This document shows, one piece after another, positions 1 to 64,000 of a stretch of 64,000 nucleotides of DNA. The position numbers and the translations under genes were made by a program. This DNA comes from Anaerolineaceae bacterium (lineage in GTDB: Bacteria; Chloroflexota; Anaerolineae; Anaerolineales; Anaerolineaceae): NCBI GenBank assembly GCA_002702705.1, contig PABH01000047.1:1-64000 (forward strand), given 5' to 3'. Below the pieces are notes generated by a model. It saw nothing but the letters and a program-made list of their open reading frames with translations, was not told the DNA's origin and ran no database searches. How positions within the stretch are numbered: the first letter of the stretch is position 1; every line of letters starts with the position of its first letter.

Positions 1-593
1 ATTGCTGTATCCTCATCTACATGAATGTAGACTAAAACATTATCCCAGAAAACCAAAACCAAATCTCCGATACCATTTCCTCCAGGAAGGTGGTACGTTA
101 TTACGATCTCTTCCATCAATACTTCTACACCATCCGGATTATTTCTTTCTACTTGTCCCAAACTTTCTATTTTATTAATGTCAATTTGATCAAAAAATGA
201 CATAACTTGTTCTTTTGTAGTTTTCCCTGGAACTAGTCCCCACCAGCAGGGTAATTCACAGTTCCCGTTGGTATCAATCAATGTTTGAATCGAATAATCA
301 TTTAATGTCGGCGGAACCCAAGTTGCTGTAATTGTTGATGTTGGGGTGGGTGTTTCACTGACATTTTTTATAAGGGTGGGAAATGTCGTTTCCTGTCTGG
401 TTGGGGTCAATGCAAGTGTTGGAGATTGAACCGATTTTGTTTCCCCAACAACTATTTCCGTAGTTCCAACAAATGTTGGAACTGATTCTAATTTCAGATT
501 TTTATTCAAACACCCTGATAAAACCATACTGATGAACAAAAGCAGGATCAAGCTGTATTTAATTACATGCTGATTTATTTTTGATATTTCCAT
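1..593 (-). CDS. Lipoprotein with Thr/Pro-rich linker, 3' end cut by the window
   Basis: The frame is open from the ATG at 593 to the window edge, about 197 codons, with no stop seen. The N-terminus is a lipoprotein signal peptide: basic start, a hydrophobic run at about residues 13-26, and lipobox VLSGC with Cys28. A linker rich in Thr, Pro and Ser follows to about residue 105. The folded part opens with a CELPCWWG motif, which I know from many uncharacterised Anaerolineae surface lipoproteins; the two Cys may form a disulfide. The function of that family is unknown. No obvious Shine-Dalgarno sequence precedes the ATG. The lipoprotein call is strong; the role is not known. Confidence 0.75.
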   Translation of the reverse strand, partial: MEISKINQHVIKYSLILLLFISMVLSGCLNKNLKLESVPTFVGTTEIVVGETKSVQSPTLALTPTRQETTFPTLIKNVSETPTPTSTITATWVPPTLNDYSIQTLIDTNGNCELPCWWGLVPGKTTKEQVMSFFDQIDINKIESLGQVERNNPDGVEVLMEEIVITYHLPGGNGIGDLVLVFWDNVLVYIHVDEDTA

Positions 594-709
594 TCAAACT
601 ATCCATTCTTCAAATAGGGATTTTTGCTGGTCCCTGGTATAGATTACGGGGCGGTAGCATTGTGGGAGAATTGAAGTTTTAGCAATCAAAACAACTTATA
701 GTAACAATA

Positions 710-1057
710 TCATTTTTCATCTAATAGGATTTCAAAAATATTATTAATTTTAAACTGCAATTGGCTAACAATCTCATTTTCAAAAACTCTTTCTTTTGCA
801 TTTTCTCGATGAATATAAAATTCACCCAATCCTCCATGAGGATGATATAAACCGCTATAACGTTTTTTTATTATCCCTATATCTTCCTTTGTCAATTGAA
901 CTTTTCCAGAAACCACGTCATTTAAATAAAATATTGCTTCTCGAAAATAAACTATATACCCTTTAATGCTGTAATCTTCCAAAGTTCCTTCTTTAAGTAA
1001 AATATCTAAGTATGCTCGGTATAAATTTCTTAACTCTATTATCATTTTAATGTCCAT
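710..1057 (-). CDS. Small hypothetical protein, helical, 115 aa
   Basis: A 115-residue protein I do not recognise. It has no signal peptide or membrane segment, is rich in Ile, Lys and Glu, and looks mostly helical, with a central Tyr/His/Gly-rich patch (YSGLYHPHGGLGEFYIH). The ATG at 1057 has a plausible ribosome site (TTAGGACT) just upstream; a second Met lies at codon 5. It sits immediately downstream of a decayed gene on the same strand (1077-1485) in a very AT-rich patch. It could be a surviving immunity-type or orphan gene from a larger lost locus, but that is only a guess from context. Confidence 0.55.
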   Translation of the reverse strand: MDIKMIIELRNLYRAYLDILLKEGTLEDYSIKGYIVYFREAIFYLNDVVSGKVQLTKEDIGIIKKRYSGLYHPHGGLGEFYIHRENAKERVFENEIVSQLQFKINNIFEILLDEK

Positions 1058-1076
1058 AGTCCTAACATCCTCAAAA

Positions 1077-1485
1077 CTAGCTATTTTTTAGTCCCGGATT
1101 CAATAGAACCTTTGCCTCTTTTATTTTCCAATCCTTTGCAATTACTATCAATGATGCTTCCAAAATAAAACCACCTTAATATCCAGGAAATTCATAATAA
1201 AAACTATCCCAACTGGAAATTCAATACCATAAATTTTATCTGTTTTTGAATAAGATTCACCAAAAGTATTTTTTAAAGCGTATTCTATTCAAGATTGTAG
1301 GCTGATTCATTCTTCTTATGTTTTACATTCCACCTTTAAATGAATTTGCTTCACCATTATTAATATTATATAGGTGTCCTGGATTTAAATAATAATCATA
1401 TTCAAAATCAACTTTAACACGTTCACCATAATTCCCCCGAAAATCGCTGCATTTGTTTCCCTAAACCATCAGATAAAAGCAACAT
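1077..1485 (-). pseudogene. Remnants of a decayed, frameshifted gene
   Basis: Three readable minus-strand fragments lie in different frames. One ends at 1323 and reads NYGERVKVDFEYDYYLNPG before its stop; its apparent upstream continuation from Met at 1485 is in another frame. A second, about 1200-1290, reads ALKNTFGESYSKTDKIYGIE. The third (1163 down to 1077) could start at a TTG preceded by AAGGTGG and ends in LLNPGLKNS. The fragments look like ordinary coding sequence broken by small indels. I could not assign a family. The rest of the 1058-1877 gap holds the hairpins listed next and nothing else I can support. Confidence 0.35.
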
Positions 1486-1507
1486 GTTTGTTATTATCAC
1501 TACTTAT

Positions 1508-1700
1508 TTTTCACCAACGGAAGAACTCGAATCCCAGTCGCACAGCTATCCTCCGGGAGGGGAAACACCAGTCTACTCCATCTTTAACTGCCCTCCCGGA
1601 GGTGTTTTAACGAGCTTCCCTTGGAAAATCACAAGCACCGTACCTTGAAATTCCGCTGTCGGAAGAACGCGAACTTCATCTCTCAACCAAAAGGTTGAGA
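1508..1700. repeat. Cluster of long-loop hairpins (dispersed palindrome family)
   Basis: CCTCCGGGAGG at 1550-1560 is the exact reverse complement of CCTCCCGGAGG at 1592-1602, giving an 11-bp stem around a 31-nt loop. It is flanked by an imperfect outer pair (CCAACGGAAG near 1513, CTTCCCTTGG near 1616). A perfect small hairpin, TCTCAACC-AAAA-GGTTGAGA, occupies 1681-1700. Related stems recur at 11275-11394, 38222-38272 and 39861-39977. This looks like a REP-type non-coding repeat. Confidence 0.6.
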
Positions 1701-1877
1701 TCAATTATGTTATTAAATGACAACGAATATGACAAACGACCCTGGTAAGAAAAAAACGATAAACTATAATTCCCTTATCAAAAACATCGACAAAAACGAT
1801 CAGAAAAACCATTTTTGATTAAATTCTTCTTCTCCTCCCTTGGGCGCATGGTTACGGGTTAACCATGCGCTTTAGAT

Positions 1878-3242
1878 TTAAACCGGTAATACCAGTTTAA
1901 ATACAGCGCCACCTCCATTTTGATTAGAAACCGTGAGGTCGCCGCCATGGGCCAACATCAACTGGCGGGCAATCGTTAAACCCAGGCCTGTTCCGCCGCG
2001 TTCCCGGTCTCGGGCTTTATCCGCCCGGTAAAAACGATCAAAAATAAACGGCAAAGCATCCGCATCAATACCCGGACCACTGTCCATCACCTGCACCACG
2101 ACTTGCCCCTCAAGCACACCATAACAAATGCGCACGGTGCCGCCGCTGGGGGTATAACGCAGCCCATTTTGTAATAAATTATATAAAACCTGCTGAATTC
2201 GTTCCGGGTCCACCTCCACCATCGGCAAAGGGCTCTCGGCTTCCACCGTCAGGGTAATTTTATTTTCCAATGCCTGGGCACGAAAGCGTTCGGCCGTTTC
2301 TTTCACCAAGCTGGCTAAATCTGTGGGTCTTTTCTCCAGCCTTAATTCTCCGGCATCAACCAAGGCCAATATCCGCAAATCTTCCACCAAACGGGTTAAA
2401 AGGATGTTCTGAGACAAAACCTGATTGATACTTTCGGTATTTAAGGGGAAGACACCGTCTTGCAGGGCTTCCAGATTCGCCCGCTGAACAGCCAAAGGGG
2501 TGCGCAGTTCGTGGGCAATATCCGCCGTCATCACTTTACGATTTTTTTCCGCATCTTCCAAGGACTGTGCCATTTGATTAAATGTTTTTCCCAATGTTGC
2601 CAGTTCAGTTGGGCTTTTTACATTCACCCGGGTATCCAATTTACCCATGGCCAAACGGTTGGCCGCCTTTGTTAAGGATTTTACCGGTCGGATCAGAATG
2701 GTTGCCAGTACCAGCGCCAACACCAGTGCAATTAACCCGGAAATCCAGGCTGCCTTGATCGTTGCCTGCTGAATGATGGTTAACAAAGCTTCTTCAAACT
2801 CCGGTCCCGGTGACGCACTGCCGGAGACAGGCAGCAGATACGCTTGCACTGCGCCATTAACTTCAATCGGGATACCCGTTGATAATCGTTCTTCCGGCAC
2901 GATCGTATCAGCTGCAAATACGGTGCTGTAAATAATATGTCCATCCGGATCAATCAGGCTGATATTTGCGGCCGGGCCGCTGCCTGCCGGTTGGTTCTTC
3001 CCCGCTCCGCTGCCCTGCCGTCCGCGGCCCGTGTTTTGAAATAAACTTTCCACACCGTTCCAGCTGCCTAACGATTGGTAATATTCTTCCAACTGCGGCA
3101 CCAATTCGCTTGTACCCATCCAACCACCCCGCCCCAAAAAAGCACGCACTTGTTCGGTGGTAGCCTGCTGTGCGAAAATAAACACAGCCGATAAGGCGAT
3201 GGTAATCACGATCAAAAACGCCAGAATAATCCGCAAACGCAT
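1878..3242 (-). CDS. Two-component sensor histidine kinase (BaeS/EnvZ-like class)
   Basis: A 454-aa membrane sensor kinase, expected to autophosphorylate on His and pass the phosphate to the regulator encoded just upstream. Order: TM1 (about 5-24); an extracytoplasmic sensor loop of roughly 140 residues with a Gly/Ser/Gln-rich low-complexity stretch; TM2 (about 165-185); a HAMP linker; a HisKA domain with H-box ADIAHELRTPL (His244); an N-box (NLLQNGLRYTPSGG); and G-boxes DSGPGI and GTGLGL (417-422). All catalytic boxes are intact. The ATG at 3242 lies 3 nt after the response regulator stop, so the two genes are translationally linked. The signal sensed cannot be inferred. Confidence 0.93.
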   Translation of the reverse strand: MRLRIILAFLIVITIALSAVFIFAQQATTEQVRAFLGRGGWMGTSELVPQLEEYYQSLGSWNGVESLFQNTGRGRQGSGAGKNQPAGSGPAANISLIDPDGHIIYSTVFAADTIVPEERLSTGIPIEVNGAVQAYLLPVSGSASPGPEFEEALLTIIQQATIKAAWISGLIALVLALVLATILIRPVKSLTKAANRLAMGKLDTRVNVKSPTELATLGKTFNQMAQSLEDAEKNRKVMTADIAHELRTPLAVQRANLEALQDGVFPLNTESINQVLSQNILLTRLVEDLRILALVDAGELRLEKRPTDLASLVKETAERFRAQALENKITLTVEAESPLPMVEVDPERIQQVLYNLLQNGLRYTPSGGTVRICYGVLEGQVVVQVMDSGPGIDADALPFIFDRFYRADKARDRERGGTGLGLTIARQLMLAHGGDLTVSNQNGGGAVFKLVLPV

Positions 3243-3245
3243 TAC

Positions 3246-3938
3246 TTAACCAGCCTGTTTACTGAACCGGTATCCAACCCCAAACACCGTCTCCACATAT
3301 TCAGGTTTTTTGGGGTTATCCTCAATTTTATGGCGCAGGTTTTTGATATGGGCATCCATGGTGCGTTCATATCCCTCATACACCAGGCCGTCACTTTGCA
3401 CCGCTTCCAGCAGCTGCATCCGGCTGAACACCCGCCCCGGCTGGCGAGCCAGGGTTACCAGTAAATCAAACTCGGTTGGTGTCAAATCGATGACATTCCC
3501 CAATTTACGGACCTCATGTGCATCCAGGTCAATTTCCAGGTCGGCTACCCGCAGTAAATTTTTGGTCAGGGTAGCGCTGCCCGCCCGGCGCAAGACAGCC
3601 TTCACCCGCGCTACGACTTCCCGCGGGGAAAACGGCTTGGTGATATAGTCATCCGCACCCAGTTCCAACCCAATCAAACGGTCTATTTCTTCTACCCGAG
3701 CCGTCACCATGATAATCGGGGTTTCATCCTGCTTTCGAATTTCGCGGGCAACATCCAGTCCATCCATTCCCGGCAAATTCAAATCTAATAAAACCAAATC
3801 CGGTTTTTCTTTTTGCCAGGTGGCATAACCCGTATCACCGCGTAAAGCGGACAAAACCGTATACCCGCTTTGCTGCAAATAGGCGCTTAACACCTTTACC
3901 AGTTCTCGCTCATCTTCAATCATTAAAATCGTTGTCAT
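3246..3938 (-). CDS. OmpR/PhoB-family DNA-binding response regulator
   Basis: An N-terminal receiver (IEDE acidic pair, phospho-acceptor Asp52 in LLDLNLPGMDG, conserved Lys in YITKPFSPRE) is joined to a C-terminal winged-helix DNA-binding domain (LTPTEFDLLVTLARQPG, then YRF near the end). It is the partner of the adjacent kinase. I place the start at the ATG at 3938 (230 aa), which matches the family N-terminus (MTTILMIEDE). An upstream in-frame ATG at 3965 would add nine atypical residues and would overlap the promoter. A TATAAT box ends exactly 6 nt before the 3938 ATG, predicting a leaderless mRNA. Confidence 0.93.
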   Translation of the reverse strand: MTTILMIEDERELVKVLSAYLQQSGYTVLSALRGDTGYATWQKEKPDLVLLDLNLPGMDGLDVAREIRKQDETPIIMVTARVEEIDRLIGLELGADDYITKPFSPREVVARVKAVLRRAGSATLTKNLLRVADLEIDLDAHEVRKLGNVIDLTPTEFDLLVTLARQPGRVFSRMQLLEAVQSDGLVYEGYERTMDAHIKNLRHKIEDNPKKPEYVETVFGVGYRFSKQAG

Positions 3939-3944
3939 ACGTTT

Positions 3945-4010
3945 ATTATAGATGTCTTCATTCAAAAAAGGTCACAAAAAAACAAAATCTTCACAAAACC
4001 TTCACAAATT
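3945..4010 (-). promoter_or_regulatory. Promoter and likely autoregulatory direct repeats of the two-component operon
   Basis: Read on the minus strand, TATAAT (3950-3945) is followed by 6 nt and the ATG at 3938. Upstream are two TTCAC/GTGAA half-sites 11 bp apart (3990-3994 and 4001-4005 on the plus strand, TTCACAAAACC repeated as TTCACAAATTG), with a related GTCAC at 3971. Direct repeats with about one helical turn spacing are the usual binding pattern of OmpR/PhoB-family regulators, so autoregulation is a reasonable inference. Confidence 0.5.
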
Positions 4011-4143
4011 GCAGTGCTATACAATAAGACAGACAACGTTCCGTTTTTGATATTTGCGGTTAGGTTTTTTATGGATCCAGGCACTACAGCATAACAGCAG
4101 TTAAAAATTAATAAAAAAAATGAAGAAAATCTATTCCTGCTTT

Positions 4144-4149
4144 TATAAT
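4144..4149 (+). promoter_or_regulatory. Predicted -10 box of a leaderless mRNA
   Basis: TATAAT at 4144-4149 is followed by 6 nt and then the ATG at 4156, so transcription would start at or next to the A of the start codon. No Shine-Dalgarno sequence precedes either candidate start codon. The -35 region is weak. Confidence 0.4.
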
Positions 4150-4155
4150 TTAATC

Positions 4156-4956
4156 ATGCTTCTATCCATTAAAGACACCATTCTTGAAAAAAGAGGGCTT
4201 CTTTTTAATCTCTTCTTTTTTGTTTATCTCCTTACCCTGCAGCCAATCGTATTACGTCGAGTTGGGCGCGTCCTTGAACGTGGTCAAGATGATATCTGGC
4301 TTGGCATATTGATCGTTTTTGTGTCCATTTTTGAAACCGCCGGTATTTTTTGGAAAACACCTGCGGTTGCACTGCGATTAAGGACAGACACAGATAGAAA
4401 TCAAAAGGGAAATATTGGCTTCGGTTTTATATTCTTGGTCTGGATATTCCACACCGTTATTTCCGTTTCATTAATGATGATTGCTTTGAATGCTTTTGAT
4501 GCCTGGAAAGTGGACCAGAATCAAGAAATAAGTGGTTGGGTTATTGGTTTATTATTTTTAATCATCATAAAAGAATTGATCCTTTTATTTTATTGGATGG
4601 ATCAATTCGGATCCGCGAAACCAGCAAATCTTTTATCGGAAGAAAAACAACAAAAAATCTTTCATCGAGAATTAATCGGAGAAATCGCCCTCTTTCTCTT
4701 TGGCATTGTCGCTTTTACCAGCAATTGGGAATTTATCGCTGTAAATACCCCCATCCTGCCCGGAAATTACATTTACATTCTCCTTCAATATCTAGTTGCT
4801 CTATTCCTTTGTCTTTTGTTTTTTCTTCCCATCCGCTGTATGTTTATTTTTGAAGAATACTTAACACTCAACACACAGCGTGAAATTTTCCTTTTTTGGA
4901 GCACCATTCTTTTGAATGTTGTTTTTAGCCTGACCATCATTCCCAACCCGTTTTAA
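4156..4956 (+). CDS. Polytopic membrane protein of unknown function
   Basis: A 266-aa integral membrane protein with about six or seven hydrophobic segments separated by short loops; the longest loop (AKPANLLSEEKQQKIFHREL) is probably cytosolic. I recognise no family motif. The frame is open from 4120 (278 aa), but the extra N-terminal codons would contain the -10 box. The ATG at 4156 has the same TATAAT-N6-ATG spacing as the neighbouring regulator and the next gene, so I prefer it. It stands alone between divergent and co-directional units; no partner suggests a substrate. Confidence 0.6.
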   Translation: MLLSIKDTILEKRGLLFNLFFFVYLLTLQPIVLRRVGRVLERGQDDIWLGILIVFVSIFETAGIFWKTPAVALRLRTDTDRNQKGNIGFGFIFLVWIFHTVISVSLMMIALNAFDAWKVDQNQEISGWVIGLLFLIIIKELILLFYWMDQFGSAKPANLLSEEKQQKIFHRELIGEIALFLFGIVAFTSNWEFIAVNTPILPGNYIYILLQYLVALFLCLLFFLPIRCMFIFEEYLTLNTQREIFLFWSTILLNVVFSLTIIPNPF

Positions 4957-4981
4957 GAAAAATTTAATAGGGCAGATTTTA

Positions 4982-5010
4982 TTTTCAAATTAGCCCTTCC
5001 CCGCTATACT
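4982..5010 (+). promoter_or_regulatory. Promoter of the S24-domain gene, predicted leaderless
   Basis: TTTTCA (4982-4987), a 17-nt spacer and TATACT (5005-5010) precede the ATG at 5017 by exactly 6 nt. This places the predicted transcription start on the start codon itself. No Shine-Dalgarno sequence is present. Confidence 0.55.
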
Positions 5011-5016
5011 AAAACT

Positions 5017-6156
5017 ATGCGTGACATTGATCAGGCCTGGTCAACTCTCCAAATTAAGGACAATTTCTCCCAGCTTCCGTATTCCATCCAAATTTTGATG
5101 CGTGAATACTACCAGGTACGAAACCGCGAGGGGGAGAATTTAATGCGCCTGGAAAAGATGGCAGACGATTTATTAAAGGTCAGCAAGGTCAACGGAACCG
5201 CACTAGAAATTGCACTGTCAACGATTGAATTTGCCATCATCCAAACCCGGAAGGGATCTTTTCATAAAGCCTACCGATTAATTGAAGAAGCCGCTGTTTT
5301 ATTAAGAGAAAATCCAGCCACCAACGAGATTCACTACCAAACCTTCGCCGCGTCCTTTTGGTTATTGGGTTGTTTGGAATATGCACGCGGTTCTTCCCGT
5401 GCGGAAATTCTGAAATGCTGGCAAAAAGCCTTAACCCTGTATGAAAAACTGTCCAATCACGAGCTGATGTTATATACCGGACAGTACCGCTACAACATCC
5501 GCCGGATGCAGGAAACAATATCCGCTTTTATTTCCGAACGCAGTGAAACCGTCAATTCTTCACATTTTATAACCAACGCGGAATCCACCTTACAGCTTGC
5601 TTTACCCACATTCAGCCTATTTAAACCTGTTACCCTTTTCAGCGGTCAGACCAAAGTGTTGGATGTATATCACACCATCCCTGCCGGCCCATTAACGGAA
5701 TTAGAAGACCCACCAGAACCATTAGAAAGTTTCCCCTTACAAAAAGAGCAAGCGATGTTTTTGATCGACAAGCAGGGTTTTCAGTTATTTCGTTTGGATG
5801 GCACAGAACAGACCATTCATCTTAACAGCCAGTTACATATCGTCTTGCGGGTGGAAGGTGACAGCATGAATCTGGCAAATATTGATGATGGGGACTATAT
5901 CTTGCTGCGCCTCCAAAATGATGCTTCTCATGAAGATATTGTGGCAGCACAAATCATCGAAAAAGGAGCGGAACCGCAGGCTACATTAAAACGGTTTGAA
6001 CGGGATGGTAAAAAAATCAACTTAAAAGCAGAATCCAGCAATCCAAAAAATAAATCCTATCCATTTGTAGAAAACGATTTAAACCATAAGCTCTCAATTA
6101 TTGGGGTTGCGATTGGAGTTTTTAAACCTAACAACACCTGGACGCGGGAAAATTAA
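5017..6156 (+). CDS. Helical (TPR-like) protein with C-terminal LexA/S24-type peptidase domain
   Basis: A 379-aa soluble protein. Residues 1 to about 190 are helical with a TPR-like look (LIEEAAVLL, then WQKALTLYEKL). Residues about 265-375 match the S24/LexA fold: VEGDSM gives the nucleophile Ser283, followed by I-DDGDYILL and DIVAAQI, and Lys325 in ATLKRFERDGK is the expected general base, 42 residues downstream. No DNA-binding HTH is apparent, unlike LexA or CI repressors. In known families this fold self-cleaves on contact with RecA filaments or acts as a signal-peptidase-like protease; whether this protein is catalytic, and on what, is unknown. Confidence 0.75.
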   Translation: MRDIDQAWSTLQIKDNFSQLPYSIQILMREYYQVRNREGENLMRLEKMADDLLKVSKVNGTALEIALSTIEFAIIQTRKGSFHKAYRLIEEAAVLLRENPATNEIHYQTFAASFWLLGCLEYARGSSRAEILKCWQKALTLYEKLSNHELMLYTGQYRYNIRRMQETISAFISERSETVNSSHFITNAESTLQLALPTFSLFKPVTLFSGQTKVLDVYHTIPAGPLTELEDPPEPLESFPLQKEQAMFLIDKQGFQLFRLDGTEQTIHLNSQLHIVLRVEGDSMNLANIDDGDYILLRLQNDASHEDIVAAQIIEKGAEPQATLKRFERDGKKINLKAESSNPKNKSYPFVENDLNHKLSIIGVAIGVFKPNNTWTREN

Positions 6157-6231
6157 TAGCAGGAAACTATCCCATCTTAATCCCAATCTTGCCTATTTAC
6201 ACATTCCAAACAAATTTCCCTTTTGGAATAA

Positions 6232-6266
6232 AAAAATCCCTGCGTATAAAACAGGGATTTTTTTAT
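6232..6266. terminator. Bidirectional intrinsic terminator
   Basis: AAAAATCCCTG (6232-6242), a 9-nt loop, then CAGGGATTTTT (6252-6262) and more T. The A-rich 5' flank makes it work in both directions between the convergent S24-domain and oligopeptidase genes. Confidence 0.85.
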
Positions 6267-6280
6267 TATTAACCAATACT

Positions 6281-7984
6281 TTATAAAACTGTTTCCAGTT
6301 CTTCGATTACATCTTCCATCAAACCGACCACTCGCTGTAAGGTTCCTGCGTCAAACGCCAATTTGGCACCAGCTGTCTCAAACAACTGCGGCAAGGTCAC
6401 CGTACCGCCCAAAGCCAGCGCTTTACGATAAGCGGCGGTCGCGGCCTGCTGATCCTGGCGGGCATTGGCCCACACCTGAACCGCCCCCATCATCGCCAGG
6501 CCATATTCCACATAATAAAAAGGAACATGGAAAATATGCAGCTTCCGGTGCCACCCCGTTTTTTTGATTTCATCCAATCCGGACCAATCGTAACCCTTCA
6601 TAAAACGATCCCATTGTTTTTCCCAGGCGGCATCACACTCAGCGGGGTTCATCGCATCCTGTGGGTTCTCATAAACCCAATGCTGAAAAGCATCCACCAC
6701 GGCCATGTAAGGCCAAAACAAAATTCCCTGCTCCAAATGCTCGATGCTGGAACGTGCTGCTTCGGCTTGATCGTAATAACCACCCTGATCGTGGGTCAGA
6801 TAGGGTTCCGTCAGGTATTCCATCGCCATCGAGGCCACTTCAGCAAACTCCATCGGCACTTCCATCTGTTGGTAATAGGGTAAATTGGCTGATTCAAACA
6901 CATGAAAAGCGTGCCCAAACTCATGAAACAAGGTGCGCACATCATCATTAACCCCCACTGCATTCATAAATACAAACGGGCGGCGCTGACTGGGGAAGGC
7001 TTCCGAATAAGCACCCGGGGCTTTATTTTTTCGATTGGATAAATCCACTAAATTTTCCCGAATCATGGTATCAAAATATAAACCCAACTGCTCATCAACC
7101 TGATGAAAGATGACCGATCCTTTTTGAATTAATTCTTGTTCATCTTTAAATGGTTTTAACGCCGGTTTTCCGCTGGTATCCACCAAATCATCCCAGGGGC
7201 GCACACTTTCCAAGCCCAAGCGCTCTCGACGCCGCGTCAATATCCGTTTGGCGGCCGGAACCACAACCTGTTCAATGGCATCGTGATACGCTTTGCAGTC
7301 TTGCGGTGAGTAATCAAAACGACGGAATGCTTTCCAAACATAGGCACGATAATCGGGCAGTCCGAGATTTTCTGCAATCCTGATTCTCAAATCCAGCATT
7401 TTAACCCACAGCTTATTTAGGGCTTCCCGATCCACCAAACGGCGATCCATCGCCAGCCGCCAGGCTTTCTCTCGTTTGTTTCGATTTTCGTCATAGGCGA
7501 TTGGAGATAACTGCGAGAGGGTGACTTCCTCTCCTTCCCACTGCACCGTCTGGGCACCAATTAATTTATCATACTGGGAAGTAAGTTTTTCCAACTCGCT
7601 TAACAGAGGCAGGTTATCTTGGTGGAAAAGTTCAACTTCTGCCCGCATATTCCGCAAAGGGATATCAAATCCATCTACCTGGATTCCAGAAGCCAACAAA
7701 CGTTCGCGCAGGTTTTGCTCTGCAGTTTGGGTTTTTGGGTAAGTTTCATCAACAAATTTATTAAATAGATTTTCGATTATTTCATCGGAGGTATCCAAGG
7801 TTTGTAAAACATTCAAACGAAAATACTGTTCCATCACAACTTCAGTTAAATCAGACCATGCTTTTAGCCAAACTTCGACTTTGTCCTGATTCAATTCAGT
7901 CGTTTCCAATTCTTTATAATATGGTTCATAATCCTGCCAGGTATGTTTAATCATTACGGCCGGATCTTTGGATAAACGTTTCAT
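6281..7984 (-). CDS. pepF: M3-family zinc oligoendopeptidase (PepF-like)
   Basis: A 567-aa cytosolic metallopeptidase of the thimet/PepF family that degrades short peptides. The zinc motif HEFGHAFH is present (His354-His358 in this numbering), with the downstream Glu in the segment EFAEVASMAMEYL. The N-terminal half is helical, as in the family. The frame extends to an ATG at 7999, but that codon overlaps the GGAGG ribosome site, so translation starts at 7984 (MKRLSKDP). It is a single-gene unit ending at a shared terminator. A role in peptide recycling, possibly fed by the dipeptide importer at 22-28 kb, is inference. Confidence 0.92.
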   Translation of the reverse strand: MKRLSKDPAVMIKHTWQDYEPYYKELETTELNQDKVEVWLKAWSDLTEVVMEQYFRLNVLQTLDTSDEIIENLFNKFVDETYPKTQTAEQNLRERLLASGIQVDGFDIPLRNMRAEVELFHQDNLPLLSELEKLTSQYDKLIGAQTVQWEGEEVTLSQLSPIAYDENRNKREKAWRLAMDRRLVDREALNKLWVKMLDLRIRIAENLGLPDYRAYVWKAFRRFDYSPQDCKAYHDAIEQVVVPAAKRILTRRRERLGLESVRPWDDLVDTSGKPALKPFKDEQELIQKGSVIFHQVDEQLGLYFDTMIRENLVDLSNRKNKAPGAYSEAFPSQRRPFVFMNAVGVNDDVRTLFHEFGHAFHVFESANLPYYQQMEVPMEFAEVASMAMEYLTEPYLTHDQGGYYDQAEAARSSIEHLEQGILFWPYMAVVDAFQHWVYENPQDAMNPAECDAAWEKQWDRFMKGYDWSGLDEIKKTGWHRKLHIFHVPFYYVEYGLAMMGAVQVWANARQDQQAATAAYRKALALGGTVTLPQLFETAGAKLAFDAGTLQRVVGLMEDVIEELETVL

Positions 7985-8019
7985 CTTAATTTCCTCCAAT
8001 TAGGGTTAAGTACTTTAAA

Positions 8020-8060
8020 AAATAAACAATGGATAAATGCTAACTGCATCTATCCATTGT
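8020..8060 (-). terminator. Intrinsic terminator of the helical lipoprotein gene
   Basis: On the minus strand, ACAATGGATA (8060-8051) pairs with TATCCATTGT (8035-8026), followed by TTATTTTTT. It sits between the lipoprotein stop and the pepF start. Confidence 0.7.
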
Positions 8061-8130
8061 ATAAGATCTACCTATCGAAAAAACTGCCGTTCTTCCCAAT
8101 CTTTAACCTGGTCAGGCGGCTAGAATTTTT

Positions 8131-9156
8131 TTACCGCCCCGGGATAGCCGCTTCCAAATTTTGCAACCCACTTAACGCTGCCGAGAATTGCCCTAAAGCT
8201 GCCTGAGCGGTAAGCGTGTTAATCATATCCGGCAAATTCTTTAATGCCGGTCCGCCCTGAGATTCCAGAGCAGCTGCTGCATTTGCTCCTAATTGAGCAA
8301 GCTCTGCCAGTTCCTCCGCGGAAATTTTTTGATCGGTAAAAGCTTCACGCATGGTTAACGCATAATCTTTTGCCATTATCAAAGCATCTGCACGCGATTC
8401 GGCCATCTGATCCGGATTAAATGAAAAGGCAAAGTTTTCGCGTTCTGCTAAAACCAATTCCACCGTTGTTATAATCAAATCCTGATTAGTTGATAATGTT
8501 TCCAGGCTTAACCCAACTGATTGAGCTGCTTCATAGAGCTGGGTAACTGTTTCCGGTGAAATTTCATCATTACTTTCAACGATCTCTAGTACTTCACCCA
8601 TAAAAACCAGGACATTATCCATATCTTCTTCAAGCAGGTATAAAAGACTAATCATATCATCGGCGTATTCTGCGTAGTCTCCATACAAATACGTATAAAT
8701 TTCTAATAATTCCTCAGCAAAATAAATCAATTCCTCCGCTTCACTAGAATAATAATAAAGCTCATCAATTTCATCCTGAGAGAGGCTGTTATCGGAGGTT
8801 GCCTGGGTGGTTGTTGTAGTGGCTTGTTCAGATGCGGTCACTGCATCCTGTACAGCCTCATCAATTAATAACGCCAATTCTTCTTCCGTGTATTGAGTGT
8901 ACTCACCTTCTGTTACCGAAATATCATCTTCAACTGCAATTTCCGATGTGGGCAAGGCAGTTTGTGTGGCAGAAACCCCCGCTTCAATGGCAGCCTCTAT
9001 ATTGGCATCGGCGGTTTGTGTTGCTGATATAGCTGCCGCAGCTGTAGCTTCGATATTCGGGGTTGGTGTTATTTCCGTTGAAAGATTACAGGATGAAAGT
9101 ACAAAACTGACCGAAACGATCAAAACAAATACAAATTGCGGTTTGTATTTCTTCAT
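8131..9156 (-). CDS. Helical lipoprotein of unknown function, 341 aa
   Basis: The signal peptide has lipobox VLSSC (Cys23). Residues about 30-75 are a low-complexity Ala/Thr/Gln stretch with a repeated SATQTA theme. The remainder is strongly acidic and helical (long Glu/Asp/Leu/Ala runs), with no cysteines after the lipid anchor and no motif I recognise. The start at 9156 has a good ribosome site (AGGAAGG, 8 nt away). It is monocistronic with its own terminator and was presumably exposed on the outer face of the membrane. Confidence 0.8.
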   Translation of the reverse strand: MKKYKPQFVFVLIVSVSFVLSSCNLSTEITPTPNIEATAAAAISATQTADANIEAAIEAGVSATQTALPTSEIAVEDDISVTEGEYTQYTEEELALLIDEAVQDAVTASEQATTTTTQATSDNSLSQDEIDELYYYSSEAEELIYFAEELLEIYTYLYGDYAEYADDMISLLYLLEEDMDNVLVFMGEVLEIVESNDEISPETVTQLYEAAQSVGLSLETLSTNQDLIITTVELVLAERENFAFSFNPDQMAESRADALIMAKDYALTMREAFTDQKISAEELAELAQLGANAAAALESQGGPALKNLPDMINTLTAQAALGQFSAALSGLQNLEAAIPGR

Positions 9157-9212
9157 AAAAAATCCTTCCTATTAGCCTTTACGGTCTCTGGACAAAATAA
9201 GTGATGATAAAA

Positions 9213-9235
9213 ATTGTAAAAAAATTTTTTACAAT
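9213..9235 (-). terminator. AT-only palindrome, probable terminator
   Basis: ATTGTAAAAAA and TTTTTTACAAT form a near-perfect palindrome around one A, 25 nt beyond the stop codon of the lipoprotein gene at 9260. The T-tract is inside the stem. Confidence 0.45.
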
Positions 9236-9259
9236 GCGCAGTAAAAATTTAATAAAAGT

Positions 9260-9766
9260 CTACGGAACATACGGCGGCAGTGTTAAAACCTTAAATTGAT
9301 CCCCCTGTTTTTCCACCTCAAACACAAATTCACTGATTGGGGTCACATCTTCCGGGTCTGCACCGCAGCAAGCACCAATCTCAAACACTTCACCCTCTTT
9401 GTTCACCAATTGAACGGTAAACACAAACCGATCGTCTGAAACTGCATCTTCTTTTAAGATCCTTAAGGGCGGCAAACACATCAGACCATTCAACTCACAC
9501 CCATTTTTAAACAGGCCCGACACATCAGACGGGTCAAGTGTGGGATTATAACCGGTTAAAATCTCCAAATCACCGCCATAATATTGGGCAGCTCGTTCGT
9601 AATCCTGGTGGCTTAAGGCATCCAAATAGGCGGTTAAAGTGACACGTGCTCGTTCAATTGGTGTTAACGGGTCAATTGTTGCGGTACCCGTGGGCAGAGT
9701 CGCTGCTGCTGGGGTACAGCTTACCAGTAACACTGTAATAAAAATGAAGATCATAATTTTTTTCAT
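9260..9766 (-). CDS. Small lipoprotein, possible NTF2-like fold
   Basis: A 168-aa lipoprotein from the ATG at 9766. An in-frame TTG at 9781 would add five residues and is less likely. The lipobox LLVSC is followed by an Ala/Thr/Pro linker. The segment TLTAYLDALSHQDYERAAQYYGG resembles the first helices of NTF2/SnoaL-like domains, which is only a weak hint. Two Cys pairs (NGCELNGLMC, GACCGADPED) could form disulfides. It is adjacent to another lipoprotein on the same strand but separated by a palindrome, so probably independent. Function unknown. Confidence 0.7.
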   Translation of the reverse strand: MKKIMIFIFITVLLVSCTPAAATLPTGTATIDPLTPIERARVTLTAYLDALSHQDYERAAQYYGGDLEILTGYNPTLDPSDVSGLFKNGCELNGLMCLPPLRILKEDAVSDDRFVFTVQLVNKEGEVFEIGACCGADPEDVTPISEFVFEVEKQGDQFKVLTLPPYVP

Positions 9767-9889
9767 GTTTTTATCCGGCAATCAACTTTTATTTGGAATT
9801 TATGGTTCAATTTTTTAAATCGCGTACAATAATCCAATACCGGCTAATTATAATAGATCATCACGATTCATTAATATCAAGGAAGTGTT

Positions 9890-10393
9890 ATGACAACGAT
9901 CCGTACAATCAGGCAAGATGATGCGGCTATGTTCTTAAGTCTGCGTAAACAATTAGATACTGAAACCAATTTTATGTTGTTGGAACCTGGTGAGCGGAAA
10001 ACAAACGAAGAAACTCTCCGCCAGCAGTTGAATAACATCTTAATTCAGGATAATGCAACCCTCCTGGTGGCGGAAGATGATGGGATGCTGGTGGGGTTTA
10101 TCGCTGCCGATGGGGGATTTTTCCGGCGTAATTACCACACCGCAAAGGTGGTTATCGGCCTTTTGATCTCACATCAACGAATGGGTTTAGGCACACAACT
10201 TTTTGAAAAGATTGAGGAATGGGCCAAAGACCACCAGATACACCGCCTTGAATTAATGGTCATGGAACACAATCAGGCTGCCATCGGACTCTATCAAAAA
10301 ATGGGTTTTGCGGTAGAAGGTATAAAACGGGATAATTTATTAATCAACGGGGAATGGATAAATGAACTTCTTATGGCAAAAATCCTGGGATAG
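9890..10393 (+). CDS. GNAT-family N-acetyltransferase
   Basis: A 167-aa cytosolic acetyltransferase using acetyl-CoA. Motif A is clear: VVIGLLISHQRMGLGTQLFEKI has the R-x-x-G-x-G/A pyrophosphate loop. The segment NQAAIGLYQKMGFAVEG is the usual motif B and C-terminal strand. The ribosome site AAGGAAG lies 6 nt before the ATG and a TATAAT-like box lies at about 9850. The substrate cannot be predicted; RimI-like and small-molecule acetylators share these motifs. Confidence 0.88.
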   Translation: MTTIRTIRQDDAAMFLSLRKQLDTETNFMLLEPGERKTNEETLRQQLNNILIQDNATLLVAEDDGMLVGFIAADGGFFRRNYHTAKVVIGLLISHQRMGLGTQLFEKIEEWAKDHQIHRLELMVMEHNQAAIGLYQKMGFAVEGIKRDNLLINGEWINELLMAKILG

Positions 10394-10458
10394 TGTGAAT
10401 ATTCCAGCCCTTTTTAAAAAATTAATCTTCTTATATTCCCCTATGGGCAGGAGTTGAT

Positions 10459-11160
10459 ATGTCGAAACGAGTTATGGTTGTATTTTTCATTTTATTAATG
10501 ATCTTTACGTTAAGTGCCTGCAAGGGAAAAGAAAACCATGAAGAATCCGCCAACCCGGAATTGGATTCATCAGTAACCTTTCAGATTCTTAAAACCAAAG
10601 CCATGCAAACCGCCCAGGCTCAATTAACCCTTGCTTCCATTCTAGAGCCAACCCAGACTCCCCAAAACCCAATCAAAACACTTCACAATTCTTCCGAAAC
10701 ACTACCTACTGCCTATCCTGTTGAAGAACAGCCGCTGGTTACCGAAACACCGCTTCCCACAGCAGAAGAACAAACCATGCAACCACAGGAACCCACGTAT
10801 ACTCCCTGGCCGTCGAACTCGCAGTATGACTGCCAGGTTGCATTGGTCGCACCCGCTGCTGGAGAAAACCTCTCACCCGATTCCGCTTTTGAAACCCATT
10901 GGCGGTTAACCAACAGCGGCAGCCAGGCGTGGGATCATAACAGCATTGATTTTGTTTTTATGGACGGAGAAAAGCTGCATACCAGTGGGGATATTATCGA
11001 TTTGAAAAAAAATGTGAATCCCGGCGAAACCATTGATTTCTTTTTACCCATACAAACGCCCTCTCAAATTGGGAGCTTTCAAACCGCCTGGATTCTAAAA
11101 CGAGGCAACCTCTATTTCTGTTCGTTAAACCTATCCATTCAGGTGAACTCCACACCATAA
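10459..11160 (+). CDS. Lipoprotein with C-terminal NBR1/FW-type Ig-like domain
   Basis: A 233-aa lipoprotein (lipobox LSAC, Cys21) with a Pro/Thr/Glu-rich linker to about residue 120. It ends in a domain of the NBR1 four-tryptophan type: HWRLTNSGSQAWD, a Gly-Glu turn (NPGETIDFFLPI), TAWILKRGNLYFC. This beta-sandwich domain is known from eukaryotic autophagy receptors and from many bacterial surface lipoproteins, where its ligand is unknown. The ribosome site AGGAG precedes the ATG. A paralogue with the same layout lies 350 nt downstream at 11508. Confidence 0.82.
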   Translation: MSKRVMVVFFILLMIFTLSACKGKENHEESANPELDSSVTFQILKTKAMQTAQAQLTLASILEPTQTPQNPIKTLHNSSETLPTAYPVEEQPLVTETPLPTAEEQTMQPQEPTYTPWPSNSQYDCQVALVAPAAGENLSPDSAFETHWRLTNSGSQAWDHNSIDFVFMDGEKLHTSGDIIDLKKNVNPGETIDFFLPIQTPSQIGSFQTAWILKRGNLYFCSLNLSIQVNSTP

Positions 11161-11507
11161 AACGGCGCCATCGGAAAGGAAGCATCTCTCCGGAAGGGTA
11201 GAATTCAAGTCTACCAAATTAAAAATTTGCCCTCCCGAAGGAAAAATTTAATGACGATATTTTCCCACAGTCAACCTTCCGATGGGTTGGGGTAAATCAA
11301 GGTAACCTGGCATGCAACCATCGGAAGGGTTCGGGTGTTATCCTTCGGATGGTTATGATGAGGTCCAGCTAGTAAAAAAGGAAACCATCCGAGGTAAAAG
11401 TTAACGTTACCCGGCAATAAAATTGCACCATATAAGAAAATTAAAAAATAGTATATACTATTAAGCAAGGTCATTTTAAACTTGTTTTAAAAAAGGAAGG
11501 GCGTTAT
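11161..11507. repeat. Intergenic patch of two long-loop hairpins
   Basis: The gap between the two FW-domain genes carries CCTTCCGATGG (11275-11285) pairing perfectly with CCATCGGAAGG (11318-11328). Next comes CCTTCGGATGG (11342-11352) with CCATCCGAGG (11385-11394, one bulge). A weaker pair (CTCCGGAAGGG, CCCTCCCGAAGG) precedes them. The architecture is that of the hairpins at 1.55, 38.2 and 39.9 kb, with stem bases changed on both arms. Confidence 0.6.
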
Positions 11508-12197
11508 ATGAAAGATACACTCTGGAACCTTCTCACCGGACTTGTAATGATTGGAACTTTACTGGTCCTGGTTCTTTTTATGGTTGTATTCAGCAATCCA
11601 CAAACATTCCTTAATCCATTACCACCGCCGGATCTACCGGAGGTATTGGTCCTGCCAACCGCGACAGCTACATTACGCAGTCTACCTACCGTTGCTACAC
11701 CAGAAGAATTGATTGAGCTGGCTACCGAAAGCGGACCCAGCGCCACGCCGCGCCCTTCTTCAACACCATTACCAACCAATACATCCTTTGTATTACCGAC
11801 TTCCACCATTACCCTTACACCAACCCCCACCGAAACCGAAACGCCAACAGCTTCCCCTACCAGCTCGGCTTACCAGTGTGAAGTGGTATCCAGTTCACCT
11901 GAATATAATCGGGTTTACCCACCCGGTGGTGACTTTGACGGCCGCTGGACGTTAAAAAACACCGGCACGGAAACATGGGGTGATATTGTTGATCTAATCT
12001 ATATCAGCGGTGCCAAGTTCCAGACCGGTGCGGATGCGGTAGATCTTCAAAAATCCTCTGTTCGGACAGGTGAAACCACCGATGTCATCGTCGATATGCT
12101 TGCCCCGCGTGAACCGGGTACCTACAAAACCGTATGGCGTTTACGCCGAAGCGATACCACTTTCTGCGAAGTAACCTTGCAAATCGTGGTGGAATAA
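11508..12197 (+). CDS. Membrane-anchored FW/NBR1 Ig-like domain protein
   Basis: A 229-aa paralogue of the protein at 10459, but anchored by an uncleaved or signal-type N-terminal helix (about residues 8-30) with no lipobox Cys. A Thr/Pro/Ser linker runs to about residue 120. The C-terminal domain has the same landmarks: YQCEV, GRWTLKNTGTETWGD, VRTGETTDV, TYKTVWRLRRSDTTFCEV; the two Cys may pair. AAGGAAGGG precedes the ATG. The pair looks like a tandem duplication whose anchors have diverged. Confidence 0.82.
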   Translation: MKDTLWNLLTGLVMIGTLLVLVLFMVVFSNPQTFLNPLPPPDLPEVLVLPTATATLRSLPTVATPEELIELATESGPSATPRPSSTPLPTNTSFVLPTSTITLTPTPTETETPTASPTSSAYQCEVVSSSPEYNRVYPPGGDFDGRWTLKNTGTETWGDIVDLIYISGAKFQTGADAVDLQKSSVRTGETTDVIVDMLAPREPGTYKTVWRLRRSDTTFCEVTLQIVVE

Positions 12198-12206
12198 TAA
12201 CAAAAA

Positions 12207-12237
12207 CAAAAGATCGGCTTGCCGGTCTTTTTTATTT
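12207..12237 (+). terminator. Intrinsic terminator
   Basis: AAGATCGGC and GCCGGTCTT pair across a tiny loop and are followed by TTTTTTATTTTTT. It overlaps the last codons of the convergent esterase gene. Confidence 0.75.
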
Positions 12238-13179
12238 TTTCCAGCCCTCGGCATACCAGCGCAGATAATCTGCCACATAGGTTTCCCAATAAGCATAATC
12301 ATGACCACCGGGTTGAAGGCGGTATTCATGCGGGTAATTGATTCGGACCAATTCCGCCTCAAATGCTTCGGTATATTGGCGGAAAATATCATCTTCGCCC
12401 ACGTCTATCAATAAGCGGGGGTGTTCATCTTCGGGTAAGGCAGCTACCCAGCTGGAAATCAGGTTGGTATCTCCACTAAAGGTGGGGTAACTGTGCGCCC
12501 CAATTGCGCCAAATAAACCGGGTTCCGTAAAACCGATCCGCACCGCCCAATTGGCGCCGCGTGAATAGCCGCCCAACGCTCTGAATTTGGGGTGTGAGTT
12601 AACTCGGAATTCCTCATCAACCTGTGGTAAAACGTCATCCAGCAAGGCCTGCGGATACTTGGAATCTCGCGCCTCGCTCCACATATCATGTTCAAAGGGC
12701 ATCACCATCACCAAGCGGGGAATTTCACCGTCTGTTATCAGCTGATCCGCCGCACTCACCAGTCCAATTTTTTGCCAGGTTGTCTGGTCGGCCAACTGCC
12801 CGTGTAACATGATTAACAGCGGGAAACCTTCTAGCGGAGCATCCGCGTAACAGGGCGGCAGGTAAACCTGGGCAGGAATGGGCTGGCCAAGGGTTGGCGA
12901 GTTAAAATCAACAGAAATAAGCCTGCCAGATGATTCAACACAAGGTGTTGGGCTGGGTGTTTGCGTAGGCGCAGTGGTTGCGGTAGCGGGGGGGTAAGGG
13001 GTTGCCGTTTTGGTGGGAATGATGGTTGGTAACAAAACAGATGTGGATTCGGATCGAAAAACCGGGAGATCGTCCGTTATCATTTGAAAATTACAAGCAG
13101 ATAATAACAAGATCAAACCAATTCCAATAAAATTGGTTAACCTGTTCAAAAAATGCGTATTATAACTTGACGATTTCAT
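12232..13179 (-). CDS. Lipoprotein carboxylesterase (esterase D / putative esterase family)
   Basis: A 315-aa secreted lipoprotein (lipobox LLSAC, Cys29), a short Pro/Thr linker, then an alpha/beta-hydrolase domain of the putative-esterase (PF00756-like) type. It has PLLIMLHGQLADQ for the oxyanion-side strand, the nucleophile elbow GGYSRGAN, a likely acid in LLIDVGEDD and a likely His in LQPGGHDYAYW, followed by the C-terminal helix. Relatives include feruloyl esterases and mycolyltransferases; the substrate is not predictable. A TATAAT box lies 9 nt before the ATG, implying a very short leader. Confidence 0.88.
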   Translation of the reverse strand: MKSSSYNTHFLNRLTNFIGIGLILLLSACNFQMITDDLPVFRSESTSVLLPTIIPTKTATPYPPATATTAPTQTPSPTPCVESSGRLISVDFNSPTLGQPIPAQVYLPPCYADAPLEGFPLLIMLHGQLADQTTWQKIGLVSAADQLITDGEIPRLVMVMPFEHDMWSEARDSKYPQALLDDVLPQVDEEFRVNSHPKFRALGGYSRGANWAVRIGFTEPGLFGAIGAHSYPTFSGDTNLISSWVAALPEDEHPRLLIDVGEDDIFRQYTEAFEAELVRINYPHEYRLQPGGHDYAYWETYVADYLRWYAEGWKK

Positions 13180-13205
13180 CCTATTGCGATTATACTCTTT
13201 CTGCT

Positions 13206-13279
13206 CGGGGTGTAGCGCAGTTGGCTAGCGCACCGTGTTTGGGACGCGGGGGTCGGCGGTTCGAGTCCGCCCACCCCGA
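13206..13279 (+). tRNA. tRNA-Pro (anticodon UGG)
   Basis: A complete cloverleaf. The acceptor arms CGGGGTG (13206-13212) and CACCCCG (13272-13278) pair fully. The D-loop AGTTGGCTAG, an anticodon loop TTTGGGA giving TGG, and a T-arm with GGTTCGAGTCC are present. No CCA is encoded. It is followed by its own terminator. Confidence 0.96.
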
Positions 13280-13288
13280 CAGCTTTAA

Positions 13289-13313
13289 AAACAGCTTATG
13301 GCTGTTTTTTTAT
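13289..13313 (+). terminator. tRNA-Pro terminator
   Basis: AAACAGC-TTATG-GCTGTTT followed by TTTTATTTT, immediately after the tRNA. Confidence 0.85.
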
Positions 13314-13618
13314 TTTAATGCGGTTAATGCACATTAAGAACTTCCTGTAAAGCGATCATTTTTTATCTGATCCTTTTTTCCGAACCCATCTGAAGATATT
13401 CATAATCTCTGTACTTCCGTATTTCTGTGTGCCTTCTTATACAACCATAACCCATCAAGTGCTCTTTAAAATTTTTTTCACTCATCCTTGATTGACAAAC
13501 CTACCTCACATTCTTATTATTAAATTAATCAAGGCCTAAACTTGCAAGAGGATAATGATGAAAACGAAACACAAAGAATCTGTGTCTCCGTAAATCTGTG
13601 TGCCTTATTCAGTGGATA
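13314..13618. repeat. Gap with two copies of a CCGTA-CTGTGTGCCTT repeat
   Basis: CCGTATTTCTGTGTGCCTT at about 13418 recurs as CCGTAAATCTGTGTGCCTT at about 13588. Both resemble the TCCGTG-TGTGCG ends of the repeats at 39.7-40.1 kb. An inverted pair CCTTGATT/AATCAAGG lies between them. I see no gene here. Confidence 0.45.
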
Positions 13619-15184
13619 TTACTTGGCCGCGGTGATGATGGTGTACACCCAAAAACCATCTTGTAAACCGTAAAAAGCCAACCCGTCATACCCCAGGGTC
13701 ATATTGACCATCGCGGCAGAACAACAGGAAGGTTTGTGTAAAACTTCCTGATATGTTACCGGCAGTGTTTGCCCGTCATAGGAAAGAAAGATGTTGTCGT
13801 CCTGCTGGTAAAAATAAAAGGGTTTGTCATTTATCTGGCGGTATGTAAACATGGCTTGGTAACCAAAGGTATCATTTAAAATCTCCCCATCTTTAATAAA
13901 CACATCCGCCAAATCCAATAACCAGCTGTCACCTTCCCGCCATAACCCGCGCACCGGTCCGCCTGGTGGGCCGTAAGGCAGGGTAACATACGAAAAGATA
14001 ATGTCCTCATTCCGGCGCACCTGTAGATGGTATAAATCTCCCACTTCTGCGGGGTGATCTTCATCAAAAGTGACAAATATCAAATCATTTCCAAAAAACA
14101 CACGCGAGGGCACATAACCGAAAGAGGAAAGAAAATGGTAAGGAACAGGCTCAACCCCATTTAACGTAATCATTTCAGGAATACCACTGTCACCACCCAT
14201 GACCGGCAAATAAAACTCAGTCTGGGCAGCGTTCACTTCCGGCAGACCAATCCATTCGATCGTAAACGGCAAAACTGCTTCATCCTGATAATAGAGCTTC
14301 CCTTCATTAAACTTTAGGTCAAATGGCGCGAGGCGCTGGTTGATTTGCTCAATATCCGCTGAGGTTAATTCCCGCAGCGCAGCGGCTTTATCCCGTGCAG
14401 CGCGCGGTAACAAACTGGCAAAAGTTTCCACTTCCATTATTTGATAACAATCATCACTGGTCAGGCGGTATACATCAAACTTCAAGCCACCCGTTTCAAA
14501 AACTGCCGGTGGGGTTTCGTTTAAACGGCAATCGGAAGGTACAATGCCATCAATACTGAGAAGCTTCGGTGGCTGGAGCGAAATGCTGCTGCCTAAAATC
14601 GGCATAATAAAATCTTGTGAACCTACGACCTTAATCAGGTTATCCTTATCCGCTGTTTGCCATAAAAAAGCGGTCGCAATACCTGCCTGGCTGCTATCCG
14701 GAGAAGGAACCACCAGGCAGCCATAAAAACCTTGGGAATACAAGTTGCGGATTTCTGGAAAGTTGCCATATGTCTGGGGGATGCCTGCATTCACATTAAG
14801 CTGGCAAAAGGCATCCGGTTGTTTACCATCAGAAGCGATCCTTGTTAACCAAATGAATCCATCTCTGCCGCGAATTTCGGCTTCCGATTGGAGTATCCAA
14901 TTCGGCGGATAGGAAAATTCAAGACCCAGATTATCATTATGATACAGTACCCAATCCTCACCTGCACTCATAGGTGGGTAAACGGTGGGCGTCACGCGGG
15001 TGGGCAGCGGCGTGATGGTTGGGTGAAGGGTGTTGGTGGCTGATGGTGCTGGCGTTATTGTATTGGTGGGTGTTTGGGGTAATACGGATGGAATCACCGG
15101 TTTGTCTGGCACGCTACAGGCAACCAGGAAGACAAATACACAAACTACCAGCCAGCGCATCACTTTCTGACCATAAACAAACAT
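13619..15184 (-). CDS. Large lipoprotein with PsbP/DcrB-like N-terminal segment
   Basis: A 521-aa lipoprotein (lipobox FLVAC, Cys23) with a Thr/Pro linker. The first folded segment, YHNDNLGLEFSYPPNW, carries the F-S-Y-P-x-x-W signature seen at the start of PsbP/DcrB-like domains in many bacterial lipoproteins. The remaining 350 residues look beta-rich and have no motif I can name. A strong GAGGAGGG precedes the ATG at 15184; the internal Met9 is an unlikely start. It is a monocistronic unit and its function is unknown. Confidence 0.78.
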   Translation of the reverse strand: MFVYGQKVMRWLVVCVFVFLVACSVPDKPVIPSVLPQTPTNTITPAPSATNTLHPTITPLPTRVTPTVYPPMSAGEDWVLYHNDNLGLEFSYPPNWILQSEAEIRGRDGFIWLTRIASDGKQPDAFCQLNVNAGIPQTYGNFPEIRNLYSQGFYGCLVVPSPDSSQAGIATAFLWQTADKDNLIKVVGSQDFIMPILGSSISLQPPKLLSIDGIVPSDCRLNETPPAVFETGGLKFDVYRLTSDDCYQIMEVETFASLLPRAARDKAAALRELTSADIEQINQRLAPFDLKFNEGKLYYQDEAVLPFTIEWIGLPEVNAAQTEFYLPVMGGDSGIPEMITLNGVEPVPYHFLSSFGYVPSRVFFGNDLIFVTFDEDHPAEVGDLYHLQVRRNEDIIFSYVTLPYGPPGGPVRGLWREGDSWLLDLADVFIKDGEILNDTFGYQAMFTYRQINDKPFYFYQQDDNIFLSYDGQTLPVTYQEVLHKPSCCSAAMVNMTLGYDGLAFYGLQDGFWVYTIITAAK

Positions 15185-15431
15185 ACCAACCCTCCTCTTC
15201 TATCAAGTAACTCGCAGGATTCTGCGTGAGTTATCCGACATATTTCGATTTTACCACCAACCGTTTTTAATCCGCTCTACCGGAACTTAGCATGATTTGA
15301 AGTCCCGCTTAAATTGCCTGAAACTTAACAATGAACAGGTTATAATTGGGAAAATCAAATTACCCACTGGGCTTTCAAAAAACAGGGGATTCCCGAGCCT
15401 AAAATATACCAGCCTGATAAGTGAGACAAAA

Positions 15432-16010
15432 ATGACGTATTTTCAAAAAATTACCGGCACAAAATGTTATTTATCCCCTTGTGTCACCGCCGATGCTGAA
15501 CAATGGACACGATGGTTAAATGATCTCGAAGTAGCCATACCGCTCGGAGATGAAGCCTATGAACTCATCACCCAGACCAATCAGGAAAACACAATCAAAG
15601 AGATTACCGCTGACGGTAACAAAGTGTTTACCATCGTGGATCGCGAAACGGATCAGCCAATTGGGCGTTGTTTACTCTTTTTTATCAATTCGGTTGACCG
15701 GCGAGCAATGATGGGCATTTTTATCGGAGAAAAACAATATTGGAATCAAGGCTATGGCACCGAAGCCACCCAACTCTTGTTAGATTATGCTTTTAATTTG
15801 TTGAACCTCAACCGGGTTGAGTTGGGCGTTTTTGCCTTTAACCAACGCGGTATCCAGGCTTACAAAAAAGCAGGCTTTAAGGAAATCGGTATCCGCCACC
15901 AGTTCCGCTGGATCGGGGGACAAGCTTTTGATATGGTAATGATGGATATTTTAGCAGATGAATTTAAATCACCTTATGTAAAGCCCATTTTAGAAAGAAT
16001 TTTAAGTTAA
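15432..16010 (+). CDS. GNAT acetyltransferase, RimJ/RimL-like
   Basis: A 192-aa acetyltransferase. Motif A reads GIFIGEKQYWNQGYGTEATQLLLDYAF and motif B reads NRVELGVFAFNQRGIQAYKKAGF, the pattern of the RimJ/RimL/SpeG branch that acetylates protein N-termini or small amines. The frame is open from 15297, but the family N-terminus (MTYFQKITGTKCYLSPC) begins at the ATG at 15432; the upstream 45 residues are atypical. A weak hairpin (AAGTTAAA-TTTAACTT) follows the stop. Confidence 0.87.
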   Translation: MTYFQKITGTKCYLSPCVTADAEQWTRWLNDLEVAIPLGDEAYELITQTNQENTIKEITADGNKVFTIVDRETDQPIGRCLLFFINSVDRRAMMGIFIGEKQYWNQGYGTEATQLLLDYAFNLLNLNRVELGVFAFNQRGIQAYKKAGFKEIGIRHQFRWIGGQAFDMVMMDILADEFKSPYVKPILERILS

Positions 16011-16160
16011 AATCAATTTAACTTTATTATTTTACGTAAATTTCATTGAGATAATTTATGCTCACCGCGGGTAAAAAAACAAAATCTTTTATAAATCGCA
16101 CAAACTCTACCTTCACACGATATAAAATTTTAATCAAATTCCCTCAGTCCGGAGAAATTA

Positions 16161-17117
16161 ATGAAGGATGTAGAACAACTTGAATCCCAAAATATAACAG
16201 TGGTGATCCCGGCTTTTTGTGTAGAAAAAGAAATTGAAGATGTATTATATTCAATCCCTCCTTTTGTGAAATCAATTATCGTTGTGAATGACGCTTCTCT
16301 GGACAAAACCGAATCGATCATCCAAAAAGTAAAACTTCAAGATGAGCGGGTTGACCTTGTTTCACACCCCACCAACCAGGGCGTTGGCGGTGCAATGATT
16401 TCTGGTTTTAAAAAAGCAGTGGATTCAGGGGCAGATATCGTCATCAAATTAGATGGGGATGGGCAAATGGACCCTTCATTCTTAATCACGCTCATCACCC
16501 CCCTCCTCAATAACCAGGCGGATTATACAAAAGGGAACCGTTTTTACGATTTTGTTGCCCTTCGTAAAATGCCGTTCATTCGTAAGCTGGGAAATACCAT
16601 TTTGGGATTTATGACCAAAACCGCCACCGGATACTGGAATATTTTTGACCCTACCAATGGTTATATTGCCATCCGCGCGGAAAAATTAAAACAATTAAAC
16701 CTGGCGAACATAGCAACTTCATACTACTTTGAAACATCCATGTTAGCCAACCTATACCTGATTAATGCCCGGGTGGTGGATGTACCTATTCCCGCTGTTT
16801 ATAAAGATGAGGTTTCCAATTTAAAAATATCAAAAGTTATTTTTGAATTTCCGTTTCGTTTATTAAGAGATTTTTTAAAAAGAATCTTTCTGCGTTATTT
16901 TTTATATGATTTTTCCATGGTCTCAGTCTACATTACCATCGGTGTCCCCATGCTTTTATTTGGTATCATTTTTGGCGCGATAAAATGGATTGATTATGCC
17001 CAACGTGCGGTAGAAGCCCCCACCGGGACCGTTGTTTTACCGATGATGTGTGTACTGCTGGGATTTCAATTAATTTTATCTGCCATCCACCTCGACATTC
17101 AGTCCATGCCCAAATAG
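16161..17117 (+). CDS. Family 2 glycosyltransferase with C-terminal membrane anchor
   Basis: A 318-aa GT-A enzyme resembling polyprenyl-phosphate mannosyl/glucosyl transferases. Seen: VVIPAFCVEKEIEDVL, VVNDASLDKT for nucleotide binding, KLDGDGQMDPSFL containing the metal-binding D-x-D, and FDPTNGYIAIRAE as the acceptor loop. Two TM helices close the protein (about 255-275 and 290-312). The ribosome site GGAG lies before the ATG. The next gene (17253) is a small four-helix membrane protein, and the GT-C-like protein beyond it would be a plausible user of the lipid-linked sugar. That pathway is inference. Confidence 0.9.
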   Translation: MKDVEQLESQNITVVIPAFCVEKEIEDVLYSIPPFVKSIIVVNDASLDKTESIIQKVKLQDERVDLVSHPTNQGVGGAMISGFKKAVDSGADIVIKLDGDGQMDPSFLITLITPLLNNQADYTKGNRFYDFVALRKMPFIRKLGNTILGFMTKTATGYWNIFDPTNGYIAIRAEKLKQLNLANIATSYYFETSMLANLYLINARVVDVPIPAVYKDEVSNLKISKVIFEFPFRLLRDFLKRIFLRYFLYDFSMVSVYITIGVPMLLFGIIFGAIKWIDYAQRAVEAPTGTVVLPMMCVLLGFQLILSAIHLDIQSMPK

Positions 17118-17252
17118 CCCCTCATCGTAGAAATCCGATTGAACCCCCAAACTGTACAGCTTTCCAGATAGGCGTATAACTCCTATCGTTTTTAATTTCA
17201 GTGTGACTCTTCTTTTCTGATATAATTTTTTAGTTATCCTGCAGTAAACCCA

Positions 17253-17624
17253 ATGAGAATGAATAAAAAAATGTCTAATTTCGTTTTATTATTTTTTTAC
17301 CTGATTTTTTCCGTTTCCGGCATCATCCTTGTTAAAATTGGGGGAAGTAATTTTAGTTTAAACATCTCAAAACTGGATTTAAAAATTCAAATTGGTTGGT
17401 TATCCTTATTGGGTATGGCTTGTTATATCTTTAGTTTTTTATTATGGATGATTATTATCCCTCGATATAATCTGAGTTTTATTGTACCGGTCAGTGTAGG
17501 ATTGGTTCAATTACTCGTCCTCTTCGCAGCAGTTTTTTTATTAAAAGAAAAGGTTAACTTTTTAAACATTCTCGGCGTTCTCACCATCATCGTTGGTATC
17601 GTCTTGATGAATATTAAAAAGTAA
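17253..17624 (+). CDS. Small four-TM DMT/SMR-type membrane protein (EmrE/ArnE-like)
   Basis: A 123-aa protein with four hydrophobic helices, the size and layout of SMR transporters and ArnE/ArnF subunits. The end of helix 3 and start of helix 4 (LKEKVNFLNILGVLTIIVGIVLM) is the typical EamA/SMR closing motif. Helix 1 lacks the Glu that drug exporters use for proton coupling, so a lipid-linked-sugar flippase role (ArnE/F-like) fits better next to the GT2 gene. TATAAT lies at 17221. In-frame ATGs at 17259 and 17271 are alternative starts. Confidence 0.75.
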   Translation: MRMNKKMSNFVLLFFYLIFSVSGIILVKIGGSNFSLNISKLDLKIQIGWLSLLGMACYIFSFLLWMIIIPRYNLSFIVPVSVGLVQLLVLFAAVFLLKEKVNFLNILGVLTIIVGIVLMNIKK

Positions 17625-17632
17625 ATCTTATT

Positions 17633-19624
17633 TTAGTTTTCCCTAGACCATTCATAAATTGCCCAGTTTCCTTTTTTATCCCTCTTAAAATAATTATCCG
17701 GGATAAATGGTGGATATTCATCCGTTTCTTTTACTAATAAAAAGTCGATGTGTTGATCATTCCTCAACCATTCCTCGTCTTCAATCCGATCAGAGGGGTA
17801 AACAGGAACCAAGGTCCTGGTGAAATGCTCTCCAAAAAAACAATACTCTTGATAATAGGTTTCGGTAGTGGCAATACCAACAATTGCGTCTTGCGGAATA
17901 ACCTCATCCACCATCCGGCAGAGGAATGTGGTTCCGCCTGATTGGAGGGTAATTTTTTCCATCCGATCCAAACCCCAAATTACTTCTAATTTTGGGTTTG
18001 GTGGGTAAAGGTTTTCCATGCTTCTTAAGGGTTTTGCCGGGTTAGAAAACGTAGTTTTGTACAAAACAACGATGGACACCAGAACAATGAACAAACCGAT
18101 CAGCCTCCTCCACCACCCCGGGCTTACCCATAAGGCCAATAAAGGGGCCGCAACCGCCACCACCGGAATAAAGTATCGTCCCTGAAAGGGATCCCAGCCG
18201 GGCCGGAATAAAACATCACAAATCAAAAAACCAAACGCCACCAAAAAGATACTGATGCGGATCGGTTCTTTTCTTTTGATCCCAAAAATCAATCCAAGAA
18301 TTACTGCCGGAATGAGGATCAAAAAACCAATCGGGCCAAACCAGGCCTCATCCTCCTGCAAGTAGTGTTTCATGGTGAAAGAAAAAGGATGTCCGGGTGC
18401 GGTGGCGATGTCTGATTCAATGGGGATATTGAGTGCATTAAAAACCGGACCTGCCAGGCTGGCCTTTATATCAATACCCGCCGCAGCAAATCGTTCCGGC
18501 AGTCCGATAGGGTCCGCCATCTGGTATAAAAAACGAAAACTGTTTAACAATAAATGATCTGACGCATTACTCAACCCTTGGGTCGCGTGAGAAACAGCCG
18601 ATTTTGGGCCAAATGGGTTTTGATATGCTCGTTGGTTGATGAAAAAAATGACCGAGCCAATTAACAAAAAAGAGACAAGTACACTAGAGGCAAAAACGAA
18701 AATTTTATTAAAAGTGGTTCGTTTAAAGATCAACCATACCATCAAAATTGCCAAACCAAATCCGGGCAGCAGAAAAATGATGGTTTGTTTGGTGCCAATC
18801 CCAACCCCTAAAGCCAAACCAGAGATCACAAAAAGTATATTTCGATTCTCTTGAATCGCCAAAAAGAAAAAATAAAATGAAATTGCAAACAATGCTCCAG
18901 CCACCAAATCATTTTGGGTGGTTGTACTTTGCAGCTGAATAATAGGTAGGGCAGCCAGAACCAATGCCGCCAGGGCTGCTTGCGGGCGGGAGGCTTTTAA
19001 CAAGCGGGCAATCCCAAATACACAAATCATCGCTGCTGCCTGTGCAAACCACTGCACAAAACCCACAAAATGATCACTTCCGGAAAAAAGGATTGTCCAC
19101 AACATTTGCACCTGAGCATTGACCGGATAAACAATTTGCCAGATTTTTGGGGTTGACCAATGCGCAAATGATCCTTGATGCAGCCAAAAACCTATTCGGG
19201 AAACATGGGTGGAGATGCTGTCGTTATTATTTGGGGGGACCACGTAATTAATAACTGCTGTCAAAACCAGGCTGGCCGCTACTACGAAGAACAAAATGCT
19301 GACATCCGGCCAGGATTTAACGAAATTTATCATCCGCTGTCGATTAAAAATCAAACGGAAATCTGAAAAAGGTGTAAAAAGCGGTGGTTTGTTTTTTCTC
19401 GTCCAAACAAAATAAACAATTACAAGGAAAAAAATTTGTAATCCTAAAAAAAAGATTGGGTTATTTAACTGTTTCACAAAATGAGAAAGCTGGGCAATAA
19501 AACCAATTTCCGCATAAATGATCAAATAAATAAATAAAAAATAAGCAGGTTTATTCGGCAGCTTAATGAAACTTGCCAAAAAAACAGCAAAAATCAATAC
19601 AGAAATACAAGCGATAACGAGCAT
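17633..19624 (-). CDS. GT-C-like polytopic membrane glycosyltransferase
   Basis: A 663-aa protein with about 11-13 TM helices and a C-terminal soluble part of about 120 residues. The first large extracytoplasmic loop carries NNDSISTHVSRIGFWLHQG, the position where GT-C enzymes (PMT/ArnT type) hold the catalytic acidic residues. Helices rich in Ala/Leu/Phe and the motif TTTQNDLVAG fit the family. It would transfer a sugar from a polyprenyl-phosphate donor outside the membrane. It converges with the 17253 gene with an 8-nt gap. Acceptor and sugar are unknown. Confidence 0.75.
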   Translation of the reverse strand: MLVIACISVLIFAVFLASFIKLPNKPAYFLFIYLIIYAEIGFIAQLSHFVKQLNNPIFFLGLQIFFLVIVYFVWTRKNKPPLFTPFSDFRLIFNRQRMINFVKSWPDVSILFFVVAASLVLTAVINYVVPPNNNDSISTHVSRIGFWLHQGSFAHWSTPKIWQIVYPVNAQVQMLWTILFSGSDHFVGFVQWFAQAAAMICVFGIARLLKASRPQAALAALVLAALPIIQLQSTTTQNDLVAGALFAISFYFFFLAIQENRNILFVISGLALGVGIGTKQTIIFLLPGFGLAILMVWLIFKRTTFNKIFVFASSVLVSFLLIGSVIFFINQRAYQNPFGPKSAVSHATQGLSNASDHLLLNSFRFLYQMADPIGLPERFAAAGIDIKASLAGPVFNALNIPIESDIATAPGHPFSFTMKHYLQEDEAWFGPIGFLILIPAVILGLIFGIKRKEPIRISIFLVAFGFLICDVLFRPGWDPFQGRYFIPVVAVAAPLLALWVSPGWWRRLIGLFIVLVSIVVLYKTTFSNPAKPLRSMENLYPPNPKLEVIWGLDRMEKITLQSGGTTFLCRMVDEVIPQDAIVGIATTETYYQEYCFFGEHFTRTLVPVYPSDRIEDEEWLRNDQHIDFLLVKETDEYPPFIPDNYFKRDKKGNWAIYEWSREN

Positions 19625-19778
19625 GTACGCTCCCCTTTTTAAATTAACTGGTGGACAAGCCTTTACACGGTGAATTTCCGAGTCTTACGGAACACTGAGA
19701 TTATAACTGAAATCCGGGTCATCGATGGATTCAATTCCCGCTGAAGATTTTTTCAAGTATAGTTAAAGAATTCAACCC

Positions 19779-21035
19779 ATGCCAAAGGATATCGAATTGA
19801 CGGACACCCATCCAAACCGGGTTTTAACCCCGCTGGGAATAGGCTTAGCCCTTTCCTTACTGGGGGATGCCACCCTTTACGCCGTTTTACCATCGCCGAT
19901 TTTTGCAACCCAAGCCGGTATCACCCTCGCTACTGTGGGACTGGTATTAGGGTTAAATCGGATGGTGCGGATTGTATTTAACGGTCCAGCTGGTTATTTG
20001 TATGACCGCATGCCGCGCCGTCCAATTTTATTAACCGCTATCTTCATCGGGGCCATCTCAACCGGGCTGTATGCCCTCAGCACTGGAGCGGTATTAATGA
20101 TTATTGGCCGTGTTTTTTGGGGATTGGCATGGTCGGGTTTATGGATTGGTGCCAATACAATGGCATTGGATATTTCCCAAACCGCTAACCGTGGTAAGGT
20201 AAATGGTCGGTTGCAAATGTGGTTTTATATTGGGGTTGCGACTTCATCCCTGCTTGGGGGTGTATTCACAGACTTGTTTACTTACCGCGGCGGATTGTGG
20301 GTAAGTTGTGTTTTAACTTTTATGGGGTTTTTCATGTGGTTAAAATTTCTGCCGGAAACCAAACCGGCCCTCATCCCTACCGAAAAACCAAAACAAAAAA
20401 TCTCGATTAAAACATTTCCCTGGTTTGTGACCATTTCCTGCGCTTTACCTTATTTTGTTATGCGCTTCATTTTTGCCGGGGTCCTGGCAGCCACCACGAT
20501 TTTATGGTTATCTCAATTCGTACCCGAAAATGGTTTTCGGATCAACGGCTGGGCTATCCCCCTAGCAACCCTTTCGGGGGTATTTATCGCCATCCGGGTG
20601 CTTGTCAGTGTGATTTCCGCCCCACAAATCGGGCGTTTTTCTGATTTAATCGGCAAACGCTGGTTGGTGCTGGTGGTGATTCTGTTCGTCTTTGGCGGCG
20701 GGGGGTTATGGCTCCTATCCCTTCCCGTTTTTTCACTTTCCTTCATCGGTGCCTTATTGGCAGCCGTTTCCGGCGGCAGCATTCCGGCCATTGTACCCGC
20801 CATTGTGGGGGATCAGGTAAATCCGCAGCAGCGTTCCCGAGTGTTGGGGCTCATCTTCTCTGCAGGTGACCTGGGCAGTGCGCTTGGGCCACCCTTTGCA
20901 CTCGGTTTGATCCCCGTCTTTGGGCTAAACACAATTTATGGTTGGTGTGCTGGGTTATACCTCCTGACCGCCCTGGTAGCGGTGTTTTTTGCCCAAACCG
21001 AAAAGAAAAAACATCATAAATACACACCAGCTTAA
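19779..21035 (+). CDS. Major facilitator superfamily exporter
   Basis: A 418-aa, 12-TM transporter. The loop 2-3 motif GPAGYLYDRMPRRPILL is the MFS motif A (G-x-x-x-D-R-x-x-R-R), and the second-half counterpart is IGRFSDLIGKRWLVL. RVFWGLAWSGLWIGAN corresponds to motif B. The single long central loop (KPALIPTEKPKQKIS) is typical. It is most like drug/metabolite antiporters of the DHA1 group; no neighbour hints at the substrate. Confidence 0.9.
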   Translation: MPKDIELTDTHPNRVLTPLGIGLALSLLGDATLYAVLPSPIFATQAGITLATVGLVLGLNRMVRIVFNGPAGYLYDRMPRRPILLTAIFIGAISTGLYALSTGAVLMIIGRVFWGLAWSGLWIGANTMALDISQTANRGKVNGRLQMWFYIGVATSSLLGGVFTDLFTYRGGLWVSCVLTFMGFFMWLKFLPETKPALIPTEKPKQKISIKTFPWFVTISCALPYFVMRFIFAGVLAATTILWLSQFVPENGFRINGWAIPLATLSGVFIAIRVLVSVISAPQIGRFSDLIGKRWLVLVVILFVFGGGGLWLLSLPVFSLSFIGALLAAVSGGSIPAIVPAIVGDQVNPQQRSRVLGLIFSAGDLGSALGPPFALGLIPVFGLNTIYGWCAGLYLLTALVAVFFAQTEKKKHHKYTPA

Positions 21036-21088
21036 CACTCAAACCGCAGGTAAGTTTAAAGATTTAAGCGGTAATATCTTTTTTGCAA

Positions 21089-21508
21089 TTATTCCCAAGG
21101 ATTAATAATTTGAATCCCGCACTGTGAAAAATCAGCAACATTTCTAGTAATCAGGCTCAGGTTATTTTCAATGACTGTTGCAGCAATTAATGAATCCATC
21201 ACAGGCATGGGGTGACCCTCTTTTTCTAATCGTGCTGTGAGCGCTCCCCAAGTTAACATGGTTTGTGCCGTAATCGATAAAATTCGATGCTGAAAACGTT
21301 GATTTATTACTGTATCCATCCAAATGATCAGCTCTTTCTGCCGCCGTGATTCCACCAGTCGTGTAATACCGCGTTGAATTTCTCCTACTGTGATAACACT
21401 AAGGAACAACGAACTTTCATCCATTGTGTCCAACCATTGAATCAACTTTGAATTTGGAACATGGCGGGTGAACTCTGATAAAACACAAGTGTCTAATAAA
21501 TAGTTCAT
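21089..21508 (-). CDS. PIN-domain ribonuclease toxin (VapC-like)
   Basis: A 139-aa PIN nuclease. The acidic residues expected for Mg-dependent RNA cleavage are visible: Asp6 in NYLLDTCVLSE, Glu in TVGEIQRGI, Asp in MPVMDSLIAATV, and the closing TRNVADF. It overlaps the antitoxin gene by one base (21508), typical of a translationally coupled toxin-antitoxin pair. FitB/VapC-type toxins usually cut tRNA or rRNA; the target here is not predictable. Confidence 0.92.
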   Translation of the reverse strand: MNYLLDTCVLSEFTRHVPNSKLIQWLDTMDESSLFLSVITVGEIQRGITRLVESRRQKELIIWMDTVINQRFQHRILSITAQTMLTWGALTARLEKEGHPMPVMDSLIAATVIENNLSLITRNVADFSQCGIQIINPWE

Positions 21509-21762
21509 CAGGCCAACCCGATATCACGTGGAAGATCAGAGTCTCGGGTTATCTCTAAACCACTACCTGCCAGAGGTGAAGTTCGCAAGAAAAGAGAAAG
21601 GCTTTGTTCATTCCTGGTTAATTTTTCATAATCCGCAAGAGACAGAATTACGATTTCTTTTTTTCCTCGCCGGGTAACGATTTGCGCTCCTTGTGTCAGT
21701 GCGTTGTTTACCACTTCACTAAAGCGAGATTTTGCTTCTTGTAACTGCCATTCATTTTTCAT
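21508..21762 (-). CDS. Phd/YefM-family antitoxin
   Basis: An 84-aa antitoxin. The N-terminal DNA-binding half has WQLQEAKSRFSEVVNNAL and QIVTRRGKKEIVILSLADYEKL, the classic Phd/YefM pattern; the C-terminal tail would fold onto the PIN toxin. It precedes the toxin, as in most type II modules. The ribosome site (TAGGAG) is good and the promoter carries a palindrome at the transcription start, indicating autorepression. Confidence 0.92.
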   Translation of the reverse strand: MKNEWQLQEAKSRFSEVVNNALTQGAQIVTRRGKKEIVILSLADYEKLTRNEQSLSLFLRTSPLAGSGLEITRDSDLPRDIGLA

Positions 21763-21775
21763 AACAAACTCCTAT

Positions 21776-21821
21776 CAGACTAGTCTGACTAGATTGTATA
21801 CAAGTTTTCACCACCCGTCAA
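21776..21821 (-). promoter_or_regulatory. Toxin-antitoxin promoter with overlapping operator
   Basis: On the minus strand TTGACG (21821-21816), a 17-nt spacer and TACAAT (21798-21793) form a near-consensus promoter. The perfect palindrome CAGACTAGTCTG (21776-21787) lies just downstream, over the expected start of transcription, as expected for autorepression by the antitoxin-toxin complex. Confidence 0.7.
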
Positions 21822-21859
21822 GATCTAAATTCATCCAACAACTTAAAAGCAAACCTCGA

Positions 21860-22070
21860 ATTTGATCCTTGCAAAGCAAATTTCCAGTAACCCTAACATT
21901 ACCCGCCCAGTATCCACTACGGAAAGAACGATTCGAGTTGCTTCGTGTTCCTTCGTGGTTAATTGTAAAAATACATGGTGGGTTGGTTGCCTTCCTGCCG
22001 CATCAGTCGCGATACTCGCAAGAAACCGTGTTAGTTTCCCTAAACCAACCCACCTACAGACGGCACTCTA
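21860..22070. repeat. Palindromic repeat with GGTGGGTTGGTT arms
   Basis: GGTGGGTTGGTT (21977-21988) is exactly reverse-complemented at 22043-22054, enclosing 54 nt. The same arms recur at 61643-61729. The preceding bases (CTTCGTGTTCCTTCGTGGTTAA, near 21940) are another common dispersed motif. No gene is apparent between the antitoxin and the ABC operon. Confidence 0.6.
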
Positions 22071-22072
22071 CT

Positions 22073-23104
22073 TTAAGCGACACTTATTTCCAACGGTTTG
22101 CCTTCTTCGGCACTGTGTTCCTGGTGTAACCAACAGGCCACAAAACGATCCGGCGCGGCCTCCAGCAAATCCGGTTCCCGCTCTGCACAAACCTTCATTG
22201 CATACGGGCAGCGCGGGTGAAAGCGACAGCCTTTGGGTGGATTTAATGGGGATGGCACATCACCTTTTAAAATAATACGCTCGCGCTTAATCCTTGGGTC
22301 GGGAATCGGAATCGCGGACATCAATGCCTGGGTATATGGATGCAGCGGTTCTTTAAAAAGCTCTTTCCGATCGGCTAACTCAGCAATCTTTCCCAAATAC
22401 ATCACAGCTACCCGGTCCGAAATATGTTCGACCACTGCCAGGTTATGCGCCACAAATAAATAGGTTAGACCAAATTCGTTTTGCAAAGCCTTAAGAATAT
22501 TCAAAACCTGTGCCTGAATGGATACATCCAAAGCGGAAACCGGTTCATCTAACACGATAAACTTGGGATTCATCACCAGAGCGCGTGCAATACCAATCCG
22601 TTGGCGCTGGCCGCCGGAAAATTCATGCGGGTATCGCATGGCATGGTAATCTTCCAAACCAACGTTCTTTAACGCCCGCTGCACCATTTCAAATTGTTCC
22701 TGGCGGTCTCCGATGCGGTGAATACGCAGCCCCTCACCAATTGAGTCTCCCACCGGTAAACGGGGATCAAGAGAGGCGTACGGATCCTGAAACACGATTT
22801 GCAAATGGCGGCGCATCTCCTTCGATTCTTCCCCTTTTAAGCCCAGCACACTTCTACCATCGTACTCCACGCTGCCGCTGGTGTGTGGAATAAGTCCCAA
22901 CATGGTATGACCAACGGTCGATTTTCCGCAGCCGGATTCGCCTACCAACCCCAGTGTTTCACCTTTGCGGATCGAAAAACTTACGTCATCAACGGCCTTC
23001 ACCTGAGCAACCACCCGCCGGAATACACCACCCTTAACCGGATAATATTTCACCAAGTTTTTTACTTCAATCAGGTTTTCTATGTTTGTTTTCACTTCTT
23101 CCAT
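22073..23104 (-). CDS. dppF: Peptide ABC transporter ATP-binding protein (DppF/OppF type)
   Basis: A 343-aa ATPase: Walker [10 protein letters not shown], signature [15 protein letters not shown], Walker [14 protein letters not shown]-loop VAHNLAVV. The C-terminal oligopeptide-transporter extension contains a Cys-rich patch ([15 protein letters not shown]). It is the last gene of a five-gene importer operon, 17 nt after dppD. It pairs with DppD to power uptake through the DppBC membrane pair. Confidence 0.93.
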
Positions 23105-23121
23105 ATCGTTTCTCTTCCGCT

Positions 23122-24141
23122 TTAATCCACTGATAAGGGGGCTCTATGACCCTCAGCATCTAGATATAACCAACAGCGTACCTTGTGATTTTTTTGAACC
23201 GAAGTTAAATCCGGGTTCTGGCTGAGGCATATTTCAAGACCATATTCTTCCCGCTTTAAACAACGGGAAGCAAAACGGCAGCCTGGTGGTAAATTCACCA
23301 AATTGGGCACATTACCGGGAATGGTTTCCAATTCTTCACGCACCTGGTTTAATATCGGCACAGATGCAATTAATCCGACCGTATAAGGATGGAGCGGATT
23401 TTCAAAGATGGTGTTCACACCCGCTTCTTCTACCACCTGACCGGCATACATAACCGCTACACGGTCTGCCATTTCTGCGATCACACCGAGATCATGGGTG
23501 ATCAGCACGACTGCCGTATTAATCTTGGATCTTAAATCAAGCATCAGATCCAAAATTTGTGCTTGAATGGTGACATCCAGGGCTGTTGTGGGCTCATCCG
23601 CAATTAAGATTTGTGGATTTAATGCCAATGCCATCGCAATCATCACACGCTGTGCCTGACCACCTGACATTTCATGTGGATAGGCTTTGGCTTTTCTGGC
23701 TGCATCGGGAATTCCAACCAATCCTAATAACTCTACCGCGCGATTCCAAGCCTGGTTTTTATCCATCTCGCTGTGAATACGAATCACCTCAACAATTTGA
23801 TCACCTACAGTGAAAACGGGATTTAGACTGGTTTGCGGCTGTTGAAAGATCATAGAAATGCGGTTACCCCGCACATCCTGCATGGATTTTTCATCCAGCT
23901 TCAGAATATCCTTGCCTTCAAAAAATATCTCCCCTTCCACGATCTTACCGGGTGAATCAACCAGGCGCATCACGGAAAATGAGGTCACACTTTTGCCACA
24001 GCCCGATTCACCAACCAGGCCCAAAATTTCTCCGGCATTAACGTGAAAATCAACACCATCAACGGCTTTTACAACACCATCATCGGTATAAAAATAGGTT
24101 TTTAGACCCTTAACCTGGAGAAGTGCATTATTTTCTGTCAT
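23122..24141 (-). CDS. dppD: Peptide ABC transporter ATP-binding protein (DppD/OppD type)
   Basis: A 339-aa ATPase from the ATG at 24141, which has GAGGAG 7 nt upstream. The frame runs on to 24204, but that would overlap dppC. Walker [10 protein letters not shown], signature [15 protein letters not shown], Walker [12 protein letters not shown], and the D-type C-terminal extension with [15 protein letters not shown] are present. It is the NBD partner of DppF. Confidence 0.93.
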
Positions 24142-24154
24142 TTTTTTCTCCTCT

Positions 24155-25093
24155 TTATGGGGTCTGACCCAGGCGTGGATCAATTGCATCACGCAGTCCA
24201 TCACCTAATAAATTAAACGCCAGCACCGTCAACATGATTGCAATACCGGGGTAAAGCACCAAGTGAGGGGCAGTGAAGACCTGGTTGCGCTCACTACCCA
24301 ACATGGTTCCCCATTCCGCCATCGGCGGTTGAGCACCCAAGCCTAAAAAGGACAAGGCAGCAGCATCCAAAATTGCTGTACCAATTCCAAGCGTGGCGGT
24401 GACGATCAGCGGCGGAATGGCGTTTGGTAACACCCGGCTGACCAAAATATGCAGCGGGCTGCCGCCCAATGCGCGTGAAGCGGCAACATAGGGCATTTCT
24501 TTTACTGAAAGCACACTGGCCCGCACCACGCGGGCATAGACCGGAATGGTAACAATTGCAATCGCCAACAAGGCATTTTGCAAACCCGGACCCAACACGG
24601 AAACAATTGTAATGGCAAGCAATAAGGAAGGAAAAGCCATCAAAACATCGAGCACCCGCATAATGACATTGTCAATCCAACCACCTGCAAAACCGGAGAT
24701 GGAACCCAATAAGGTGCCAATGATGATTGCAAAACCAACGGTTGTAAACCCGACCATCAAGGAGACACGTGAACCATACAAAATACGGCTGAATTGATCA
24801 CGCACATTGCCGTCCGTCCCCATAATATGCTGCGGCTGATCTTTGGGGCAGCCAAACAAATGAATGCAGGGATCCTGTCGTTTTTTGATACCTTCTTCCA
24901 CACCAATTAAAACCTGATTAGGGTCAAACGGCGCAATGATATCTGCACCGAGGGCGGCAATCAGTAAAAAAGCCAGGATAATCATACCCATAACAGCATT
25001 TCGCTGACGAACAATTCGCCGCAGGGTTAACCGCCATAAACTGTTGGAGCGATAATCTTTTTGTGATTCATCAGATAAAGATACAGGCGCCAT
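24155..25093 (-). CDS. dppC: Peptide ABC transporter permease (DppC type)
   Basis: A 312-aa inner-membrane subunit with the extended N-terminal OppC-type segment and six TM helices. The coupling motif ASRALGGSPLHILVSRVLPNA is the EAA loop that docks on the ATPases. An extracytoplasmic insert (KKRQDPCIHLFGCPKDQPQH) between TM1 and TM2 has two Cys that may pair. It starts 2 nt after dppB ends. Confidence 0.93.
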   Translation of the reverse strand: MAPVSLSDESQKDYRSNSLWRLTLRRIVRQRNAVMGMIILAFLLIAALGADIIAPFDPNQVLIGVEEGIKKRQDPCIHLFGCPKDQPQHIMGTDGNVRDQFSRILYGSRVSLMVGFTTVGFAIIIGTLLGSISGFAGGWIDNVIMRVLDVLMAFPSLLLAITIVSVLGPGLQNALLAIAIVTIPVYARVVRASVLSVKEMPYVAASRALGGSPLHILVSRVLPNAIPPLIVTATLGIGTAILDAAALSFLGLGAQPPMAEWGTMLGSERNQVFTAPHLVLYPGIAIMLTVLAFNLLGDGLRDAIDPRLGQTP

Positions 25094-25095
25094 GA

Positions 25096-26175
25096 TTACT
25101 CCAATCGAATTCTGGGATCAATAAATACATACGAAAGATCAACCAGTAAATTAACAAATACATAACCCATAGCAATCACAATGGTGAAGCCCTGAATAAT
25201 AAAATAATCTCGGGCTGTGATCGCTTCAAACAATATCCGGCCAACACCAGCCAAACCAAAAATGGATTCCGTCAATACGGCTCCGGCAAAAATAGTACCT
25301 ACCTGCAAACCAATAATGGTAACAATTGGTAACATGGCATTTCGCAAAGCGTGTTTTAAGATCACAACCTGGGTTTCTAACCCCTTCGAGCGGGCTGTGC
25401 GAATATAGTCTAATTTTAAGACTTCCAACATGCTCGAGCGGGTCATACGGGCAATGATCGCCAATGGAATGGTGCTAAGTGCAAAAGCTGGTAAGATCAG
25501 ATGTTTGATCACATCACCCAGGATCTTCCAGTCACCGGTAATAATCGAATTAAAAATATACATATTGGCAAAAAATTCATGAAAATAAAAACTAAATGAA
25601 CCATCCACCAAATTCCAGCCCCACACCTCATAATAAGGTACTGCCACAAGACCAGCAGTGAGCCGGCCGGACGGCGGTAATTGTAAAAATGTATCTCTTA
25701 ACAACAAAGCAAAGGCAAACTGTAACATTAAACCCAGCCAATAAACTGGCATGGAAACCCCTACATTGGCACCTACCATGGTGACCACATCCACAGCAGA
25801 ATTGCGCTTCACCGCGGAAAGTACTCCAGCCGGAACACCAATTAAAATTGCGATGATCATCGCAATCGTACCCAATTCAATCGTGAGGGGCAAACGTTCA
25901 ATTAGGATGAGGGTCACAGGACGACTGTACCGAATGGATTCACCAAAATCCCCTTTGAGGACATTTCCCATATAAATACCAAATTGAACATAGATCGGTT
26001 CATTAAAACCATTTTGTTCGTTAAATCGTTCGCAAACTTCCGCTGTGGCCTTTTCCCCAAGCATCGCTTTACAGGGTTCGCCGGGGATCAAACGAGCCAG
26101 CGCAAAGGTCACAACCAGGATACCGAACAGAACCGGGATCGCTAACAGAAGGCGGCGTATTGTATATTGAATCAT
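25096..26175 (-). CDS. dppB: Peptide ABC transporter permease (DppB type)
   Basis: A 359-aa permease with six TM helices. The N-terminal IRRLLLAIPVLFGILVVTFAL and the EAA loop TARSKGLETQVVILKHALRNAM are diagnostic. A longer-than-usual periplasmic region (about residues 175-215) contains an aromatic-rich stretch (YEVWGWNLVDGSFSFYFHEF). It is the first membrane gene after the binding protein, separated by about 88 nt. Confidence 0.93.
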   Translation of the reverse strand: MIQYTIRRLLLAIPVLFGILVVTFALARLIPGEPCKAMLGEKATAEVCERFNEQNGFNEPIYVQFGIYMGNVLKGDFGESIRYSRPVTLILIERLPLTIELGTIAMIIAILIGVPAGVLSAVKRNSAVDVVTMVGANVGVSMPVYWLGLMLQFAFALLLRDTFLQLPPSGRLTAGLVAVPYYEVWGWNLVDGSFSFYFHEFFANMYIFNSIITGDWKILGDVIKHLILPAFALSTIPLAIIARMTRSSMLEVLKLDYIRTARSKGLETQVVILKHALRNAMLPIVTIIGLQVGTIFAGAVLTESIFGLAGVGRILFEAITARDYFIIQGFTIVIAMGYVFVNLLVDLSYVFIDPRIRLE

Positions 26176-26263
26176 AAGCTTCTCACTAAAAGGGGGATAT
26201 AAAAAGCAGGGCGGTCGCGGTTTCCCGTGCCCGCCCCGCGGTTATTCACGTGCGGTTATTGAA

Positions 26264-28003
26264 TTACTCCGCATTCAGCAGGTCACCCCACAGATAAGTG
26301 AAGTATTCAAAGGCACCGGTATTACCAACATGCAGAGGATTGGCAGCATCCCAGGCAACAACCCAAGACATGACCACATCGTTGGCGTCTAACATGGAAC
26401 CATCGTGGAATTTAACACCTTCACGCAGGTTACATGTCCAAACGGTCAAATCATCATTCGGCTCACAAGAGGTCGCCAAACCGGGCTGTACGGCGGTAGC
26501 GCCAACTTCGTAACTTAACAAGGATTCAACAACCTGTTCACAAGCACGTAAGGACTCACCATCGGTTTCGTCGTTACAGTACATGGAAATCGGTTCTGCG
26601 TTTTGCATCCAGACAAAGGTATCTCGACCACCTGGATCCATCACAGCCATATACTCATTACCCAGCGGGCTGGAGTGAGCATTTTCAACATCGGCTCGGT
26701 ATGCAGCAGCGGAACCACCATGTGCAATCGGAACCATCGGGACCAATTCTTTGATCGCATTATTGGCTTCAACATACAGGGATTCAGCATCAGCCGGGTC
26801 AGCAATCTGAGCAGCAGCCGTCAATTTTTCGTAAATTTCAGGATGCGGATCACCAAACTGCGGGTTTGTGCCTGTGAAGTGGTAGTCCAAGAAGTTGGTG
26901 ATGTGCGGATAATCTGCCCCCCAACCTAAGAGGTAAAAACCATCCAAACGGCCGGCAGAAGATTCTTCAATGAAGGCACCGGATTCCATCACTTCGATGG
27001 TGGCGTTAATACCAAGGTCACTTAACTGGGCCTGTAAATCGGTCGCAACCAAGGACGGTTCTGGCAGATAACTGCGGAAAACGTCGCGGTAATAGATGGT
27101 GGTGTCAAATCCATCGGGATAACCGGCTTCGGCTAAGAGGTCTTTGGCAGCTTGTAAGTCAAAATCGTACCAATCTTCACCCACACAGCCATTCGGAATG
27201 GAGCAAGGGGTGAAGTGAGAAGCAACTTCTGATCCGGCGGGATAGAAATTGTCAACAATACGTTGGCGGTCAATACCCATCGCAATCGCCTGGCGAACTT
27301 GTAAGTTATTAAATGGCTCAAAAGTATTTGTCATGGCGAAGTAGAAGATATTTAATGCTTCACGTTCATAAAGTTCGAGGTTATCGTCTTCAACGATCAC
27401 ATCAAAATCATCCGGGGAGGGATTATCAATCCCGTCAACGGTTCCGGATTGTAATTCAAGCAAACGAGCGGCACCTTCGGTTGTCCAGCGGAAAACGAGG
27501 GTGTCGGTAAGGGCTTGATCACCCCAATAATCTTCAAAACGTTTGAAGACGATGGAATCACCACGGTTCCAGGAATCCACATAATAGGGACCTGTGCCAA
27601 TCGGTTTTTCCAAAATTTCACCACTGGCCATGGCGGTTTCGATCCATTCGGATGGTTGAATAGAAAAGGCAGTGAAAGCTGCTTTCGAGGGGAAAGCTGG
27701 GTCCGGTACACACATGGAGAACTGGACGGTATTTTCATCAAGAGCAGCAATTTCTTTAATTAGCCCACCATACTCACAATCCGGGGCTGCCAGGGACATT
27801 GGCTCAAACATGGCCGGTTCTTCCATTGGCTCTTCCGTAGCGGGTTCTTCCATCGGCTCTTCGGCAGATGGTTCTTCCATTGGTTCTTCCATTGGCTCTT
27901 CGGCAGATGGTTGTTCGGCGGCAGGGGCGGCCGGTTGACAGGCTGCCAATACCATACTTAAGACAACTAACAGTGCGACAAACACTAAGGTTTTCGCTTT
28001 CAT
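26264..28003 (-). CDS. Peptide ABC transporter substrate-binding lipoprotein with rearranged domain order
   Basis: A 579-aa lipoprotein (lipobox LAAC, Cys22) followed by a Glu/Pro/Met repeat linker (about residues 30-65). The mature domain is of the SBP_bac_5 (DppA) family but is out of order. It opens with the mid-domain motifs (IAALDENTVQF, EKPIGTGPYYV, DYWGDQALTDTLVFRW). Residues 491-579 then carry what normally sits at the N-terminus (VVESLLSYEVG, VQPGLATS, LREGVKFHDG, DANDVV, NPLHVGNTGAFEYF). This is a circular permutation rather than loss of sequence. It heads the dppBCDF operon and binds the substrate outside the cell. Confidence 0.9.
   Translation of the reverse strand: MKAKTLVFVALLVVLSMVLAACQPAAPAAEQPSAEEPMEEPMEEPSAEEPMEEPATEEPMEEPAMFEPMSLAAPDCEYGGLIKEIAALDENTVQFSMCVPDPAFPSKAAFTAFSIQPSEWIETAMASGEILEKPIGTGPYYVDSWNRGDSIVFKRFEDYWGDQALTDTLVFRWTTEGAARLLELQSGTVDGIDNPSPDDFDVIVEDDNLELYEREALNIFYFAMTNTFEPFNNLQVRQAIAMGIDRQRIVDNFYPAGSEVASHFTPCSIPNGCVGEDWYDFDLQAAKDLLAEAGYPDGFDTTIYYRDVFRSYLPEPSLVATDLQAQLSDLGINATIEVMESGAFIEESSAGRLDGFYLLGWGADYPHITNFLDYHFTGTNPQFGDPHPEIYEKLTAAAQIADPADAESLYVEANNAIKELVPMVPIAHGGSAAAYRADVENAHSSPLGNEYMAVMDPGGRDTFVWMQNAEPISMYCNDETDGESLRACEQVVESLLSYEVGATAVQPGLATSCEPNDDLTVWTCNLREGVKFHDGSMLDANDVVMSWVVAWDAANPLHVGNTGAFEYFTYLWGDLLNAE
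27811..27930 (-). repeat. Tandem repeat encoding the Glu/Pro/Met linker
   Basis: Imperfect tandem copies of an 18-24-nt unit (GGTTCTTCCATTGGCTCTTC on the plus strand) encode repeated EEPMEEP in the substrate-binding protein. Such in-frame repeats readily change copy number, so the linker length probably varies between strains. Confidence 0.7.
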
Positions 28004-28509
28004 ATACTCCTCCTTTGAATATATTTCTTGCTGGATACAATATTTCTATGTTTTTTTAACGGCGTTATGTATATATAGAAAAGAATAGACTTCTATTGGT
28101 TAAGAAAACACCTCCTCAATTACCGTGATTTTCTATAACAATATAGAATGGGATAAATAGACACCTATAGCAGATTGCTATTCTGTATTGTAGCACAAGC
28201 TGAGAAATTACAAAACTATCCGATTGGACAATTTTAATATAGACATTAAGTACCCAATTTGCCTTTTTATCTCAGAAAAAAACACAAAACTGAATAATGT
28301 TACTTTTTTTTCAGCAATCCCCCGCTTAGTATGCTTTTTTTGGTTAAGAATACTTAAAATCCACCCAACCCAACGTAGTGTTTTTTCAAAACCGATGGTT
28401 TTCAAAGCCTTATTCACCCATTTTGGGTTTGATTGGGTTTTTCCTATACTATTCCTATCACACCAACCATCGCCAACTGAACCATAACCAATCAAAAAAG
28501 GAAAAAATC
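28004..28509. other. Divergent intergenic region with stem-loop and promoters
   Basis: Between the ABC operon and the deiodinase-like gene. An AT-rich imperfect stem CAATATAGAAT (28139-28149)/ATTCTGTATTG (28180-28190) encloses a smaller TATAGCA/TGCTATT pair. For the plus strand, TTGGGT (28423-28428), a 16-nt spacer and TATACT (28445-28450) form a candidate promoter. No gene or known riboswitch is visible. Confidence 0.45.
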
Positions 28510-29178
28510 ATGAAACCTTTTCCCCATGTTCCCCTCACTACGTACCAATCTTACCCACCGGAAGAAATGCTAAAGCGCGCGGTTTCCTTTCGAGAAGAAA
28601 TGCAGCGCCGCCGCACCATACGGCAGTTCTCCAGCCAACCCGTAGCGCGAGAAGTGATCGAAAACTGCCTGCTGGCAGCCGGTACCGCGCCAAATGGTGC
28701 CAATTTACAACCCTGGCAGTTTGTGGTTGTCAGCGATCCTGAAATTAAAGCCAAAATCCGCGCTGGTGCCGAAGAAGAAGAGCGGGCTTTTTACCAAAAC
28801 CGTGCCTCAGAAGAATGGTTAAAAGCGCTGGAACCCTTTGGCACAGACGAAAATAAACCGTACCTTGAAACCGCGCCCTATCTGATCATCATCTTCGCCA
28901 AAAAACATTCCCTTGACCCCGAAGGGAATAAAATCAAAAACTACTATGTAAATGAATCGGTGGGCATAGCAACCGGTATGCTCATCACCGCCCTGCACCA
29001 TGCCGGTCTGGCCACCCTAACCCACACCCCCAGCCCAATGGGTTTCTTAAACGAAATCCTCGGCCGCCCCGAAAACGAACGTGCCTTTTTGGTGCTGGTG
29101 GCTGGTTATCCCGCCGAAGATGCCGTTGTGCCCACCATTACCAAAAAACCGCTGGAAGAGATCGCCGTCTTTTTGTAA
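28510..29178 (+). CDS. Iodotyrosine-deiodinase-like FMN nitroreductase-fold protein
   Basis: A 222-aa flavoprotein of the nitroreductase superfamily. [13 protein letters not shown] is the FMN-phosphate-binding start, followed by [19 protein letters not shown]. The block [11 protein letters not shown], then W, then K in [12 protein letters not shown] aligns with iodotyrosine deiodinase (IYD): the three residues that clamp the halotyrosine zwitterion in human IYD (Glu157, Tyr161, Lys182) correspond to Glu91, Tyr95 and Lys116 here at identical spacing. The ATG at 28510 has AAGGAA upstream; the frame extending to 28378 is not needed. It is a single-gene unit. Predicted reaction: reductive dehalogenation of halotyrosine, though a generic oxidoreductase role is possible. 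Confidence 0.8.
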
Positions 29179-29256
29179 CAGAACCTCACCCTTGTCCCGC
29201 GCCAAGTTTTTGGAGAAGGAAAATCGATACTTACATCATAGGTTGTTGGGTTTTTC

Positions 29257-30135
29257 TCACGCTCGATAAGCCCGCCACAACCCTTCAATCTCAATCTTTG
29301 TCATTTGCAGCATGGCCTGGGTCACCCGTTGGGCTTTTTCCGGATCCGGGTCAGCCATCAGTTCACCCAAAACACTGGGCACGATCTGCCAGGACACCCC
29401 AAACTGGTCTTTTAACCAGCCACACTGCTCAATTTGACCACCTTGTGAGAGACGCTCCCAAAAATAATCTACTTCTTCTTGCGACTCACAATCCACAAAA
29501 AATGAAATCGCCGGCGTGAAACCAAACTGGTGATCCAGGCTGCTTTCCATGATTATAAATTCCTGATTATGCAGTAGGAAACGGGCATGTTTAATCGTGC
29601 CTTCAACGCCCTCATCCTCCGCTTCATACCGTTCAAGTCTTGTGATTTTTGAATCCTTAAAAATTGACGTGTAAAAGTGAATCGCCGATTCTGCTTTCCC
29701 GTGCTGCTCACCCACAAACAGAAAACATGGAACGATCTTTTGCGTGTTAGGCGAAAGTATCAACTGCCAGGAAACCCCAAACCGGTCTTGAACCCATCCA
29801 TACCTTTCAGCAAATGGGTATTGGTCAAGAGCGATCATCTCCATTCCACCTTCAGAGAGTTTTTCCCATAAACGATTGATCTCTTCCTCCAATTCGCAAA
29901 AAACGAAAAAAGAAACCGCGGGCGAAAAGGTAAATACCGGCCCACCATTTAATGCCATAAACTGCAGTCCTTCCAACTGAAAGTCCATTGTAAGCACCTG
30001 CCCATCATTTTCCGGGCGGTCTGTTTCAAACCGATGGATTGAATTGATTTTTGAGTTATGGAACAAAGAAACATAAAAATTAATCGCAGTTTCAGCCTGA
30101 TGGTCGAACCACAGATAGGGTGTAATTTTTTGCAT
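29257..30135 (-). CDS. Tandem VOC (PhnB/3-demethylubiquinone methyltransferase-like) protein
   Basis: A 292-aa protein of two glyoxalase/VOC-fold domains in tandem, each starting with the PhnB-like pattern: ITPYLWFDHQAETAINFYVSLF near the start and IVPCFLFVGEQHGKAESAIHFY near residue 135. Each closes with GWVQDRFGVSWQLI or GWLKDQFGVSWQIVP. Single-domain relatives are mislabelled as 3-demethylubiquinone methyltransferases; their true activity is mostly unknown. The start at 30135 has AGAGG upstream; the frame extends to 30198. Confidence 0.87.
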   Translation of the reverse strand: MQKITPYLWFDHQAETAINFYVSLFHNSKINSIHRFETDRPENDGQVLTMDFQLEGLQFMALNGGPVFTFSPAVSFFVFCELEEEINRLWEKLSEGGMEMIALDQYPFAERYGWVQDRFGVSWQLILSPNTQKIVPCFLFVGEQHGKAESAIHFYTSIFKDSKITRLERYEAEDEGVEGTIKHARFLLHNQEFIIMESSLDHQFGFTPAISFFVDCESQEEVDYFWERLSQGGQIEQCGWLKDQFGVSWQIVPSVLGELMADPDPEKAQRVTQAMLQMTKIEIEGLWRAYRA

Positions 30136-30381
30136 TTTGAGAACCTCTTTTGTTTTTCCGGTTAATACCTGTTGTATCATCGGATATTTTAAATTCACGT
30201 CTTTGTTTTAATCAGACAATATTTATAATAATTATAAGATATGCACTGAAAATTCAAACCTTTTTTACATACGAAGATAAGGCTGTTCGCAAGACAACAT
30301 TAAATAAAGATGTGGGGCGGCTAACAATCACAGTACTTGCCCCCTTTCCGAAAAGACTTTTTTCACCCGACAAGATATTAA

Positions 30382-30416
30382 ATAAAAAAACCTCCAAAGT
30401 GTGTTCTCTGGAGGTT
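30382..30416 (-). terminator. ychF terminator
   Basis: Reading the minus strand, AACCTCCA (30416-30409) pairs with TGGAGGTT (30396-30389), followed by TTTTTTTATT. It lies 20 nt after the ychF stop. Confidence 0.85.
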
Positions 30417-30436
30417 CATATTTCCATTTATCGTTC

Positions 30437-31507
30437 TTACAAATTAAACCGGATATTTAATACATCCCCATCTTTGACGATGTATTCCTTGCCTTCCAAA
30501 CGCAGTTTGCCCTTTGTTTTCAGTTCGGTTAAGCTGCCAAATTCGATCAGGTCATCATAGGTACACACTTCTGCCCGGATAAATCCCTTTTGTAAATCGG
30601 AGTGGATCACCCCGGCTGCTTCGGGTGCGGTTGCACCAATACGCACCGTCCAGGCCCGGCATTCATCCGGCCCAACGGTGAAAAAGGATTGCAAACCCAA
30701 TAATTCATACGACAACCGGATCATACGGTTCAGGCTGGGTTCGGTGATATTGTATTCCGCCATAAACATCTCGGCATCTTCCGCTTCCAGTTGGGCAATA
30801 TCCATTTCCAATTTACCTTGCAAGGAAACCACCGTACTATTCTGATGGGGATAATCCAACTCGGGTGCCTGCTGTCCTTCTTCCAGGTTAAAGACAACCA
30901 AAACCGGTTTTAAGGTCAGAAAACCAAAGCCGGATAAACTGCGTTCTTCTTCAGCCGTTAATTCCAAATCACGCAGCGGAATCTCTTCACTGAGCGCAGC
31001 TTGCAGCCGTTCAAACAAAGCTATCTCGCGGTCCACCGTCAAACGATCCCGACCACCGCCTTTTCTGCGCTCATCAGCCAGACGTTCCATTTTACGTTCC
31101 ACAAAAACCAGGTCATTCAGCAGAAATTCACCGTCCATGGTAGAAAGATCTCGAATGGCATCCACACTGCCCTGTATATGGGGCACATTTTCATCCGTAA
31201 AACTACGCACCACATGGATAAACCCATCCATCTGAGTAAGTTGATTTAATAGGGTGCCAGAGATACCACTTTTTCCGGAACTGCCATCCAAACCAGCAAT
31301 ATCCGCATAGGTTACTTTGGCATAAATTGTCTTTTTTGGATTAAATATTTCAGCAAGTTTTTCCACCCGCTCATCAGGAACATCTACCACAGCAGTGTTC
31401 ACTTGGATTTTTCCGGATGACATCCCTAGGGGTGTGTTCCCCCTGGTTAACGCATTAAAAAGGGTTGTTTTTCCGCTTTGTGGTAAACCAATAATTCCTA
31501 AACGCAT
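30437..31507 (-). CDS. ychF: Obg-family ATPase YchF
   Basis: A 356-aa P-loop protein. G1 is GLPQSGKTTLFNAL and G3 is DIAGLDG. G4 is VFNLEE, so N-x-x-E replaces the GTP-specific N-K-x-D; this is the known hallmark of YchF and its preference for ATP. A coiled-coil insertion follows G3, and a TGS domain closes the protein (about 275-356). YchF associates with ribosomes and modulates translation and oxidative stress responses. It is a single-gene unit. Confidence 0.95.
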   Translation of the reverse strand: MRLGIIGLPQSGKTTLFNALTRGNTPLGMSSGKIQVNTAVVDVPDERVEKLAEIFNPKKTIYAKVTYADIAGLDGSSGKSGISGTLLNQLTQMDGFIHVVRSFTDENVPHIQGSVDAIRDLSTMDGEFLLNDLVFVERKMERLADERRKGGGRDRLTVDREIALFERLQAALSEEIPLRDLELTAEEERSLSGFGFLTLKPVLVVFNLEEGQQAPELDYPHQNSTVVSLQGKLEMDIAQLEAEDAEMFMAEYNITEPSLNRMIRLSYELLGLQSFFTVGPDECRAWTVRIGATAPEAAGVIHSDLQKGFIRAEVCTYDDLIEFGSLTELKTKGKLRLEGKEYIVKDGDVLNIRFNL

Positions 31508-31566
31508 AATTTTATCAATACCTTGACCCTTCTGAGATTTTTAGATATACTCACATTTGCAATTAA

Positions 31567-31648
31567 GCCGGAGTGGCGGAACTGGCAGACGCGCACGACT
31601 CAAAATCGTGTACCTACGGGTATGTGGGTTCGATTCCCACCTTCGGCA
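31567..31648 (+). tRNA. tRNA-Leu (anticodon CAA)
   Basis: The acceptor arms GCCGGAG (31567-31573) and CTTCGGC (31641-31647) pair with one G-T. The anticodon stem is ACGAC/GTCGT-like with loop CTCAAAA giving CAA. A long variable arm (TACCTACGGGTA) of class II type and the T-loop GGTTCGATTCC are present. No CCA is encoded. Confidence 0.95.
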
Positions 31649-31700
31649 CAAACAAGATTATACCACCAGGACACAATCCAAATCAGATTAATCTTCCAGA

Positions 31701-31735
31701 AAAGTTGACCGGAAAGCGAGTCAGCTTTTTTTGTT
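31701..31735 (+). terminator. tRNA-Leu terminator
   Basis: AAAGTTGAC (31701-31709) pairs with GTCAGCTTT (31720-31728), followed by TTTTGTTT. Confidence 0.75.
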
Positions 31736-31852
31736 TAATTTATCATTTTTCGATATATAATTAAAAGTAAGTTACCCGAACATTATTCCATATAAACATC
31801 ATTGCAGGGGTGAGATCCATTTTAAACAATCCAGCTTTCACAAAACCAAACG

Positions 31853-34705
31853 ATGTCATTTATTAGTTTTCCCATTTTGATTTTATTAGCCTTATCGGTT
31901 GTATTTGGGACCGGCTTTGCGGTAATTGCTTACCGAGCGCGCAAAGTGATTCCAGGTGGTTTATTTGTAATGGGCGTTGGTATCAGCGTTGTGGTTTGGG
32001 CGGGTGCATATTTTGTCGAAATATTGGTACCGGGTTTGGGTAATAAACTTTTCTGGGCAAACCTAAAACAGCTTGGTTCGGTATTACTTCCCTTTTCTTT
32101 TCTTTTGTTTTCGCTGGTGTATACCCAGTTTATCCACCATATTCCACGTTACCTCTATGCCATTCTGGCAATTGAACCAATTGCCGTCCTATATGTTTAT
32201 TGGAACGACCTTTCACTGGGTTTAATGCGGATTAATCCTCACTTGAGCCAAATGGGTGGTCTCGATCTGATCGATTTTACAGTCGGGGAAGGTTTAGCCA
32301 TTCACTTTATTTATAGTGCGCTTATTTCCATTTCTGCAATTTTATTGCTGCTCGTGCGTTATTTCCGAGCAAAGTCTTTTTATCGATCTCAAATTTCTTT
32401 TATTTTTTTGGGGATGGCGATTCCTTTTTTGGGAGCACTGGCAGTTTTCTTAAAGATTGTACCGCCTTATTTTGATATGACCCCCCTGTTGTTGGGGTTT
32501 AGTTTTCCCATCATGTCCTGGGGTTTATTCCGTAACGAATTTTTTAAAAGTGCTCCATTAAACCCGCAAATCATTTTGGAACGTCTTCCATTTGGGATTT
32601 TAATTGTTGATATGTCGAATGAGCAAAAAATCATCAGCCTCAATTCGGTGACAGAAGAAATCCTTTCCGTGGAAGCCGCAAGGGCAATTGGTAAACCTGT
32701 TTCCACCTTTTTGCCGGAACTCAATTTGAGCTTAACTGAATTTGTAAAAGAACTGGTACTCGATTTTGAATTGAACAATCAGTTTTACGAATTACACTGT
32801 GAACACATTTCAAAAGAAAACACACAGCAAGATGTTTGGTTAATCGTTTTCGTAAATATGACCGCCCAAAAACTATTGGAAGAATCATTATTCGCCAGTG
32901 AAGCAATGTACCGCTCATTGGTGGAAAATTCCGTGGAAGGAATTGCAATTACACAAAATGAACGAATTATCTATCTTAATCAGCAGATGGCGGATATGCT
33001 GGGTTATTCTTTAAATGAATTGCCGGGACGAGCCTATAAGAATTTAATCTCAAAAGAATTTATTAAACTTCAAACAGAACGGGAAGGAAAACGTGCCCGC
33101 GGTGAAAAAGTGGAAGATTTTTTACAGGGAACCTTCATCAAAAAAAATGGGGCATTATTAGACGTGGAAGTGAGTTCAACCCTGATTCCTTACCAGGGGC
33201 AGAATGCCTTTTTGGTCATGGTTCGTGATATTACCAACCGGAAAAAGTATGAAGAAGAGCGGAACCGCACCCTGGCATTATTAGAAGCCACCATTGAAAG
33301 TTCCAAAGATGGGATATTGGTACTGGATAAGGATTTTGAAATATTAGCGCATAACCAACGCCTATTGGAACTTTGGAATTTGCCATCGGACTGGGAAAAA
33401 ATCCAATCTCCAGACCGTTTTGAATTGATTTATACCCAATTAACCGAACCAGATGTTATCTTAAAAACCAGATCCCATGTATGGAATAATATTGATCAGG
33501 AATTTACAAATGAGTTAACTTTAATCAATGGTTCGGTTTTTGAAGAATACACGGTTCCATTTTATATAACCGGCGAATTAATGGGCCGACTTTTTATGTA
33601 CCGGGATATTACGGAACGACGCGCATACGAACTGGAACTTGAAAAAGCACGCTTGCTGGCTGAAGATCAGTCTTTCGTTTTGCAAGCCACCCTAAAACGA
33701 GAAAAACAATTACATGATGTCACCCGCACCATCAGCCGCTCGATGGAGATTGATACCGTCCTTTCCGAGCTGCTGCGTCAAACCCTCGAGATCACCAATG
33801 CGGATGAATCACATCTGGGCTTAATTAACGAAGATGGACAATCAATTCATCTTTTATATGGTATGGATCGAGAAAAGAGTTTTGTGATCGACGATTATAT
33901 TCCTTATAACGAAAAATTTCTTTCCTGGCAGGTGATAGAACAGCGCCAGGGAATCATGATAACGGATACAAGCCATCCGATGCCGCTTATATGTTTTTCA
34001 CACGATGTGAAAACCTCGGGGATTGTCAGTTTGCTTTGTGTACCTATTCTATCCGGCTTAAGTGTATTAGGCGTATTGGGAGTTTTTTCTAAAAGGGATA
34101 CAATATTATTTAATGAACATGATCTGCATGCAGCGGAAGCAATTGCCAGCCAGGCCGGCATTGCGATCCAGAATGCACGTTTGTTTGAAGAGGTAAACCA
34201 GTTGGCAATCACGGACCCATTAACACGTTTGTATAACCGGCGTTATTTCTTTAACTTGGCACGGGTAGAATTGGAAAGAGCCAAACGGTACGGTACTGAC
34301 CTTTCCTTTATTATGTTGGACATTGATGATTTTAAACGCGTAAACGACACCTATGGGCATCTGGTAGGTGATGAAGTGTTGATGGCGGTTTCCGAAGTTA
34401 TCCGAAAAACCATTCGTAAAGTTGATTTGGCTGCGCGGTACGGTGGTGAAGAGATGGTTATCTTATTACCTGCCACTTCACAAGAATCCGCTTTGGTATC
34501 CGCAGAACGGCTGCGTGAGGCTGTTGAGGAATTAAAAATCCCCGTGGATGGAAACTCAGTCTCCGTAAGCATTAGCCTGGGCGTTAGCAGTTTTGAACAA
34601 CATTTGGATATTTCGATCAGCAAGTTATTAGACCAAGCCGACCAAGCCATGTATTTATCCAAACAAAACGGAAAAAACCGGGTCACTGCCTGGCAGGCCG
34701 GTTAG
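31853..34705 (+). CDS. Membrane PAS/GAF diguanylate cyclase
   Basis: A 950-aa c-di-GMP synthase. Seven TM helices (1 to about 225) of the histidine-kinase-N-terminal 7TM type are followed by three PAS-like segments (about 230-345, 345-470, 475-590), a GAF domain (about 615-770) and a GGDEF domain (about 780-945). The active site reads RYGGEEM (G864 to M868), a functional GG(D/E)EF variant. R855-K-V-D858 lies exactly five residues before it, the RxxD inhibitory site for product feedback. Substrate-side residues (FIMLDIDDFKRVNDTYGH) are intact. It converges with the DUF493 gene, 2 nt apart. Confidence 0.92.
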   Translation: MSFISFPILILLALSVVFGTGFAVIAYRARKVIPGGLFVMGVGISVVVWAGAYFVEILVPGLGNKLFWANLKQLGSVLLPFSFLLFSLVYTQFIHHIPRYLYAILAIEPIAVLYVYWNDLSLGLMRINPHLSQMGGLDLIDFTVGEGLAIHFIYSALISISAILLLLVRYFRAKSFYRSQISFIFLGMAIPFLGALAVFLKIVPPYFDMTPLLLGFSFPIMSWGLFRNEFFKSAPLNPQIILERLPFGILIVDMSNEQKIISLNSVTEEILSVEAARAIGKPVSTFLPELNLSLTEFVKELVLDFELNNQFYELHCEHISKENTQQDVWLIVFVNMTAQKLLEESLFASEAMYRSLVENSVEGIAITQNERIIYLNQQMADMLGYSLNELPGRAYKNLISKEFIKLQTEREGKRARGEKVEDFLQGTFIKKNGALLDVEVSSTLIPYQGQNAFLVMVRDITNRKKYEEERNRTLALLEATIESSKDGILVLDKDFEILAHNQRLLELWNLPSDWEKIQSPDRFELIYTQLTEPDVILKTRSHVWNNIDQEFTNELTLINGSVFEEYTVPFYITGELMGRLFMYRDITERRAYELELEKARLLAEDQSFVLQATLKREKQLHDVTRTISRSMEIDTVLSELLRQTLEITNADESHLGLINEDGQSIHLLYGMDREKSFVIDDYIPYNEKFLSWQVIEQRQGIMITDTSHPMPLICFSHDVKTSGIVSLLCVPILSGLSVLGVLGVFSKRDTILFNEHDLHAAEAIASQAGIAIQNARLFEEVNQLAITDPLTRLYNRRYFFNLARVELERAKRYGTDLSFIMLDIDDFKRVNDTYGHLVGDEVLMAVSEVIRKTIRKVDLAARYGGEEMVILLPATSQESALVSAERLREAVEELKIPVDGNSVSVSISLGVSSFEQHLDISISKLLDQADQAMYLSKQNGKNRVTAWQAG

Positions 34706-34707
34706 TT

Positions 34708-34977
34708 TTACAAAAGATATTTTGTGCTTTTGAGGTCGCTCAGTTTTTGATAAATGGCATTCAATTGTTCCCGGCTAATGGCTGTGAATGGTACCGTCAC
34801 CGCGATATATTTTCCGCCATTACTCAAGCGCGTGGTGATATGTTCTTCTTGAATCGTATCGCTGTGTTCCGCTACAATTTTTAACACATTTTCTCGGTAA
34901 TTTTTTACATCATCCCCAATTGCTTTCAATGGAAAATAACAGGGAAATTCAATTTCAGGTTTTTTTTCTTCTTCCAT
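34708..34977 (-). CDS. DUF493 (YbeD-like) small protein
   Basis: An 89-aa protein with the DUF493 core: IEFPCYFPLKAIGDDV, then GGKYIAVTVPFTAISREQLNAIYQKLSD, ending near L-K-S. The YbeD family has an ACT-like alpha/beta fold thought to be regulatory; the E. coli gene sits beside lipoate ligase. The start at 34977 has GAAGGATG upstream; the frame extends to 35097 with an unlikely Cys/Tyr-rich leader. The 374-nt gap that follows (to 35351) is very AT-rich, with a weak hairpin (TCAATC-GATTG near 35160) and nothing else I can support. Confidence 0.82.
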   Translation of the reverse strand: MEEEKKPEIEFPCYFPLKAIGDDVKNYRENVLKIVAEHSDTIQEEHITTRLSNGGKYIAVTVPFTAISREQLNAIYQKLSDLKSTKYLL

Positions 34978-35351
34978 AATACATCCTTCAATGTTTTCAA
35001 GACACAGTCTAACATAGAAAAAATAATCCATCGAGCCATTGTATCGATAACAGCAGGGATAACATATAAAGGGTGGAATTTTGTAAATTATTTTCACAAC
35101 ATAGTTGAAAAAATTGGAAATCGTGTCATTTTGATTATGATGGACTTTTCATTTTTTTCTCAATCTTATTTTTGATTGGGATTATAATATCGATAAATAG
35201 TGCATTTATATTTTACATTCAAGGTTTTTTATAAGTTTTTTTGCGGGGAGGAAAATCCGGAAAATAAATACCAATCCATTTCAATATCCATCACGTTTTT
35301 AAATCCATTCATTTTTAGACTAGTTAAATACGATTACATAGGAGTATCACA

Positions 35352-37400
35352 ATGAAGGCAAAAATTTCGGTTTTGCTTGTTTTTATAATGGTATTAAATG
35401 GGTATTTCATATCCACCGCATCTGCACAACCAGGGAAATTGGTATTTGGGGGAAAATCCGAAGTAATTACCGAGTTAAATTACAACCTGGATGAAGCACT
35501 CCCCACCATAGACCCCTCATTAACGACAAGGACTCCATCAATAATGATGGTTGAACAACTATTTATCGGCCTGGTAGATTTGGATGATGAAACATCCCAA
35601 ATAAAGCCGGAACTGGCAACCAGTTGGACTTTAACCGGCGGCACAGTGTTAGATTTTACGCTGCGAAATGATGCGTATTGGAGTAATGGCACAAAGATCA
35701 CCGCCCAAGATGTGCGTTATGGCATTTTGAGAGCCTTGGAAATGCCTGTGGATAGTAATTATGCTTATGTCTTATATCCGATATTAAATGCAGAAGCCTA
35801 TCATACCGGACTTATAACCAATCCGGATTTAGTAGGTATTGAAGCAATCACAGATACCCATTTACGGATTACATTAAAAGCACCCAATTCCCAATTTTTA
35901 TCCGTTCTGGGGCTGTGGGTAGCCCGCCCACTCCCAAAAACTGTGATCGATACCTGGGGGGATCAGTGGACAGAGCCGGAGCATATCGTAACCAGTGGTG
36001 CGTATTTATTAAAAGAATGGGTGGTTGATGATCACATTCTTTTGGAAAAAAATCCGGATTATTTTGACGCTGCCAATGTGCAAATCACTAAAGTGAATGT
36101 CACCATGGTGGATGCTGAAACAGCATTGACCATGTATCAAAATGGCAACCTGGATACGGTTGTAGTTCCCTACGGCACCACAATTGATCCGATTATTCAA
36201 CAAGAAGTATCCCGTGAACCCAAAGCCAGCACGTACTATTACGGGATGAACACCTCTTTAGCTCCTTTTAATAATGTCTTGGTACGCAAGGCCTTCAGTG
36301 CGGCCATTGACCGGCGTGGTCTGATTCGTTCCCTTGGCACAGGCTATCCCGCAATCACCTTTACCCCGCATGGTGTATTTGGGTATGTAAATGGATACGA
36401 GGAAGGAATAGGTTTACCCTATGACCCAGCTCAGGCAAGAGCCTATCTGGCACAAGCTGGTTACCCTGGCGGACAAAATTTACCAACCATTACCCTTGCC
36501 TTTAATAACAACGGGGTTGTTCATCAAGATATTGCTCAATACATTCATGATTGTTGGTTGAATGTGTTAGGGGTAGATGTACAGTTGCAAAGTTATGATT
36601 GGGAAGATTACCTCAATCGTTTGGCAGCTGGGGAATTCCAAATATGGCGTTTGGGTTGGGGAGCAGATTATTTGGATGCCTATAATTTTTTACATGACGG
36701 ATTAATCGTTAATCAAACCGCTTTAGGAAACTGGAATAATTTCACCTATTGGAATTTATTAAATCAAGCATCATTAACAACGGACCAGTTGTTACGTCAA
36801 GGTTATTTTAAACAGGCTGAAGAAATTTTGGTGGAAACGGATGCTGTGGTCGCACCGATTTATTTTCAAGAAAGTATCACAGCAACCAAACCTTATCTCG
36901 AACTGACCAATAGTGCCAGCGCTGAAGATTTTTCCACCTGGCGCATCACCGCCGTAACGGAAGAAATTTCAACAGACACCGGCGGCACGCTGGTTTCAAA
37001 TGATGGAGAAGTGCAAGTTAGTGTTCCCGGCGGTGCCTTTGGGGAAGATGTGGTATTAATTCAAAGAGATGCCAGCGGTAATCCTCCACAAAACGGATTC
37101 ACAAGCACCGGACAGGTATTTGATATCAGTGCATACAACCAAAGCGGTGATGGAGTCAATATTCTTGAAGGGCAAAGTGTCACCATGCAGGTAAGTTATG
37201 AGGATGAACAAACTAACTTTATTCACGAAGACACCTTATCCCTTTATTACTGGGATGAAACTACTCAAAGCTGGATAATGGAGCCATCCACGATTGACAC
37301 GGAAAACAATTTAATTACAGCCAACCCAACCCATTTTTCACTTTGGGCAGTAATCGGAGAATCTTACGATTTTGTTTATTTGCCAATGCTGACAAGATAA
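35352..37400 (+). CDS. Secreted peptide-type substrate-binding protein with ZU5-like C-terminal domain
   Basis: A 682-aa exported protein with a type I signal peptide (cleavage after ASA or AQ, about residue 26). The SBP_bac_5 domain is in normal order (IKPELATSWTL, LRNDAYWSNGTKI, DVRYGIL, VTSGAYLLKEW, VRKAFSAAID), to about residue 540. A ZU5/Ig-like domain follows (GGTLVSNDGEVQVSVPGGAFGED). The extreme C-terminus is FVYLPMLTR. No permease or ATPase is nearby, so it is an orphan binding protein or a sensor. AGGAG precedes the ATG. Confidence 0.85.
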   Translation: MKAKISVLLVFIMVLNGYFISTASAQPGKLVFGGKSEVITELNYNLDEALPTIDPSLTTRTPSIMMVEQLFIGLVDLDDETSQIKPELATSWTLTGGTVLDFTLRNDAYWSNGTKITAQDVRYGILRALEMPVDSNYAYVLYPILNAEAYHTGLITNPDLVGIEAITDTHLRITLKAPNSQFLSVLGLWVARPLPKTVIDTWGDQWTEPEHIVTSGAYLLKEWVVDDHILLEKNPDYFDAANVQITKVNVTMVDAETALTMYQNGNLDTVVVPYGTTIDPIIQQEVSREPKASTYYYGMNTSLAPFNNVLVRKAFSAAIDRRGLIRSLGTGYPAITFTPHGVFGYVNGYEEGIGLPYDPAQARAYLAQAGYPGGQNLPTITLAFNNNGVVHQDIAQYIHDCWLNVLGVDVQLQSYDWEDYLNRLAAGEFQIWRLGWGADYLDAYNFLHDGLIVNQTALGNWNNFTYWNLLNQASLTTDQLLRQGYFKQAEEILVETDAVVAPIYFQESITATKPYLELTNSASAEDFSTWRITAVTEEISTDTGGTLVSNDGEVQVSVPGGAFGEDVVLIQRDASGNPPQNGFTSTGQVFDISAYNQSGDGVNILEGQSVTMQVSYEDEQTNFIHEDTLSLYYWDETTQSWIMEPSTIDTENNLITANPTHFSLWAVIGESYDFVYLPMLTR

Positions 37401-37440
37401 CAAACCAGGGTGATACGCAAAACAACCCGGAAAGAAGGTT

Positions 37441-37487
37441 TGTGGGGTCAATAATCGGTTTTCTCAATTATTGACCCCACATGTTTT
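37441..37487 (+). terminator. 15-bp perfect stem-loop terminator
   Basis: TGTGGGGTCAATAAT (37441-37455) and ATTATTGACCCCACA (37467-37481) are exact complements across an 11-nt loop, followed by TGTTTTATAAAA. Confidence 0.7.
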
Positions 37488-37524
37488 ATAAAAATTGCCA
37501 CAGATGAAACGAAGGATTAATAAA

Positions 37525-38136
37525 ATGAATATTGGAAACATAATCGATTTTGGTGATTACAAATGGAAAATTATGGATATCCAAGAGGATAAGATCCTGA
37601 TCTTAACGGATAAAATAATTGAACAACGTGATTATCATGATAAAAAAGTAGAAATCACATGGGAGTATTCGGAAATTAGAAGTTTCTTGAATAATGAATT
37701 TTTCGAAAGATTTAATACCTCAGATAAAAAAAGAATATTATCGACCCTTAATAAAAATGCAGGTAATCCCTGGTATGCCAGCTTTGGAGGAAACGATACA
37801 GTTGATAAAGTATTCCTGTTATCGTTAGATGAAGTGGTTAGATCCTACTTTGGTGATAGCAGCAGGCTTCTTGATAATCCAAAGAAAAACCAAAGATATT
37901 GGTTTGAGCGTAAAGATGAAAACAATATCAAAAGAAGAGCGCAATTCATGGACTCGTCTTGGTGGTGGTGGACACGAACGCCAGGCAAAAACAACAAAGT
38001 ATCCACGTACATTCATGGCGATGGCAATATTGGAATTCAAGGAAATGGTATCTCAAAAACCACCTTTAATACGCTTCATTACATAACAAAAAGTAATAAA
38101 GGTGGCGTGCGGCCTGCTGTATGGTTGAAACGATAA
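37525..38136 (+). CDS. DUF6273-type domain protein
   Basis: A 203-aa protein matching the DUF6273 pattern: GDYKWKIMDIQEDKILILTD, TWEYSEIRSFLNNEFFERF, KKRILST, then WWWTRTPG and a closing GGVRPAVWLKR. The family is common in Firmicutes and gut bacteria, often on larger surface proteins; its function is unknown. Here the domain stands alone with no signal peptide. The ATG at 37525 has AAGGAT upstream; ATGs at 37495 and 37504 are alternatives. Its lower GC and patchy distribution suggest acquisition, but this is not proven. Confidence 0.75.
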   Translation: MNIGNIIDFGDYKWKIMDIQEDKILILTDKIIEQRDYHDKKVEITWEYSEIRSFLNNEFFERFNTSDKKRILSTLNKNAGNPWYASFGGNDTVDKVFLLSLDEVVRSYFGDSSRLLDNPKKNQRYWFERKDENNIKRRAQFMDSSWWWWTRTPGKNNKVSTYIHGDGNIGIQGNGISKTTFNTLHYITKSNKGGVRPAVWLKR

Positions 38137-38486
38137 TAAGGCCCAAAATACCTTTGTTAAAATAAAAATGTTCTCGTTTTCATTAGATAGTTACAAAAAA
38201 CCTGAGATTTGTATACGGCTTCTCCCGTTGGTGATTTTTAATAAACGCTGTGAAAAGTAATCCCAACGGGAGGTATAATATAAAAAAACCCACGATGTTA
38301 AATGAAGACAATCTCCCTAGAGTAGACCTTTTGAGTCTACAGCCTAACATCGTACTTGCAAAAAAACATCGCCACACAATTACATAAATTTATAAAAACG
38401 AGTTCATATCAACTGGAATTTTTTTTACTCTCGTTGTATACTTTTTAAATCAATCAGCCTAAATGAAAGAAGAAGAGGGTCTCCAC
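38137..38486. repeat. Structured gap upstream of dnaN
   Basis: It holds CTCCCGTTGG (38222-38231)/CCAACGGGAG (38263-38272), a member of the dispersed hairpin family. It also holds a nested element: ACGATGTTA (38292-38300)/TAACATCGT (38345-38353) outside GTAGAC (38322-38327)/GTCTAC (38335-38340). TATACT at 38437-38442 is a likely -10 box for dnaN. I saw no DnaA-box cluster. Confidence 0.55.
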
Positions 38487-39614
38487 ATGAAAGCAACGGT
38501 ATCGCAACAGGAACTTGCGCATGGGTTAAGTATGGTTTCTCGGGCAGTCTCACCGCGCAGCACTTTGCCGGTATTGGCAAACATCTTAATTGCTACCGAT
38601 GAAGGCCGTTTGCGCCTCTCAGCGACAAATCTTGAGTTAGGAATTTCGTGTTGGATTAAAGCCAAAGTTGAAGAAGAAGGCGCGGTAACCATTCCGGCAC
38701 GAACCATTTCCGATCTGGTGAGTACCTTACCCAGTGACCAGGTAGTACTGACATTAAATGAACGCACCCAAACCATCAATATGCGCTGCGGTACCAATAG
38801 TACGGATATTAAAGGAATCGATGCTCAGGAATATCCACCCATGCCAATCCCCGATCTTTCGGATGGTGTGGAATTAAAAGTGGCTGAGTTTAAAGAGATG
38901 ATCCACCAGGTAGCTTTTGCCGCTTCGACCGATGAGGCACGCCCCGTACTACAAGGTGTGTTAACCTCCATTGAAGATGAAAGCATTTCCATGGCCGCCA
39001 CCGATGGTTTCCGCATTTCTGTCCGCTCAACCCCTCTTTCCAATCCAAGTAATCAGCCTGTTTCCATTATCATCCCAGCCCGTGCGATGAGTGAATTGGC
39101 AAGAATTGCCACCAACAGCGAAGATACCATCACAATGAGTGTCCCATCTGGTCGTGGACAGGTTATCTTCCACCTCAAAGATGCCGAATTGGTTTCACAA
39201 TTAATCGAAGGAAACTTCCCGGATTATAAAGTTATTATCCCCCGTTCCTTTAAAACCCACACCGTCATTTCCACCGCTGGTTTCTTAAAAGCCTGCCGGC
39301 AGGCGGAAATTATTGCGCGGGAAGGCAATAATATTGTGCGCCTTCATATTCAACCCCACACCGATGGTCCGGGAATTGTAGAGCTTTCGGCCCAATCGGA
39401 AGAGACCGGCACATCCGAAGTTCAGTTGGACGCCAATATTGATGGAGAGGGCCTGGTCATTGCCTTTAATGTTCGTTATTTACGGGAAGTATTGGATGTC
39501 ATTAAGACGCCCAATATTGCCCTCGAAACCAATGCCAATAACACCCCCGCCACCATCAAACCCATTGGGGAGGATGGCTATACCCATGTCATCATGCCCA
39601 TGCATTTGGGATAA
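38487..39614 (+). CDS. dnaN: DNA polymerase III beta subunit (sliding clamp)
   Basis: A 375-aa clamp protein made of three repeated domains; it tethers the replicative polymerase to DNA. Seen: VSRAVSPRSTLPVLANILIATDEGRLRLSATNLELGI at the N-terminus, VLQGVLTSIEDESISMAATDGFRIS in the middle, and YTHVIMPMHLG at the end, the usual C-terminal M-P-M/L-x-L signature. The ATG at 38487 has AGAGGG upstream and matches the family start; an in-frame ATG at 38463 lacks a ribosome site. Neither dnaA nor recF is adjacent. Confidence 0.96.
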   Translation: MKATVSQQELAHGLSMVSRAVSPRSTLPVLANILIATDEGRLRLSATNLELGISCWIKAKVEEEGAVTIPARTISDLVSTLPSDQVVLTLNERTQTINMRCGTNSTDIKGIDAQEYPPMPIPDLSDGVELKVAEFKEMIHQVAFAASTDEARPVLQGVLTSIEDESISMAATDGFRISVRSTPLSNPSNQPVSIIIPARAMSELARIATNSEDTITMSVPSGRGQVIFHLKDAELVSQLIEGNFPDYKVIIPRSFKTHTVISTAGFLKACRQAEIIAREGNNIVRLHIQPHTDGPGIVELSAQSEETGTSEVQLDANIDGEGLVIAFNVRYLREVLDVIKTPNIALETNANNTPATIKPIGEDGYTHVIMPMHLG

Positions 39615-39733
39615 TTCTCCGAAAAACCTGACACGAGGTCTTAATCATAAGACCCCGTGTATTATTTAAAGGAAAATATCACCTTCAGCTGGTGGTCTTT
39701 GGCCGTGGAGATTGGGGTGACGATGGGAAATTA

Positions 39734-40060
39734 GTTCGCACACAGATGAACAGAAATACGGAGAAGAGAAAAAATAACCTGAAAATATTTTTTCCGTGCT
39801 TCCGTGCTTCCGTGTGCGGTTTCTAATAGAATCTACAAAATTGGGGGAAGATCAAATAAACCTCCGGGAGGGTGGGTTGATGATGGGGCTAGCTGATCTT
39901 CACCTCCCGGAGGGGGCACTGCGCCTCCCGTTGGTGAAATTTAAATGTACACTGTGAAATTACCGCCCAACGGGAGGTTTGTTCGCACACAGATGAACAG
40001 AAATACAGACAAGAGAAAAAATAACCTGAATTTTTTTCTCTACTTCCGTGTGCGATTTTA
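39734..40060. repeat. Direct 50-bp repeat pair flanking two long-loop hairpins
   Basis: GTTCGCACACAGATGAACAG begins a 50-bp unit at 39734-39783 and again at 39981-40030; the two copies differ at only two positions. Each copy is closed by a TTCCGTGTGCG segment, making a palindrome-like element (CGCACAC ... GTGTGCG). Between the copies lie CCTCCGGGAGG/CCTCCCGGAGG (39861-39871, 39903-39913) and CCTCCCGTTGG/CCAACGGGAGG (39924-39934, 39967-39977). This is the main content of the 607-nt gap between dnaN and the next gene. Confidence 0.75.
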
Positions 40061-40221
40061 AATTCGCGCAGTGAAAATCTAATCTTTCCAAGGAGATAAT
40101 ACAGCCCGCCTACAAAATGCCCATACCCCATGAAAATTTCCGGAAGGTGAAATAAATAACCCAAGATTCGTTTAATCCTCTATAATAATACCAATACAAA
40201 CCCCTCGAATTGAGATTTTTC

Positions 40222-42555
40222 ATGGATCTAAACGCAAATTCCACGGACCGCCTGTTAACCATTTATTTAGCTTTGGGGCAGTACCCCATCTTAAGTGGAC
40301 GAATTCGAGCGCGCATGCGCCGGGTTTTATTTGAACGCGGCATTATCCAACCGCAGGCCTTTGAGGTACGTGTTCGGGAAATGGCCATCCGTTCACAAGA
40401 TCGGGAAGGCATTCGTGACCCCTACGGCGAAGAAGCTTCAGAGGTGTGGGATTTACGTGTCCACCGTGTGCGAGATCAATTGACCGATTTGATTTTCAGT
40501 CACCAAATGTCGGTGGAAGAGTTTGAAAAAATCACCAATCAGGTGTTAAGTGAACGAGGGGTCGACCAGCAGGAACAAGTACTTTCAGCCAACCCGGAAC
40601 TGGCTTCGCAGGAAACTGTCTTTGAACAGGCCATGATGTTTGAACAAATGAACCCGGAAGACCGGCCGCAGTTTGAAGCCCGCATGCAGGAAGCCAAAGT
40701 GGTTTTGATCCGTAACCTGATCAGTGACCAGCTGCAGTATATCAACATCGCCAAAGAATGGTTTACCCTGGGCGATTTATTGGATATCCGCCGCCGAAAA
40801 ATCGGTTCGGGTAAAATTGGCGGCAAGGCAGCCGGCATGCTGCTGGCTCACCGCGTTCTGGCTGATTCCCCGGATTTTGAAATGCGAACCTGTATGCGCC
40901 CGCCGGAATCCTATTACATCGGTTCCAATGAAATTTATACCTTCATGACAATTAACGATCTGACCCATTGGAATGATCAAAAATACAAAACGGAAGAGGA
41001 AATGCGCGCCGATTACCCCAAAATCGTGCGGGACTTCCAAAAAGGTGAATTTCCCCCCGATATTTTGGATCGCTTAAGCACGTTATTAATCAAGGTCGGA
41101 AAACGGCCCTTAATTGTACGTTCTTCCAGCCAGCTGGAAGATAATTTTGGCACTTCCTTTGCCGGAAAATATGACAGTGTGTTCTTGCCAAACCAGGGCA
41201 CCTTAGAACAAAACCTGACCGAACTGGTGTTAGGGGTCAGCACCATTTACGCTTCTACCTTAAACCCAAATGCCTTGTTATACCGGCGCGCACGTGGTTT
41301 GCAAGATTACGATGAACGGATGGCTGTTTTAATTCAGGAAGTGCAGGGCGAACAATTTGGAAAATATTACCTGCCGCATGGGGCAGGGGTGGCTTTCAGC
41401 CGCAACACCTACCGCTGGGCTCCGCAGATTACAGCAGAGGATGGGTTTGTTCGGTTGGTATGGGGTATGGGGACCCGCGCCGTAGATCGGGTCGGAAATG
41501 ATTACCCACGCGTAATTGCCTTGAGTCATCCAACTCTCCGGCCAACAACAAACCCCAAATTAATCCGCCGTTATTCGCAAAATTATGTGGATGTGATCAA
41601 TCTATTAGAAAACAAATTTGAAACCCTGCCTATTCACGATGTCATCAAAGCGGGATACAAACCCTTAAGGTATATTGCCCAAATGGATCAGGGTGGATAT
41701 TTCCGCCCGATTCGCAGCCGTGTTTTGGATGGGGATGAGAGCAGTTTGGTCGTGACGTTTGATGAATTTATCAAACGCACCAACTTCGCTGAAACAATGC
41801 GCGAACTTCTATCTGCTTTGGAAGATGCTTATCATTTACCGGTGGATGTGGAATTTACCCTTTCTATTAATGAAGAAGTGGTTGGAAAACCCGAAATTTG
41901 CATCACTCTGGTTCAATGCCGTCCCCAAGCCCAACTGATGACAACAGCCCAGGTAAATATTCCCAAAAAATTAACGCAGGAAGATATCATCTTTGATACC
42001 CATTTTGTCGTCCCGCATGGACAGATTAATCACATTACCCGTGTTTTATATGTACCACATGAAGCCTATTTTTCTTTACCCACCCTCGCAGACCGTTCCC
42101 GTTTAGCGCGTACCATTGGAAAATTAAACAAAAAGTTGGAAGGGGAGGTCTTTATCTGCGTTGGACCGGGACGGTGGGGTAGTTCCAATTCGGATTTGGG
42201 GGTACCCATCGATTATGGCGACATTTACAACGCAAAGGCACTGGTAGAGCTGGCTGGTGAACATGTCGGTTTACCGCCGGAACCATCTCTGGGTACTCAT
42301 TTTTTCCAAGACTTAATGGAATCACAAATTTACCCATTGGCAATTCCATTGGACGAAGAAGAAAATTATTTTAACGAGGATTTTTTCCTCTCCACGCCCA
42401 ACCGTTTGTTAGATTATATTGAAACGGATGAGGTTATTCTGAACGCACTCAAAGTCATTGAAGTGCAAGATTACCGCCCCGAGTTTCATCTTCGGGTCAT
42501 GATGAACGATGATGAAAGTAGAGCAGTGGCTTACCTGGTACCGGAAAATTCGTAA
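40222..42555 (+). CDS. PEP/pyruvate-binding (PPDK N-terminal) domain protein
   Basis: A 777-aa cytosolic protein. After about 190 helical residues comes the PEP-synthase-type ATP-grasp nucleotide domain: IGSGKIGGKAAGMLLAHRVL, then RPLIVRSSSQLEDNFGTSFAGKYDSVF, LIQEVQGE, GVAFSRNTYRW. The swivelling phospho-His domain (T-x-G-G-x-T-x-H) and the PEP-utilising barrel are not evident. The C-terminal 220 residues carry GPGRWGSSNSDLGVPIDYGDIYNAKALVEL, a motif I recognise only from related uncharacterised proteins. The start at 40222 has no ribosome site; TATAAT lies about 40 nt upstream. The channel-like gene follows 65 nt later. Confidence 0.8.
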   Translation: MDLNANSTDRLLTIYLALGQYPILSGRIRARMRRVLFERGIIQPQAFEVRVREMAIRSQDREGIRDPYGEEASEVWDLRVHRVRDQLTDLIFSHQMSVEEFEKITNQVLSERGVDQQEQVLSANPELASQETVFEQAMMFEQMNPEDRPQFEARMQEAKVVLIRNLISDQLQYINIAKEWFTLGDLLDIRRRKIGSGKIGGKAAGMLLAHRVLADSPDFEMRTCMRPPESYYIGSNEIYTFMTINDLTHWNDQKYKTEEEMRADYPKIVRDFQKGEFPPDILDRLSTLLIKVGKRPLIVRSSSQLEDNFGTSFAGKYDSVFLPNQGTLEQNLTELVLGVSTIYASTLNPNALLYRRARGLQDYDERMAVLIQEVQGEQFGKYYLPHGAGVAFSRNTYRWAPQITAEDGFVRLVWGMGTRAVDRVGNDYPRVIALSHPTLRPTTNPKLIRRYSQNYVDVINLLENKFETLPIHDVIKAGYKPLRYIAQMDQGGYFRPIRSRVLDGDESSLVVTFDEFIKRTNFAETMRELLSALEDAYHLPVDVEFTLSINEEVVGKPEICITLVQCRPQAQLMTTAQVNIPKKLTQEDIIFDTHFVVPHGQINHITRVLYVPHEAYFSLPTLADRSRLARTIGKLNKKLEGEVFICVGPGRWGSSNSDLGVPIDYGDIYNAKALVELAGEHVGLPPEPSLGTHFFQDLMESQIYPLAIPLDEEENYFNEDFFLSTPNRLLDYIETDEVILNALKVIEVQDYRPEFHLRVMMNDDESRAVAYLVPENS

Positions 42556-42620
42556 GGGTATGCAGTTAAAGCGAAGTTTGTCCTCTACCGTTTTAAGCCC
42601 CGTTCCGCAATGAGTTACCT

Positions 42621-43691
42621 ATGAATCCTCCTTTTCCAAAAAAACAGAAAAAGAATTGGCAGCGGATTCTACGGGCACAAATCCGGGATTTATGGGTGCT
42701 GCTGCGTGAATTTTGGCAGACCTTACTCTTGTTTGTATTGTTGGTAGCGGGCGGGGGGCTGCTGCTGCATCTGTTTTATGTTGACCCAATGACAGGCAGC
42801 CGAATTGGTTTGGTCGAAGGTTTTTATGATGCCTTCGCCATGATCTTTTTTGCAAATCCGTTAAATTTTCCAAAAAATGTTTTTTTGGATATGCTCTTTT
42901 TTCTGATCCCCATATTGGGTTTGGCAGTTTTAGCAGAAGGTTTACTGCGCTTTGGTTTGGCTTTAACCGATAAACAATCACGCGGAGAAAAATGGCAGGT
43001 GGCAATGGCATCAACCTATAAGAATCATATTGTTGTGTGCGGTTTTGGAAAAGTGGGTTACCGGGTCACCCTGGAACTGCTTAAATTTGAACGGGAAGTG
43101 GTGGTGATCGAATCCAATCCGTTGGGACGGTTTGTGGATAAAGCCAAAGATTTAGGCATACCGATCATTATTGCCGATGCTCGCCGGACCACCAACCTCA
43201 TGAAAGCCCATGTCCAATTTGCAGACGCAATCATTCCCTGCACGGATGATGAACTGGCCAACCTGGATATTGCATTGGATGCCCGAGAATTAAAACAGGA
43301 TATTAAAGTTGTCATGCGGATGTTTGATGAAGACCTGGCGAAACGAATCGAACGCGGATTTGGTATTCATACCGCCTTCAGCACATCAGCATTAACCGCA
43401 CCCATTGTGGCTGCCCAAGCCATGCGGTTAAATGTGCAGCATTCTTTTTATGTGGGCGAACAGTTATTAAACCTGGCACAATTAAAGGTAAATCCTAATT
43501 CTGCCTGGGTAGGGTGGACGTTAAAAGACCTGCATCAACGTTTGGACGTTTCTGTAATCTACTATCGTGATGGAAAACTGGAAGATATGCACCCGCCTTT
43601 GGACCTGGTATTAAAACCAGGCGTGGAAATTTTGGTATTAACCACCATTGAAAAGCTGGAAGAAATAAACCGGCTTAATCAGCCAAAATAA
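42621..43691 (+). CDS. Membrane protein with cytosolic RCK (TrkA-N/TrkA-C) domains
   Basis: A 356-aa protein organised like a two-TM potassium channel: TM1 (about 33-53), a re-entrant-like region (EGFYDAFAMIFFANPLNFPKN), TM2 (about 86-106), then an RCK domain with the Rossmann motif VVCGFGKVGYRV, VVVIESN and a TrkA-C lobe (NPNSAWVGWTLKDL ... VEILVLTTIEKLEEI). The canonical T-V-G-Y-G selectivity filter is missing. It may be a divergent channel, a channel with unusual selectivity, or a ligand-sensing membrane protein. It is possibly co-transcribed with the preceding gene. Confidence 0.82.
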   Translation: MNPPFPKKQKKNWQRILRAQIRDLWVLLREFWQTLLLFVLLVAGGGLLLHLFYVDPMTGSRIGLVEGFYDAFAMIFFANPLNFPKNVFLDMLFFLIPILGLAVLAEGLLRFGLALTDKQSRGEKWQVAMASTYKNHIVVCGFGKVGYRVTLELLKFEREVVVIESNPLGRFVDKAKDLGIPIIIADARRTTNLMKAHVQFADAIIPCTDDELANLDIALDARELKQDIKVVMRMFDEDLAKRIERGFGIHTAFSTSALTAPIVAAQAMRLNVQHSFYVGEQLLNLAQLKVNPNSAWVGWTLKDLHQRLDVSVIYYRDGKLEDMHPPLDLVLKPGVEILVLTTIEKLEEINRLNQPK

Positions 43692-43803
43692 TTATTCATT
43701 TAGGGGAAATTCAAACCATTTGATTGAGACAGACAGGATAAACAACGTATTAAATCAGGATATGTAACATTATTTTGGTATAATTACGTATAATGTAAAT
43801 AAT

Positions 43804-43827
43804 TTTGTACTATACTATTGGTACAAA
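43804..43827 (+). promoter_or_regulatory. Palindrome overlapping the OsmC promoter
   Basis: TTTGTAC (43804-43810) and GTACAAA (43821-43827) flank TATACTATTG; TATACT (43811-43816) is a probable -10 box. A 7-10-7 inverted repeat centred on the -10 is a good candidate repressor site for the OsmC/NifX/MinD operon. Confidence 0.5.
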
Positions 43828-43860
43828 TACATTTTTTATTTATAGGAGCATTAAAAAATC

Positions 43861-44301
43861 ATGGCAATGATCAAAAAAGTTCGCGTTGATGCAAAAAGTT
43901 TGGAAGGTTTTGAAATTGAAACAACAGCAAGACAATTTAAAGCTACAATCGATCAACCTGTTTCAGGCGGTGGAAAAGACGCAGGCCCGAATCCATTGGA
44001 GTATTTATTTATGTCCTTAGCTGGCTGCATTGTAACGATTGGAAAAATCATCGTCAAACAAGAACGATTACCAGTGCAGGACATTAATGTTGTGGTTGAA
44101 GGAACATTGGATGCAGATGTCTTAATGGGTAAGTCAAATAATGGTACCCGTGCTGGGTTTAACGCAGTGACTGTAACAACAACTATAAATGGAGATCTGA
44201 CTCAGGAAGAAAAAGAACGTTTATTGGAAAGAATTGATGCTCGCTGCCCGATTTCAGATAATATTCACCAAATGACACCAATCAGTTTTGTGGTGCATTA
44301 A
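43861..44301 (+). CDS. OsmC-family peroxiredoxin-like protein
   Basis: A 146-aa OsmC/Ohr-fold protein. GPNPLEYLFMSLAGCIVTIGKIIVKQ carries the first catalytic Cys at the helix start, and RIDARCPISDNIHQMTPIS the second, so the thiol pair needed for peroxide reduction is present. Gly-rich PVSGGGKDAGPNPLEY is typical of the YhfA/OsmC branch. AGGAG lies rather far (about 12 nt) from the ATG. It precedes the NifX/MinD genes and may protect an oxygen-sensitive cofactor; a stem AACCCGCT/AGCGGGTT (44315-44374) separates the two. Confidence 0.88.
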   Translation: MAMIKKVRVDAKSLEGFEIETTARQFKATIDQPVSGGGKDAGPNPLEYLFMSLAGCIVTIGKIIVKQERLPVQDINVVVEGTLDADVLMGKSNNGTRAGFNAVTVTTTINGDLTQEEKERLLERIDARCPISDNIHQMTPISFVVH

Positions 44302-44416
44302 ACAATGGAAACAAAACCCGCTGTATTAATCCCAATTCAAATTGATCCATTCAGTTATGGTGATATAGCGGGTTGTTTCAAATCATAAACTTGATTTATT
44401 CCGGTTTGGAGGACAA

Positions 44417-44761
44417 ATGAAAATAATGGTTTCTTCTTTTTCAGAAACATCGAATGCGATGGCAAACCCTCGTTTTGGCAGATCGGATTGGCTCATCCTG
44501 TTTGATATTGAAAATAAAACCGAACAGGTTTTTCCTAATCCGGCTTCCAACCAGTCTGGTGGTGCGGGTGTTGCCGCAGCTCAATTTGTAGTGGATCAAA
44601 AAGTCGATGTTGTCATCAGTGGACACTTTGGTCCGAATGCAGCCAGTGTTTTATCAACTGCTGGTATTCAGATGATTTTATTTTCGGATGAACAACAAAC
44701 CTGCCAGCAGCTTGTGTCTGCATTTCAACAAGGGGAATTAAAAGAATTTATTCATGCCTGA
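44417..44761 (+). CDS. NifX/NifB-type iron-molybdenum cofactor-binding domain protein
   Basis: A 114-aa protein of the dinitrogenase Fe-Mo-cofactor family (PF02579-like): MANPRFGRSDWLILFDIE, NQSGGAGVAAAQFVVDQKVDVVISGHFGPNAASVL. In nitrogen fixers such proteins carry FeS/FeMo precursors; stand-alone members occur in many anaerobes beside MinD-type ATPases. No nif gene is in the window. GGAGG precedes the ATG. The 3' end overlaps the next gene by 8 nt. Confidence 0.9.
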   Translation: MKIMVSSFSETSNAMANPRFGRSDWLILFDIENKTEQVFPNPASNQSGGAGVAAAQFVVDQKVDVVISGHFGPNAASVLSTAGIQMILFSDEQQTCQQLVSAFQQGELKEFIHA

Positions 44762-45623
44762 AAAAAAACGAATTGCGTTTGCCAGTGGAAAAGGTGGGGT
44801 TGGAAAAACAACCTTAGCAACCAGCCTTGCTGTTTGTTTAGCGAAACAAGGAATCGACACGGTTTATATCGATTGTGATGTTGAAGCGCCGAACGGCTTT
44901 TTGTTTTTAAAACCGGAATTTTTAACTTCGCAAACAGTTACCGTTCCGGTTGCCGCAGTAGATTCAGGCAAGTGCAGCGCATGCGGTATCTGTGTAGAAG
45001 CCTGTCAATTTAATGCCCTGGCATTGGTTGGAAACAAATTGCTCGTTTTTAACCAGCTTTGTCACGGGTGTGGCAGTTGTATCCGTTTATGCCCTGAAGG
45101 TGCTTTATCTGAAAAACAGTACCCGGTAGGCCAACTTAATCAGGGTTTTGGACGCGAAAACATATCTTGCCTGCAAGGGAAGTTAAATATCAGTGAGCCA
45201 ATGGCATCTCCGGTCGTTCGTCAACTCAAACAGCTTACTGAACAAGAGCCTGGACAAGTCTATATTTATGATGCACCTCCCGGTGCATCGTGTACGGTTG
45301 TTGAAACCCTACAAGCTATGGATTTTGTCTACCTGGTTACCGAGCCAACTCCATTTGGACTTCACGATCTGAAGCAGATTTTAGGTGTTGTCAAATCAAT
45401 GAAAATACCCTTTGCCGTCATCATTAACCGTGATGGTATTGGTGATGATCACTTAAACCAATTTTTAGTACAAGAAAATATTCCAACAGCGTTAAGCATC
45501 CCTTATGATGACCAAATTGCAAGAGCCATTGCTTCCGGCGGAACATTATTCGATGCGTACCCGGATGACCCAAACCAATTGGAAAAACTGTATTTTGAAT
45601 TACTGCAAGGAGGGTTGGTTTAG
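44754..45623 (+). CDS. MinD-family P-loop ATPase with inserted ferredoxin domain (first of pair)
   Basis: A 289-aa ATPase. The deviant Walker A GKGGVGKTT lies near residue 13, Walker A' IDCDVEAPN, and the switch-like YDAPPGASC. A two-[4Fe-4S] ferredoxin module is inserted at about residues 75-120: CSACGICVEAC and CHGCGSCIRLCPEG. This architecture is known from COG1149-type proteins of anaerobes and is related to the Mrp/NBP35 Fe-S carriers. The start codon lies inside the preceding NifX-like gene; the next paralogue begins 3 nt after this stop. It likely forms a heterodimer with it. Confidence 0.92.
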   Translation: MPEKKRIAFASGKGGVGKTTLATSLAVCLAKQGIDTVYIDCDVEAPNGFLFLKPEFLTSQTVTVPVAAVDSGKCSACGICVEACQFNALALVGNKLLVFNQLCHGCGSCIRLCPEGALSEKQYPVGQLNQGFGRENISCLQGKLNISEPMASPVVRQLKQLTEQEPGQVYIYDAPPGASCTVVETLQAMDFVYLVTEPTPFGLHDLKQILGVVKSMKIPFAVIINRDGIGDDHLNQFLVQENIPTALSIPYDDQIARAIASGGTLFDAYPDDPNQLEKLYFELLQGGLV

Positions 45624-45626
45624 ATC

Positions 45627-46541
45627 ATGGCAAAATTATTTCAAATGGTTGTATTAAGCGGAAAAGGCGGAGTCGGCAAAACAAATGTGGCTGCGGCATT
45701 AGCTTATCAGGCTGCTAACGCTGATCAGATTCCAGGTGCAGTGGTGGTAGATGCGGATGTTGATGCCGCTAACATGAGCCTCTTGCTGCAACCCAGATTA
45801 AGTCAAAAAGAAGATTTTTTTGGTGGCAAGGTTGCAAAAATCAATCCTGAGATTTGTGAAGGATGCGGCTTGTGTGCTGAAGTGTGCCGGTATGATGCCG
45901 TACTTTATCAGGGAACATCATATCAAATCAACGAATCTGCCTGTGAAGGTTGTGCTGCTTGTTATTATGCCTGCCCACAGCAAGCCATCGCCATGCTTCC
46001 CCATCAGGATGGCCAATGGGCCTTATCATATACCCGGTTTGGACCTTTATTACACGCGGAACTATTTCCTGGCAAAGATAATTCGGGTAAACTGGTTAGC
46101 TTAATTCGCCACCGGGCCAAATTGACCGCAGACCAACATCGTTTCCCGTTGATTCTGATTGATGGACCACCTGGAATTGGCTGCCCAGTTATTTCCGCCA
46201 GCACCGGAGTTAACCTGGGGCTGATTGTAACCGAACCTAGTGTGGCAGCCATTCACGACCTGGAACGTATACACCAAACTTTGAAGCACTTTCAAATCCC
46301 AGCCGTTTTATGCATCAACAAAGTGGGCATGTACCAACCTGCTTATTTGGAAATACTGGACTACGCACAATACCACAATATACCTGTATTGGGGCAAATT
46401 CCTTTTGATAATGCCATCCCACAAGCAATGGTAAACGGGCAGGTTGTGCAAGAATATGCCCCGCAAACACCAGCAGCCATTGCAATGCGTGCGCTTTGGG
46501 TTGGGTTACTACCATATTTATCATATAAGGGAACCGGATGA
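45627..46541 (+). CDS. MinD-family P-loop ATPase with inserted ferredoxin domain (second of pair)
   Basis: A 304-aa paralogue of the preceding protein: SGKGGVGKTN Walker A, VDADVDAAN, and IDGPPGIGCPV. The inserted ferredoxin has CEGCGLCAEVC and CEGCAACYYACPQQA. The ATPase core diverges from its partner in the loop after the insert. The last 4 nt overlap the radical SAM gene (ATGA), so the cluster is translationally coupled. Confidence 0.92.
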   Translation: MAKLFQMVVLSGKGGVGKTNVAAALAYQAANADQIPGAVVVDADVDAANMSLLLQPRLSQKEDFFGGKVAKINPEICEGCGLCAEVCRYDAVLYQGTSYQINESACEGCAACYYACPQQAIAMLPHQDGQWALSYTRFGPLLHAELFPGKDNSGKLVSLIRHRAKLTADQHRFPLILIDGPPGIGCPVISASTGVNLGLIVTEPSVAAIHDLERIHQTLKHFQIPAVLCINKVGMYQPAYLEILDYAQYHNIPVLGQIPFDNAIPQAMVNGQVVQEYAPQTPAAIAMRALWVGLLPYLSYKGTG

Positions 46542-47482
46542 TTACCTTTGGTCCGTTAACTTCCCGCCGATTAGGGTACAGCTTAGGCGTTAATCATATA
46601 CCTGCAAAATATTGTTCCTATGATTGTATTTATTGCCAGGTGGGACCAACTAAACCGTTAACAATCAAACGTCAAATTTTTTACGACACACAAACCATTC
46701 AAACGGAAATCGAACAGAAATTACTTGAAGTGAAACAACAGGGCAAAACCGTTGATGCGATCACTTTTGTTCCGGATGGAGAACCCTGTTTAGATCAAAA
46801 ATTAGGGGAACACCTACAAGCTTTAAAACCGCTTGGAATCAAATTAGCGGTTATCACAAATGCTACATTCTTAATGTTTCCTGAGGTACGGGAAGCACTT
46901 TTTTCAGCCGATTGGGTTTCCGTCAAAGTAGACAGCGTTAATGAAAGAATATGGCACAAAATCAACCGTCCTTATGGACGGTTAAATATGGAACATGTTT
47001 TGGATGGAATCACCGCTTTTAGTAAAGAATTTCTTGGTGATTTGGTAACGGAAACGATGCTGGTGCAAGAAATTAACGATGACGGTCAGATGCTTAAACA
47101 AACGGCAAAGTTTATTAGCAGCTTAAAGGTGAAATGTGCATATATTAGCGTTCCAAACCGTCCACCCATGGAAGCCTGGGTTCACCCGCCAGATGCAAAG
47201 CGTTTAACGGCCGCTTATCATGTATTTAGAAAAAAAATTGATTCAGTTGAGATCTTAGGTTTGGTAGAACCCAAACCCTTTGTTGGTTCATCTGGTATTC
47301 GGGAAGTTTTACTTTCCACGGCAGCTGTCCACCCCTTGGATCAACAAACGGTTCAAAGCATGTTGGACGAGGCTGGCGTAGGTTGGGATGTGGTGGACCG
47401 TCTACTCAGTGATGGGGATTTGAAAAAAGCTGTTTATATGAATAATGTATTTTTTTTGACAAATTTAACAAAACGACGTTAA
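46538..47482 (+). CDS. Radical SAM protein (COG0731-like)
   Basis: A 314-aa radical SAM enzyme. The cluster motif CSYDCIYC (C-x3-C-x2-C) lies near residue 28. The TIM-barrel strands include VDAITFVPDGEPCLD (glycine-type SAM-binding stretch) and LAVITNATFLM. A C-terminal winged-helix-like tail (PLDQQTVQSMLDEAGVG) is present; similar proteins are annotated Fe-S oxidoreductases with a distant link to wyosine synthesis. It is the last gene of the NifX/MinD cluster. The substrate is unknown; a maturase role is inferred from context. Confidence 0.88.
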   Translation: MITFGPLTSRRLGYSLGVNHIPAKYCSYDCIYCQVGPTKPLTIKRQIFYDTQTIQTEIEQKLLEVKQQGKTVDAITFVPDGEPCLDQKLGEHLQALKPLGIKLAVITNATFLMFPEVREALFSADWVSVKVDSVNERIWHKINRPYGRLNMEHVLDGITAFSKEFLGDLVTETMLVQEINDDGQMLKQTAKFISSLKVKCAYISVPNRPPMEAWVHPPDAKRLTAAYHVFRKKIDSVEILGLVEPKPFVGSSGIREVLLSTAAVHPLDQQTVQSMLDEAGVGWDVVDRLLSDGDLKKAVYMNNVFFLTNLTKRR

Positions 47483-47588
47483 TAAATTATTAACCCCATA
47501 TTCACGTTAGATTTATACCCTTACAGCAAGTATGCCGTTAAGATGGAGGATATTTAATAGTTTAATTATCAACAAATTTTGAGGGAAT

Positions 47589-48926
47589 ATGAATCGACGT
47601 GACTTTTTAAAAAAAGCGGGGATACTTGCTAGTGCTGTTCCTTTAGCGGCTTGTGCAGCAAAAGCACAACAAGAAACGGAAACAGAAACACGCTCTTCCA
47701 ATAATCAAAACGTCTTAAAAGTAGTTCAGCAAAAACATTTTATTGCTGGTTACGATCAGTGGTTTGATGAGGAATTTGTAATTAATTGGGGTGAAAAAAA
47801 TGGGGTGAAGGTTGAGGTAACCCACGCCAGTTTTGGAGACTTATTCCCCATCGCAACCGGTTTCGTGGCTATGCAAACCGGTTGTGATGTATTTGCTTTT
47901 CCCTCTCCTCCCATGGCGTTTGAAGACGATGTTGTGGACTTGAGTGATATTGGCAAGGAACTTGAAAATTCATTTGGCCCCATGTTACCGCAGGCAAAAA
48001 ATTGTCTCTATAATCCCCAAACCCAAAAATGGACCGGTATCTCCGATCACTGGGTGCCCCTCGTCACCAATTGGCGAAGTGACCTGTGGGAAGAAGTTGA
48101 ACCCGGTTCCTCCCCACAGACCTGGGATGACATTTTGCGTGTTGGCCGCAAATTAAAACGGTTGGGACATCCAATCGGATTGGGGATGTCCACGGATTTG
48201 GATAGTAATATTGCTTTAAATGGTTTGTTAAACGCTTATGGTTCTGTTATCCAGGATGAAAAAGGACTCGTTACCGTTAATTCCGCTGAAACGGTTGCCG
48301 CATTAACCCTTGGAGCAGCCTTATATAAAGAGACCATGCAGCCAGAGATATTAGCCTGGAATGCATCCTCAAACAATCAATTTTTACTGGGATCAAAAGG
48401 GTCTTTTGCCATGAATGCTGTTTCCGTCACGCGTGTTGCTGAAAAAAATGATCCCGACTTGGCAAAAGTAATTGCCCTCTCCCCGCCACCCGCTGGACCG
48501 GTTCAAAGAATGACCCCCGCAAATGTTGTCAGTGTTTATACCGTATGGAAATTTTCCAAACAAATAGATCTTGCAAAACAGTTTATTAAAGATTTGATTT
48601 TAGCGGCCGAAACCGCTTTCCAAAAAGGTGAACTTTATAATTATCCTTCATTTCCTGGTGCAGTAAAAAACCTGGAAGCCGCATACGATAAGGAGCCCAA
48701 ATACGCATTCCTTAAAACGGCACCGGAATGGGTGTGTAATGTGGGTTACCCGGGAAATGCAAATGCTGTCACGAATGAAATTTTCGACAACTATTTGGTA
48801 CCGAAAGCGTTTTCTTTGGTGGCTATTGGCACCCTTACTCCTGAAGAAGGAAGCCTTTGGTTGGAAAAAGAAGTTAATAAACTGGTAGCGCGGTGGAATG
48901 TTCGCAATATTGCCAACAATTCATAA
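47589..48926 (+). CDS. Tat-type lipoprotein, ABC sugar substrate-binding protein (family 1)
   Basis: A 445-aa extracellular solute-binding protein. The twin-arginine signal [10 protein letters not shown] precedes a lipobox PLAAC (Cys22), so it is probably exported folded and lipidated. The family-1 SBP fold is supported by [26 protein letters not shown], and [17 protein letters not shown]. No permease or ATPase genes are linked; instead the next gene (18 nt away) is a chemoreceptor, suggesting that this protein feeds ligand to it. An oligosaccharide ligand is a family-level guess. Confidence 0.88.
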
Positions 48927-48943
48927 CAGAGGAGATTGCGAAA

Positions 48944-51283
48944 ATGAAAAAATTATTCTCTTGGATCCAAACCAGCCTCGTTAAACAAGTAAGTTTTGCT
49001 TTGGGTGTTATGATCACCATTTTGGTGGTTGTGTTGGTAATGACATTTTTTATGGTTCGTGCTCAACGACCCAATAGTTTAGTCATTAGTATGGCTGCTC
49101 AACAGCGCCAGTTAGGGGAAAGAATCGGTTCACTTGCTTTACGTGCTGTTCAAGGTGATTGGCAAGCCGCAAAAGAATTAAATTTGAGTTTGGTGGAATT
49201 AGATAAAATCTTAAATGGTTTAAGATATGGGGACAGTGAACTGGGTTTACCAGCCGCTTCAGCCGAATTTGACATTTTATTGGCAGATATCCAAACAACT
49301 TGGGAACCACAGAAAACAGAGATTCAAAGTATTTTAGAAAACACACAAACCATTGTTGTTATCGATCAATTGGTTGGCGGAATTAATCAGAAATCGACCG
49401 CTTTGGCTTCCTTAGCTACGGAATACAATGAAATGGTTAGTTCTTCATTATTTAAATCTCCACAACATTTAGAGCGATCCAGTAAACAAGCAGAGTTAAG
49501 TTTAGCGATCGCTCAAAACGCACTTTCGGTGGTAAACGGACAAACGGAAGCAATATCTCCCATGTTAGAAGCTGCAGATCAATTTGACCAAAATTTAACC
49601 ATTTTTGTTGAAGGCAATCAAGGTCTTTTTATTCCGGCTGCAGAAGGAGAGCAGTTAGAACAACTACAATCCATTCAAAGAGTTTGGACATCCTGGTATG
49701 CCGAAATTAACACCTTAGCCAACGCAGCGAATACGTATGCACAACTCCAAGATTCTGCCCGCAATTTATCCACAAACAGTTTAATTTTAACTTCCCTTTC
49801 ACAAAAAGCCTTGGATTACTTTACAAACGAGAGTTTGAAAAAAATGGACACCCTTCAAATTCTTCTTTCAGCCAGCGGGTTATTTGTAATATTGATGGCC
49901 TTCTTTATTGCCTATCTGATTCGTCAATCCTTAAAACCACTGACCAAAATTGAAGAAGTCGCCTATTCGATCAGCCACGAGGATTTATTAATCTTAAAAG
50001 ATACTTTGTCCACCTTCGCCAATCAAGATTTAACACAATCCATTAATTTAAAACCTCGAAATGTATTATTAAACCGGCAAGATGAAATAGGACGGTTAGC
50101 ACAAGCTTTTCAACAAATGATCGACAATTTGGTGGATACCGGCCTTTCGGTAGAAAAGATGCGCGGAAAATTAAATGAAGTGATGTCATTCGTGCAGCAG
50201 AATACACAAGAAGTAAGCCGCGCATCCATTTTGATGAACCAGGCTGCAGAATCCTCTTATCTAATCAGTGGTCAAATTGCCCAAACTATGCAAGAAGTAT
50301 CCGCTGGCGTAACCCAACAAGTAAACCAGGTTACCCATACAACCCACTCATTGGACCAAATGGTTCAATCCATTCAAGGTATGGCAAGCGGAGCCCAAGA
50401 CCAGGCCACAGCAATTAATACCGTTTCAACCCAAAATCAGCAATTGTTTGATGTGATCCAACGGGTAATTAAGAACGTAGGCGAAAGTGCAAACAGCGCC
50501 ACCAGCACAAAAGAAGCCGCCCAATCTGGTACCAAGGTAGTTGAACAGCATATCACCGGAATGCAGCAAATCCGCAACCAAGTTACCGCCTCGATGGGTA
50601 AAGTCAATTTAATGGGTGAAAAGTCCTCCCAAATCAACAAGATGTTGGAAACGATTGAAGATATCGCAGCCCAAACCAATTTATTGGCCCTAAATGCAGC
50701 CATCGAAGCTGCCCGCGCAGGCGAACATGGGAAAGGGTTTGCCGTCGTTGCCGATGAAGTTCGAAAATTAGCTGACCGTTCCGCAAATGCAACCAAAGAT
50801 ATCGCGTCATTGGTCTCCGATGTTATGAATGCCGTAACGGACGCCGTTACATCCATGTCCGAAAGCGTAAGTGGCGTTGAAACAGGCACCCTGCAAGCCC
50901 AGAGCGCTGGAGATGCCCTGGCAACGATTTTAAAAGAAGCAAACCTAGTAAAAGAACAAACGGAACAGATTACCAAAGCAGCACAAGAAATGCAGCGAAT
51001 TTCCGAAATTGTAGTAAATGAAACAGCATCCGTATCTGCCGTAATTGAAGAAAACACAGCGGCCACGGAGGAAATGTCCGCTACTTCCGCTGAAATATCA
51101 CAGACGATGGAAAATGTAGCTAGCATCAGTGAAGAAAATTCCGCTGCTGTTGAAGAAATCACCGCCTCTGCTGATGAAGTGCGTCAAAAGGCCCAGGAAG
51201 TAGCAACCGCTTCCTCGGAGTTGTCTAAAAAAGCGCAGGAAACAGAAACATTGGTATTCCAGTTTAAACTGAAGAACGAATAA
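48944..51283 (+). CDS. Methyl-accepting chemotaxis protein with PilJ-type sensor
   Basis: A 779-aa chemoreceptor from the ATG at 48944 (GAGGAG upstream; the frame extends to 48893 with no ribosome site). TM1 is at about 15-38. The extracytoplasmic domain opens with [14 protein letters not shown], the PilJ/type-IV-pili transducer pattern. TM2 lies at about 310-330 and is followed by a HAMP region with an insertion. The signalling hairpin carries the hypervariable-free core [38 protein letters not shown]. Methylation-type Glu/Gln pairs are present. No CheA/W gene is in the window. It forms a two-gene unit with the preceding binding protein. Confidence 0.93.
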
Positions 51284-51293
51284 TTTTTTTCAG

Positions 51294-51330
51294 TTGACCA
51301 CCTGTTGTTGATTAAGCAGCAGGTGGTCAA
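51294..51330 (+). terminator. 11-bp stem after the chemoreceptor gene
   Basis: TTGACCACCTG (51294-51304) and CAGGTGGTCAA (51320-51330) pair perfectly across 15 nt. No T-tract follows, so it may be an RNA-processing or partial stop signal rather than a full terminator. Confidence 0.5.
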
Positions 51331-51422
51331 TAACTCCACATGCTTTTCTGAAACGAAAAAACCGGACAATTGTGATAAAATTTACAATCTATTCTTAATT
51401 GTATTCCTTTAGGAGAAAGTAG

Positions 51423-51845
51423 ATGACCATTCGTTTTCATAAAGTGTGGCTTTTGGGGATATTGATGATTTTGGTGCTGACTGCCTGCCAACCTGCTGAG
51501 CCTTTGGTTAGTATCGAAAAACAAATCGAAGAAGGTAAATACCGGGTTGTTACTGTACAGGAATTGGCAGGAATGTTAACCGAGAAAGATTTCTTTCTGG
51601 TAAATGTACATATCCCGTGGGAAGGCGACATTCCTCAAACAGATTTACGTTTGGCCTATGATCAGATTGATCAAAATTTAGACCAATTACCTGAAAAAAA
51701 AGAAAAAATCCTGGTGTATTGTTACACCTCCGGCATGGCAAAAAGTGCTGTTAAAACACTGTTGGCACAGGGATATACCGATGTGTGGATGCTGGATGGC
51801 GGTACCGGCCAGTGGGTAGCAGAAGGGTACACCCTGGAAAAATAA
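51423..51845 (+). CDS. Rhodanese-domain lipoprotein
   Basis: A 140-aa lipoprotein (lipobox LTAC, Cys21) with a single rhodanese domain. VTVQELAGML and FFLVNVHIPWEGDIP are the substrate-proximal strands, and the active loop is VYCYTSGMAKSA with the catalytic Cys in the usual place. Single-domain extracytoplasmic rhodaneses bind or relay sulfane sulfur. AGGAG precedes the ATG. It could accept sulfur outside the cell; no partner is obvious. Confidence 0.9.
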   Translation: MTIRFHKVWLLGILMILVLTACQPAEPLVSIEKQIEEGKYRVVTVQELAGMLTEKDFFLVNVHIPWEGDIPQTDLRLAYDQIDQNLDQLPEKKEKILVYCYTSGMAKSAVKTLLAQGYTDVWMLDGGTGQWVAEGYTLEK

Positions 51846-51899
51846 TAAACATCCAATCGTAGTTATTTGATCAATTTACAACGATTTTTAATTTTTTCC

Positions 51900-51928
51900 T
51901 TGACAGATCATCTACCAACGGGTATAAA
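51900..51928 (+). promoter_or_regulatory. Near-consensus sigma-70 promoter of a mini transcription unit
   Basis: TTGACA (51900-51905), a 17-nt spacer and TATAAA (51923-51928). The predicted start is at about 51935, four bases before the 29-codon ORF. Confidence 0.75.
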
Positions 51929-51938
51929 CTATTCCAAT

Positions 51939-52028
51939 ATGAAAATAATTCTCTTTACACGTAAGGCCAAGAAGCATCATACACCGAACTTCCACCCGGA
52001 GGAGCGGCCTTTTGCGTTTGGTCTGTAA
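51939..52028 (+). CDS. 29-codon micro-ORF in a compact promoter-terminator unit
   Basis: ATG to TAA, encoding a basic, His/Lys-rich peptide that begins MKIILFTRKAKKHH and ends FAFGL. It sits between a strong promoter (51900-51928) and a clear intrinsic terminator (52055-52084) and has almost no 5' leader. It may be a real micropeptide, or the transcript (about 150 nt) may act as a small RNA. No homologue is known to me. The rest of the 51846-52400 gap has no gene I can support. Confidence 0.4.
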   Translation: MKIILFTRKAKKHHTPNFHPEERPFAFGL

Positions 52029-52054
52029 AGCAAAACTTTCCACGTAAAAAAGAG

Positions 52055-52084
52055 AGCCTTCCTACTGGGAAGGCTTTTTTTTAT
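52055..52084 (+). terminator. Intrinsic terminator of the mini unit
   Basis: AGCCTTCC-TACTG-GGAAGGCT (52055-52075), followed by nine T. Confidence 0.9.
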
Positions 52085-52400
52085 TTTCCCTGGTGAGGCT
52101 GTGTAACAAAATTTTTCCAAACACAGCAGGGAAAATCGAACCACCAGCAATTGCTTTAATTATCGGAGGTGTCATCAAAAAAACATTTATCATGATCAAG
52201 GATATAAATTCAAATCTAACAATCTAAAAAATTAATACCTTCTGAGCGATGACCGCCAAAGCACCGCTCAAAACCGGAAGAAATTAACATCAACCATGTT
52301 GATTTCCAATCACCCAGGCTGCAGCGCAGTAAGCGCACACCGGCCAGGTCTATTTTTTGTACTTATTTTACAAAACCATCCATATCATAGGAGTTTTATC

Positions 52401-53315
52401 ATGAGAAGAACCCTTTTCGCCCTAAGTTTAATTCTAGTTTTTGGCCTGATCTTAAGTGCCTGTTCCCCCGCTCCAACACCAACCCCTACCACCGCTCCTG
52501 CAGTGGAAGAGTCCGCACCAACCGAAGCCGCTGTTGAGGTGGTCCTCGTTTCTGAACCAGAAGGCTGTTTGGGAACAGCCGAAGATGCAATCGTCGACCT
52601 GGGCTGTCGCGAAATTACAATTGCGGTTGAAAATGCTTACCTGCCTTTTAACTACATCTCCCTTGAAACCGGTGAACCCGGTGGTTGGGATTATGACGTA
52701 TGGAATGAAATTTGTACCCGCCTGCACTGCACCCCCGTTTATACTGAAGCAGCCTGGGAAGGATTAATCCAGGCTATTTCCGACGGCCAATATGATGTGG
52801 GTGCTGATGGCATCACCGTCACCGCTGATCGAGCCGAAATTGTTGATTTTTCCATGGGTTATATCAACATCAACCAACGCTTACTCGTCCGCCGGGGGGA
52901 AGATCGATTTGACTCAATTGAAAGTTTTGTCGCCAATGAATCCCTTCAAATTGGCACGCAGTCGCAAACCACCAATTATGAAACCGCCGCTTCCTACTTA
53001 CCGGAAGACCGCATCAGTGCATTTGAACAATTCCCCTTCGCTGTGCAAGCATTGATGACAGAAGAAATTGATGCCGTCATGATTGATCAGGTTGCCGGAA
53101 TGGGTTATATGGGTGAAAACGCCGAATCGTTGGATTTCATCGGCCCGAAAATTACCAGTGAAGCCCTTGGTTTTATTTACCCGCAGGGCAGCGATTTGGT
53201 TGGTCCTGTTGATCAGGCACTCCAATCCATGATGGATGATGGCTTCTTACAAGGCGTAAATGCCTTTTACTTTGGGCCTGATTTTGATATCACCTATGAT
53301 GATATTGCGGAATAG
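52401..53315 (+). CDS. Amino-acid ABC transporter substrate-binding lipoprotein (family 3)
   Basis: A 304-aa lipoprotein (lipobox LSAC, Cys20) with a Pro/Thr/Ala linker and a family-3 SBP domain: ITIAVENAYLPFNYI, GGWDYDVWNEICTRL, WEGLIQAISDGQYDVGADGITVTADRAEIVDFS. The last block is the classic polar-amino-acid binder signature. The start at 52401 has AGGAG upstream; the frame extends to 52296. It is followed by a perfect hairpin and then the permease and ATPase genes. Confidence 0.92.
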   Translation: MRRTLFALSLILVFGLILSACSPAPTPTPTTAPAVEESAPTEAAVEVVLVSEPEGCLGTAEDAIVDLGCREITIAVENAYLPFNYISLETGEPGGWDYDVWNEICTRLHCTPVYTEAAWEGLIQAISDGQYDVGADGITVTADRAEIVDFSMGYININQRLLVRRGEDRFDSIESFVANESLQIGTQSQTTNYETAASYLPEDRISAFEQFPFAVQALMTEEIDAVMIDQVAGMGYMGENAESLDFIGPKITSEALGFIYPQGSDLVGPVDQALQSMMDDGFLQGVNAFYFGPDFDITYDDIAE

Positions 53316-53345
53316 TTTCTTTTTTCAAATGTATTCTTATTTATC

Positions 53346-53374
53346 AACCCTCCGAAGGATTTCTTCGGAGGGTT
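53346..53374 (+). terminator. 12-bp intercistronic hairpin
   Basis: AACCCTCCGAAG (53346-53357), loop GATTT, CTTCGGAGGGTT (53363-53374). It has no T-tract and lies 17 nt before the permease ATG. It probably tunes expression so that the binding protein exceeds the membrane subunits. Confidence 0.65.
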
Positions 53375-53390
53375 TCCCAAGGCAGGTTTT

Positions 53391-54266
53391 ATGATGACAG
53401 CACAAGAAAAAACAGCCGAACAAACGATTAAAGCCATGACCCAGCGCAGCTTAAAAGAAAAACTGCAAAGTTTTCCGTGGTGGTTCGTTGCCCTTGTTTT
53501 AATTATCGCAACAGCAATTATTACCATCTTATCAATCGAATCCTACCGGGAAGCTTTTAACTTCATTCGGGCCGGTATTTCCGTCACGATTACCACAACC
53601 CTGATTGCCTTCCTGATCGCCCTCTTGATCGGGCTGCTCACCGGACTGGCTCGTATTTCCCGAAATGTGTTTTTCCGCAACCTGGCCACCCTCTATGTTG
53701 AGTTTATCCGTGGGGTGCCCATGCTGGTACTGATCTTCTTCATTGCCTTTGTGGTGATTCCGCTGGCGATCGATGGCATCAACGCCGTGGGTTTATGGTT
53801 ATCTTCCACCACCAGCGGCGGACTTTCGGGTATCATGTCAAACTTGGAACTCAAAGCGATCAGTATGAATGTACGCGCCATCATCGCCCTTTCGGTTACT
53901 TATGGCGCCTTCCTGGCAGAAATTTTCCGGGCGGGTATTCAGTCCGTTGATAAAGGTCAAATGGAAGCGGCCCGCTCACAAGGTATGAGTTACACCCAGG
54001 CTATGTATTACATCATTTTGCCGCAAGCCATTCGGAATATCATGCCTGCCCTGGGTAATGACTTTATCGCCATGTTAAAAGATTCATCACTGGTATCCTT
54101 ATTGGCTGTCCGTGATATCACCCAGACTGCCCGCCTGTATGCCGGCAGTTCTTTTCGTTTTAATGAAGCCTATACCACCCTGGCGATGATGTATCTCATC
54201 ATTACCTTCGTCCTTTCATTATTAGTCAAATATTTGGAAAGGAGATTCAGCACCAATGAACGTTAA
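53391..54266 (+). CDS. Amino-acid ABC transporter permease (HisM/GlnP type)
   Basis: A 291-aa permease. TM1 lies at about 34-52, and a second N-terminal helix begins [21 protein letters not shown]. The coupling motif [43 protein letters not shown] is the amino-acid-family EAA loop. [10 protein letters not shown] is also typical. A longer loop ([21 protein letters not shown]) than in E. coli relatives is present. It overlaps the ATPase gene by 11 nt. Confidence 0.92.
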
Positions 54267-54999
54267 ACCCATTATCGAAGTCAAAAATGTGAGTAAATAT
54301 TTTGGCACCATTGGCGCCTTAAAAAACGTCAGCCTCAACATCTATCCCGGTAAAGTAATTGTTATCATTGGCCCCAGCGGGTCCGGAAAATCCACCCTGC
54401 TGCGCTGCATGAATCAATTGGAAGTGGAAAACGACGGAGAAATTTGGGTCGATGGGGAACGCCTGACCCATAATCAAAAACACCTCAATCAAATTCGATC
54501 CGAAATCGGAATGGTTTTTCAGCATTTTTATTTATACCCGCACCTGAGTGTGCTCGAAAATATTACCCTGGCCCAGCGCATTGTGAAAGGCCGTTCCCGG
54601 CAGGAAGCCGAACAAATCGCCCTGGAACAATTAGAACGGGTTGGGATTCCGGAGAAAGCAAACGCCTTCCCAAAACAACTCTCTGGTGGGCAGCAGCAGC
54701 GTGTGGCCATTGCGCGGGCGCTGGCAATGAAACCAAAAATTATGCTGTTTGATGAACCCACCAGTGCCCTCGATCCGGAAATGATCAAAGAGGTGCTGGA
54801 TGTGATGTTATTGTTAGCCAAAGAAGGGATCACCATGGTGGTTGTCACACACGAAATGGGCTTTGCCCGTGCTGCCGCCGATGAAGTCGTTTTTATGGAC
54901 TATGGTGAAATTGTCGAACACGGCACGCCCCAGACTTTGTTTGATAACCCGGTTCATCCGCGCACCAAACAATTCTTTTCGCAAATATTGGCACACTAA
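54256..54999 (+). CDS. glnQ: Amino-acid ABC transporter ATPase (GlnQ/HisP type)
   Basis: A 247-aa ATPase: Walker [11 protein letters not shown]-loop [13 protein letters not shown], signature [15 protein letters not shown], Walker [14 protein letters not shown]-loop VVTHEMGF. This is the standard polar-amino-acid family member that drives the preceding permease. The start lies inside the permease gene, indicating translational coupling. Confidence 0.94.
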
Positions 55000-55013
55000 C
55001 CCCAGCCATTTTA

Positions 55014-55105
55014 AGGTGCGACGCACTTGGTTGCCACCATATACGTTTTTATTCAGACAAGTTGGTAAACCAACAAGCCAATTACCTCAACAGTGCGTTG
55101 CACCT
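55014..55105. repeat. AGGTGCGACGCAC inverted repeat
   Basis: AGGTGCGACGCAC (55014-55026) pairs with GTGCGTTGCACCT (55093-55105) with one wobble, around a 66-nt loop. It is a typical dispersed REP-like palindrome. Confidence 0.6.
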
Positions 55106-55119
55106 GTAGTTAATAAAAA

Positions 55120-55167
55120 ACTGCCGGCATGAGGGGGGCATGTCGGCAGTGGACGGTCGAAACCGTC
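55120..55167 (+). terminator. Tandem strong hairpins after the amino-acid ABC operon
   Basis: ACTGCCGGCATG (55120-55131) and CATGTCGGCAGT (55139-55150) form a 12-bp stem around a G-rich loop (AGGGGGG). One base later GACGGT-CGAA-ACCGTC (55152-55167) forms a second stem with a tetraloop. The expected T-tract is lacking, so this may be a structured RNA rather than a terminator. Confidence 0.5.
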
Positions 55168-55254
55168 TAAAAATGAGTATACGTTATATTTTGGTACGGT
55201 CAAGCATATTCAAAAAACCTTGTATAATGTTTTAACAAGGTTGGAGTGAGGCTT

Positions 55255-55875
55255 TTATACTTCCGCAGCGGGGGTAGATTCCACGGCATAAATGTGAATC
55301 ACATCACCAAAGTCCCTGATCAACAGAGGGTTTCGTTTCAGCAGCAGCCAGGCACACACCGCCAGGTCCCCCACCGCACCGGAAGCATTTAACACCAAAG
55401 CCACGAGCAGCATCCACATCCACTGCAGTGGAAAAACAGGCATAAGTAATATGCCCGCCAGACTGATCACTACCAACGGGGCAAGCCCAATCACCAGATA
55501 TTTGCCGTGGGGAAAATACCAATCCGGCGCGGCGGCATAAGCATAAGCGCCTTTAAACCCAAACAGCGGACGGTTTTTTGTGAATACCCAAAAGAAAAAA
55601 CCGTGCACGATTTCGTGCAGCACCAAAACCAAAAACATGGAAAAAATAAAACCAACGACACCCCACAGGAGAGAACCGATACTCTTTATCGAAAAAGAAA
55701 AACTGCCGTTCATTTCCGGGCGTTGCCAAACCACCATCTGCCAGAACAACCAGGTAAACAAAACCATCAAACCCAATCCGATCACATTTAACCCAATCAG
55801 GAGTTTTCGGTTGGTTTTTAAATCAAACGTGCTGTCTAAAACATAGGTGTCTGGCAAATTTTTTGTAGGCTGCAT
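55255..55875 (-). CDS. DUF3267-type zincin membrane protein
   Basis: A 206-aa membrane protein with four or five TM helices. VLVLHEIVHGFFFWVF contains the HExxH zinc motif within a TM segment, as in the DUF3267 putative zincin peptidases, and FKGAYAYAAAPDWYFPHGKYLVIGLAPL is the usual following block. Relatives resemble site-2-protease-like intramembrane enzymes, but no substrate is known. AAGGAT precedes the ATG. Confidence 0.85.
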   Translation of the reverse strand: MQPTKNLPDTYVLDSTFDLKTNRKLLIGLNVIGLGLMVLFTWLFWQMVVWQRPEMNGSFSFSIKSIGSLLWGVVGFIFSMFLVLVLHEIVHGFFFWVFTKNRPLFGFKGAYAYAAAPDWYFPHGKYLVIGLAPLVVISLAGILLMPVFPLQWMWMLLVALVLNASGAVGDLAVCAWLLLKRNPLLIRDFGDVIHIYAVESTPAAEV

Positions 55876-55918
55876 ATTTAAATCCTTTGTCTCGTTTTGT
55901 TCAAATACTCAAAAACTC

Positions 55919-56866
55919 CTAATGATCAATGGGGTTCATCACCGTATCCAAAAAACTTAAGATGTGCTGCCTGTACAGCACATCTTCCGGTGTATCACTC
56001 AAACCGTCCTCGGAAAAAATCAGATGGTCTGCACCTTCAATAATCGAAAGAATAACGTTCTCCCCGCCTGCTTCCTTTAACCAATAGCCATTTTCTACCG
56101 GAATTTGACTGTCCGCTGTGCCATGCAAAATCAATACCGGTCGGGGCGAAATACGGGGGATATCCCGCAGCGGTGAAGCCTTTGCAGGCAAGGCGCCGTA
56201 GACGGTTAACATTCCCAATTTGGAAAAGGGCTCGAATATTTTAATACCTGCTTCGGGAAAATCCATCATCCGCATGCCTCCGCTGATCATTTTATCAATC
56301 GAAGCAAAGGCACTGACACTAATAACTGCATCCACTTCCGTGCGAAAAGCTGCAGTGCGGATCGCCGTTGCACCACCCATAGAAAGGCCCAATAAAACAA
56401 CCGGTTTTTCTGCCAGGGTGGGTTGGTTGATGATCCAATCCAACACAGCTTCAACGTCTCTCGGTTCCTCAAAAGCCAGGCCAATTCGATTGCCACCACT
56501 GCGTCCATGTGCCCGCATATCCAGCACAAAAACCGCATAACCCGCTTCTTGCAAAAAGACGGCCTGCGGTAAAAGGGTAGATGCATCCAAACCATCCATG
56601 CCATGCAAAAGAACAACAATTCCCCGGGATTTTTCTTTCGGAATCCACCACCCTTTTAAATCGATACCATCACTGCTGGTCAATTCAACCGTTTCAGCTG
56701 TTAATCCTAACGCTTCCGGGGTATAGCTAAATTTTTCGACCCGATGTTCAAATGCACTTTTCACAAATACAACCGAGAATATAAAAAAGCCTAAAAATAC
56801 GACAACCAAAACAGCACCAAGGCCAATTATTAACCCCTTACCACTTATCTTTCTACCTTTAAACAT
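55919..56866 (-). CDS. Membrane-anchored alpha/beta hydrolase
   Basis: A 315-aa protein from the ATG at 56866, which has GGAG upstream (the frame extends to 56893). An N-terminal TM helix (about 10-32) anchors a serine-hydrolase domain: VVLLHGMDGLD, the nucleophile elbow GLSMGGATA, an acid in LILHGTADSQIPVE and the His in EGADHLIF. It resembles the extracytoplasmic hydrolases of the BAAT/YfhR type. Substrate unknown. It is divergent from the CitE-like gene. Confidence 0.88.
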   Translation of the reverse strand: MFKGRKISGKGLIIGLGAVLVVVFLGFFIFSVVFVKSAFEHRVEKFSYTPEALGLTAETVELTSSDGIDLKGWWIPKEKSRGIVVLLHGMDGLDASTLLPQAVFLQEAGYAVFVLDMRAHGRSGGNRIGLAFEEPRDVEAVLDWIINQPTLAEKPVVLLGLSMGGATAIRTAAFRTEVDAVISVSAFASIDKMISGGMRMMDFPEAGIKIFEPFSKLGMLTVYGALPAKASPLRDIPRISPRPVLILHGTADSQIPVENGYWLKEAGGENVILSIIEGADHLIFSEDGLSDTPEDVLYRQHILSFLDTVMNPIDH

Positions 56867-57036
56867 CCCTACTCCATATAAAACCATATTCAATTTTCAC
56901 AAAACAAATTATACCTGTACTCCAAGTTGGCAGTACAAAACAAACACCATTTTTGCTAAATGTTTTATTACATATTGAAACAAATAAAAAACCATTCTAT
57001 ACTTACCCTTACGAAACCCATCGGAGGTAACCACAA

Positions 57037-57906
57037 ATGCGTTCACGCAGAGCTCTTTTATATGTTCCCGCTGACGATCTACACAAAATCAATAAAGCAG
57101 CGAATTTATCGGTTGATAGTATCATATTGGATCTGGAAGATGCCACCGCAACCAATCGCAAACAAGAGGCCCGTCAGATCAGTGCCAATGTTCTTCAAAC
57201 CATTCAGTTTGGCGACAGCGAGCGGCTGGTACGTGTTAATCCATTCTTTTCCGGGTTAACAGAAGCAGACCTGGAAGCCATTCTTCCTGCAAAACCCGAT
57301 GGAATCATCTTACCCAAAGTGATTAACGCCGCAGATGTTCAGACGCTCAGCAGTATTATTCAATCCGCCGAACAAAAAAATGGCTGGCAGATCGGTTCAA
57401 TCCCCATCATAGCCGTTGTTGAATCCGCACTAGGCATCATCCAACTGCCGCAAATTTGCCAGGCAGATGCCCGCTTACAAGCCATTATTTGCGGTGGAGA
57501 AGATTTAGCCGCCGACTTAAACGCCATCCGCACCCGATCCGCAAAGGAATTGTTTTACGCCCGCAGTGCCGTGGTGCTGCATGCCGCAGCTTACAAACTC
57601 CAGGCAATTGACATGGTGACCGCCGACTTCACCGATCTCGATTTCCTGGTGGAAGAAGCCCGCAGCGGTATGGAAATGGGTTTTTCGGGGAAACAAATCA
57701 TCCATCCCAACCAGGTGGAACCCGTTCAAAAAGCGTTTACGCCGGAAGAGGACGAAATTCGGTACGCGCAGGAATTAATCCGGCAGTTTAATGAAAACCA
57801 GTCCAATGGGCAAGGCGCTTTTGCCATTGACGGCGCGATGGTAGATATGCCAATGATTACCCGCGCGAAAAACCTGCTTGCCCGGGCAAATATCACCACC
57901 GAATAA
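57037..57906 (+). CDS. CitE-like acyl-CoA lyase (HpcH/HpaI aldolase family)
   Basis: A 289-aa TIM-barrel protein of the citrate lyase beta / malyl-CoA lyase family. SRRALLYVPADDLHKI is the start signature, SIILDLEDATAT carries the metal-binding acid, and RVNPFFSG, GIILPKV, VVESALGIIQLP and CGGEDLAADL follow the usual order. Without citD/citF nearby, a stand-alone malyl- or citramalyl-CoA lyase is more likely than citrate lyase. GGAGG precedes the ATG and a terminator (57957) follows. Confidence 0.9.
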   Translation: MRSRRALLYVPADDLHKINKAANLSVDSIILDLEDATATNRKQEARQISANVLQTIQFGDSERLVRVNPFFSGLTEADLEAILPAKPDGIILPKVINAADVQTLSSIIQSAEQKNGWQIGSIPIIAVVESALGIIQLPQICQADARLQAIICGGEDLAADLNAIRTRSAKELFYARSAVVLHAAAYKLQAIDMVTADFTDLDFLVEEARSGMEMGFSGKQIIHPNQVEPVQKAFTPEEDEIRYAQELIRQFNENQSNGQGAFAIDGAMVDMPMITRAKNLLARANITTE

Positions 57907-57956
57907 TATCCGCCATCTGAACAACGTAAAAATACCCCCTCTGACCATTGAAAACA

Positions 57957-57999
57957 ACCCCGTCTTCTGGCATCATTAGAAAACGGGGTAAGTTTTATT
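57957..57999 (+). terminator. Intrinsic terminator of the CitE-like gene
   Basis: ACCCCGT (57957-57963) pairs with ACGGGGT (57983-57989), extended by an internal TTCT/AGAA pair; AAGTTTTATTT follows. Confidence 0.65.
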
Positions 58000-58032
58000 T
58001 ACCCCCATTTTAAAAATGGTAAAACCGGGATC

Positions 58033-58410
58033 ATGAAACAAATGCGTATCTTAATTGCAGATCAACAGCCGAAAGTTCGTTTTGCGCTGAATGTGCTGTT
58101 GCAAAATCAGAAAGATTATCTGGTCGTGGGCCATGCTGCGAACACAGGGGAGCTATTATCGCACCTCCAGCAAATCACCCCGGATATCATTCTGCTGGAC
58201 AGTAATCTGCCCGGTATGCCGATTGCCGAATTAATTCAAACCATCCAACTCAGGTCACCCAAAATACCTACCCTGGTGATGAGCGCAAACCCCGAATCTC
58301 AACAAACACTGCTCTCATTTGGAGCAGATGATTACGTCAGCAAAAACGAAGCAGCCACTCATCTATTGGAAATTCTGCGGCGGTTTTCTGTTTCCCCACT
58401 CCTTCAATAA
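58033..58410 (+). CDS. Stand-alone response-regulator receiver domain
   Basis: A 125-aa CheY-size receiver similar to the N-terminus of NarL-type regulators, but with no output domain. The phospho-acceptor Asp is in IILLDSNLPGMP, the switch Ser in LVMSANPES and the Lys in DYVSKNEAA. The usual acidic pair is altered: ILIADQQP has Asp-Gln instead of Asp-Asp/Glu, which may change Mg binding. No kinase is adjacent. Codon 4 (58042) is an alternative start. Confidence 0.88.
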   Translation: MKQMRILIADQQPKVRFALNVLLQNQKDYLVVGHAANTGELLSHLQQITPDIILLDSNLPGMPIAELIQTIQLRSPKIPTLVMSANPESQQTLLSFGADDYVSKNEAATHLLEILRRFSVSPLLQ

Positions 58411-58494
58411 CCATAAAACATGGTTATTTTTGGTGTTTTTTTAATTTAACCCCTTACAAAACCCAAACCTGTATAACCAAAACAGGTTTTTTTC
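58406..58494 (+). terminator. Two consecutive intrinsic terminators
   Basis: AATAACCAT-AAAAC-ATGGTTATT (58406-58428) includes the receiver stop codon and is followed by TTTT. AAACCTGT (58465-58472)/ACAGGTTT (58482-58489) is followed by TTTTT. The remainder of the gap to 58720 holds a TATAAT at about 58538 and an imperfect stem AACAAC ... GTTGTT just before the CAP gene. Confidence 0.7.
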
Positions 58495-58720
58495 CTTACA
58501 AATCCTTTTCACGTTTGTTTAAATCCTCCAAAAAACATTATAATGCTTGTAAACAAACTCAAATAGGTCAAGATAGAGCCTTGAAAGGGAGTTCCGCATT
58601 CTAATATTCTTCGCTGTCAATCAAAATAAACTCAAAAATAATTAAAGGTAAAGTTTAATATCCCAAAACAACGTTCCGGATAAAAACGGGAATGGTTGTT
58701 TCTTTGCGAAAAATATACTT

Positions 58721-59677
58721 ATGAAAAATAAAAAAACAATGATGGAAAAATATTTAAAGCGTTACCTATCCCTGCCGGTATTCTTTTTCATTGTCTGCAC
58801 TCTTTTTCTCCTTTCCAGTTTCCAACCCCACCGGCAAGTTTCAGCACAAACACCGGATAACGGACACCAAATCTTTTTACCATTGGTGATAAATGGCAGC
58901 GGTACAACTCAAAATGATGTCTGTAACCAGTCCAACGAAGAATGGTTATGCCGCTTAAACCAATACCGCCAGATGGTAAATCTTTCCCCCGTTACGTCAA
59001 ACAGCACCATGAGTATTGGGGTCGAAAAACATGACCAATACCTGGTAAAAAATGGCGATAAAATTCAAGCGGGTATAATCACCAATTTTCACCTTGAAGA
59101 CCCCAACAATCCGGGATACACACCGGAAGGTGCAGAAGCGGGCGGACAGAGTAATATTGTCTGGTATCCGAGCAATAATTATTCAATCGAAGAAGCCATT
59201 GAAATCTGGATGACCTTCTCCAGCCACCGCTACGGCATGTTACACCCGGATTTCAGCAGCAGCGGTTTTGACCTGACCTGTACTAATCAATACTGTGCGT
59301 CCAGTTTAAATGTAACCGGCAGCCTGCCTGCTTCTTATGATTTCAGTGAAGCCAATATTTCTTATCCGCTGGATAAACAAACCGGTTTGGCAACAGGCAC
59401 AGAAATCACCTGGGCTTTTTACCGGCCCTGGTTAGGTGCAAAAACCGATGCGAATGAGGTGTATTTTGTATCTGGTTCGATTTTAGATCAATCCGGAAAC
59501 CCGGTGGCATTTACGGTGAATGAACCCAACCATACCAACAATACGGATGATTATAAAAACCAGGTTGCGCTGTTACCCATCAATGATCTCCAGCCGAACC
59601 ACACTTACCGCGTCTCCCTCACGGTTCGTTATCTTGGTCAAAATTACACCAAAAACTGGTCATTCACGACAAAATAA
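58721..59677 (+). CDS. Exported CAP-domain (SCP/PR1) protein
   Basis: A 318-aa secreted protein. The signal peptide (hydrophobic about 15-33) is cleaved near SAQ; directly after it is HQIFLPLVING. The CAP domain covers about residues 70-215: CRLNQYRQMVNLSPVTSN, SIGVEKHDQYLV, AEAGGQSNIVW, SIEEAIEIWMTFSSHRYGMLHPDF. The last block holds the conserved His-Arg-Tyr motif. An Ig-like C-terminal region (YFVSGSILDQSGNPV to NWSFTTK) follows. CAP proteins bind lipids or act on cell surfaces; the role here is unknown. Confidence 0.83.
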   Translation: MKNKKTMMEKYLKRYLSLPVFFFIVCTLFLLSSFQPHRQVSAQTPDNGHQIFLPLVINGSGTTQNDVCNQSNEEWLCRLNQYRQMVNLSPVTSNSTMSIGVEKHDQYLVKNGDKIQAGIITNFHLEDPNNPGYTPEGAEAGGQSNIVWYPSNNYSIEEAIEIWMTFSSHRYGMLHPDFSSSGFDLTCTNQYCASSLNVTGSLPASYDFSEANISYPLDKQTGLATGTEITWAFYRPWLGAKTDANEVYFVSGSILDQSGNPVAFTVNEPNHTNNTDDYKNQVALLPINDLQPNHTYRVSLTVRYLGQNYTKNWSFTTK

Positions 59678-59697
59678 ATCCACCTTAAGCCAAAAAT

Positions 59698-59735
59698 AAA
59701 ACTGTGCTGTTGTTACGCAGCACAGTTTTTTGTTT
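59698..59735. terminator. Bidirectional intrinsic terminator
   Basis: AAACTGTGCTG and CAGCACAGTTTT (9-bp core ACTGTGCTG/CAGCACAGT) are followed by TTTTTGTTTTC. It lies between convergent genes. Confidence 0.88.
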
Positions 59736-59763
59736 TCTTTTCGCTGTATCAAAAGCTTTGGGG

Positions 59764-59982
59764 TTAAACATCCTCAGAAGGCTGAACGATGAAATATGCA
59801 ATCACACCCAATAAAGGCACCGCCACCATAATCAAAGCCCATAATGCTTTAACCTGAGCGGTTAATTTACGGTTTTTTAGGTTAAACAAAGCAAAAATTA
59901 CCAGCCCAAACCAGGCCAGGATCAATAATAAACTAAACATCTGAACCAAAACAAAACCAAAACTGTATCCAAAATGAGACAT
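59764..59982 (-). CDS. Small PLDc_N-type membrane protein, 72 aa
   Basis: Two TM helices: about 12-34 with LLLILAWFGLVIFALFNL, and about 47-67 with LWALIMVAVPLLGVIAYFIV. This matches the N-terminal membrane module of cardiolipin synthase-like phospholipase D proteins, which often exists alone in bacteria. The function of the stand-alone form is unknown. A moderate AGAGAGG precedes the ATG. Confidence 0.8.
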   Translation of the reverse strand: MSHFGYSFGFVLVQMFSLLLILAWFGLVIFALFNLKNRKLTAQVKALWALIMVAVPLLGVIAYFIVQPSEDV

Positions 59983-60165
59983 TTTTTACCTCTCTTTATA
60001 AACAGATTTCAGAACATGTCGGCAGAGCCTTTTCGATTATACCATTCTAGCAATTCAGCTGCATGTAACCCGAAACCCACTCGCCCAGAATCATGCGAAA
60101 TTCCGGTTCATTATTCTTTTATAACGGAAGTCGAAATCGGGTGGTGCAGCTTGCTTTTGATTAAC

Positions 60166-60196
60166 TTGACTCTACCCTTAGGGGAGGGAATATACT
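60166..60196 (+). promoter_or_regulatory. MerR-type promoter with 19-bp spacer and dyad operator
   Basis: TTGACT (60166-60171) and TATACT (60191-60196) are separated by 19 bp. The spacer contains a dyad centred on ACCCTTAGGGG, with further matching CT/AG positions on both sides. The over-long spacer with an internal dyad is the hallmark of promoters that MerR regulators untwist, so the downstream MerR gene is probably self-regulated. Confidence 0.8.
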
Positions 60197-60225
60197 AAAA
60201 TTATCTTAAGCGGAGTGGAAACCCC

Positions 60226-61578
60226 ATGTTAAAAATCGGAGACTTCTCAAAATTAGCCAATGTAACCATCAAGACCTTACGTTATTATGATCAGTTTGAT
60301 TTGTTAAAACCAGTCTATACGGATCGATATAATGGTTATCGTTATTATTCCCTTGAACAACTTCCGCGCTTGAACCGCATCCTGGCTTTAAAAGACCTTG
60401 GATTTTCACTTGAACAAATCAGCCTGTTAATGAAGGAAGATCTGCCCGTCGAACGGCTGCAGTTTATGCTCCACCAGCATCAAAACCAACTCGAAGAACA
60501 CCTGCGAGAAGAACAACAACGGCTGCAGCGGGTATCTGCCCGTCTGGCCCAGATCGCACAAGAAGGTATTCCGCCGCATCACGAGATCCTTTTAAAACAC
60601 GTTCCAAACCAGTGGATTGCCTCCCGTGGGATGCTTCCCGCGGTAGACATTCCCATTTACAGCCGCATTCAAGAAACTTACCAACAATTGAAAGACTGGA
60701 CTCTTAATAAGAATCTGATTCCCATGGGACCCTGGATGATTTTACAACGAGCTGCTCCCGAAAAAGACGCTCAAACCCCCTTTGAGTTGGCACAAGCGGT
60801 TACCAGCCCGGTTAAGAAATCCTTGTATGCCTTTCGGGAAAACAATACCGATCTACGCGTGTTGATTGGCAGTGACAACATGGCATCCGTGGTCCATACC
60901 GGTTCACGAGCTACCCTGCATACCGCTTACCAGAGCCTGTATACATGGAGTGAACACAATGGATTTGTGGTTAACGGCCACAGCCGTGAAATTTATCTAC
61001 CCTCGCTATCAGAGGACTACCAGGATGAAGATGTGTTTGAAATTCAGGTGCCTCTTGAATCAATTAAAGATCGGGAACGTAAATATTTTGCCGCACCACA
61101 GCGCAAAACCAATCCAAAAGAACCGCAAATCCTTTCTCGCCCTGCCTTTATGGCAGTAGGGTTAAGTTATCACGGTGCAAATGAAAACGGAGAGATTGGG
61201 GTTTTGTGGGGTGATTTTATGAGCAGAATCACCGAGGTGGAACATACGGCGGGAAAAATGGAAACATTTGGCTTGTGTTATTCAGCAGATGAAAACGGGA
61301 ATTTTGAATATGTAGCGTGTATCGAAGTGAACCAGGTAAACCAAGTTCCGCAAGATATGGTTATCCGTTTGGTGCCGGAATGCACCTATGCCGTCTTCAC
61401 CCATATTGGTTTGGTCACTACCCTGGGTGAAACCTATGATTACATCCTTAATACCTGGTTTCCGCAGTCCGATTATGTCATTGGTGATGGTCCGGATTTT
61501 GAATTATATACGGAGGAGTTTTTCCCGGATAATGAAAAAGCACGCATGTATATTTATTTCCCGGTGAAACCAAAATAA
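60226..61578 (+). CDS. MerR-family regulator with long effector-binding region
   Basis: A 450-aa regulator, longer than the usual 120-280. The N-terminal HTH reads KIGDFSKLANVTIKTLRYYDQFDLL, then YRYYSLEQLPRLNRILALKDLGFSLEQI, and a coiled-coil dimer helix (about 85-125). The rest looks like two GyrI-like/BmrR-type effector domains in tandem: about 130-270 (PHHEILLKHVPNQWIASRG) and 300-450 (AFMAVGLSYHGANENGEIG, TYAVFTHIG). GyrI-like domains bind amphipathic drugs. GGAG precedes the ATG. No target gene other than itself is evident. Confidence 0.88.
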   Translation: MLKIGDFSKLANVTIKTLRYYDQFDLLKPVYTDRYNGYRYYSLEQLPRLNRILALKDLGFSLEQISLLMKEDLPVERLQFMLHQHQNQLEEHLREEQQRLQRVSARLAQIAQEGIPPHHEILLKHVPNQWIASRGMLPAVDIPIYSRIQETYQQLKDWTLNKNLIPMGPWMILQRAAPEKDAQTPFELAQAVTSPVKKSLYAFRENNTDLRVLIGSDNMASVVHTGSRATLHTAYQSLYTWSEHNGFVVNGHSREIYLPSLSEDYQDEDVFEIQVPLESIKDRERKYFAAPQRKTNPKEPQILSRPAFMAVGLSYHGANENGEIGVLWGDFMSRITEVEHTAGKMETFGLCYSADENGNFEYVACIEVNQVNQVPQDMVIRLVPECTYAVFTHIGLVTTLGETYDYILNTWFPQSDYVIGDGPDFELYTEEFFPDNEKARMYIYFPVKPK

Positions 61579-61642
61579 CGTCAACAGATTCCTTTTTTTC
61601 AAAACAGGCTTAACATTACCAAAAATTAAATAGGGCAGAATT

Positions 61643-61729
61643 GTAGGGTGGGTTGGTTTGCAGAAGAAAGAATACCTGATTATGGAAATTTATCTGTGAT
61701 CGAAGTAAGCCGCAACCAACCCACCCTAC
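61643..61729. repeat. GTAGGGTGGGTTGG palindromic repeat
   Basis: GTAGGGTGGGTTGG (61643-61656) is exactly reverse-complemented at 61716-61729 around a 59-nt loop. The arms match those at 21977-22054, so this is a dispersed MITE/REP-like element. Confidence 0.75.
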
Positions 61730-61759
61730 TGTAATATCCTCATAATGAGAACCGACCTT

Positions 61760-62263
61760 TTATCCAAACAATCGCCGGTAAACCAATTCCTTATCTTCCC
61801 TACGGGCGGGTCGAATATTCTCATCCAGGCCCAGGTCAAACTGCAAACCATTCTCATAAAGCGACCACAATAAATCGTTATCATCATCCGCGGCAATGCG
61901 GTTAATGGAAAACCCACCGCAACCGCTGCATTGATGAATCACCTGTAGTTCTCCTAAGCCACTGCCGTATTTATTACGTTCTTGTTTAAAGGTCAAGCCA
62001 ATCGGGCGCATGTGTGCTTTACAAACATTCAGGCGGTCTCCGGATTGGTAGAGGTCAACATGTTTGGACCATAAACAATACGGGCAGTGATTACGATTAT
62101 TAACACCGCTCAAAACCACATCCGAGCTGACCGGGGCACCGCAGTGGCTGCAGGTGAAACCAACCAAAACCTGATACCATTCGGTTCGTTCCACGCGGCG
62201 GTTGGTTTGTTTACGATAGGTTTGTTTTTTTCTTTTGATTTTTTCGAAATTGCTGTATGTCAT
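61760..62263 (-). CDS. RNHCP zinc-finger domain protein
   Basis: A 167-aa protein. A basic N-terminal tail (FEKIKRKKQTYRKQTNRR) is followed by the RNHCP domain: FTCSHCGAPV, then NRNHCPYCLWSKHVD, giving the CxxC and HCPxC zinc ligands, and IHQCSGCGGFSINRIAADD. The domain is named after its RNHCP motif and has no established function; a nucleic-acid role is plausible from the basic tail. The ATG overlaps the rsgA stop by 4 nt (ATGA). Confidence 0.9.
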   Translation of the reverse strand: MTYSNFEKIKRKKQTYRKQTNRRVERTEWYQVLVGFTCSHCGAPVSSDVVLSGVNNRNHCPYCLWSKHVDLYQSGDRLNVCKAHMRPIGLTFKQERNKYGSGLGELQVIHQCSGCGGFSINRIAADDDNDLLWSLYENGLQFDLGLDENIRPARREDKELVYRRLFG

Positions 62264-63192
62264 ACATCATCTTCTTCTTTCAACCGCAGATAACTTGCAT
62301 AGCGGTAGGGGTCTATTTTTCCATTCATCACAGCCTGCCGGATGGCACAACCGGGTTCATCTTCATGCTGGCAGTTTAAGCGGAATTTACACGAGCCCAG
62401 GAATGGCCTCATTTCCGGAAAATAGGCTGGCAAATCCTCAGGAAATACATCCCACAAACCCAGTTCACGCATACCGGGGGCATCAATCACATACGAGCTG
62501 TTATCCATCGCATATGCCTTCACAAAGGAAGTCGTATGCCGGCCTTTTTTAAGTTTCTCACTGACTGCACCAACCCGTAAATCTTGACCTGGTAAAATCT
62601 GATTCATTAAGGAAGTTTTTCCCACACCGGATTTACCCATCAAAATCGATATCGATCCAGTTAATGTTTCCACCAATGTGTCAATCCCCTCTTGGTTTAC
62701 ACAGCTTGTTTCAATCACAGCATATCCAAGAGTACGGTATAAATCGAGCCGGTCCCGCAGTTCAGCCTGTTGGGCTGGTTTTAATGTACGCAACTGATCC
62801 AGCTTGGTAATACAAATTAACGCGGGAATACCAGCGGACTCTGCCAGCACCAAATAACGATCCAAGAGATTCCATTTAAGTTCCGGTTTCGTAATGGAAA
62901 AAACAGGCACAACCAAATCGACATTGGCGGCAATGATTTGTTCCTGTGGAAATGCACCAGGTTTAGGGGCAGCTGCCCGGCGTGAAAGTTTGTTCCTGCG
63001 TGGTTGCAAGTTGATCAGTTCCCCTTCCTGATCCGTTTGCCATACCACGGTCACCGCATCTCCCGGCACGGGGGTTTCTTCCCACTGCTGCGAACCGAGG
63101 CGGCACCAAACTTCTTGATTGTTAATCGATACCAGTATCTTTCCATTCGATTTTGATAAAACGATTCCAGTAAAATGTGTTTTGTCTATCAT
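62260..63192 (-). CDS. rsgA: Small-ribosomal-subunit biogenesis GTPase RsgA
   Basis: A 310-aa circularly permuted GTPase. An OB-fold N-terminus (about 1-70) is followed by G4 ITKLDQ, G1 GKSGVGKTSL, G2-like GRHTT and G3 DAPGMRELG, then the zinc module CKFRLNCQHEDEPGC (Cys-Cys-His-Cys). RsgA checks the decoding centre of maturing 30S subunits. The ATG at 63192 has GAAGG upstream. It is translationally coupled to the RNHCP gene. Confidence 0.95.
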   Translation of the reverse strand: MIDKTHFTGIVLSKSNGKILVSINNQEVWCRLGSQQWEETPVPGDAVTVVWQTDQEGELINLQPRRNKLSRRAAAPKPGAFPQEQIIAANVDLVVPVFSITKPELKWNLLDRYLVLAESAGIPALICITKLDQLRTLKPAQQAELRDRLDLYRTLGYAVIETSCVNQEGIDTLVETLTGSISILMGKSGVGKTSLMNQILPGQDLRVGAVSEKLKKGRHTTSFVKAYAMDNSSYVIDAPGMRELGLWDVFPEDLPAYFPEMRPFLGSCKFRLNCQHEDEPGCAIRQAVMNGKIDPYRYASYLRLKEEDDV

Positions 63193-63239
63193 TGTTAACC
63201 TTCAATTCGATCCAATCTGATCGAAAGTTCTTAACCAAA

Positions 63240-63285
63240 AACCAGCCACAAGCGGTTAAGCCCATGGCTGGTTTGTTTTTTTATT
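63240..63285. terminator. Hairpin upstream of rsgA
   Basis: AACCAGCCA (63240-63248) pairs with TGGCTGGTT (63265-63273). A T-tract (TGTTTTTTTATT) follows on the plus strand, and a shorter T5 on the minus strand, where it would act as an attenuator in front of rsgA. Confidence 0.55.
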
Positions 63286-63360
63286 CATACGTTCAAGAAG
63301 GTGTTAAAACCAGGCTGCGAAAAAAAAGCGGTGTGTTTCGCCAACCCGATTGGCTTCCTT

Positions 63361-63420
63361 AAATAAAACCACGGGCACATAAGCGTGCCCGTGGATATTA
63401 AACCGGTATCAAAATACCGG
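63361..63420 (-). terminator. Two perfect hairpins ending a small minus-strand unit
   Basis: Minus-strand order: CCGGTAT-TTTG-ATACCGG (63420-63403), then CCACGGGCAC/GTGCCCGTGG (63394-63369) followed by TTTTATTT. The second is a strong intrinsic terminator. Confidence 0.8.
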
Positions 63421-63454
63421 AAAACAACCAAAATTAAATTAGCACACTTATGAA

Positions 63455-63490
63455 TTATTGGAGAACAACGACCGCGACTTTCTTAGACAA
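63455..63490 (-). CDS. 11-codon leader-like ORF in a small transcription unit
   Basis: A TTG start at 63490, 8 nt after AGGAAG, encodes SKKVAVVVLQ after the initiator Met and stops at 63455. It lies between a promoter (63525-63554) and two hairpins (63361-63420), giving an RNA of about 155 nt. It may be a micropeptide, a leader or an incidental ORF within a small RNA. The rest of the 63193-63807 gap has no gene I can support. Confidence 0.35.
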   Translation of the reverse strand: MSKKVAVVVLQ

Positions 63491-63524
63491 AAAACACTTC
63501 CTTTCTAATTTTTTAATCGTTGTC

Positions 63525-63554
63525 AGTATACCGTCCATCTTTTTATCATGTCAA
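63525..63554 (-). promoter_or_regulatory. Near-consensus promoter of the small minus-strand unit
   Basis: TTGACA (63554-63549), an 18-nt spacer and TATACT (63530-63525) on the minus strand; the predicted start is near 63518. Confidence 0.7.
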
Positions 63555-63807
63555 GATTTTCCACCGCCTGTTTGAGCAAATCCCCCCAACCGGCCAGGTT
63601 CCAACCACCCGAGTGGCTAAATGACCCCTGCAAATCCATCCGGCAGGAAGAATCTTACTTTGAATTGAATTAGCCAAAAACAGAGATTGCAGGTATTTGG
63701 ATTATTACCCAAAAATCCAGATTAATTTAACTTAAGAGTTTTTATTAAGTCTGTAACTTTTCCGAATTTAAAACGACTAAGTTAACAGATTGACAAAAGG
63801 AGTAAAG

Positions 63808-64000
63808 ATGAATTCAAGAAAAATTATTTACAGTTTATCGTTTATTGTCATACTGGCAATGGCGTTGAGCGCTTGTGCACCAGAAAACCAGATGGGGATT
63901 TCTAATGTGTCCGGTTCTGGTAAAGTAACCGCTGTTTCCGTTTCCATGGATCAATTGGAGTTGGGACAAACATTTTTTGTTGGTCACGTAACATCTGTGG
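63808..64000 (+). CDS. Lipoprotein, 3' end cut by the window
   Basis: The ATG at 63808 has AGGAG 6 nt upstream. The signal peptide ends in lipobox ALSAC (Cys23), followed by a short polar stretch and beta-like sequence (GSGKVTAVSVSMDQLELGQ). The frame stays open to the window end (64 codons). Too little is visible to assign a family. Confidence 0.75.
   Translation, partial: MNSRKIIYSLSFIVILAMALSACAPENQMGISNVSGSGKVTAVSVSMDQLELGQTFFVGHVTSV

Follow-up and report, generated by a model that had tools for sequence, protein, structure and literature searches.

The orange-protein (ORP) complex of Desulfovibrio vulgaris is described as comprising Orp3, Orp4, the small Fe-S protein Orp5, Orp8 and Orp9/MrpORP, of which Orp3, Orp4 and Orp8 co-purify, and Fe-S transfer from the Desulfovibrio MrpORP is reported (PMC6345978). 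A 2019 review still gives the function of the orange protein as unknown (PMC6650914). Here we analyze a gene cluster in a 64,000-nucleotide stretch of the genome of an Anaerolineaceae bacterium (the window). The core of this cluster is the ORP complex of anaerobes, and the novelty that an earlier note on this DNA had implied for the operon does not hold, since the core was already known under that name. The complex probably handles metal-sulphide clusters by means of two ATP-consuming proteins. Two features go beyond the published accounts that we found: the co-occurrence of a radical-SAM enzyme with the ATPases and, judging from alignments, an apparent nitrogenase-reductase-like cysteine in both ATPases. 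Our reading, which we put a little short of an even chance, is that the ATPases pair as a NifH-like heterodimer that acts on a metal-sulphide cluster of ORP by reducing, loading or unloading it, with the radical-SAM enzyme as an accessory.

Organization of the gene cluster

The first gene (44417..44761, forward strand, as are all features below) codes for a 114-aa NifX-like PF02579 protein resembling Orp8 (Pfam Nitro_FeMo-Co, 60.6 bits). It is followed by the genes for ATPase-1 (44754..45623, 289 aa) and ATPase-2 (45627..46541, 304 aa), both Orp3/Orp4-like proteins of the MinD/NifH fold that match Pfam CbiA/ParA and Fer4 and carry an inserted two-cluster ferredoxin, and by that for a radical-SAM enzyme (46538..47482, 314 aa; Pfam Radical_SAM, 54.6 bits). 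Only the ATPase genes lie between the ORP and radical-SAM genes, and the junctions are an 8-nt overlap, a 3-nt gap and a 4-nt ATGA overlap, respectively; an ORF and motif check recovered exactly all the reading frames, junctions and motifs given in the earlier note. Because scans for promoters (7 sites against 9.6 in shuffled sequence) and terminators (6 against 4.5) were not counted as above shuffled sequence, it is the spacing that suggests co-transcription of the cluster.

An OsmC-family gene (43861..44301; Pfam OsmC, 65.9 bits) had been proposed as a fifth, peroxide-protecting component. A gap of 115 nt separates it from the NifX-like gene downstream, and it occurs near the ATPase pair in 2/15 loci of the order and in none of the 80 wider loci (best 80 of 307 confirmed relatives). 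A five-gene unit is thus unsupported, and OsmC is probably a neighbor outside the conserved module.

The ORP-type protein and its genomic context

The NifX-like family profile (A3) matches the structures of ORP (2wfb, E 4e-20) and MTH1175 (1eo1, E 9.4e-21), as well as four further PF02579 structures. A [RHK]FG[RH] motif is present in 79/84 members of the ORP family and reads RFGR in the window protein. In a scan of named loci identified by two ATPase motifs, the ORP gene lies within 10 kb of the pair in 62 of the 80 examined (best 80 of 307). We propose that ORP is the carrier of an anionic metal-sulphide cluster; for the ORP of the known complex, the cluster ascribed is one of Mo-Cu-S. The assembly has just two PF02579 genes, neither joined to an ATPase; Orp9/MrpORP, in which Mrp is fused to PF02579, was not found in this genome (assembly 96.77% complete), and its two Mrp proteins (368 and 346 aa) are both free of the PF02579 domain.

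The recurrent neighbors of the ATPase pair include the Fe-S and iron genes Mrp, NifU_N, MIP18, Fur, FeoB and an iron-dependent repressor; 9/15 loci of the order have the MIP18-type gene close to the pair, whereas it is missing at the window locus. The Fe-S assembly genes among these neighbors and the ORP-type nearest structures bear out the metal-sulphide or Fe-S handling suggested earlier. Just two genomes, G343 and G184, have a MobB gene close to the cluster, too few to argue for a link to molybdenum.

The same context bears on general Fe-S storage and delivery, in which ORP would be an IssA-like iron-sulphide scaffold that the ATPases load or mobilize for ordinary Fe-S assembly, with the radical-SAM enzyme as a frequent client or bystander. 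IssA, which has the same PF02579 domain, is reported to store thioferrate and to rebuild ferredoxin clusters in vitro (PMC5524996), and Mrp, NifU_N, MIP18, Fur and FeoB are the company that such a function would keep. However, the window protein lacks an extended cationic, glycine-rich tail comparable to the 70 residues described for IssA (PMC5524996), and two ATPases with four ferredoxin clusters are not needed for storage alone. We consider this explanation unlikely, if the strongest of the alternatives.

The paired ATPases and their cysteines

All 15 genomes of the order with either ATPase carry both (41 searched). Across the wider named loci, which span bacteria and archaea, ATPase-1 is within 10 kb of ATPase-2 in 74/80 (best 80 of 307). 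Of 56 pairs that could be measured, with starts chosen by script, 42 have overlapping ATPase genes. This strict pairing, along with the co-purification of Orp3, Orp4 and Orp8 reported from D. vulgaris (PMC6345978), strengthens the earlier proposal that two non-identical ATPases act together. A paired model of ATPase-1 and ATPase-2 has good domains (pLDDT 90.7) and a pTM of 0.61, on account of which we make no claim about an interface, and none was seen in the model; the underlying alignment was without single ATPase-1 rows, its ATPase-1 half consisting of five rows. Long ORFs in three loci (L053, L071 and L120) were considered as natural ATPase-1/ATPase-2 fusions and rejected, each having one ATPase domain and an N-terminal part that matches neither ATPase.

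Both proteins contain the deviant Walker A motif SGKGGVGKT and two CX2CX2CX3C ferredoxin motifs, amounting to eight cysteines each. Conservation was counted over 95 loci, from which a script filter on start and length dropped 13 ATPase-1 and 35 ATPase-2 sequences, leaving denominators of 82 and 60. All eight cysteines of the inserted ferredoxin are invariant in ATPase-1 (44973..45092; Cys 74, 77, 80, 84, 103, 106, 109 and 113; 82/82) and in ATPase-2 (45855..45974; Cys 77, 80, 83, 87, 106, 109, 112 and 116; 60/60). Equally invariant is a ninth cysteine seven residues after the Walker-B aspartate, Cys180 of ATPase-1 (codon TGT, 45291..45293; 82/82) and Cys186 of ATPase-2 (codon TGC, 46182..46184; 60/60), which in both profile alignments shares a column with the cysteine of the NifH motif DVLGDVVC (one of the five NifH-type reference loci yielded no sequence). 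The Mrp proteins have aspartate at this position in 35/36 cases, the remaining one having no readable motif.

NifH has two cysteines per subunit at its cluster. Profile-profile alignment sets the ATPase-2 loop PGKDNSGKLV (46068..46097) against PGVGCAGRGV of NifH, with Asn152 replacing the second cluster cysteine, and ATPase-1 is without an invariant cysteine there. By fold, the matches of the ATPases are tied between MinD, ApbC, NifH and BchL, and the NCBIfam models score far under their cut-offs: MrpORP (48.5 and 53.9 bits against 450), ApbC (32.1 bits for ATPase-1 against 348), archaeal MinD (61.9 and 70.8 bits against 201.75) and bacterial MinD (42 and 58.8 bits against 212.9).

The tie between these folds, the NifH-type cysteine and the four ferredoxin clusters would also suit ATP-driven electron delivery, with the pair as a low-potential reductase for a separate enzyme, possibly the radical-SAM protein, and ORP taking a regulatory or redox role instead of carrying a cluster. 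Against this, ORP accompanies the pair in 62/80 loci compared with 13/80 for the radical-SAM gene (best 80 of 307), and we saw no other redox enzyme with comparable frequency; we regard such a role as improbable.

A nitrogenase link can be set aside: no NifDK-type protein (PF00148) was found in this genome, and in the class PF00148 occurs in 3/53 genomes with the ATPases and 9/127 without (Fisher p 1). Some of these 12 matches over the cut-off may not be nitrogenase because PF00148 spans chlorophyll-type reductases too. For the ATPases, the class and phylum searches took into account the 12 or 6 top candidates of each genome. The independence from nitrogenase noted earlier is thereby upheld. 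As an anaerobe control, POR (PF01558) is found in 177/180 class genomes and so does not discriminate.

The radical-SAM partner

The radical-SAM enzyme has the cluster motif CSYDCIYC (46613..46636; C-x3-C-x2-C), whose Cys 26, 30 and 33 are the only invariant cysteines among 19 homologues. In a tree from which two sequences were excluded as too short (L072 and L050) and a second copy in G039 was not recovered, it belongs to a subclade marked by SLGxNxIPxK and PDGEP that accompanies the ATPases. The tie to the ATPases holds in Chloroflexota, and some members of the subclade come from archaeal and Bacteroidota bins; of the 24 genomes in which we found it, 22 have ATPase-2. At the family level, raw counts uncorrected for shared ancestry give 12/15 genomes with the ATPases against 2/26 without in the order, and 28/53 against 7/127 in the class. 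The earlier note had named rare co-occurrence of the four genes as an outcome that would refute its proposal, and such rarity is not what the order, class and wider loci display. Near the pair itself the family is found in 13/80 wider loci (best 80 of 307) and in 4/27 with nearly full flanks, so we treat this gene as an optional part. Among the papers listed in our literature searches, we saw none that connects this radical-SAM family to the orange protein.

NifB has extra cysteine ligands for further clusters besides its radical-SAM motif; none is invariant beyond C26, C30 and C33 here. Foldseek ranks NifB first, but in VIA-align its score is no better than those of PFL activase, RlmN and TYW1 (Z 18-22 against TYW1, RlmN, viperin and PFL activase), and NCBIfam matches are all far under cut-off. 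We do not claim identity with NifB given this tie.

The fold scores of TYW1 and RlmN, equal to that of NifB, could instead mean that the enzyme is an RNA modifier of their kind that merely shares neighborhood and regulation with the ORP genes, the remainder being as we propose. The tRNA-methyltransferase family TrmO, found in 9/109 loci and directly after ATPase-2 in two (L041 and L048), would fit with this; the presence of ATPase-2 in nearly all genomes of the window subclade and NCBIfam TYW1 and RlmN models that score far under cut-off or not at all argue against it, and we give it a low probability.

A proposed mechanism

In the mechanism that we favor, the two ferredoxin-bearing ATPases would form a MinD/NifH-like face-to-face heterodimer, with electrons entering via the four inserted [4Fe-4S] clusters. 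Powered by ATP binding and hydrolysis, the pair would reduce an anionic metal-sulphide cluster on ORP at low potential, load it or unload it. The site at which this occurs may be the interface where Cys180 and Cys186, one Walker-B cysteine per subunit, would meet, and the radical-SAM enzyme could play an accessory role, modifying one of the pathway's proteins or clusters. This draws on the gene pairing, cysteine conservation and radical-SAM co-occurrence and linkage seen here, and on the Orp3-Orp4-Orp8 co-purification and MrpORP Fe-S transfer reported from Desulfovibrio (PMC6345978). Counting against it are the pTM of 0.61, the retention of one of the two NifH cysteines, the radical-SAM gene in 13/80 wider loci (best 80 of 307) and the MrpORP not found in this genome. 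Cell-division positioning, in which MinD-like ATPases place the septum as hypothesized for Desulfovibrio (PMC4672049, PMC6345978), has MinD among the nearest folds in its favor, but invariant ferredoxin and ninth cysteines, metal and Fe-S genes as the recurrent neighbors that we annotated and a pair missing from 26/41 order relatives make it very improbable.

A bolder version of the favored mechanism, which we offer as speculation with little probability, is a nitrogenase-independent pathway parallel to NifB/NifX/NifH, wherein a metal-sulphide cofactor not yet described is made or completed by the radical-SAM enzyme, an ORP carrier and the NifH-like heterodimer in anaerobes of both the bacteria and the archaea. 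Two testable handles emerge. One is the tie between the radical-SAM subclade and the ATPases; the other is the invariant ninth cysteine of each ATPase, which predicts a metal site at the heterodimer interface. A short list of possible clients would come from genomes such as G336, G343 and G408, which retain ATPase-2 at a size of about 1 Mb.

Comparison with known systems

Like the D. vulgaris complex as published, the cluster sets an ORP-type PF02579 protein beside a pair of related ATPases that have two [4Fe-4S] ferredoxin motifs apiece (PMC6345978); the likeness to Orp3/Orp4 (DVU2103/DVU2104) is drawn from the published description. It differs in forming one co-directional run with a radical-SAM gene, whereas the Desulfovibrio genes form two divergent operons. 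With IssA, the Pyrococcus thioferrate protein, the window protein shares the PF02579/IPR003731 domain but not the long cationic tail described for it (PMC5524996). With Mrp/ApbC/NBP35 the ATPases have in common a deviant Walker A P-loop and a place in Fe-S metabolism, ApbC being a top fold match, and they are set apart by the ninth cysteine in place of the Mrp aspartate and by their low NCBIfam scores. The pairing of a radical-SAM protein with an adjoining PF02579 protein recalls NifB and NifX, with NifB as first Foldseek match, although that match is tied and the window enzyme has three invariant cysteines only. To NifH/BchL, finally, the ATPases are alike in fold, in the cysteine at Walker-B Asp+7 and in the ATPase-2 loop PGxxNSGKLV set against PGVGCAGRGV; they are unlike them in the inserted ferredoxin, the absent second cluster cysteine, the use of two different subunits and a genome without nitrogenase.

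An ORP-type core in a five-gene run

The earlier note had described five co-directional genes (43861-47482) for an OsmC protein, a NifX-like protein, two ferredoxin-bearing ATPases (ATPase-1 and ATPase-2) and a radical-SAM enzyme, the last four joined by an 8-nt overlap, a 3-nt gap and a 4-nt ATGA overlap. Re-deriving the ORFs on the window, all on the forward strand, bore out these positions and junctions. Pfam assigns the first, second and last products to OsmC, Nitro_FeMo-Co and Radical_SAM, and both ATPases to CbiA/ParA with Fer4 motifs. The profile of the NifX-like family (A3) matches the solved orange protein (ORP) 2wfb (E 4e-20) and MTH1175 1eo1 (E 9.4e-21), together with four other PF02579 structures. 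The covered part of PMC6345978 presents Orp3 and Orp4 as relatives of each other, each bearing two [4Fe-4S] ferredoxin motifs and encoded with Orp8 (ORP) and Orp9 (MrpORP), and reports that Orp4 and Orp8 co-purify with Orp3. Given these structural matches and the published description of Orp3, Orp4 and Orp8, genes two to four of the run very probably constitute an ORP core, which is already known. None of the 45 PDB matches of the ATPase-2 profile has a best stretch that extends over ATPase and ferredoxin parts alike.

An inverted repeat with a long loop (AACCCGCT/AGCGGGTT, 44313-44375) lies between the OsmC and ORP genes and may separate their transcripts. Beyond the run are genes for an SBP_bac_1 solute-binding protein (47589-48926) whose start is twin-arginine and lipobox-like, an ORF that reads from its sequence as chemotaxis-receptor-like and overlaps the 3' end of the former (48893-51283), and a small lipoprotein-like rhodanese-domain protein (51423-51845); the first two are possibly a chemosensory pair (47589-51283).

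Conservation and gene-neighborhoods

The ATPases occur in 15 of 41 order-level genomes, with both members in each. Within 10 kb of ATPase-2, ATPase-1 and the ORP gene are present at all 15 order loci, the radical-SAM gene at 10, MIP18 at nine, Mrp at five and OsmC at two. Among the best 80 of 307 confirmed loci (the named loci, from bacteria and archaea), genes within 10 kb of ATPase-2 include ATPase-1 (74), ORP (62), Mrp (34), the radical-SAM family (13), MIP18 (8) and OsmC (0); the 27 named loci with nearly full flanks give 26, 26, 18, 4, 1 and 0, respectively. Where the pair could be measured, the ATPase genes overlap in 42 of 56 cases. Many of the loci are on binned metagenome contigs, the ends of which hide neighbors. 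Anaerolineaceae/Anaerolineae bins make up most of the closest named matches, so the window's genome probably belongs to class Anaerolineae.

Neighbor families that recur over 109 loci, counted without random loci for comparison and hence not as enrichment, are among others Mrp, another NifX-like protein (MrpORP-domain type), NifU_N, MIP18, DUF5320, DUF134, a sigma-54 activator, PadR, Fur, FeoB, an iron-dependent repressor, a family that we label ZIP, DUF364 and CGGC. An MBL-fold protein (21 loci) and an ARMT1-like phosphatase (10) have no obvious role. The TrmO family is found near the ATPases at nine of the 109 loci; at L041 (11184-11642) and L048, a TrmO-family gene directly follows ATPase-2, in the slot taken elsewhere by the radical-SAM gene. 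Two distant genomes, G343 (L180 7929-8585) and G184 (L189 15923-16660), have MobB (PF03205) close to the ORP cluster, a possible hint at molybdenum. As to nitrogenase, the window's genome yielded no PF00148 protein, and in the class this family shows no link to ATPase-2 (over the cut-off in 3/53 genomes with it vs 9/127 others).

A radical-SAM subclade as partner of the core

The radical-SAM family (profile A4) is present in 12 of 15 ATPase-positive vs 2 of 26 negative order genomes (Fisher 4e-6) and, in the class sample of 180 genomes (ATPase-2 in 53, A4 family in 35), in 28/53 with ATPase-2 vs 7/127 without (Fisher 4e-12); with the window's genome excluded they become 1e-5 and 1e-11, all four values being uncorrected for shared ancestry. 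The A4 gene lies about 8 kb or less from ATPase-2 in 10 of the 12 double carriers of the order, and within 7 kb in 14 of the 28 of the class.

In the tree, a subclade including the window's protein is set apart, marked by SLGxNxIPxK and mostly VPDGEP. Its members occur in 18 class genomes, 16 of them with ATPase-2 (Fisher 5e-8, shared ancestry uncorrected); the exceptions are G071, where a contig starts with an ATPase-like fragment, and G160, with only ferredoxin-sized matches. Over the 350 genomes of the phylum sample, the profile of the subclade (A8) hits 4/17 with ATPase-2 vs 0/333 others (Fisher 4e-6; 8e-5 when the window's genome is excluded; both uncorrected for shared ancestry). G016 and G035, which carry other members of the family, are A8-negative in this sample, so the A8 threshold separates the subclade from the rest. 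A hand count over the pooled order, class and phylum samples gives 24 distinct subclade carriers, 22 with ATPase-2. The subclade gene is about 8 kb or less from ATPase-2 in 11 (G000, the window's genome, and G018, G008, G039, G188, G068, G119, G130, G184, G290 and G343), G188 being nearly identical to locus L054 and perhaps the same organism twice. Among the best 80 of 307 loci, the subclade gene follows ATPase-2 at a distance of 35-70 nt in two Bathyarchaeota bins, L077 and L072 (the latter placed in the subclade only by its motif), and in one Proteiniphilum bin, L097. Other A4-family groups of the class co-occur with ATPase-2 in 1/6 (CNWNC motif), 6/6 (CNYNC) and 5/5 (SWRLG) cases. Three genomes of about 1 Mb (G336, G343, G408) keep ATPase-2, and the first two also keep the subclade.

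The radical-SAM model (pLDDT 89.8) predicts a fold about equally like those of PFL activase, NifB, RlmN, TYW1 and viperin. The three motif cysteines are the only ones invariant among 19 homologues, which leads us to expect no auxiliary cluster.

A NifH-type cysteine and comparison with known systems

Nine cysteines are invariant in each ATPase. Eight are ferredoxin ligands, and the ninth stands at Walker-B Asp+7, namely Cys180 of ATPase-1 (82/82 homologues) and Cys186 of ATPase-2 (60/60). When four NifH-type sequences taken from genomes of the class serve as reference in a profile alignment, both fall on the cysteine of NifH DVLGDVVC. In NifH, this cysteine (Cys132 of the Azotobacter protein) ligates the bridging [4Fe-4S] cluster. 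In a heterodimer, two cysteines would meet where the subunits join; such half of a NifH site would be suited to a transferable or open-faced cluster. The read-through model of the pair (mean pLDDT 90.7, pTM 0.61) is good for the domains and unreliable for their mutual orientation; in the fold comparison, which included Foldseek, its best matches are ApbC, MinD, NifH and BchL (Z 23 to 25.5).

Some form of metal-sulphide handling is a likely function. More tentatively, we suggest that a NifH-like heterodimer would act on a cluster held by the ORP, with the radical-SAM enzyme serving as an accessory. In the parts covered of PMC6345978, PMC3897727, PMC4672049, PMC5524996, PMC9431491, PMC6650914, PMC10084766 and PMC9012536 (the 2011 ORP paper being outside this scope), we met neither a NifH-type cysteine in both ATPases nor the radical-SAM subclade with the ORP core.

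Unlike the Desulfovibrio ORP complex, the window's genome (74 contigs, 5,885,093 bases) yielded no joined MrpORP: the two Mrp proteins found are both without a PF02579 domain, and the second PF02579 gene, on contig 30 (L001 1462-1866), stands alone as an ORF of 134 aa with a His-rich middle stretch. The window's cluster is therefore a variant rather than the five-protein complex. Mrp proteins of the same loci have aspartate at the ninth-cysteine position in 35 of 36 cases, the other being unreadable. Relative to NifH, PGxxNSGKLV of ATPase-2 aligns with PGVGCAGRGV, asparagine replacing the other cluster cysteine.
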